Assembly: GCA_014382605.1 (NCBI GenBank)
Contig: JACNJM010000183.1
Location: 1-33,068 of the forward strand
DNA from: Anaerolineae bacterium
Lineage (GTDB): Bacteria > Chloroflexota > Anaerolineae > Anaerolineales > UBA11858
DNA: 33,068 nt
Reading direction: 5' to 3'
Positions within the stretch are counted from its first letter, which is position 1. Each line of letters starts with the position of its first letter. The notes below the pieces were generated by a model. The model ran no database searches. It was given only the letters and a program-made list of their open reading frames with translations, and was not told where the DNA came from. The position numbers and the translations under genes are program-made. Below, in pieces: positions 1-33,068 of this stretch.

Positions 1-134
1 GAAATCGTCTACAAAGAAAATATTACATCACAAACCAATTACTACGTCATTTAGTTACAGTATCATACCAAATCATACGTCACTTTGCACATAGACTTGT
101 AAAATTCCCCAAAGATCTATTACACACATATAAT

Positions 135-167
135 CAAAAAGCGCCAGAACATATCCAGCGCTTTTTG
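135..167 (-). terminator. Intrinsic terminator downstream of the class II RNR gene
   Basis: CAAAAAGCGC (135-144) and GCGCTTTTTG (158-167) form a 10-bp perfect stem with a 13-nt loop. On the minus strand it ends in a T-run and sits just after the stop codon at 171-173. Confidence 0.85.
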
Positions 168-170
168 TTT

Positions 171-2747
171 TCAACATTCGCTATAACCGCAGGCATAACA
201 CTTGCGGCAACCCTCTTCATTTACCACTGCCGCCTGTCCACAATCGGGGCAGAGATCACCAATTTTGAAGTTCGGCGGGGGGGGGGCATCCGCAGCTAGC
301 GTGGATTTTCGTTCAGTTGCGTGATGCCCGTTGCCGTGTTCCACTTCTTTCCAGGCATATTCATCGAGGGAGTTTTCGAGATATTCGCGCAGGGCTTGCG
401 ACACACCATCGGGCAAGGAGCGCACCCGGTTGACGCCAAACCCCAGGGAGCGGCCACCGCCAATTCCAGAAAGTTGATGAACGATCTCGTTGAGACGTTC
501 GCGCGGCTCAATGGGTGAGGCGATGCGTAATAAATACGAAAGCAAGCGCCCTATAGCTTCAGAAACCGCGGCTGTGTCCGAGCCTGCTTTGGCGGTGTTG
601 ATGAAAACTTCAAAAGGTTGGTCGCCCCCGTTTTCATTGACTGTAACAAAGGCTTTGCCCAACGGTGTGTTGACATTGTAGGTATATCCCTTGAGACGAC
701 GCGGGCGCGGTTTCTTGGTCTCATGCCACAGAACTAACGGCTCTTTCTCGGCAGTGGGCGCGGCCGCCCGGCCATTTTCCTTCTCACTGGCAGTCGATTG
801 TGTCTCCAAAACTACTTTCTGGCGCGAACCGGTTATGTAAACTGTCGTACCTTTGCACCCCAATTCCCAGGCCAGTTTATAGGCAGTGGCAACATCTTCT
901 TCCAGCGCGTCTGGCGGGAAATTAATCGTCTTGGAAAGGCTGTTGTCGACAAATGCCTGCAAAGCAGCCTGCATACGCACATGGTCATCCGCGCTAATAT
1001 CTTGTGAGACGACAAATGTTTCACGCAGGTGTTCAGGTAGAATCTCAACATTCTGACAACTCCCACTCTCTACAACCCCGGCGACGATTTCCTGATGAGT
1101 ATCTTCTTCGATACCGGCTTCAAAGAGCGCTTTCTCAAACAAGGGGCTGGTATAGGTGAGTTGCATATCTTTACCGTTATCATCCACATGACGGGTATAG
1201 GCCAGAGCAAACACAGGTTCGCAGCCATACCCCTCACAATCTGCCACGGTTGCAATTGTGCCTGTGGGGGCAATCGTCGTTTGGGCGGCATTGCGAATAC
1301 CATATTGACGAATGCCATCCAGAATGGCATCCCAATCCAGCGTTGGGCGCTCCCAATCCTGATGATAGGGGCTTAGCGGGCTGGGCGATTCCCAGGTGAG
1401 GTTCTGCGGGTCATAGATACTGCCTGAGATTCCGGGGAACGCGCCGCGGTCCCGAGCAAGCTCGATGCTGGTCTTCATAACATGATAGCGCACAAATTCC
1501 ATCACCTGAGCGGCAAATTCTTGTCCAATTGAAGAGCCGTAGCGAATACCGGCATGGTACATCATATCGCCCAAACCCATGATACCCAACCCAATCCGGC
1601 GGGCGTTGAGCGCGGCTTTGCGCAATTCTGGCACTGCGGGGACATAGGCATTCGCATCGACAACATTATCTAAAAAGCGTGTGGCGAGTTCTATGGATGT
1701 TTGCAGTTTTTCCCAATCCACATTGCCATCCGGGCCAAAGTGCTGGGCCAGGTTGACTGAGCCGAGGCAGCAATTTTCATAAGGCCCCAAAAATTGCTCG
1801 CCGCATGGATTTGTCGCTTCAAGCATATAGAGATGCGGTACCGGGTTACTACGATTGGCGGCATCCAGGAAAAGCACACCCGGCTCGCCGTTATGATGCG
1901 CGTGGGCAACAATCTTGTCGAAAAGTTGGCGCGCCCGCACGCGTCGGTGAGTAATCACAGGGATACCCGCTGCCTCGGCCTGATCGAGGGTGCCACTAAA
2001 ACCGCGATAGGAAGGATGATCTACATCGGGGAAACGCAACGACCACAAAGCATCATGTTCAACAGCCTTCATAAAGGCATCGGTAATACCCACAGAGATA
2101 TTGAAATTGGTAATTGCGTTTTCATCTATCTTGCAGGTGATAAATTCTTCAATATCGGGGTGATCAACGCGCAGCACAGCCATATTGGCCCCGCGGCGTG
2201 TGCCGCCCTGAGCGATTTCGCCAAACGCTTTGTCGTAAACTCTCAAGAAACCAACTGGCCCCGTAGCCTCCCCGGAGGATGTTTTGATTAATGCTCCTTT
2301 TGGACGCAGGCGTGAAAATGAGAATCCATTACCACCACCAGTTTGCTGGATCAGTGCAGCGTTGCGTAGTGTTTGGAAGATGCCATCGTTCCAGCGCCCC
2401 ATATCATCACTGAGCGGCAGCACGAAGCAAGCGGCCAACTGTCCCAGGGGTGTGCCTGCCCCTGTGAAGGTGGGTGAGTTCGGAAGAAAACGTTTTTCGG
2501 CAAGCAGAGCGTAGAACTGGCGCGCCAATTCCGAGGGAGTCCCGCCCCACTCTTCTTCCACCGCGGCAATATTCCAGGCTACGCGCCAGAAGGTCTCTTC
2601 TACAGTTTCAACCGGCTGTCCATTTTGATCCCGGCGCATATAACGACGCTTGAAAACCTGATAGGAATTTTCCGATAGTTTTATTTGGCGCATATCATCA
2701 GGCAATTGCGCTTTTTCAATTTGGTGTGTATTAGTCGTTAAAACCAT
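171..2747 (-). CDS. nrdJ: Adenosylcobalamin-dependent (class II) ribonucleoside-diphosphate reductase with TSCPD-like domain and C-terminal Cys-rich zinc-ribbon tail
   Basis: [21 protein letters not shown] motif, [22 protein letters not shown], and C-terminal CPDCGQ...[12 protein letters not shown]. The ATG at 2747 is preceded by AAAGAGGAG, so it is preferred over the track's TTG at 2768. Confidence 0.93.
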
Positions 2748-2795
2748 TAAACGCTCCTCTTTGCTCAATAAATCGACTTGCCGCTACCCCCATGT

Positions 2796-3248
2796 TTAGT
2801 TGCTATCGAGTAGGCGGTCAATTTCTGTGCGAACGGAAATTAGGTCATCGAGGCCCAAATAGACAATCGCATAGCGAATATAGGCGATATGGTCTAATTC
2901 TTTGAGACCCGCGATGACAATATCCCCCACAACTCTTGATGAAACTTCAGCTTTGCCCATCGACTGCAAGGTGGCTTCAACCTCACCCGCTAAACGCTGA
3001 ATATCTGCCGCAGAAACAGGGCGTTTGACACACGAAATACGAATGCCGCGCATCAATTTTTCACGGTCAAATTCCTCGCGCGTGCCATCTTCTTTAATCA
3101 GCAATGGCGTAGCCAAGATAGGGCGCTCAATGGTGCTAAAGCGTTGAGCGCAGGCCAAACACTCACGGCGTCGGCGAACGCCCCAACGCTTGTCTTTTGT
3201 GGTATCAATTACTCGCGAACGTTCTGTCTGACAATAGGGACATAGCAT
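2796..3248 (-). CDS. nrdR: Transcriptional repressor NrdR (zinc ribbon plus ATP-cone)
   Basis: MLCPYCQTERSRVIDTTKDKRWGVRRRRECLACAQRFSTIERP is the NrdR zinc ribbon; the rest resembles an ATP-cone. It is adjacent to the RNR gene. Confidence 0.95.
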   Translation of the reverse strand: MLCPYCQTERSRVIDTTKDKRWGVRRRRECLACAQRFSTIERPILATPLLIKEDGTREEFDREKLMRGIRISCVKRPVSAADIQRLAGEVEATLQSMGKAEVSSRVVGDIVIAGLKELDHIAYIRYAIVYLGLDDLISVRTEIDRLLDSN

Positions 3249-3266
3249 AAGTCACACCCAAAACCA

Positions 3267-3284
3267 ACCCCCATATATGGGGGT
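3267..3284. promoter_or_regulatory. Perfect 18-bp palindrome upstream of nrdR, candidate NrdR box
   Basis: ACCCCCATATATGGGGGT is a perfect palindrome 18 bp upstream of the nrdR ATG. Its core CxATATATxG fits the NrdR-box pattern ACACwATATATwGTGT. Confidence 0.6.
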
Positions 3285-3494
3285 GTACTCAGAATTAATC
3301 CAAACATATAGCGGTTCAACAGTTCACATTCTAGCACGCCTGAGCTATTACAGCAACCTTTCCGGGGTACTAATTTACCTTAATATATTCTAAAAAGTTG
3401 AAACCTTTAAGATGGGGGCTCCGCGCAGTTTGAAACTGGCGAAAGATGTGAGAGACTTTCTGTAAAGCGTATCCGGATTTCACCTTAAAACCCA

Positions 3495-3524
3495 GTTCCC
3501 CGCCAAAAACCTGTGGCGGGGAAC
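3495..3524 (-). terminator. Hairpin downstream of ftsZ, possible dcw operon terminator
   Basis: GTTCCCCGCC (3495-3504) and GGCGGGGAAC (3515-3524) form a 10-bp perfect stem. On the minus strand it is followed by TGGGTTTTAAGG, which is only a weak T-tract. Confidence 0.55.
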
Positions 3525-3614
3525 AAGGGGCAAACAGATGGATAGAGGCTTTGTGAGGAGGAGGCAAAACCTCTAAATTCTTAGGTCAATGAACTATTTT
3601 TTGCTACTGAATGG

Positions 3615-4712
3615 TTACGAACGCACGCGATTACGTAAGAAGGTGGGAATGTCCAGGTCTTCTGTGTTGAGCGTGCGCGGTTTAAATTCTTCGCGTTGTA
3701 CCTTTTCGGGAACAACCTCGCGCTGACGGGCAGCGCGTTCCATAATATTGCGCGGAATACCTGAACTTTCGAAGCCAGTTGCAATCACGGTCACGCGCAA
3801 ATCTTCGCCCATATCGGGATCGATCACCGCGCCAAAGATTAAGTTCACATCGGGGTGCGCGGTCTCTTTGATGATCGCTGCGGCCTGGTTGACTTCAAAA
3901 AGTGTCAATCCCGGGCCACCGGTGACATTGAAGAGAATGCCACGCGCGCCGTCAATGGTAATATCCAACAATTGGCTGGAGATAGCCTGTTCAGCAGCAT
4001 CACGGGCGCGTTCTTCACCCGAGGCTTTACCTACAGCCATCAGCGCGGCGCCGCCTTCGGACATGATGGTGCGCACATCGGCGAAGTCGAGGTTGATCAG
4101 GCCAGGGATGGTAATCAGCTCTGAAATGCCTTGAATACCCTGGCGCAAAACGTCATCGGCGACCTTGAAGGCATCTTGCAGGCTGGAGCGTTTATCGACA
4201 ATCTGGAGCAGGCGATCATTGGGGATCACGATAAGCGTATCGGCGTGCTCCTTGAGGCCATCAATCCCCAGTTCGGCAGATTTGATGCGCCGGGCGCCCT
4301 CAAATGTGAAAGGACGGGTGACAACGCCAATTGTCAGCGCTCCAATCTCGCGCGAGATCTGGGCAATCACCGAGGATGCCCCCGTTCCGGTGCCACCACC
4401 AATTCCGGCGGTGATAAAGGTCATATCGGAGCCTTTGAGAACATTGTATAGCTCCTCGGCCGATTCTTCAGCGGCTTTTTTCCCAACTTCGGGGTCGCCG
4501 CCAGAACCCAGGCCGCGCGTCAGCTTATCGCCAATGCGCACCCGGATTGAAGCGCGCGACAGAGCCAGCGCCTGAGCATCGGTATTGACTGCGATGAATT
4601 CCACACCTTGCAGGCCTTCATCGATCATGCGGTCAACCGCGTTGCAGCCGCCACCGCCAACACCAACCACTTTTATGCGGGCAAATGATTCAGGTTGATT
4701 CATTGTTTGCAT
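3615..4712 (-). CDS. ftsZ: Cell division protein FtsZ
   Basis: [13 protein letters not shown] tubulin signature, N-terminal [17 protein letters not shown]-terminal [11 protein letters not shown] peptide. GAGGAG upstream of the start. Confidence 0.98.
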
Positions 4713-4848
4713 TTTGTCTTCTCCTCGTTTTGAGCTTTTATGTTAGCGCCTGAGGAAATCTGGAGCACCTGCTTCGTGAAGGCTCAAAAGAATTCCTCTA
4801 TTCTACCAAAAGCTCCTTCATAATACGGCTGGTCTTTCTTAAAATTTG

Positions 4849-6084
4849 CTAAGGCAACAATCGCCGCAGCCAGTCTTTCATTTTCATCCAATCTACGTTT
4901 TCACCCGAGATGATCGGGCGACGCGAACTGTAGGCACCGACAAATTCACTCATCAGCACAGCCCAGCGCAACAAACCAACACTGGTTGCATACGCCGGAG
5001 AATTAAGTTGATCGACCATACCAATGATATTCTTGGGCTGGGAGATTTGCACCGGCATCCCCAATACATCCTTTGCCAATTGACGAATACCTGGCAAATT
5101 ACTCACACCACCCGTCAAGATCATGCCTGCGGGCAGCAAGCCATCATAACCCGAGCGTTTGATTTCCTGCAAAACCAGGCTGAAAATTTCTTCAATACGC
5201 GCTTCAATAATGTGGGTCAGATCGCCGCGTAATATCTTTACGGGATCTTTTTCGCCAAAGGGATTGATATAAAAAGCTTCTTCGGGGTCAATCTCGCCTT
5301 GCAGCGCATGCCCGTGCTTTAGTTTTATCTCTTCGGCTTGCTCAAGCGATAAGTGCAACCCGTGGGCAATATCGGAGGTGACATGATTGCCGCCAACGCC
5401 CAGCACCATCGTGTGCCACACATCGCCATCAATGAATATTGCCATATCGGTTGTGCCGCCGCCAATATCACACACAACCACCCCCATTTCGCGCTCCGAA
5501 TCTGAGAGTACAACTTCTGCGGAAGCCAGGGGATTGAGTACAAACTGGCTGGCGTGCACCCCCGCAGCCGCAACAGCCTGACGCAGGTTTTCCACCGTGG
5601 CAGCCGCGGCAGTAATCACATGCGTTTCCACTTCCAGCCGGTAGCCGTGCATCCCCGTCGGGACACGAATGCCGCCCTGCCCATCCACAACGAAATCACG
5701 CTGAATCACATGAATCACTTCGCGATTATGCGGAATTGAAACTGCGCGGGCGGCTTCTACAGCTCGCACAACATCGTCATTGCTAATTGTGCGCCCCGAT
5801 ACGCCTACCACACCGCGACTATTTTCTGATGTAATAAACGATCCCGCCAAACTCACCAGCGCCGATTCAATTTCAAGGCCAGACGTATGTTCAGCTTTTT
5901 CGACCGAGCGCGCAATGACTGCACCGGCCGCGTTCAAATCTACCACGCCGCCTTTGCGCATTCCTTTCGAGGGTTCAATGCCTACGCCCAAAATTCGCAA
6001 CTGGCTATCATTCTCTAAACGGGCAACCAGCGTGCAAGTCTTGGTCGTTCCGACATCAATACCAACAATAATTGGCGATTCCAT
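4849..6084 (-). CDS. ftsA: Cell division protein FtsA
   Basis: Actin-like IVGIDVGTTKTCTLVA, CDIGGGTTDMAIF, ILTGGVSNLPGI. Directly upstream of ftsZ. Confidence 0.96.
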   Translation of the reverse strand: MESPIIVGIDVGTTKTCTLVARLENDSQLRILGVGIEPSKGMRKGGVVDLNAAGAVIARSVEKAEHTSGLEIESALVSLAGSFITSENSRGVVGVSGRTISNDDVVRAVEAARAVSIPHNREVIHVIQRDFVVDGQGGIRVPTGMHGYRLEVETHVITAAAATVENLRQAVAAAGVHASQFVLNPLASAEVVLSDSEREMGVVVCDIGGGTTDMAIFIDGDVWHTMVLGVGGNHVTSDIAHGLHLSLEQAEEIKLKHGHALQGEIDPEEAFYINPFGEKDPVKILRGDLTHIIEARIEEIFSLVLQEIKRSGYDGLLPAGMILTGGVSNLPGIRQLAKDVLGMPVQISQPKNIIGMVDQLNSPAYATSVGLLRWAVLMSEFVGAYSSRRPIISGENVDWMKMKDWLRRLLP

Positions 6085-6086
6085 AG

Positions 6087-7094
6087 CTAAGGCTCCAAAC
6101 GATAAAACGGAGCATGCAAATACTCCACACTAATCATGGCAGGCTGAATCCCTTCCCGATTCAAATGCCGCAACAAAGTATCATAAATGGCAATTTTCAT
6201 CTTTACATTGTCATCATCCATACCAAAATATACGATCCAGCCATGCGGATCGTGCCAGCCAAATCCGTGTTCACCATCGTACAAAAGGTCAACACTGTCC
6301 GGCGCATAATTTCTGACTGACAAAATTGCCGTGACCATTTCCGGCGTCATGAGGGGATGTGACTCGCCGGTTTCTTCGCCCTCATCCAGAATGATCGGCG
6401 CGGGAGGCGGGGTTGATGCGACCACCCGAACCAGATTACTTGCATCCCCGCGCGGGGGAAACGCAAATCCCTGAGCATCGACCCACTGCGCTTGACCATC
6501 CAACTCCCAAACCAGCACCGGCGCGCGTTCTTCAACCGTCACCGTAACCTGGGCAGGAAAACTTACCGTCACCGCGGCAGATGTCAATCCATCCAGCGTG
6601 TCAACCAACTGACTGGCAATCACCTGAGGTTCGACAAGAAAAATAGGCTGGTTGTAAATCAACATCATCCGGCTGATACTCTCGGAAGATAAATACACAC
6701 CGCCCGCAATTTCAACATCTTTCACCCGATAAACAGGCGAAGTAAATAAATAATACAAAACACCCGAAAGCAACAAAACAAACATAAAAGATACCAAACG
6801 CCAGCCAACCCTAATCACCGGCACTGCGGGCAGACGCATCTCGACGCCCGGCGCAGGCAAGGCAATATCATAACGGCGCTTGACTCTTTTAGTCTTGGCG
6901 CGTGAATTTTGTACGGAGGCTGGCGTACCGCCGCGCACCATCACCGGAGGCAACGCCAAACGAGCGCCAGACGTTTTTTTACGGCGCGCAACCTGATTGC
7001 CCTGTGTATTCCGTTTTTCTCGAACCTGTTTGGCCCGCGGCAAAGTCGCTTCACGCTTCATAGCAGGAGTTATCTTTCGCCTTCGTAGCGCCAC
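6087..7094 (-). CDS. ftsQ: FtsQ/DivIB-type cell division protein (POTRA)
   Basis: Basic N-terminus, one TM helix (LVSFMFVLLLSGVLYYLF), POTRA-like YRVKDVEIAGGVYLSSESI. Located between ddl and ftsA. Start is GTG at 7094 (overlapping ddl) or ATG at 7061. Confidence 0.88.
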   Translation of the reverse strand: MALRRRKITPAMKREATLPRAKQVREKRNTQGNQVARRKKTSGARLALPPVMVRGGTPASVQNSRAKTKRVKRRYDIALPAPGVEMRLPAVPVIRVGWRLVSFMFVLLLSGVLYYLFTSPVYRVKDVEIAGGVYLSSESISRMMLIYNQPIFLVEPQVIASQLVDTLDGLTSAAVTVSFPAQVTVTVEERAPVLVWELDGQAQWVDAQGFAFPPRGDASNLVRVVASTPPPAPIILDEGEETGESHPLMTPEMVTAILSVRNYAPDSVDLLYDGEHGFGWHDPHGWIVYFGMDDDNVKMKIAIYDTLLRHLNREGIQPAMISVEYLHAPFYRLEP

Positions 7095-8188
7095 TGAGTT
7101 TGATCACGCTCGGAGCGACGCTCCACAGCCAGTTCAATCAGGCGGTTGCATATATCCGCATACGACATACCGCAGGCTTCCCATAGCTTCGGGTACATAC
7201 TAATTTGGGTAAACCCCGGCAGCGTATTAACTTCATTGAGATAGAATTCACCGCTATCCTTGTCCAGCAAAAAGTCCACTCGCGCCATGCCTGCGCAATC
7301 AATCGCCTGATAGGCGCGCACGGCAGTACTACGCATCATTTCAGCCGTTTCGGCGGGGATATCCGCAGGGATAAAGGCTTGCGAGCGGTCATCATGATAT
7401 TTGGCATCATACGAGTAAAAATCGGCTTCGGGGCGGATCTCGCCCGGAATCGATGCCTGGGGGTGATCGTTGCCCAAAACGCTGATTTCAATCTCGCGGG
7501 CATTAATGCCGCGCTCAATCAGAATTCGGCGATCAAATTGGGCCGCATGCAGCAAACCTTCTAACAAATCGGCACGGTTGTAGCACTTACTCACACCCAC
7601 CGAAGAACCCATATTGGCCGGTTTGACAAACACGGGGTATGCCAGCGAGGTTTCAACCTGATCGAGAATTGCATCCATATTTTTGTGGAGATCGCTGCGC
7701 AAACTAAGTACCTCATCCACCACAGGGATATTATTAGCGCGCATCACCGCTTTGAAAACAGCTTTATCCATGCCCACAGAAGAACCCAGCACGCCCGCGC
7801 CAACGTAGGCAACATTTGCCATCTCGAACAGGCCTTGCAGCGTACCATCCTCACCGAAGGTGCCATGCAGAATTGGAAAATATACATCGACATCGGTGAA
7901 GTGTTCAAACTGCTCTCCGTGGGGCGTATTTTTGATTAGATAGAGGCCGCGGCGGTTGGGGTCTGGCAGTAATGTGACCGGCGTCAGGCGACTCGTTTTC
8001 TCGGCAACAAAAGCATCCAACACGCGTTCACCAGCCAGCCAGATACCTTCATGCGTGATGCCAATCTCAATCACATCATATTTGTCGACATCCAACGCCG
8101 CAAAAACCGCGCGCGCTGACATGCGCGAAACCGCATGTTCACCTGAACGACCACCAAATAAAACTGCTACTTTCAATTTCTCTGTCAT
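7070..8188 (-). CDS. ddl: D-alanine--D-alanine ligase
   Basis: VAVLFGGRSGEHAVSRMSA, VFVKPANMGSSVGVSKC, FYLNEVNTLPGFT. Confidence 0.96.
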   Translation of the reverse strand: MTEKLKVAVLFGGRSGEHAVSRMSARAVFAALDVDKYDVIEIGITHEGIWLAGERVLDAFVAEKTSRLTPVTLLPDPNRRGLYLIKNTPHGEQFEHFTDVDVYFPILHGTFGEDGTLQGLFEMANVAYVGAGVLGSSVGMDKAVFKAVMRANNIPVVDEVLSLRSDLHKNMDAILDQVETSLAYPVFVKPANMGSSVGVSKCYNRADLLEGLLHAAQFDRRILIERGINAREIEISVLGNDHPQASIPGEIRPEADFYSYDAKYHDDRSQAFIPADIPAETAEMMRSTAVRAYQAIDCAGMARVDFLLDKDSGEFYLNEVNTLPGFTQISMYPKLWEACGMSYADICNRLIELAVERRSERDQTQWRYEGER

Positions 8189-8192
8189 AAGC

Positions 8193-9134
8193 TTAGCCCA
8201 ACGGAAGAAAATCTCCCAATAACTCTATCTCCAATTCAAGCGTGATGCCAAATTCTTGCAAAATAAGTTGACGCACCTGTGAAATCAGGGCATAAATATC
8301 GCTGGCGCTGGCGCCACCATGATTAATGAAAAAATTGGCGTGCAAGGGGCTAATTTCTGCATTGCCCACGCGAGTACCCTTAAGCCCTGCGGCCTCAATC
8401 AGGCGGCCCGCATAATCGCCGGGTGGGTTCTTGAACATGGAACCCATGCTTGCTCCAGGAGGCTGCGTGCGGCGGCGGAATTCGGCATAGTCATCCATTT
8501 TTTGTTGGATCGTCGCTGAATCGCCAGAAGTAAGCGCAAAGCGCGCCGCCAACACGACGGCTGCTATTTTTTCGCGCTTCAACCGGCTGGAACGATACTC
8601 AAAGCCCATTTCGTCAACAGAATAAGTTTTACGCGTACCACTCTGATGCAAGATTTCTGCCATCAGTAGATTTCCGGCTACATCGCCACCGTGCGCCCCA
8701 GCATTGCCAAATATCGCGCCACCGACTGTGCCAGGGATACCGGCAGCCCATTCCAGGCCTGACAAACGATGTGCAGCCGCGCGCCGGGCAAGGCTGCCAA
8801 AATTTACGCCAGATGCCGTCCAAACCGCGGGTGGATCCGAAGCCGTGTCAAATTCTATTTCACGCGCCCGGTTGAGCAGCACAATATCGCGCACACCGTC
8901 ATCACTCACTAACACATTCGAGCCACCGCCTAACACGCGGAAGGGCATCTCAAGTTCCCACAACTGCTGAGCGGCCTGAGCCAACGCTTCAACAGAATTA
9001 ACCAGCAAGAGCACATCGGCCTGGCCGCCTACCCGCGCCGCCGTATAGCGCGCCAAAAAAGCATCGGCCTGGCAATCAGCGCCAAACAGGGTCCGCAAAT
9101 GTTCATAGGCGTGTTTCTTCTCGTTTACCAACAT
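8193..9134 (-). CDS. murB: UDP-N-acetylenolpyruvoylglucosamine reductase MurB
   Basis: VLGGGSNVLVSDDGV, LEWAAGIPGTVGGAIFGNAGAHGGD, GASMGSMFKNP. Confidence 0.96.
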   Translation of the reverse strand: MLVNEKKHAYEHLRTLFGADCQADAFLARYTAARVGGQADVLLLVNSVEALAQAAQQLWELEMPFRVLGGGSNVLVSDDGVRDIVLLNRAREIEFDTASDPPAVWTASGVNFGSLARRAAAHRLSGLEWAAGIPGTVGGAIFGNAGAHGGDVAGNLLMAEILHQSGTRKTYSVDEMGFEYRSSRLKREKIAAVVLAARFALTSGDSATIQQKMDDYAEFRRRTQPPGASMGSMFKNPPGDYAGRLIEAAGLKGTRVGNAEISPLHANFFINHGGASASDIYALISQVRQLILQEFGITLELEIELLGDFLPLG

Positions 9135-10519
9135 TAGCTCTTTCCCAAGGCTTCAATCACGGGCAAGTCCGCCAGTAAATTTGCATTGATTTTGGTGGCA
9201 TCGCCTGCCGAAAGCACCAAAACTACGTCACCTGCTTGCATGTGGGTCTTCAAATACGCGACCGCAGCATCCAGATTAGGCGCGTAGTGGGCGCTTTCAC
9301 GCTGTAACGCGGTCGCGATTTGCACCGACGAAAAATTCGGATCAACGGCTTCGCGGGAACGGTAAATTTCGGTAATCAATACCTGATCGGCATCATCGAA
9401 GGCGGCCACAAATTCATCGAAAAGTAATTTGCTGCGTGAATAGGTGTGCGGCTGCCAGACTGCCCAAATTCGATGGGCTGGATAACGGGCGCGGGCTGCG
9501 GCGAGCGTGGCGCGGATCTCGGTGGGGTGGTGGGCGTAATCATCAATCAGGGTGATTCCGCCGACTTCGCCAACCACCTGAAAACGGCGGCCAGCCCCAA
9601 TGAATTCGCTGAGGCCCTGAGCAGCTTCTGCGACAGGGAGTTGCATCTGATCGATCACCACCAGGGCTGCCAGCGCATTGGCAACATTGTGCTGTCCTGG
9701 CACTTGCAGCGAAATTTGCGCCAGTTGTTCGCCGTTGTGCAGCACCGTGAAGTCAAAACCGCCGCGCGTGTTGGGGCGCATATCTTCAACAGCATAATCT
9801 GCAATGCGAGAAGCCAGCGAATAGGTCAACTTTTGGATACCGTTGGCCGCTGTGTAAATTTCGGCGGCGCCGGGATCATCCCCAAAGGTGAGTAAAATGC
9901 CGTCGGATGGCAGAAGCCTCACAAAGTCCAGGAAGGCTTGCCGAAAACTCTCCGGGGTGGGGAAAATATCGGGGTGGTCGTGTTCCACATTGGTAATCAC
10001 CGCTATGCGGGGCTTCAATCCCAAGAACATATAATCATATTCGTCGGCTTCAATCACAAAGGCAGCACCATCTCCGGCACGGGCATTGACTCCCAGATTA
10101 GCAATATCGCCACCGCAAATGAAGGATGGCTGTTGCCCTAAATATGTGAGTACCCAGGCCAACATGGCTGTGGTGGTGGTTTTTCCGTGCGATCCGGCGA
10201 TTGCCACACCCAAACGATCTTCCATGAGGCGGCCCAAAAAATCGGCACGCTTCAGGACTGGGATATTCGCCTGACGCGCGGCCACCACTTCGGGGTTGTC
10301 GTCCGGGATTGCCGATGAACGGATCACCAGATCGGGCGCGGCAATATTTTCGGCGCGGTGACCCTGATAAACACGCGCGCCCGCCTTTTCAACCGCTTGT
10401 GCCAACGGAGAATATTGCTGGTCGGAGCCGCTGACTATGTAGCCGCTCTCCAGCAAAACCCGGGCAATCGCCGAAAGGCCTGTGCCGCCAATCCCGATGA
10501 AGTGAATGTGTTGTGTCAT
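9134..10519 (-). CDS. murC: UDP-N-acetylmuramate--L-alanine ligase MurC
   Basis: HFIGIGGTGLSAIARVLLESGY, AGSHGKTTTTAMLAW, DDYAHHPTEI. Confidence 0.97.
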   Translation of the reverse strand: MTQHIHFIGIGGTGLSAIARVLLESGYIVSGSDQQYSPLAQAVEKAGARVYQGHRAENIAAPDLVIRSSAIPDDNPEVVAARQANIPVLKRADFLGRLMEDRLGVAIAGSHGKTTTTAMLAWVLTYLGQQPSFICGGDIANLGVNARAGDGAAFVIEADEYDYMFLGLKPRIAVITNVEHDHPDIFPTPESFRQAFLDFVRLLPSDGILLTFGDDPGAAEIYTAANGIQKLTYSLASRIADYAVEDMRPNTRGGFDFTVLHNGEQLAQISLQVPGQHNVANALAALVVIDQMQLPVAEAAQGLSEFIGAGRRFQVVGEVGGITLIDDYAHHPTEIRATLAAARARYPAHRIWAVWQPHTYSRSKLLFDEFVAAFDDADQVLITEIYRSREAVDPNFSSVQIATALQRESAHYAPNLDAAVAYLKTHMQAGDVVLVLSAGDATKINANLLADLPVIEALGKS

Positions 10520-11055
10520 TAGATGAACACCACCAATACAAACAGAAATGCCAGCCCCACGGCAATATAGATGCCATAGGGTGTTGAACCAATCCAGGCC
10601 GGGAACATGCGCTCCACCATTGCGATAGCCGCTTTGCCAACTTCTGTAGTGGCATCCGGCGCAATGATTTTCTCAAATGGATACCCGGCATGTGCAAGAT
10701 AGAACCACAAAGTGCCAAAAATTAGATAGCCATTGATAGCGCCCAGAAAAATGCCCAGGAGGGAATCGGAAATGCGCTCTCTACGCGCGGCCCCAGATAG
10801 GCGCGAAATTTTGGGCGTTTGATAGCCGAAGAATACCAACATACCCACGATAAATACGCGAATCCAGAATTGCCTAAGTGTTCCATCTGGGATCATTCCA
10901 GTGCCTTCTAGTATCTGTGTTTCGAGAATGGCAATCAAAAACAAGGCCAGAACCACACTGAAACTGACCAACGCTTCGGTTGCCCAGCCGCGCATAAAAC
11001 CGATCACGGCAAAAAGGATGACAAATATATAGAACATAAACAGCAAACTTACCAT
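10519..11055 (-). CDS. CvpA-like multi-pass integral membrane protein
   Basis: 178 aa, about four hydrophobic segments. CvpA-like GFMRGWATEALVSF and ISDSLLGIFLGAINGYLIFGTL. Its stop abuts the murC start. Confidence 0.65.
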   Translation of the reverse strand: MVSLLFMFYIFVILFAVIGFMRGWATEALVSFSVVLALFLIAILETQILEGTGMIPDGTLRQFWIRVFIVGMLVFFGYQTPKISRLSGAARRERISDSLLGIFLGAINGYLIFGTLWFYLAHAGYPFEKIIAPDATTEVGKAAIAMVERMFPAWIGSTPYGIYIAVGLAFLFVLVVFI

Positions 11056-11060
11056 GTCGA

Positions 11061-12188
11061 TTACTCCAAATGATTGCTTTGCTGAGCAAGCTGATGCAAT
11101 ATCTCTGCGATTGAGGCAGCAGCATCGGGTTGTGCCATTGCCTGCATCTCGGCGCTCATTTTTTTACGGCGATTTTCATCTTGCATGAGTTCGCGTACCA
11201 GTGGCGCTAAATTCTCGGGTAATTCATCGTCCGTCAGGACCACCGCTGCCCCCCGTTGCGCCAAATAATCAGCATTCACTTTCTGGTAACGCCAGGCATA
11301 CGGATAAGGAACCAGAATGGCTGGAAGCCCAAAAACAGGGAATTCGCCCAGCGTTGATGCGCCGCCACGGGCGACAACCAGATCGGCTGCTGCGAAAGCT
11401 GCGCCCATTTCGGCATGCAAGTAGGCGTGTGCATGATAGCGGGCTGCCTGATCGGGGGGCAACTTTTCGTAGGCGGCTTCGGCTTCTTCCCAGTTGGCTG
11501 TGCCACTAACGTGTACAATCTGCATTTCAGTCAATAAATCAGGCAGCGCAGCGAACAAAGCACGGTTGATCGAACGAGCGCCTTTACTGCCACCAAAAAC
11601 CAACAAGGTCGGCAAATCCACCTGCAAGCCGAGAGCGACCTGCGCTCTTGGACGATCCCAATTAAGTAAATCATGACGCACGGGGTAGCCGGTTTCGACT
11701 AACCGTTCAGCGCGTCCCGGAAAGAATTGTTGCGAATCTGCCGCCGTTATGGCAATGCGGTCGGCGAAACGCGTGAGTGCCTTTAGCGCCATTCCCGGCT
11801 CAATATCGGGAATGTAGAGCGCCGTGGAAACGCGCCAACCCGCCAAGGCCACGGGAGCGGCCACGTAGCCACCGGTGAAGAATAACACGTCGGGGCGAAA
11901 CTGGTGCAACAGGTGACGCGCGGCGAAAAATCCACGCACTAAACGCCACAAGTTGCCCGGCAAAGCGCGCAAGCCGACACCGTGCAACCCGGCCGCGGGA
12001 ATAGCTGCAAAAGCAATGCCAGCACCCGCTGCGCTCACTGTGTTCGCAACAAGCTCAGCTTCCATGCCACCTTCGCCGCCAACCCACAGGGTTTGCACAT
12101 CTTCAAACTTAGCGTTTAGCCGTTCGAGAACGGCGAGCGCGGGATACACGCCACCGCCCGTTCCACCGGCGCAAATCAACAATCGCAC
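11061..12188 (-). CDS. murG: UDP-N-acetylglucosamine--N-acetylmuramyl-(pentapeptide) pyrophosphoryl-undecaprenol GlcNAc transferase MurG
   Basis: LLICAGGTGGGVYPALAV, VFGGSKGARSIN, VVARGGASTLGE. Preferred start is GTG at 12188 with GGAGGA six bases upstream; the ORF track start at 12251 is too long. Confidence 0.95.
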   Translation of the reverse strand: MRLLICAGGTGGGVYPALAVLERLNAKFEDVQTLWVGGEGGMEAELVANTVSAAGAGIAFAAIPAAGLHGVGLRALPGNLWRLVRGFFAARHLLHQFRPDVLFFTGGYVAAPVALAGWRVSTALYIPDIEPGMALKALTRFADRIAITAADSQQFFPGRAERLVETGYPVRHDLLNWDRPRAQVALGLQVDLPTLLVFGGSKGARSINRALFAALPDLLTEMQIVHVSGTANWEEAEAAYEKLPPDQAARYHAHAYLHAEMGAAFAAADLVVARGGASTLGEFPVFGLPAILVPYPYAWRYQKVNADYLAQRGAAVVLTDDELPENLAPLVRELMQDENRRKKMSAEMQAMAQPDAAASIAEILHQLAQQSNHLE

Positions 12189-13392
12189 CCAATGTCCTCC
12201 GTGATTCTTCAACTTGTTTGCGTTCTGATAAACGCGAAATATTGAACACAATTCCCAATGCAGCCATCGAAGTTACCAAACTGGAACCACCAATACTGAA
12301 GAAAGGCAGTGTGTTCCCGGCAAAAGGCATCAGTCCCAATAAAGACGCCATATTCATAAACGCTTCCAGCGTAATCCACATGGTCAGACCAGCCGCCAGT
12401 AGCGACCCCAAAGCATCGGGGGCTTGCCGGGCAATAACCAGACCACGCCAAAACAAAGCACCAAAAAGAAAAACCAGGAACGCAGCACCAAAAACACCCG
12501 TTTCCTCGCCAACCACTGCAAAAACACTATCGGTATGTGGGAAAGGCAGTGTAGTTAGCTTGGTAGTTCCGAGGCCAATACCAACACCAATCCATTTGCC
12601 GCGTACGAAAGCCACCAATGAGTGCATTACATGGTCGGACGATTCGAGAATATCATTCCAACCGTTGATGAAAGTTGCCACACGGTCATTATCGGTTGGG
12701 TTAAAACGCAGCACCAGAAAACCGGCCACGCCCGCGATTAAAAAGAGTATCGTGGTCTGAAAAGCGTCGCTGCCAGCCAGGTAATACATCAGGGCGCCTA
12801 GAATAAAGACCATTCCGGCGGCGCTCAAATCGGGCTGGCGCAAAATCAAACCGCCGGTGATTCCAACAATTGCACCCAACGGGAGCAAACCAAAACCAAT
12901 ATCATTTAGTTGATCACGCTTGGCATACAGCCACACCGCCAGATAGATCACAATAACAAATTTGGCTAACTCCGAAGGCTGCACCGATCCGTTTTCAAAA
13001 CTGCGCGTCACCCCATCGTTGCTCTCACCAACCAGCAACACAGCCACCAACATCAGCAGGGTGACGCCCATCGCGCCAATCGAAAGATAATGCCAATAGT
13101 GATAGTCCAGCCAGGTGAACAACAACATAACAATAAACCCAACACCCAACCAACGCAATTGACGGAAAAAGAGAAATGTCGGTGAGCTATAGCCAATTTC
13201 CTCTGGAGAGAGCTGCAACGACGCATTCCAACTGGCCGAATGCGTCATCAAGAGACCAAAACCAACCAGTGTAAGAAATATCAACACCAGCAACACATCG
13301 AAATTCAGTCGCGGCGAAGGTAGTTCAGTCTTTTTCTTCGCCCCATGAGGGGATGCTATTACACCTGTTGGTTCAACCATGCTCGAAAACAC
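12109..13392 (-). CDS. ftsW: FtsW, SEDS-family lipid II polymerase / division protein
   Basis: SEDS family multi-TM protein: VQPSELAKFVIVIYLA, LRQPDLSAAGMVF, FPHTDSVFAVVGEETG, NTLPFFSIGGSSL. Confidence 0.94.
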   Translation of the reverse strand: MFSSMVEPTGVIASPHGAKKKTELPSPRLNFDVLLVLIFLTLVGFGLLMTHSASWNASLQLSPEEIGYSSPTFLFFRQLRWLGVGFIVMLLFTWLDYHYWHYLSIGAMGVTLLMLVAVLLVGESNDGVTRSFENGSVQPSELAKFVIVIYLAVWLYAKRDQLNDIGFGLLPLGAIVGITGGLILRQPDLSAAGMVFILGALMYYLAGSDAFQTTILFLIAGVAGFLVLRFNPTDNDRVATFINGWNDILESSDHVMHSLVAFVRGKWIGVGIGLGTTKLTTLPFPHTDSVFAVVGEETGVFGAAFLVFLFGALFWRGLVIARQAPDALGSLLAAGLTMWITLEAFMNMASLLGLMPFAGNTLPFFSIGGSSLVTSMAALGIVFNISRLSERKQVEESRRTLGAIVDLRRWNGRWRVSRARRSRTAKR

Positions 13393-14753
13393 ACTCCTCG
13401 TTCAGAAAAATCCTTAAATTCATCAAAACTCGTGCCGCCCGGCGAGAGCAAAACCACATCGCCCGGCGCGGCGACTTCAGCGGCGACTTCCAGCGCAGCT
13501 TGTAGCCCATTACACTCGTGCAGTGAAAATGGACGTTCGGCGGGGCCAGCGGCTTCTACGGCCTGCCGGATCAACGCGGCGGCCTCGCCAAAAAGGACCA
13601 AATGATCCACGCGCTGCCGTACAATTTCGGCAAAAACATCCCAGGGTAAATTCTTATCGCGCCCACCCGCCAGCAACACCAACGGCTCGTCAAAAGCATT
13701 CAATGCTGCAAGCGCGCGTTCCGGGGCGGTGGCAATCGAATCGTTATACCAATCGGCGCCGCGCCACGTGCGCACAAACTCCAGGCGATGTGACACGCCA
13801 GCGAAACCATCCACAGCGGCGCGCATGGCCGCGGGAGGAATGCCCGCGGCGGCGGCAATCGCACAGGCCGCCAATACATTTTCCAGGTTATGTTCGCCGC
13901 GCAGATGAATCAACTCGCGCGGAAGCAAATCGTGAGCGAATTCTCCATCCCAGAAACGGATCCACGCCCCGTGCAGAAAAACACCGGCCAAACCCTCGGG
14001 TGGGCGCGCCCGCCCAAAGCTGATGCAATCACCCCGAAGGGAGTCCGCCAGGCCCCAGGCTCCGGGGTCGTCGCGCCCCAAAACGGCCACATCCTCCGGG
14101 GTCTGATATTTTAAAATCCGGGCTTTGGCCGCGGTGTAGGCCCGCATGTTGCCGTGCCGGTCGAGATGATTGGGGGTGATATTCAGCACGGCAGCCACTT
14201 GGGGAGAGCGGGTCATTACATCCAATTGAAAGCTGGAAAGCTCCATCACCGCGATGTCGTTTGCATTCATATTGTCCACATCAGCAATTAATGGGTTGCC
14301 AATATTGCCACCGATCCAGGCCCGGTTAAAGGTTGCCGGTTGAAGTTCACAGGCAGCGTCAGCCATGCGCCCAACCAGCGTTGTGGTGGTGGTTTTACCC
14401 GCCGACCCGGTAATGCCAATCACCTTGCAGGGGGCGTGCTCCAAGAATACTTGCGAATCATTCGCCAGCGGGATGCGGCGCGCCAGCGCTTCAACAATCA
14501 GCGGCAATTCCAGGGGCACGCCGCCGGAGGGGCACACCCAATCGACCTGATCGAGGATGCCCAGGGGGTGACCGCCCAACACCCATTTAAGCGGCACATC
14601 AACCAGCGCGGCCTGCGCTTCAGATAGTTCTTTCGCAGAACGGCGGTCGTTAAGCACAACTTGCGCGCCATGATTGGCAAAAAAGCGCGCCAGAGCCATA
14701 CCCTGACGGGCGGCTCCCACAATCAAAACGCGCTGTCCTTTCCATTCAATCAT
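13359..14753 (-). CDS. murD: UDP-N-acetylmuramoylalanine--D-glutamate ligase MurD
   Basis: VIGITGSAGKTTTTTLVG, NDSIATAPERALAAL, LLAGGRDKNLPWD. ATG at 14753 lies 2 bp after the mraY stop. Confidence 0.95.
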   Translation of the reverse strand: MIEWKGQRVLIVGAARQGMALARFFANHGAQVVLNDRRSAKELSEAQAALVDVPLKWVLGGHPLGILDQVDWVCPSGGVPLELPLIVEALARRIPLANDSQVFLEHAPCKVIGITGSAGKTTTTTLVGRMADAACELQPATFNRAWIGGNIGNPLIADVDNMNANDIAVMELSSFQLDVMTRSPQVAAVLNITPNHLDRHGNMRAYTAAKARILKYQTPEDVAVLGRDDPGAWGLADSLRGDCISFGRARPPEGLAGVFLHGAWIRFWDGEFAHDLLPRELIHLRGEHNLENVLAACAIAAAAGIPPAAMRAAVDGFAGVSHRLEFVRTWRGADWYNDSIATAPERALAALNAFDEPLVLLAGGRDKNLPWDVFAEIVRQRVDHLVLFGEAAALIRQAVEAAGPAERPFSLHECNGLQAALEVAAEVAAPGDVVLLSPGGTSFDEFKDFSERGVCFRAWLNQQV

Positions 14754-14755
14754 CG

Positions 14756-15763
14756 TCACGCCACCGCCAAAGCGACTCCAATCATCGCGGTCATCAAACT
14801 GATCAGCCAAAAACGCTGCACAACCTGTGTCTCACTCCAACCCGAAAGCTCAAAATGATGATGCAAGGGCGCCATTTTAAAAAGACGGCGACCCTCGCCA
14901 TACAAACGCCGGGTGAGTTTAAAATAGGGTACCTGAAGCATCACGCTTAAAGTGGTGCTCACCGGAATGATGGCAATAATAGGCAGCACAGCCCACTGAC
15001 CCGTCATTAGGGCCACTACGGCCAGCGCCGCCCCCAAACTGAGCGAGCCAGTATCGCCCATAAATAATTGCGCCGGGTGAACGTTAAACCACAAAAAACC
15101 AAATAACGCGCCCACCAACGTGAAACAGAAACGCGCCACAAATATTTGTCCTTGCATCACGGCAATACCGCCATAGGCTACAAAGGCCGTCACAGAGATC
15201 AAACCGGCCAGGCCATCCAGGCCATCAGTAATGTTAATGGCGTTAGAGAAGCCCACAATCAGGAACATGGCAACTGGGATATACCACAAGCCAACCCGAA
15301 ACTCGATGTGAAAACCCGGCAAGTATAAATGCGGCGCATCGAGATAGTGGTACAAACCATAAGAAGCCCAAAATGCAATCACTAATTGCAAAAAGAACTT
15401 CATTCGGGCGCTAAGGCCATCGCTGCGTTTACCGCGCAGGCCAGCCCAATCGTCCACAATGCCAATCAGCGCGAACAATACCAACACGCCGGTTGGCAAC
15501 AACACCGACTTACCCAACATTTCTGTGGGGCCAATCAGCGAAGCGCCATTCAACAGCAACGTAATTAACATCACTGGCAACACAATCATCAGCCCGCCCA
15601 TTGTAGGCGTACCCAACTTGGCAAAGTGCCGCTCCGGCCCATCCATGCGGATTTGTTCGCCCATCTTGAAATAGCGCAAAATGCGCAGCAATGGGCTGCC
15701 CCAAATCACTGTCAGCAAGAAACTGAAGGCAGCCAGCGCCAGGGATACAGAGGTCTGCGTCAT
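14756..15763 (-). CDS. mraY: Phospho-N-acetylmuramoyl-pentapeptide transferase MraY
   Basis: GTPTMGGLMIVLPV, NAINITDGLDGLAG, MGDTGSLSLGAAL, MAPLHHHFELSGWSE. ATGA overlap with the murF stop. Confidence 0.97.
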   Translation of the reverse strand: MTQTSVSLALAAFSFLLTVIWGSPLLRILRYFKMGEQIRMDGPERHFAKLGTPTMGGLMIVLPVMLITLLLNGASLIGPTEMLGKSVLLPTGVLVLFALIGIVDDWAGLRGKRSDGLSARMKFFLQLVIAFWASYGLYHYLDAPHLYLPGFHIEFRVGLWYIPVAMFLIVGFSNAINITDGLDGLAGLISVTAFVAYGGIAVMQGQIFVARFCFTLVGALFGFLWFNVHPAQLFMGDTGSLSLGAALAVVALMTGQWAVLPIIAIIPVSTTLSVMLQVPYFKLTRRLYGEGRRLFKMAPLHHHFELSGWSETQVVQRFWLISLMTAMIGVALAVA

Positions 15764-17175
15764 GAGCGCGCCTCCAGGCTGGCTACAATCCGATCCATGC
15801 GCATGCCGCGCGAACCCTTCACTAAAACAACATCGTCGGTGCGCAACTTTTCGCGCAAATAATCAATCGCCTGCTGGCTATCTTCCAATTCTACTATCCG
15901 CTCTTCCGGAAAACGCGTCCTGCGCACTGCCGCGGCTATGACGCGGGCACGTTCTCCGATCGTAATCAACTCATCTGCCACTTCCGCGGCGCGCAGGCCC
16001 ATCTTCCAATGGCCTTCGTGTTCATAGGGACCCAGTTCCAACATATCGCCCAGCACTGCCACTTTACGGCCATCCATTTCATCAAGAAGATTCAACGCCG
16101 CCAGCGTAGATTGCGGTGAAGCGTTATAGGTGTCATCAAGCAGCAAAGCGCCGCTTTCGGTTCGGACTGCCACCAAGCGCAACTGCGTATGCCCAGCTCG
16201 CAGCCCGGTAACGATTTCTTGCCAGGTTAAACCATCTACGAGGCCCACAGCCGCCGCTCGGAGAGCCGTATGTACCGAGTGGCGGCCAATCATGGGTACG
16301 CGCAAATGCAAGGTTTCGTTCTGGTAATGCAGCCGGAAACGAATTCCTTCCAGCCCAAGTCCCTCCACCTGATCGGCCCACAAATCGGCCTGCTCATCAA
16401 GCCCGTAATAGAAAACCTGCGCTTCTGTCTTTCCGGCCATCTCACGCACCCAGGGGTCATCGTAATTTAGAATCGCCACGCCATCTGGAGGCAGCGCCTG
16501 AACTAGCTCTGCTTTGCCACGCGCAATCGCTTCTTGCGATCCGGCGCGTTCAGCATGAACCGTACCAACATTGGTGATCACACCAATATGTGGCTGCGCC
16601 AAATCACACAAAAAAGCAATTTCGCCCGGCACGTACAGCCCCATCTCCAAAACTGCTCGTCGATGTCCATCGCTCAGGCCCAACACTGTAAGCGGTAAAC
16701 CAATCTCATTATTCAGATTGCCGGAATTTTTCAAAGTGCTATACCGCTGGCCCAAAACCGCAGCAACTAATTCTTTGGTCGTCGATTTCCCAACGCTACC
16801 CGTGATACCAACCACTTTTATATCCAGTTGGCGACGCCAGTAGGATGCCGCGCTTTGCAAAGCCGTGAGGGTATCTTCCACACGCAGAACGCAGGGAAGC
16901 TCGACCCCGGCACCCAAGTTGAGCGCTGCCCCAGGGCGCAAATCTAAAACCGGAAATGGTTCTGGTAAATCTTGCTGCACAAATGCACACACTGCACCGC
17001 GTTCGAAAGCATTAGCAACGAAACGATGCCCATCAACTTGCTCGCCGGGCATGGCCACAAACAACGCTCCGGGGATAGTATGCCGGGAATCGACAACAGC
17101 ATCCGTGATAACCTGTGTAGCCCAGGCAGGACGCTGATCGACCAATGCGTTCAGAATATCGCCTAAAGTTAGCAT
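15760..17175 (-). CDS. murF: UDP-N-acetylmuramoyl-tripeptide--D-alanyl-D-alanine ligase MurF
   Basis: VVGITGSVGKSTTKELVAAVLGQRY, LNNEIGLPLTVL, LLDDTYNASPQSTLAAL, AVLGDMLELG. Confidence 0.96.
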   Translation of the reverse strand: MLTLGDILNALVDQRPAWATQVITDAVVDSRHTIPGALFVAMPGEQVDGHRFVANAFERGAVCAFVQQDLPEPFPVLDLRPGAALNLGAGVELPCVLRVEDTLTALQSAASYWRRQLDIKVVGITGSVGKSTTKELVAAVLGQRYSTLKNSGNLNNEIGLPLTVLGLSDGHRRAVLEMGLYVPGEIAFLCDLAQPHIGVITNVGTVHAERAGSQEAIARGKAELVQALPPDGVAILNYDDPWVREMAGKTEAQVFYYGLDEQADLWADQVEGLGLEGIRFRLHYQNETLHLRVPMIGRHSVHTALRAAAVGLVDGLTWQEIVTGLRAGHTQLRLVAVRTESGALLLDDTYNASPQSTLAALNLLDEMDGRKVAVLGDMLELGPYEHEGHWKMGLRAAEVADELITIGERARVIAAAVRRTRFPEERIVELEDSQQAIDYLREKLRTDDVVLVKGSRGMRMDRIVASLEARS

Positions 17176-17187
17176 AGCATCTTTAAA

Positions 17188-18945
17188 TTATTCGGCATTC
17201 ATGCTCAGTCTCACTTCATCGGGTGGAATATCCATCAGAACCACCAACCGGGACACCACATCACGAAAGACTGGGGCAGCGACTAACGAAGCCCAGGGGG
17301 TGCTTGTAGGCTTGTTCAGCCAGATATACACCATAAACTGGGGATCATCCACCGGACCCCAGCCAACAAACGATGCATTGGTAAGACTGCTGTTATAAAT
17401 TGTGGCCGTGCCTGTTTTTCCGGCCACACGATAACCCGGCACCAAAGATGTGGATGCTTCTTTCTCTAAAGATGTAGCCAGCATTTCCGAAAGCGTATGA
17501 GCTGTAGCGGCTGAAATCGGCTGCCCGGCAACTTCTGGGCCAAACGAATATTGATGTTCATCATCCACTACGGCTTGCAAAATATACGGCGTCATCATTT
17601 TTCCATCGTTAGCTACGGCTGATATGGCTCGCAGCATTTGCAACGGCGTGACCTCAATGCCCTGGCCATATGAATTCGTCGCCAAGTCAATCAGATGCCA
17701 ATCGGGATCATTATGAAAACGGACATTGCCAGCATATTCGCGCGCCAGTTCAACATTGGTGGGCTGCTTGAAGTGAAAATCATGCAAATACTGGTAAAAC
17801 AATGTGGGACCTAGTCGTTCTGTAGCAATCCAGGCCAAACAAACATTCAACGAGTGTTGCAAGCAAGTCGTCATCGTTTGCGGGCCCCAGGCACCGCCAT
17901 CCCAGTTATGAATCGTCCAGCCATCGACAGGCAACCCGCCGGTATCGATGAATTCGGTGTTTGGCTCAACTACGCCAGCATCTAAGGCAGATGCCATGGT
18001 GATCACCTTGAAAACTGAACCCGGCTCATACCCGTCAATCGCCATATTAAACGCCAGATTCCCCTCAAAGAGAGTTTCAAAATCCCACTCCGCCGACAAA
18101 TCCATACGCGGGTACGATGCAATGCCAAGAAGCTCACCCGATCGGGGGTCCATCACAATAATGCTGCCAGATGTTGAGCCGCTGGATGCCATATGAGCAT
18201 CGAGTATCTCTTCCATTGCAGACTGGATTTCTCGATCCAGCGTCAACACAATATCTGCGCCGTGGATCGTTTCTGGTAATTCCATAGCCAGATGCGGATC
18301 TGTGGAAACCGCTTCCAGTTTCTCCACGCCAGAGAGGAGCCAGTGCAACTCTTCCTCAACGCCATGAATGCTGGTGCCATCTTTCATCACAAAACCTAAC
18401 ACATTGGATGCTAGTGGCCCCTCCGGGTAACTACGATCCAGCCGCGGGGTAATTGTCAATCCAACTAAGCTATGTATTTTGTTGTTAGAACCCACACCCG
18501 CATTTTCAGGGTGATCAAAAAAATCGAGCTTCAGCGCCAATAGAGTTTTTGCGGCGTCGTAGGGCACAAAATTGCTCAGTGTAATATGCCTGAGGTCTGT
18601 CTCATCAAGTTTCAAACTGGCTAAAGCAAAGACTTCGTTATAATCCAGGCCAAGATATGCACTTGTTGCCCAGGCAATCGTTTCCGGGTTGCGCACATAA
18701 TTGAGTTCAATTGCGACTTCGTAAATCAGTTGATTTCCCGCCAACATACGTCCATGGCGATCATAAATATTGCCGCGTGCCGGGTCCAGGTTGACGAGTT
18801 GCAACCCATCCACTGCTTCAAAGGTCTGAATACTTTCATGCGTGGGCCCAATTTGAATATGAATCAGCCGTGAGACAATTGCCAAACCGGCAAAAATAAA
18901 GACCGCGCCCATGCTGACATAACGAAAACGATTGCTTGTATTCAT
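17188..18945 (-). CDS. ftsI: Class B penicillin-binding protein / FtsI-type transpeptidase
   Basis: SVFK active site (GYEPGSVFKVITMASAL), SLN motif, VAGKTGTATIY. ATG at 18945 overlaps the upstream stop (ATGA). The track start at 19008 is likely spurious. No PASTA repeats seen. Confidence 0.93.
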   Translation of the reverse strand: MNTSNRFRYVSMGAVFIFAGLAIVSRLIHIQIGPTHESIQTFEAVDGLQLVNLDPARGNIYDRHGRMLAGNQLIYEVAIELNYVRNPETIAWATSAYLGLDYNEVFALASLKLDETDLRHITLSNFVPYDAAKTLLALKLDFFDHPENAGVGSNNKIHSLVGLTITPRLDRSYPEGPLASNVLGFVMKDGTSIHGVEEELHWLLSGVEKLEAVSTDPHLAMELPETIHGADIVLTLDREIQSAMEEILDAHMASSGSTSGSIIVMDPRSGELLGIASYPRMDLSAEWDFETLFEGNLAFNMAIDGYEPGSVFKVITMASALDAGVVEPNTEFIDTGGLPVDGWTIHNWDGGAWGPQTMTTCLQHSLNVCLAWIATERLGPTLFYQYLHDFHFKQPTNVELAREYAGNVRFHNDPDWHLIDLATNSYGQGIEVTPLQMLRAISAVANDGKMMTPYILQAVVDDEHQYSFGPEVAGQPISAATAHTLSEMLATSLEKEASTSLVPGYRVAGKTGTATIYNSSLTNASFVGWGPVDDPQFMVYIWLNKPTSTPWASLVAAPVFRDVVSRLVVLMDIPPDEVRLSMNAE

Positions 18946-19445
18946 GGTCGCGAGTCCGCTACCGACACAGCGGGATTCTGAAGTTGCTCTGTAAGCCACT
19001 CCACCCAAGATTGGGTAAAAGCAGGCAAAAGCACTGGCGCAGTTGAAACCACTGTTTGCGCGGGAGTGGCAATACTGGCCTTCGGTTTGCCTGTATAACC
19101 GGTCACCCGGATATATGTAATCTCTTCGGTGGTAGCCGGACGAAATCCCAGTTCCAGGGCGCGCGCCTGGAGTACCGAAACCGAATTTAGTGTAGCCACT
19201 TCGGATCGCAGATTGGCAATTTCATATTCCAGGTCTTCGTTCTCCAGGCGATAGCGCTGAATTTCACGGCCTAGTGTCGCAGCGCGTGCTGTAATGCTGA
19301 CAAATACACTGGCAGCCATCAACAAGATAATCAGCACGGACAAAAAAATGCCGATCACCTGAAGTTGTTTTCGCCAGGGAGCCTGAGAATATGCCTGTGT
19401 AATTTGTGATACGTTGTCCATATCATCACCATGAGTAAATCGCAT
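18942..19445 (-). CDS. FtsL/DivIC-like small bitopic division protein
   Basis: Single TM (VIGIFLSVLIILLMAASVFVSI) followed by a coiled-coil-like stretch (LGREIQRYRLENEDLEYEIANLRSEVATL), in the canonical ftsL position. Start could instead be ATG at 19421. Confidence 0.72.
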   Translation of the reverse strand: MRFTHGDDMDNVSQITQAYSQAPWRKQLQVIGIFLSVLIILLMAASVFVSITARAATLGREIQRYRLENEDLEYEIANLRSEVATLNSVSVLQARALELGFRPATTEEITYIRVTGYTGKPKASIATPAQTVVSTAPVLLPAFTQSWVEWLTEQLQNPAVSVADSRP

Positions 19446-19484
19446 CTAATAATCACTATTTACCCTGCAAGTCTTATGCCAATC

Positions 19485-20405
19485 TTAGCGCTTTGCAGCA
19501 ACTCGCAAGCGAGCGCTGCGCGCCCTCGGATTTTCACCAACTTCAGCCACGGTGGCCTGTAATGGCTTGCGAGTTATCACGTTTATCGCAGCCTGGTGCC
19601 CGCAATTACAAATCGGTATTTCGGGCGGACAAATACAATCCTGACTCTCGCGCTGGAAATAGCGCTTCACAATTCGATCTTCTAGCGAATGAAACGCAAT
19701 CACCGCCAACCGCCCCCCAGGCGCCAATGCCGATACAGCCAACGGAAGTACAGTCTCGACAGCCTCCAATTCTCGATTGGTGGCAATCCGCAATGCCTGA
19801 AAGGTGCGCGTGGCCGGGTGCAGACGAGTATACTTTTTGCCTTTACTCACCACGCGGCTGACGATCGTTGCCAGCTCGAGGGTGGTGCGGACTGGTCGGG
19901 CTTGAACGATTGCCCGAGCCACCTGCCTCGATTTGCGCTCCTCGCCGCAGCGATAAATCAAATCGGCCAACTCAACCTCGGGAAGCGAATTCACCAAATC
20001 GGCGGCGGTGCGTGCTTCCTCGGGGCTGAAACGCATATCCAGAGGGGCATCTACTTTGAAGGAAAAGCCGCGTTCCGGCGTATCTAACTGCATCGAAGAA
20101 ACGCCCAGGTCGAGTACAATCCCCTGGACAGAGGGCCAACCCAGGGCTTGCATCTGCTCATCCAGCGATGTGTAAGAAGCTTGCACCAGGGTCACGCGCT
20201 CGCCAAAAGAGGCTAAGTTATCTTTGGCTAAGTCCAATGCCCGGGGGTCGAGGTCCAATCCTAGCAATTTTCCATTCGGAGAACTGGTCTCTAATATCCC
20301 CCTTGCATGGCCGCCAGCGCCTACAGTGCCATCAATATAACAGCCGCCATCGTGAGGATGCAGAGCTTCCAAAATTTCGTGGTAAAGTACAGGTTGATGC
20401 GTCAT
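19485..20405 (-). CDS. rsmH: 16S rRNA (cytosine1402-N4)-methyltransferase RsmH (MraW)
   Basis: HQPVLYHEILEAL, YIDGTVGAGGHARGIL, GIVLDLGVSSMQLDTPERGFSF, VIAFHSLEDRIVKRYF. Confidence 0.97.
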   Translation of the reverse strand: MTHQPVLYHEILEALHPHDGGCYIDGTVGAGGHARGILETSSPNGKLLGLDLDPRALDLAKDNLASFGERVTLVQASYTSLDEQMQALGWPSVQGIVLDLGVSSMQLDTPERGFSFKVDAPLDMRFSPEEARTAADLVNSLPEVELADLIYRCGEERKSRQVARAIVQARPVRTTLELATIVSRVVSKGKKYTRLHPATRTFQALRIATNRELEAVETVLPLAVSALAPGGRLAVIAFHSLEDRIVKRYFQRESQDCICPPEIPICNCGHQAAINVITRKPLQATVAEVGENPRARSARLRVAAKR

Positions 20406-20406
20406 C

Positions 20407-20442
20407 GGGTTGGATGGGTTGATTGGTCTTATTGGTCGTTAG
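20407..20442. repeat. 9-bp quasi-tandem repeat in the mraZ-rsmH gap
   Basis: GGGTTGGAT|GGGTTGATT|GGTCTTATT|GGTCGTTAG on the + strand, four units in a 9-bp register. Confidence 0.7.
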
Positions 20443-20500
20443 GGCAGCTCGGTGGTTGAAAGCGCCTCGTTTGACCTGTAAGACAAATCCAGCCATAAGA

Positions 20501-20929
20501 CTATAATTCCAGGGCCGCAAAGCGCTGTGAATTGGCATCGACATCGCTGAGCAAGCGAAGCTGTTCATCCCAGGCATCAGGCAGCCAGATTTCGATAGCC
20601 TCGCCAACGCCTACAATAACAGCATCCGTTTGCAATCCAGCCACATCGCGCAAAAACTGCGGAATCAAGATGCGGCCAACGCTATCCAGATCGGCCTCGC
20701 TGGCGCTTGCGAAGATCAAACGACGCAAAATACGGGTCAGCGGATCGGTCGTCTGCATCTGACTGACTTTGGTAGCCATTTCATCAAACGCCGCCTTGGT
20801 CACCAGTCGCAGGTTGCGATCAAACCCTTGAGTCAGATGCGCGCCATTCGATAATTCGTCGCGAAACTTTGCTGGAATTGTCAATCGTCCCTTGTCATCA
20901 AGCGAATGGCGATACTGACCCAAAAACAT
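20501..20929 (-). CDS. mraZ: Transcriptional regulator MraZ
   Basis: MFLGQYRHSLDDKGRLTIPAKFRDEL (AbrB-like). ATG at 20929 with GGAGAAATAGAACAA upstream. The track start at 21010 lies inside the promoter/operator. Confidence 0.96.
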   Translation of the reverse strand: MFLGQYRHSLDDKGRLTIPAKFRDELSNGAHLTQGFDRNLRLVTKAAFDEMATKVSQMQTTDPLTRILRRLIFASASEADLDSVGRILIPQFLRDVAGLQTDAVIVGVGEAIEIWLPDAWDEQLRLLSDVDANSQRFAALEL

Positions 20930-20975
20930 TTGTTCTATTTCTCCATTAAACAACCACACGCCGGTCGCCCGGCGC

Positions 20976-21000
20976 GCCACTTCTTCCCACTTTATCCCAC
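20976..21000 (-). promoter_or_regulatory. Three phased MraZ-binding boxes
   Basis: Minus strand GTGGG-ATAAA-GTGGG-AAGAA-GTGGC: three GTGG(G/C) units at exact 10-bp period upstream of mraZ. Confidence 0.88.
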
Positions 21001-21010
21001 AAGCACACAC

Positions 21011-21039
21011 AGTATATACGAAACGCTTCTAAAATGCAA
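21011..21039 (-). promoter_or_regulatory. Sigma70-type promoter of the dcw operon
   Basis: Minus strand TTGCAT (21039-21034), 17-bp spacer, TATACT (21016-21011), immediately upstream of the MraZ boxes. Confidence 0.8.
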
Positions 21040-21230
21040 GTAGTTTTGTCCAATTTGAAAGGTATACGAAAGCTTGTTGAGGCTTATACACTCACCTGCA
21101 TACGAAGTCCATCCCTGTTTTTTTGTTATTTTCTCGCTGCGCGGCGAAAGCTCTACGCGCTTACATGCGATACAATATGCCGAGCAAGCACAACTCCAAA
21201 CCAACGCAGATCACCGAAAGGAACGATGGA

Positions 21231-22736
21231 ATGGAAATATCAATTTCTGATTACAGCGAAAATAATTTAGATCAGGCTCTAGCCGCCTTCAAAAAATACT
21301 ATCCCTCTTTTGAAAGCACTCATCGATTAGATAATTTGCGCGCCAGCGAGTACGCCCGCCTGGAAAAACACAATCAAATCTATTTGGATTACACTGGTGG
21401 TGGTTTGTATGCCGCATCGCAACTTCACCAGCACATGGCTCTGTTAGAAGAAGGTATTTTTGGCAATCCCCACTCTAAAAACCCAACTTCGCTCGTCATG
21501 ACGCACCTGGTTGAACAGGCGCGTAGTTATGTACTGGAATTCTTCAACGCCTCACCCGATGAATATGTGGTCATCTTCACACCCAATGCCAGCGGCGCGC
21601 TGAAACTTGTGGGCGAAGCGTATCCATTTAACGCACACAGCCGTTATTTGCCTGCCTTTGATAACCACAACTCGGTGAATGGTATTCGCGAGTTTGCACG
21701 TAGCAAAGGCGCAACAGTAACCTACATACCCACTGTGATGCCGGAATTACGTATGGATTCAGCCGCGCTCGAAGCAGAATTGAATCAAGTTGAACCCGGC
21801 AGCGATAATCTATTCGCCTATCCGGCGCAATCCAATTTCACCGGCGTACAACATTCGCTGGAGTGGATTGCGATGGCGCAAGCCAGGGGTTGGGATGTTT
21901 TACTTGATAGCGCAGCCTTCGCCCCCACAAATCGCCTTGATCTGAGTATCTGGAAACCTGATTTTGTGCCGTTGTCATTTTATAAAATATTCGGCTACCC
22001 CACCGGAGTGGGCTGCTTGCTGGCCCGCAAAGTAGCTCTGCAAAAATTACAACGCCCCTGGTTTGCTGGCGGAACCATTTCGATTACCTCCGTACAAGGC
22101 GAAGGGTGGCATTATTTATTAGAGAATGAAGCCGGATTTGAAGATGGCACCGTCAATTATCTCAATTTGCCTGCCATAGAGATTGGTTTGCGTCATATTG
22201 CCAGCATCGGTATTGATATTATTCACGAACGGGTTGCCTGCCTGACTGGCTGGCTGCTGAACCAAATGATAAATCTGCGCCACAGCAATGGGCATCCTCT
22301 GGTGCAGATTTTTGGGCCTACAAACCTGAAAGAACGGGGAGGGACGATCTCGTTCAGTGTGGATGACCCCGAGGGGGCGCGCATCGACTACCGGCGTATC
22401 GAAGCATTGGCGAACCAGGCAAATATCTCGCTACGAACAGGCTGTTTCTGCAATCCGGGAACCGGCGAAATCGTGCATCACCTGGAAAAAGAAGAAATGG
22501 CTCAAGTTTTCAATCAACCAGCCGCTTTATCGTTTGATGATTTCTTTGATTGGGCGCAAAGTGAACATAACCGCAACCCCAGCACCATTCGCATCTCGGT
22601 TGGGATCGTATCCAACTTTGCGGATGTCTATCGGTTTATGCAATTTCTCCACAGCTTTAAAGACAAACTGGATGCAGATATTCAGGTGGTTGAAATAGAT
22701 TATCCAAAATATGGCTTACTACGTGACAGTGCATAA
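21231..22736 (+). CDS. Class V aminotransferase, molybdenum cofactor sulfurase-like / cysteine desulfurase-like
   Basis: YLDYTGGGLYAASQL, NPHSKNPTS, PLSFYKIFGYPTGVGCLLARK (PLP Lys), RTGCFCNPGTGE (Cys). ATG at 21231 follows GAAAGGAACG. ATG at 21177 is also possible. Confidence 0.85.
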   Translation: MEISISDYSENNLDQALAAFKKYYPSFESTHRLDNLRASEYARLEKHNQIYLDYTGGGLYAASQLHQHMALLEEGIFGNPHSKNPTSLVMTHLVEQARSYVLEFFNASPDEYVVIFTPNASGALKLVGEAYPFNAHSRYLPAFDNHNSVNGIREFARSKGATVTYIPTVMPELRMDSAALEAELNQVEPGSDNLFAYPAQSNFTGVQHSLEWIAMAQARGWDVLLDSAAFAPTNRLDLSIWKPDFVPLSFYKIFGYPTGVGCLLARKVALQKLQRPWFAGGTISITSVQGEGWHYLLENEAGFEDGTVNYLNLPAIEIGLRHIASIGIDIIHERVACLTGWLLNQMINLRHSNGHPLVQIFGPTNLKERGGTISFSVDDPEGARIDYRRIEALANQANISLRTGCFCNPGTGEIVHHLEKEEMAQVFNQPAALSFDDFFDWAQSEHNRNPSTIRISVGIVSNFADVYRFMQFLHSFKDKLDADIQVVEIDYPKYGLLRDSA

Positions 22737-22766
22737 TTCCTCCCCCGGGGTCGGCAGCCGGACTTC

Positions 22767-22809
22767 AACGCTGACTTCCGAAATCTTCGAGTCTTCGAAA
22801 GTCAGCGTT
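22767..22809. terminator. Large hairpin between convergent genes, possible bidirectional terminator or repeat element
   Basis: AACGCTGACTTCCGAA (22767-22782) and TTCGAAAGTCAGCGTT (22794-22809): 16-bp arms with one mismatch, 11-nt loop, no strong T-tract. Confidence 0.6.
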
Positions 22810-22810
22810 T

Positions 22811-23842
22811 CTATCGGCGCAGTTTTCGCCCCATTTCCATGATTTCATCTACCCAAACTTCCTGATAGGCGTTGTGCAAAACTTCGGGTAGCAGATGTAG
22901 TGAACGCGCCGGGGTTAGCGGGCGCTCGGCCCAGACACGGTTGACGATGAAATCCACATCTCGGTGCAACCCTTTGGTATCAAAAAGCAAACCCACGAAG
23001 GGATGGCGGGAACGGATGTCGGCAAGCAATGGGCGCGAGATGCCAAAAGCCGAATGCGGAAAGGAGAAGGGAACAATTTCCTGCCCGGTGATTTCCTGCA
23101 CAATACGGCACGAATCTACGATTTGGGCTTCGATTTCGGCAGCATCCAGCCCGCGCAATTTGGGATGTGATTTAGTATGCGCGCCGATCACAAAACCCTC
23201 GGTGTGCATCTGCCGAATTTGCTCACGCGTCAGATAGGGCCGGACTTCACGTAAAAATGATTGCCAATCCACACCCAGTACGCGGCAAATTTCATTGATC
23301 AGGGCTTCATCAGACAGACGCAGTCCTTTGAGCCACTGAATCGCTGCGTCAGACGTCGTGACGTCGGATATCAGCCCAGCGAGTTTTTCTCGCTCAGACG
23401 GCTCGCCGTGTAGACGTTCAACACACAATGAAATTTTATTGCGGTAAAACATGGCCTGGTTATCCACCCAATCGGTGGCGACGAAAAATGTGCAGGGGAT
23501 TTTCTTTTCCAGCAGTAACGGGCGCACCACCGAGTAGCATTCGCCAAAACCATCGTCAAACGAGAGATGCGCCGCGTTGGATGGCAATTGCTGCCCCTGC
23601 GTGTAATGGACGTGCAATTGAGGGTAGTCCACCGGCGTGTAATGCGCACGAATGTAGTCCAACGCCGCCGCAAATCGCGCCACCGGTACCACCGGATACA
23701 GCCAGCGGGCAAATTCCATCGGCTCATCAGAAACGGCATGATAGAAAATATCCACATGAGACCGGCGTAAAACGAATGGATATAGATTAAGGGGTAGTAA
23801 ACGTGCTATGAATTCAAGGGTTTTGATGAATAGTGTTTTCAT
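22811..23842 (-). CDS. Polysaccharide deacetylase (NodB-like, CE4)
   Basis: HLSFDDGFGECYSVVRPLLLEKKIPCTFFVATD and GAHTKSHPKLRGL. Start M14 (23842) preferred, because the longer ORF begins inside a repeat element. Confidence 0.85.
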   Translation of the reverse strand: MKTLFIKTLEFIARLLPLNLYPFVLRRSHVDIFYHAVSDEPMEFARWLYPVVPVARFAAALDYIRAHYTPVDYPQLHVHYTQGQQLPSNAAHLSFDDGFGECYSVVRPLLLEKKIPCTFFVATDWVDNQAMFYRNKISLCVERLHGEPSEREKLAGLISDVTTSDAAIQWLKGLRLSDEALINEICRVLGVDWQSFLREVRPYLTREQIRQMHTEGFVIGAHTKSHPKLRGLDAAEIEAQIVDSCRIVQEITGQEIVPFSFPHSAFGISRPLLADIRSRHPFVGLLFDTKGLHRDVDFIVNRVWAERPLTPARSLHLLPEVLHNAYQEVWVDEIMEMGRKLRR

Positions 23843-23845
23843 ATT

Positions 23846-23910
23846 GAAAGTTACAGGTTGAAGGTTAGCAGGTTGTGTCAATAACTTTCGACCTGCAACC
23901 TGCCAACTCT
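23846..23910. repeat. 7-bp-periodic imperfect palindrome
   Basis: GAAAGTT|ACAGGTT|GAAGGTT|AGCAGGTT, with an inverted counterpart CTTTCGACCTGCAACCTGCCAACT. Confidence 0.65.
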
Positions 23911-25095
23911 TTAAGAAAAGGCCATATCCCCATCCACCAGCTTGAAGGCCAAATCATCCCAGGCTTGCGCCAGGGGGCTGTCGTTGGCCTTGGGCATACA
24001 TTGGTAGATGCGCGTTTTAGAATGCAACAATATTTTTCTCGGCCAGCGCGGCTGCATATATTGCGCCATTTCTTGCGGGATTTCGATCGTATCGGCCTGA
24101 TGCTGCCGCCCGTAACGCAACGCCAACGCCAACGCATAACGCCGGTCTTCGCGGCGGGAAAATTGATAATCAAGCATTTTCAGAAAAACACTATCCGCTG
24201 ATTTGCGGGAAATCGAAAAGGTCACAAATCCCAAATATTCACCTTCCGGGGAGGTGATCTCGACCCCAAAGATGCGATACATGGGGCGCGTATCACTGAA
24301 ATAGTAATCCATTTCTGCGGTGACGGATTGGCCTGCGTCGACGATCCAGGGGTAGTGCAACATCCAGTTGACCGCGTCAGCGCCGCGGTGGAGTTCGACG
24401 TTCGGACGCGGCTCGGGGGTGGTAGGCGCCTCCCGAAGATGAGTCACATCCTCATAGCGGGCACCCGCCAGGAGCGAGTCCGCTGTGCCGCTCATTACTC
24501 GGTAGATAATCTTTTTCGTCCACGGGGCAAACCAGTTATCCACGCGTTTTATAAAATCCGTCTTCAGGGGTACTTCGCGCTTGATCCGCAGCAGATGCAC
24601 CACTTTTCGCATCCCGCGGCGGAGCCAAACCAGCGGATTGAGATGCCCCATGCCGGTAGCATCCAGCCAGTAATAATGCAGCGGAGCGCGCTCCCAAAAG
24701 CCATATTTTTGGCACACCCGCCGGGCATGAACACTGCCCACGATGAGATAATCTAGCTTGAGGCCAAGCGCTTCGGCCATAAGCTGCGCGCCAACCCCTT
24801 GCCCGCGCACCTTGCCCGAAACCGACCAGGTAGTGAACCAGTGGACTTTGAAAAGCTCTTCGCCGCGGCGCAACAAAAGCGGCAAAATGCCGAAGAAACC
24901 GACGACTTCATCGTCAGCGTCTATGGCGACGAGCAAGGCGACATCGTCTTTTGCGGCGTAGGGATTATTGGCGTGAGCCAGGGCGCGCTGCATGGTGATG
25001 GGGATAAACTGCCCGGGTTGGGCGCTCCCCAGCACGCGCTCGGCGAATTCATGCAAGTCTTTGACTTTAATATGGTCGAAACGAATATTGCTCAT
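23911..25095 (-). CDS. GNAT-family N-acetyltransferase
   Basis: N-terminal GNAT features (VVGFFGILPLLL..., VSGKVRGQGVGAQLMAEAL, HARRVCQKYGFWERAPL) plus a long C-terminal region that may be a second degenerate GNAT fold. Confidence 0.7.
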   Translation of the reverse strand: MSNIRFDHIKVKDLHEFAERVLGSAQPGQFIPITMQRALAHANNPYAAKDDVALLVAIDADDEVVGFFGILPLLLRRGEELFKVHWFTTWSVSGKVRGQGVGAQLMAEALGLKLDYLIVGSVHARRVCQKYGFWERAPLHYYWLDATGMGHLNPLVWLRRGMRKVVHLLRIKREVPLKTDFIKRVDNWFAPWTKKIIYRVMSGTADSLLAGARYEDVTHLREAPTTPEPRPNVELHRGADAVNWMLHYPWIVDAGQSVTAEMDYYFSDTRPMYRIFGVEITSPEGEYLGFVTFSISRKSADSVFLKMLDYQFSRREDRRYALALALRYGRQHQADTIEIPQEMAQYMQPRWPRKILLHSKTRIYQCMPKANDSPLAQAWDDLAFKLVDGDMAFS

Positions 25096-25150
25096 AATTT
25101 TTGATTATCGACGGCACATTTGGAAAATGGCGCTGAATTTCAACGCGGAC

Positions 25151-25201
25151 TACGCGAATAAGCAAATCGCGCGAATGAAAAACAAAGAGCAAATTCGCGT
25201 A
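25151..25201. repeat. Inverted repeat of an ACGCGAAT-type element
   Basis: TACGCGAAT (25151-25159) and ATTCGCGTA (25193-25201), 9-bp perfect arms. Confidence 0.5.
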
Positions 25202-25236
25202 ATTCTATACTGGTCAATAGTGGTATGAACACATCT

Positions 25237-25304
25237 CACGCAAAGACGCAGAGCCGCAAAGCTGTTTTCTCTCTTATTTCTTGGCGACTTGGCGCCTTTG
25301 CGTG
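25237..25304. repeat. 8-bp-periodic palindromic element
   Basis: CACGCAAAGACGCAGAGCCGCAAAG (25237-25261) against CTTGGCGACTTGGCGCCTTTGCGTG (25280-25304). The arms are imperfect inverted copies made of CGCAAAGN-type units. Confidence 0.75.
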
Positions 25305-25397
25305 AAAATGTTTGTGTTTACACTTCTCTTGATGATTACAAAATTCGCGTAATTCACTATATTGGCGGCATTCGTGTTCAAAAAACAGAGTAGACAA

Positions 25398-26249
25398 TTA
25401 TACATAGTGTCTCAGGATAGCCTGTATCTGTTCAAGATAGGCACGACCAAAAAGATTGACATGATTGAGCAGATGATAGAGATTATACAGCGGAAAACGA
25501 CTGCGATAGCCCCCTTCGAGGGAACGCGTTTCTTCATAAGCTCGATAGAAAACTTCGGGGAAAGCGCCAAAGAGAGTAGTCATGGCGAGTTCGGCTTCGG
25601 CCCAGCCGTAATGCGCCGCCGGATCAATGATGGCGGGCGCGCCATGCCTGTCGCTGATGGCGTTACCGCTCCACAAATCGCCGTGTGATAAAGATGCCGG
25701 TTGCGCGGGAATGAGATTGGGCAGGCGAGTGATGAGTTTATCGAGTTTTTTTTTGTCAGTCGCGCTGAGCAGATCGCTATCGTAGGCCAATTGTGCCTGA
25801 AACCCTAACCGCTGCTCGGCAAAAAAAGCATAGCCATCTTGCATCCAGGGGTTGGGCTGAGGGGTGCTGCCAATATAGTTATTGTGTGCGAAACCAAATT
25901 GATGGTTGGTGTTTTTGTGCAAAGCCGCCAGTCGATGCCCAAACTCAGGCCAGTAATCCTTCTGGCGCGGCGCAGGGGTTAAATCTTCCATCAAGATAAA
26001 ACCATCACCCCAGAGCAAGGGATTCGGCACAACCGGCCCATCGGCGGTACGCAAAACTTCGAGGCCATCCGCTTCACGGGCAAACGTATCCGCCGGAGCG
26101 CGCCGATTGGTTTTAAGGAAAAAAGTTTCCCCCGAAGCCACCTCAAGAATCATGCCGTTGCTAATACAGCCACCATCAACAGGGCGCGTGGATATGATGG
26201 GGCCGTAATGATTTTGCGTAAACCACGAATGCACAAGCTGAGGAATCAT
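25398..26249 (-). CDS. Fructosamine-3-kinase-like protein (FN3K / aminoglycoside phosphotransferase fold)
   Basis: FFLKTNRRAPADTFAREADGLEVLR, GFILMEDL, LSHGDLWSGNAI, PAIIDPAAHYGWAEAELAMT, matching FN3K rather than generic APH. Confidence 0.9.
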   Translation of the reverse strand: MIPQLVHSWFTQNHYGPIISTRPVDGGCISNGMILEVASGETFFLKTNRRAPADTFAREADGLEVLRTADGPVVPNPLLWGDGFILMEDLTPAPRQKDYWPEFGHRLAALHKNTNHQFGFAHNNYIGSTPQPNPWMQDGYAFFAEQRLGFQAQLAYDSDLLSATDKKKLDKLITRLPNLIPAQPASLSHGDLWSGNAISDRHGAPAIIDPAAHYGWAEAELAMTTLFGAFPEVFYRAYEETRSLEGGYRSRFPLYNLYHLLNHVNLFGRAYLEQIQAILRHYV

Positions 26250-26257
26250 GTTCGATT

Positions 26258-26278
26258 GCAGGTTGAAAGTTGGGGGTT
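26258..26278. repeat. 7-bp quasi-repeat between phosphatase and kinase genes
   Basis: GCAGGTT|GAAAGTT|GGGGGTT. GAAAGTT is shared exactly with the 23846-23910 element, and GCAGGTT occurs on both of its arms. Confidence 0.55.
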
Positions 26279-26762
26279 AGATATTTCCACGTTCTAATGC
26301 ATCCAGCAAACCCAGGCAAGAGCGTTCAACGATCTGAAAAACTTCTTCGAAGCCATCAATACCGCCATAATAGGGGTCGGGGACCGGATCATTGGGGCTG
26401 CCCTGAGGGTCAAATTCACGCATCAGGCGAATTTTCAACCGCGCGGCTTCGCTATCGGCCAAGCGCGATAAATCGGCATGATTACTGGCATCCATGGCAA
26501 TAATCCAGTCAAATTCGAGGAAATCGCGCTTTGTTACCTGACGCGAGCGACCAGTATAGCGAAAACCGTGTTCGGCGGCCACACGGCGCATCCGTCGGTC
26601 GGGTTCTTCGCCCACGTGCCAACCTGAAGTTCCAGCGGAATCGACTTCGTATTTATGCCCCAGGCCAGCCTGCTCAGCCAGATGCCGGAACATGCTCTCC
26701 GCCAGGGGGCTGCGGACAATATTCCCCAAACAGACAAAACAGATGTGGGTTGAATCACTCAA
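26277..26762 (-). CDS. Low-molecular-weight protein-tyrosine-phosphatase family protein
   Basis: ICFVCLGNIVRSPLAESMFRHL P-loop, DSAGTSGWHVGEEPDRR, VPDPYYGGIDGFEEVFQIVE. TTG start with GGAGG six bases upstream. Confidence 0.92.
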   Translation of the reverse strand: MSDSTHICFVCLGNIVRSPLAESMFRHLAEQAGLGHKYEVDSAGTSGWHVGEEPDRRMRRVAAEHGFRYTGRSRQVTKRDFLEFDWIIAMDASNHADLSRLADSEAARLKIRLMREFDPQGSPNDPVPDPYYGGIDGFEEVFQIVERSCLGLLDALERGNI

Positions 26763-26810
26763 TCGGAGCCTCCAGATGCGCTAGAAATAACCCTCGAATC
26801 GTACCATAAA

Positions 26811-26877
26811 AGACGGCAGGCTACAGACCGCAGAGCAATATCAATTGCTCATCATTGCAGTCTGTAATCTGCCGTCT
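26811..26877. repeat. 7-bp-periodic long palindrome
   Basis: AGACGGCAGGCTACAGACCGCA (26811-26832) against TGCAGTCTGTAATCTGCCGTCT (26856-26877), 19/22 complementary, enclosing GAGCAAT-ATCA-ATTGCTC. Confidence 0.8.
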
Positions 26878-26921
26878 GTCGTTAATCGTTACGTAAAATC
26901 ACTCGCCGATAGAATTCGGCA

Positions 26922-29183
26922 TCAGTCGCGGCTGGCCGCATCCATCACAGCCACGGCGGCAATATTGACAATATCGCGCACATCAGCGCCAGTTTGCAGG
27001 GCGTGCACCGGAGCGCCCATCCCCAGCAAGATCGGGCCGATTGCCCGAGCGCCGCCAAGCCGAGCCAGTAGTTTGTATGCAATATTTGCAGACTCCAGCG
27101 AGGGGAAGATCAGAACATTGGCATCTTTAACCTGGCTGAAGGGGAAACGCGTCTCGATAATTTCGGGAACGACTGCCGTATCGGCTTGCATTTCACCATC
27201 CACAACCAAGTCAGGGCGTTTCGCACGGATCAATTCCAATGCCTTTTGTACTTTCGCTGTTAGCGGATGCGGCGTGCTGCCAAAATTCGAGAACGAAAGT
27301 AGCGCTACCCGCGGTTCAATCTCGAGTTGGCAAGCAAAATCTGACGCCAAACAGGCGATCTCTGCCAAATCTTCTGCGGTTGGGTCAATATTCACGGTCG
27401 CGTCTGCAAAGATATAGGTTTGTTTATCAATCACCATGATGTAGGCCGCGGCAGCTTTCTTATTACCCGGCATGGTTTTATGAATTTGCAAAGAAGGCCG
27501 CAGTACTTCCGGATAGTGATATGTCAGCCCGGAAACGAAAGCATCCGCATCACCCATTTTTACCATCATGGGGCCAAACACATTCGGATCCTTGACCATC
27601 TCCATCGCATCTTGTACTGTCACACCCTTTCGCTGGCGCAATTCATAAAATGCCTGAGTATATGCATCAATCCGGGCGAAATCCTGGGGGTCTTCGACAT
27701 GGGGACAACAACGCAGTCCCAACTCTTCGACACGCTTATGAATATACTCAGGGCGGCCCACCAGAATCGGCTGTCCAATGCCCTCTTCTTCCACTTGTGC
27801 CGCGGCGCGGATGATTTTATCTTCTTCGCCTTCGGCAAAAACAACCCGTTTCTTCGGTGAGGCAGCCTGGGCTTTGTGCATTATAAAATGGCGCACCCGC
27901 TGACCACTTCCCTGACGGTAGGCCAACTGCTCACGGTATTCGTCCAAATCAATCTCACGACGTGCAACACCGGTTTCCATAGCAGCTTTAGCAACAGCTG
28001 GGGCTACCCAAAGCAATACCCTGGGATCAAATGGCTTAGGGATAATATACTCATCCCCCAGACGCAGGCTCTCTACCCCATAGGCTTGCAGCACGCTATC
28101 GGGCACGTCTTCTTTGGTGAGATTGGCTAACGCATAAGCTGCCGCCAATTTCATCTCATCATTGATAGCGCTAGAGCGCACATCCAAAGCGCCGCGGAAA
28201 ATAAAGGGGAAACCCAAAACATTATTGACCTGATTGGGATAATCTGAACGTCCTGTTGCCATAATACAATCTGGACGCGCTTCCTTAGCGAGTTCGTACT
28301 TGATTTCAGGGTCCGGGTTCGCCATCGCAAAAATAATTGGACGATCAGCCATGGTTTTAACCATTTCCTGTGTTAGAACGTCGGCCACAGAGAGACCGTA
28401 AAACACATCGGCGCCAACCATCGCGTCGGCCAGCGTGCGCGCATCCGTCTCGCGGACAAATTGGGCCTTATACTTATTTAAACTGGGAAGGCGCTCTGTA
28501 GTCAACACGCCACGCGAATCCAGCATTATGAGGTTTTCTTTGCGCACCCCCAATTTAATCGCCAAGTTTGCACAAGAAACCGCAGAAGCTCCCGCCCCAT
28601 TGACCACGATTTTCACTTCATCAATCTTCTTGCCAACAACTTCCAGGGCGTTCATCAACCCAGCGCTGGAAATAATTGCCGTGCCGTGCTGATCATCGTG
28701 GAAAACAGGAATATCCAGCATTTCCTTGAGCGTCTCTTCAATGTAGAAACACTCCGGGGCTTTAATATCTTCCAGGTTAATGCCGCCAAAAGTCGGTGCC
28801 ATCGCCGCCACAACTTGAATGATGACATCAGAATCATGCGTATCGAGTTCAATATCGAAAACATCAATATCCGAGAAGACTTTAAAAAGCACCCCTTTGC
28901 CTTCCATAACCGGCTTGGAGGCCAGCGCGCCCCGATCGCCAAGTCCCAGAATAGCCGTGCCGTTGGATACCACCGCAACCAGATTCCCCCGCGAGGTATA
29001 TTCATACGCCAAATCCGGATCATCGGCAATTTCCAAAACCGGGATCGCCACCCCAGGAGAATACGCCAAAGATAAATCCCTTTGCGTATCCAGTGGTTTG
29101 GTTGGCAAAATCGAAATTTTCCCTGGTTTACCATCTAAGCGATGATATTCCAGAGCATCTTCACGAGTGATCTTACTCATCAT
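26922..29183 (-). CDS. maeB: Malic enzyme fused to phosphotransacetylase-like C-terminal domain (MaeB type)
   Basis: [56 protein letters not shown]-terminal [18 protein letters not shown] and [17 protein letters not shown] (PTA-like). AAGGAGTG upstream. Confidence 0.95.
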
Positions 29184-29412
29184 ACACTCCTTCGTAAGGA
29201 ATAGAAGAAAATGGGATGCATCACAGGACTTGTGGAGGGTTGATTTCTGCTTCCAGGCTTTTTCCTATTCCCAAAGCAATGCCTGATAAAACGCATCCGC
29301 GAAAGTAGGTCTATTTTGCCCCCAAATATGAACCGTGCAAAGTTTCGTTTGTCACCTTTTCAGCAGAAACCTGACTAAAAATTTACACTGCCTTCCATTA
29401 TCAACGCAATCA

Positions 29413-29428
29413 TGTTAAACTGTTAACA
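29413..29428. promoter_or_regulatory. Inverted repeat TGTTAA-N4-TTAACA upstream of recA, candidate operator
   Basis: TGTTAAACTGTTAACA: 6-bp perfect arms, 4-bp spacer, 36 bp upstream of the recA ATG. Confidence 0.5.
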
Positions 29429-29464
29429 GATGCCAAAGCGCACACCGAAGGACACCCCAATTTT

Positions 29465-30445
29465 ATGAGCAACGCTCAAAATAAGCGTTTCGAAGTATTG
29501 GGTGAACCAACACTCCATCGGGGCAATATATATCAAAGCGTTGATGTTATCCCCACCGGTTCGCTTGCGCTGGATATTGCGCTGGGTGTCGGTGGCATTC
29601 CTCGGGGCAGCATGATCGAAATATTTGGCCCCGAATCTTCAGGGAAAACGACCCTGGCACAACACATCATCGCCGAGACGCAAAAGCTGGGCAACACAGC
29701 TGCTTTCATCGATATGGAACACGCCTTCAACTCGGCCTATGCAACAATCTGCGGTGTCGATGCAAACAGCTTGCTCGTTGCTCAACCCGAAACTGGTGAA
29801 CAGGCGCTTGAAATCACCGAAACATTGGTACGCTCTGGCGCTGTAGACCTGATTGTTATCGACTCAGTCGCAGCGCTGGTGCCCCGAACCGAGTTAGATG
29901 GCAATTTTGGCGACGAGCATCAAGGTTTGATGGCCCGCCTGATGACGCAAGCCTTGCGCAAACTTTCGGGCGTGCTCAAACATACCAGCGCCACTATTAT
30001 CTTTACCAATCAAATCCGCTATAGAATTGGTAAATCCTATGGCAACCCCGAAACAACGCCCGGTGGCAACGCCTTAAAATTTTACGCATCTGTCCGAATT
30101 GATATGCGCCATCTGGAGAATGTCGAATTGGATGGAGAAATTATAGGCAATCGATCACGCGCTCGCGTGGTCAAAAACAAGGTTGCCCCGCCATTCCGCA
30201 ATGCGGAACTTAACATTTTGCATAACGAAGGTATCTCCAAAATCGGCGAGATCGTTGATCTAGCGTGCGAATTGGAGATCATCAGCCAGCAGGGCGCTTT
30301 TTATCAATTCGACAATCTAGCTCTGGGGCGAGAACGCCGTGAAATTGAAGCGTTCTTGCAGCAGAACAGAACTATTGCCGAAGAAATCGAAACCGCCTTA
30401 CGGCTGGCCTTATTACCGCATCCACGGATGCCACTTGCACATTGA
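29465..30445 (+). CDS. recA: RecA recombinase (divergent)
   Basis: GPESSGKTTLAQHIIAE Walker A, LIVIDSVAALVPRTEL, GGNALKFYASVRIDMRHLE, VVKNKVAPPF. Confidence 0.95.
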   Translation: MSNAQNKRFEVLGEPTLHRGNIYQSVDVIPTGSLALDIALGVGGIPRGSMIEIFGPESSGKTTLAQHIIAETQKLGNTAAFIDMEHAFNSAYATICGVDANSLLVAQPETGEQALEITETLVRSGAVDLIVIDSVAALVPRTELDGNFGDEHQGLMARLMTQALRKLSGVLKHTSATIIFTNQIRYRIGKSYGNPETTPGGNALKFYASVRIDMRHLENVELDGEIIGNRSRARVVKNKVAPPFRNAELNILHNEGISKIGEIVDLACELEIISQQGAFYQFDNLALGRERREIEAFLQQNRTIAEEIETALRLALLPHPRMPLAH

Positions 30446-30887
30446 CACATCTCTGCTATCCCTCGGGGTAGCCCCCAAACGGACGTCAGCATTTTGCACA
30501 TTCGTTTGGAAAATTGATAGCGCGCCAGATTTATTCCTTTCTTTTTTTCGGCGCGGCCATGGCTTTGAAAATATATCTCAGTAAAAGTAATACTGTTCTG
30601 GAAATTAGCCCTCCATTATCGCGTTTGTTCTGAAGGAGAAAAAATCTTAGCTGCTTGCGTTCGTCTGCTGAAACTAAAAATAATGCTCAAATCAAGAAAT
30701 TGTGACATTTACGAACTTGCGTACCCATATTCTGCGATTTCATACCGTTAAATTTTTAGCAGCTACGAGATTTTCGAGTATTCCAAAACCAAAGGGCTAT
30801 TTTTGCTAATAATCTGTCCAAATCGCTTCGAGAACTGCTGAGCGTGAGGCTCATTTTCCATAACTGAGATACAAATTCGCGTTGCAC

Positions 30888-30925
30888 AAAGCCGTGGCAC
30901 TTTACTATGCCAGGGCTTTTTTGTT
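30888..30925 (+). terminator. Intrinsic terminator between recA and recX
   Basis: AAAGCCGTGGCA (30888-30899) and TGCCAGGGCTTT (30908-30919), 12-bp arms with one mismatch, followed by TTTTTTGTTGTT. Confidence 0.85.
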
Positions 30926-30940
30926 GTTGCACTTTGGCTT

Positions 30941-31570
30941 ATGAGAAAAACGATTACTGCGCTACAAACCCAAAAGAAGAATCCCGATCGCATCAGTGTC
31001 TTTCTGGATGATGAGTTTGCGTTCGGGCTTTATCACATTATTGCAGCGCAGTTGCGCATTGGGCAGCAGCTTGAGGCTGAAGAAATTCGGCAGTTAGAAC
31101 AGGCTGAAGCCGGTGAAAAAGCTCACCAACGAGCGTTAAATTTTCTCAGTTATCGCGTGCGTACCGAAACAGAAATTCGGCGCAACCTGGCGAAACACGA
31201 CACGCCCGAAGATATTGTTGAAGATGTATTGGAACGTTTGCGTCGCAATCGGCTTGTGGATGATGCCTATTTTGCGCAAACCTGGGTTGAAAATCGCTCC
31301 GATTTTCGCCCGCGCGGGCGACGGGCTTTGCACAGTGAATTGCGTCAAAAGGGCATCGCGGATGAAATCATCCAGGATGCCATCCACGACCTGGACGAGC
31401 AAGCGCTTGCACTGCGAGCTGCCGAGAAAAATGCCCGAAAATATCGCCGGTTGGAATGGCCGGAATTTCGCAAGAAACTACTCGGATTCCTGGCTCGTCG
31501 CGGCTTCAATTACGAGGTTTCCGCGCCCGCGGTTGAACAGGCCTGGGCCAAGATGCAAGACGAAGCTTAG
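30941..31570 (+). CDS. recX: Regulatory protein RecX
   Basis: ALNFLSYRVRTETEIRRNLAKHDTPEDIVEDVLERLRRNRLVDDAYFAQTWVENR, RGRRALHSELRQKGI. Downstream of recA. Confidence 0.92.
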   Translation: MRKTITALQTQKKNPDRISVFLDDEFAFGLYHIIAAQLRIGQQLEAEEIRQLEQAEAGEKAHQRALNFLSYRVRTETEIRRNLAKHDTPEDIVEDVLERLRRNRLVDDAYFAQTWVENRSDFRPRGRRALHSELRQKGIADEIIQDAIHDLDEQALALRAAEKNARKYRRLEWPEFRKKLLGFLARRGFNYEVSAPAVEQAWAKMQDEA

Positions 31571-31680
31571 GGAGCAGAATCCACACCGGTTACAAGTTTG
31601 AAATTCCAGCTCCGGGCCGGGCATCCCCTAAAAAGGCCAGCCAGCCATACCTTATTCGCAAATAGACATACGAGGCAACT

Positions 31681-33068
31681 ATGAAAGAAATCTTCCCCTT
31701 TATCTTTCCACTGTTCGCACTGCTGATTGGTGCAGCAATAGGCTATTCTATAAAAGCCTATCTGGCTCATCAGGCCAACCAAAGGCTGATCGAGCAGAGC
31801 GAGAATATTCTTATAAAAGCTGAACAAAAAGCGCATGAAATTGTATTGGAAGCGCGCGACGAAATTCTGAAAGAACGCCAGGAGACCGAAGAAGAAATTG
31901 CCCGGCGACGGCAGGAAGTTTCGCGCTCGGAAGACCGCCTGCAACGACGCCATGACCAGCTTGACAAACGCTCCGAACGGCTAGAAAACCGTGAGCAATC
32001 GTTGAATAATCGTCAAAGCGCGCTTGACCGCCAGACGAATGCCATTGAAAAAATCGAATCGGAGGCACGCGAAAAACTGGAGAAGATAGCCCGCCTAAAC
32101 GTGGAGGAGGCCCGCAGTATTTTGCTCGCTGAAGTCGAAAAAGATGCCCGTGATGATATGGCGCGTATTATCCGGCAGGTCGAAGCCGAAGCCCAAGAAG
32201 AAGGCGACCGCCGCGCCCGCAAGCTGGTGGCCGATGCTATCCAGCGGGTGGCTTCTGAGCACGTTGTCGAGGTGACTTCATCCAATGTAGTGCTGCCCTC
32301 CGACGATATGAAGGGCCGCATTATTGGCCGCAACGGGCGTAATATTCATGCCTTTGAACGCGCCGCCGGGGTGGATGTGATCGTCGATGATACGCCTGAG
32401 GCGATTACGATCTCCAGTTTTGATCCGGTACGCCGCGAGGTGGCCCGCCGCTCAATGGAAAAGTTGGTGCTGGATGGGCGTATTCACCCGGCGCATATTG
32501 AAAAGATCGTCAAGAAAGAAGGCAAAGAAGTTGAGCGTGTGATTCTTGAAGCCGGTGAGGAAGCCGCCTTTGAGGCCGGTGTTCCCGGGCTGCATAAAGA
32601 AATTATCAAAAAATTGGGGCGGCTCAAGTTCCGCACATCGTATGGGCAAAATCAATTGGCACACGCGGTCGAGTCGGCCAAGTTAGCGGCGGTTCTTGCA
32701 GCAGAATTAGGCGCCAATGTGGAAGTGGCCAAGGCAGGCGGTTTGCTGCACGACCTGGGCAAAGCCATGGATCATAATGTGGAAGGCACACACGCCGGAA
32801 TTGGAGCCGAATTCGCCCTGCGCTACGGGGTTCCCCCGTTGGTGGTAAATACGATCGCCGCGCATCATCATGAAGTGGAACAGGAAACTGTGGAAGCGGT
32901 TATCGTTGAAGCGGCGGATGCGATCTCCGGGGCGCGGCCCGGCGCCCGGCGGGAGAGCGTGGAACAGTATATCAAGCGGGTGCGCGCACTCGAAGAGATT
33001 GCCAACACCCACGAGGGCGTGCGCGAAACCTACGCCCTGCAAGCGGGCCGCGAAATTCGCGTCTTCGT
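31681..33068 (+). CDS. rny: Ribonuclease Y, truncated by window end
   Basis: Own translation: N-terminal TM, long charged coiled coil, KH motif GRIIGRNGRNIHAFERAAGVDVIVDDTPEAITISSFDPVRREVARRSMEKLV, HD motif LLHDLGKAMDH. RBS-like ACGAGGCAACT before ATG. Absent from the ORF track, presumably because there is no stop in the window. Confidence 0.95.
   Translation, partial: MKEIFPFIFPLFALLIGAAIGYSIKAYLAHQANQRLIEQSENILIKAEQKAHEIVLEARDEILKERQETEEEIARRRQEVSRSEDRLQRRHDQLDKRSERLENREQSLNNRQSALDRQTNAIEKIESEAREKLEKIARLNVEEARSILLAEVEKDARDDMARIIRQVEAEAQEEGDRRARKLVADAIQRVASEHVVEVTSSNVVLPSDDMKGRIIGRNGRNIHAFERAAGVDVIVDDTPEAITISSFDPVRREVARRSMEKLVLDGRIHPAHIEKIVKKEGKEVERVILEAGEEAAFEAGVPGLHKEIIKKLGRLKFRTSYGQNQLAHAVESAKLAAVLAAELGANVEVAKAGGLLHDLGKAMDHNVEGTHAGIGAEFALRYGVPPLVVNTIAAHHHEVEQETVEAVIVEAADAISGARPGARRESVEQYIKRVRALEEIANTHEGVRETYALQAGREIRVF

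Follow-up and report, generated by a model that had tools for sequence, protein, structure and literature searches.

Intergenic repeats with 7- to 9-bp periods in an Anaerolineae genome: a probable mixture of mobile elements and ordinary hairpins, with an octamer palindrome core common to unrelated MITE shells

The short-period intergenic elements of the window (the whole 33,068-nt stretch that was analysed) are most readily explained as a mixture of mobile elements and ordinary hairpins, in which one type of octamer palindrome forms the core common to unrelated MITE shells. We give this reading as a whole a probability of roughly 0.7. The element at 25206–25340 is a MITE; it landed in an older, degenerate element (25111–25379), of which it duplicated 15 bp. 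A preliminary description of the window had seen a set of 7-, 8- and 9-bp-periodic, mostly palindromic intergenic elements and had suggested one generating mechanism for them (slippage plus inversion, or a non-autonomous mobile element). The observation was in part confirmed, as the elements are real and every sequence quoted is present at its position, yet several different things had been mixed and the interpretation gained partial support only.

A MITE inserted into an older element

The window is contig C37 of a draft genome of 3.66 Mb in 339 contigs, whose gene content suggests an uncultured Chloroflexota lineage. It was compared with G004, a same-genus relative whose species stands at about 88% identity. 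The features around the insertion are listed below, without strand where none applies.

25111–25379 (ends approximate): older degenerate element of the MITE-2 class with the ACGCGAAT octamer palindrome, split by MITE-1; from alignment to the G004 copy L096
25191–25205, plus strand: left TSD AAATTCGCGTAATTC, 15/15 against the right copy; one copy in G004
25206–25340: MITE-1, 135 bp; 26 genome matches, TSDs, empty site in G004
25236–25305: octamer-periodic palindromic core of MITE-1; inverted repeat 81%, fold z −5.8, 13 exact 23-mers genome-wide
25341–25355, plus strand: right TSD AAATTCGCGTAATTC, matching the left copy

MITE-1 has imperfect inverted ends, TATACTGGTCAATAG...CTTGATGATTACA, with the consensus TGTA...TACA. 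The imperfect TIR reads TGTACTGGTCAATAG... / TGTAATCATCAAGAG..., and the end patterns are TGTA[CG]TGGTCAATAG and CTTGATGATTACA. The core that they enclose has the form CGCAAAGA CGCAGAGC CGCAAAG ... CTTGGCGA CTTGGCGC CTTTGCG. The 23-mer CGCAAAGACGCAGAGCCGCAAAG gave 19 matches in the genome, 13 of them exact, and the reversed control gave none. A 15-bp TSD was observed in six of the seven readable copies, and also at the C275 copy. The two repeats agreed at 15/15 or 14/15 positions in five copies and at 15/16 in the sixth, where mismatched pairs agreed at a mean of 6. Many copies lie at contig ends, which indicates that the repeat breaks the assembly.

The corresponding locus in G004 is colinear (86–93% identity), lacks MITE-1 and retains a single copy of the target, and MITE-1 is the biggest difference between the two species over the 33 kb of colinear sequence. 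As this is a clean empty site in a relative of the same genus, we conclude that MITE-1 transposed to 25206–25340. Precise deletion in G004 would predict that the element be present in other relatives, and it is absent from the locus in G005 and G010 too. The TIRs, the 15-bp TSD, the multiple gene-less copies and the evidence of transposition from an orthologous empty site identify MITE-1 as a MITE, and the preliminary suggestion of a non-autonomous mobile element thus holds for this CGCAAAG element.

When MITE-1 was removed from 25111–25379, the remaining sequence matched the dispersed G004 copy L096 with 79% identity over 120 nt (E 6e-23). Intact MITE-2 relatives have the ends CTACCGTACAT, also given as TTCGCTACCGTACAT / ATGTACGGTAGAAA, and 9-bp TSDs (ACAACTGAT and AATTGTGAT). 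The older element is absent from the corresponding gap in G005 and G010.

Elsewhere in the genome of the window, copies of MITE-1 are nested in two further elements, MITE-B and MITE-C, whose ends are thereby revealed. MITE-B has the TIR GGCTTTCTTAAAGT, the end pattern GGCTTTCTTAAAG and a TSD of about 14 bp. MITE-C, which lies outside the window, has the TIR GTAACTRCTCAGC and 8-bp TSDs, GAGGAAGC at locus L023 and CATATTAG at L022. A fifth element, MITE-D, has CAATACYTT ends, 10-bp TSDs and more than 100 listed copies in three genomes of another genus of the phylum. An octamer-periodic palindrome lies inside all five shells (MITE-1, MITE-2, MITE-B, MITE-C and MITE-D), which were recognised by inspecting a modest number of copies, those at contig ends being incomplete and many of the genomes being drafts. 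MITE-1-type ends were seen around three different cores in three species.

In the same-genus genome G003, an IS66 transposase gene is bracketed on both sides by GTAACTACTAAGC, to be compared with the MITE-C TIR GTAACTRCTCAGC. A GTAA-type TIR is therefore common to MITE-C and the IS66 gene, as in an IS66 derivative, and the MITE-C copies also have the 8-bp TSD of IS66. The ends of the G003 IS66 copy match but no clean 8-bp TSD was found around it. The bracketing of the gene suggests that MITE-C derives from IS66. For the other four shells, MITE-1, MITE-B, MITE-2 and MITE-D, the search gave no transposase. An rve gene, the candidate transposase for MITE-1, was not found in the genome of the window or in G004, both being draft assemblies that break at repeats. 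Nor were MITE-1 ends seen around any of the three rve hits in G005, so that an rve transposase gained no support as the partner.

Periodicity and the remaining elements

Periodicity was analysed in about 70 kb of intergenic DNA, drawn from stretches of 390 kb from the genome of the window and 328 kb from G004. Within the window, the best lag of each gap tested was compared with dinucleotide shuffles of that gap, giving about 90 tests with nominal p values. The gaps at 20407 (lag 9, p = 0.005), 23843 (lag 7, p = 0.015), 25266 (lag 8, p = 0.035) and 26856 (lag 7, p = 0.005) were periodic at this nominal level, and the gap at 22763 (lag 8, p = 0.05) was marginal. With nominal values of 0.005 to 0.05, single elements are moderately convincing at most.

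The class as a whole is clearer. In the genome of the window, after subtracting one run of N that adds one to every lag, there were 4 intergenic segments at lag 7 (1.2 expected), 15 at lag 8 (1.3 expected) and 6 at lag 9 (1.3 expected). The G004 counts were 13, 6 and 3 (0.8, 0.3 and 0.3 expected, respectively). Segment counts at the remaining lags were close to those of the shuffles, with small exceptions at lags 6 and 10 in G004 (3 each). Autocorrelation of the combined intergenic sample was raised at lags 7, 8 and 14; lags 9, 12, 15, 18 and 21 were raised too, with a multiple-of-3 signal as from missed coding sequence. Therefore, the enrichment of lags 7–9 over shuffles in the segment counts shows that the 7/8/9-bp period class first described in the window is real.

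The 8-bp units comprise the families CGCAAAG, CACAAAG, CTCTGCG, ACGCGAAT and ACGCAGAT, and the 7-bp units the families GTTGAAGG/CAGGTTG, GACGGA and CAGTNNT. The two sets are separate in sequence, and three of the elements originally quoted are apparently single-copy hairpins or a plain direct repeat at positions common to G004; one generating mechanism for all is therefore unsupported. The impression of a single architecture is justified, though at a different level: the octamer palindrome is a module found in several unrelated transposon shells. The reported absence of elements from the interior of the dcw operon is trivial, since there are hardly any gaps there. By Pfam, the neighbouring genes encode MraZ, a class-V aminotransferase, a polysaccharide deacetylase, a GNAT protein, a fructosamine kinase, a low-molecular-weight phosphatase, a malic enzyme-Pta fusion and RecA. 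No known RNA was matched by Rfam anywhere in the window.

The remaining elements, none with an assigned strand, are:

20407–20437: 9-bp direct repeat GGGTTGGAT/GGGTTGATT/GGTCTTATT in the rsmH-mraZ gap; lag-9 p = 0.005, MFE 0
22767–22809: TCTTCGAG hairpin in a convergent-gene gap, terminator-like; RNA fold z −4.2 / −6.4 on the two strands
23843–23890: 7-bp CAGGTTG palindrome of a dispersed family; 9 genome matches, reversed control 0
26256–26280: one arm only, of the 7-bp CAGGTTG family; a different periodic palindrome occupies this gap in G004
26811–26877: AGACGGC 7-bp-periodic hairpin after the malic enzyme-Pta gene, terminator-like; z −7.9 / −8.4

The palindromic character ascribed to most of the elements was evident for TCTTCGAG, CGCAAAG and AGACGGC (RNA fold z −4 to −8), weak for CAGGTTG (z −2) and absent from GGTTGGAT (MFE 0). 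Copies elsewhere were found for CGCAAAG (26 matches), for CAGGTTG (9) and for a TTCGCG element that had not been singled out before. In contrast, AGACGGC has no second copy anywhere in the genome when 3 mismatches are allowed, and TCTTCGAG and GGTTGGAT have one copy each in the 390-kb sample.

The GGTTGGAT direct repeat at 20407–20437, which forms no hairpin and is single in the 390-kb sample, has a G004 counterpart that is 85% identical with an equal number of units. It is probably unrelated to the mobile set. The TCTTCGAG hairpin is kept in G004 in a changed form, and its T run is weaker at 22767. On the minus strand, TTTT follows the stem of the AGACGGC hairpin; the slot of this hairpin is alike in the genome of the window and G004, holds a longer relative in G001 and has an unrelated hairpin in G002 and G003. 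From their sequences, these two hairpins are best read as terminators or 3′ hairpins outside the mobile set. One could extend this to all the elements, as intrinsic terminators of the flanking genes that are similar in structure and not by descent, and the strength of the hairpins and the exchanged hairpin in the AGACGGC slot would fit. We consider this very unlikely, given the MITE and TSD structure described above, the failure of GGTTGGAT to form a hairpin and the orientation of the gaps (convergent 17 vs 14.8, divergent 12 vs 16.2), in which there is nothing beyond noise.

Copies of the CAGGTTG element are alike in loop sequence as well as in their units, and further relatives were present in the samples. 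In the annotation, the CAGGTTG element is read as an N-terminal MTQPANLQPVTFN extension of a deacetylase.

Slippage, which the preliminary description had also invoked, is supported by differences between orthologs that amount to whole units. The TTCGCG element at 25111–25379 differs between the genome of the window and G004 by one 9-nt unit, and the CAGGTTG element at 23843 by two heptamers (14 nt = 2 × 7); arm length thus seems to be tuned by slippage. Turnover is also high: along about 65 kb of synteny with G004, many gaps that hold a periodic palindrome in one of the two species have none, or an unlike one, in the other. A chimeric hairpin in G004 joins a 7-bp GTTGAAGG arm to an 8-bp CTTTGCG arm. 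In the G304 genus, one locus has a lineage-specific extra arm pair, which is not a clean insertion, and at another the core is altered within an unchanged shell. The chimeric arms, the two-heptamer difference and the extra arm pair suggest that slippage and inter-arm recombination act on top of insertion. None of the G304-genus loci compared yielded a clean empty site for an octamer palindrome that stands alone.

The octamer module and its distribution

In the octamer core, an A/T-rich loop lies between two arms of CRCRRAKN-type units in inverted orientation. Seven of the eight unit positions are conserved and one is a free spacer base. The CRCRRAKN pattern fits the units of most cores, and those of MITE-B and MITE-C only loosely. 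The outer boundary of the arrays is constant (TTTAA, TTTGA or GCTCA) and their inner side varies, and some complete palindromes hold other palindromes within their loops. Around complete octamer palindromes, a TSD was present in 1 of 38 cases where 3.2 were expected, giving none beyond chance. An additional inverted outer sequence, TCAATATTAAGAAAAGCG, was noted in an Acidobacteria MAG.

The pattern TAACGCAAAGNCGCAAAGNCGCAAAG, with 24 fixed bases, was found in at least 119 stretches, where about 0.002 would be expected by chance in 257 Gb on both strands. Among the hosts are Acidobacteriota, Verrucomicrobiota, Desulfobacterota (Geomonas, Geobacter), Myxococcota (Sorangium), Chlamydiota, Chloroflexota, Bacteroidota, Alpha- and Gammaproteobacteria and Methanothrix. 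As several of them are finished or isolate genomes, contamination is not the explanation for all. With a TAAC boundary, the CRCRRAKN unit was found in some ten phyla, among them archaea. Within the window's phylum the three-unit pattern was found in 49 of 301 genomes; the reversed-pattern control was non-zero in a few genomes, where the three-unit copy counts are upper estimates. Spread by viruses was also considered; only 14 stretches were in viral contigs, so phages are seemingly not the main carriers.

This distribution bears on whether each palindrome was built in place by slippage and inversion, with no mobility at all. Whole-unit indels between orthologs are what such a process would leave, and in an earlier survey heptamers were the commonest long simple repeat class in most genomes, with slippage proposed as the cause (Mrazek et al. 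2007, cited in PMC4679880). Nevertheless, a purely local origin is refuted for the 135-bp MITE-1 by its empty site, and for the set as a whole it is highly improbable, since 24 identical fixed bases recur across some ten phyla and the CAGGTTG copies are alike in their loops; it may still apply to GGTTGGAT and AGACGGC.

Movement as REP/REPIN elements by a RAYT (Y1 tyrosine) transposase would account for short intergenic hairpins with paired or single arms, no TSD and many copies in some genomes. However, none of the three Y1_Tnp genes in the genome of the window has adjoining arrays, an array was near only 1 of 13 Y1_Tnp loci in six high-copy genomes, and period-8 arms are unlike the 20–40-bp GTAG/CGTC-tagged REPs (PMC3733652). 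We therefore attach very little probability to this explanation.

The paired octamer and heptamer arrays could instead be sites for a global regulator or a nucleoid protein (IHF/HU), some of which were picked up by the shells. Such a role is proposed in Geobacter metallireducens for paired inverted arrays with the units GTTGCTYN, TCTCCGTS[Y] and MTYCTGA (PMC2700814), and seven conserved unit positions with a free spacer base are what a protein array might need. Regulatory sites would nonetheless sit poorly with orthologous gaps that hold different families or none at about 88% identity, with the lack of bias in position relative to genes and with a number of units that drifts between orthologs, making this alternative unlikely.

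We favour mobile elements together with ordinary hairpins. Each shell would depend on a transposase of its own acting in trans, which would be IS1202-like for MITE-1 and IS66-like for MITE-C. The octamer palindrome would be an independent hairpin module of REP-like behaviour that spreads without duplicating its target, becomes caught in the shells or is used as their target, and gains or loses length through replication slippage. A second module of such behaviour may be the 7-bp CAGGTTG element. That the stand-alone octamer palindrome is mobile is suggested by its distribution and turnover. More tentatively, and with somewhat less than even odds, the CRCRRAKN hairpins may be a gene-less family spanning bacteria and archaea, with a fixed outer boundary and no TSD, that is mobile, enters hairpin loops and recurs as an exchangeable core in IS-derived MITEs that are unrelated to one another.

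Should the octamer palindrome be a single mobile family that unrelated transposons use as a core, much of the intergenic turnover in several phyla would have one common cause. The retention of the same 24 positions across some ten phyla, in a sequence without genes, could then be due to a trans-acting enzyme, a selected host factor or horizontal transfer. Short-period repeats of this kind are in any case common in environmental genomes, and they find their way into protein annotations.

Comparison with known systems

MITEs, REPs and short-period intergenic repeats are already known. In the literature covered, which included few subscription journals, we found no description of the exact motifs, of the arrays as a cross-phylum family or of the arrays as MITE cores; relative to that literature, octamer arrays as interchangeable cores of unrelated MITEs appear to be new.

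The IS1202 family has 5′-TGT ends and 24–26-bp imperfect TIRs, with a TSD of 16–28 bp in one subgroup (PMC10132070). MITE-1 resembles it in its ends and TSD: the TGT ends match, and the 15-bp TSD is just outside the published 3–5 or ≥16 bp (PMC10132070). The heptanucleotide STRR/LSSR repeats of cyanobacteria and Beggiatoaceae (PMC4679880) are similar in their intergenic 7-bp units and their slippage, but are perfect direct repeats, whereas the elements here have inverted arms with degenerate units. REP/REPIN elements (PMC3116915, PMC3733652) are likewise intergenic hairpins, paired or single, without TSD and at high copy in some genomes; the elements here differ in their period-8 arms and have neither the RAYT association nor the unpaired GTAG/CGTC foot.

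In Geobacter metallireducens, paired inverted octamer/heptamer arrays have been interpreted as putative sites of global regulators, and ISGme8 and ISGme9 each lie at a fixed distance from sites of class 1 (Aklujkar et al. 2009, PMC2700814). Classes 1–4 are, like the arrays here, inverted pairs of tandem 7–8-nt units with a variable spacer, and class 2, TCTCCGTS[Y] according to the legend, is the reverse complement of a CRCRRAKN unit. By comparison with that legend, the arrays here agree with class 2 in both unit class and pairing. The arrays are treated there as regulator sites of one genome, whereas here they span multiple phyla, lie inside MITE shells and show high turnover.

MITE-1 itself is like other bacterial MITEs in its size, inverted ends, TSD, many copies, lack of genes and intergenic position. 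It differs in having as its core a periodic octamer palindrome that is common to unrelated MITEs.

MITE-1 and contig ends

In the genome from which the window comes, the ends of contigs C135, C275, C322, C326, C46, C38, C259, C324 and others fall within a copy of MITE-1, the 135-bp gene-less element located at 25206-25340 in the window. Because so many contigs terminate in this way, the MITE-1 family breaks the assembly, and the real copy number may therefore deviate from the number counted.

Sequences flanking recA and the deacetylase ORF

The segment at 29390-29428, 5′ of recA (...TTATCAACGCAATCATGTTAAACTGTTAACAG), is 94-97% identical in two relatives, G006 and G002; recA itself shares only ∼71% identity between the window and each of these genomes. 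The segment is likely to be a conserved promoter or an SOS-type operator.

At 23843-23881, the CAGGTTG element, a dispersed palindrome of 7-bp period, is in frame with the deacetylase ORF and reads as an N-terminal extension (MTQPANLQPVTFN). The true start of this ORF is probably the ATG at 23842.

Nested palindromes, shells and arrays

The loops of the CGCAAAG palindromes in L239, L255 and L256 hold other, nested periodic palindromes (CACGAAT, GACAGGAAAATT). In the relatives G005 (L094, contig C464) and G001 (L110, contig C180), a GGAATATATGGGGGTG hairpin lies within a further small shell, whose inverted termini read TGACTCTACTGCAAAAA...TTTTTACAGTGGAGTCA. In the Acidobacteria MAG N075bin57 (copies L173, L203, L215, L218 and L271), inverted TCAATATTAAGAAAAGCG encloses octamer arms, with purine-rich arms inward of these; no clear target duplication was found at the five copies.

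In a Desulfuromonadales MAG (L230), seven consecutive octamer arrays are spaced ∼85 bp apart, a row that resembles a BIME-style tandem array. Contig C222 of the window's genome carries a palindrome at ∼5412-5459 (CCCTCACCCCAACCCCTCTCCC...GGGAGAGGG...GGTCAGGGTGAGGG), which is not in the same-genus genome G004. This palindrome resembles class 4 (CCYTC) of the paired arrays in Geobacter metallireducens (PMC2700814), a class described there as being like multicopy sequences in many genomes.
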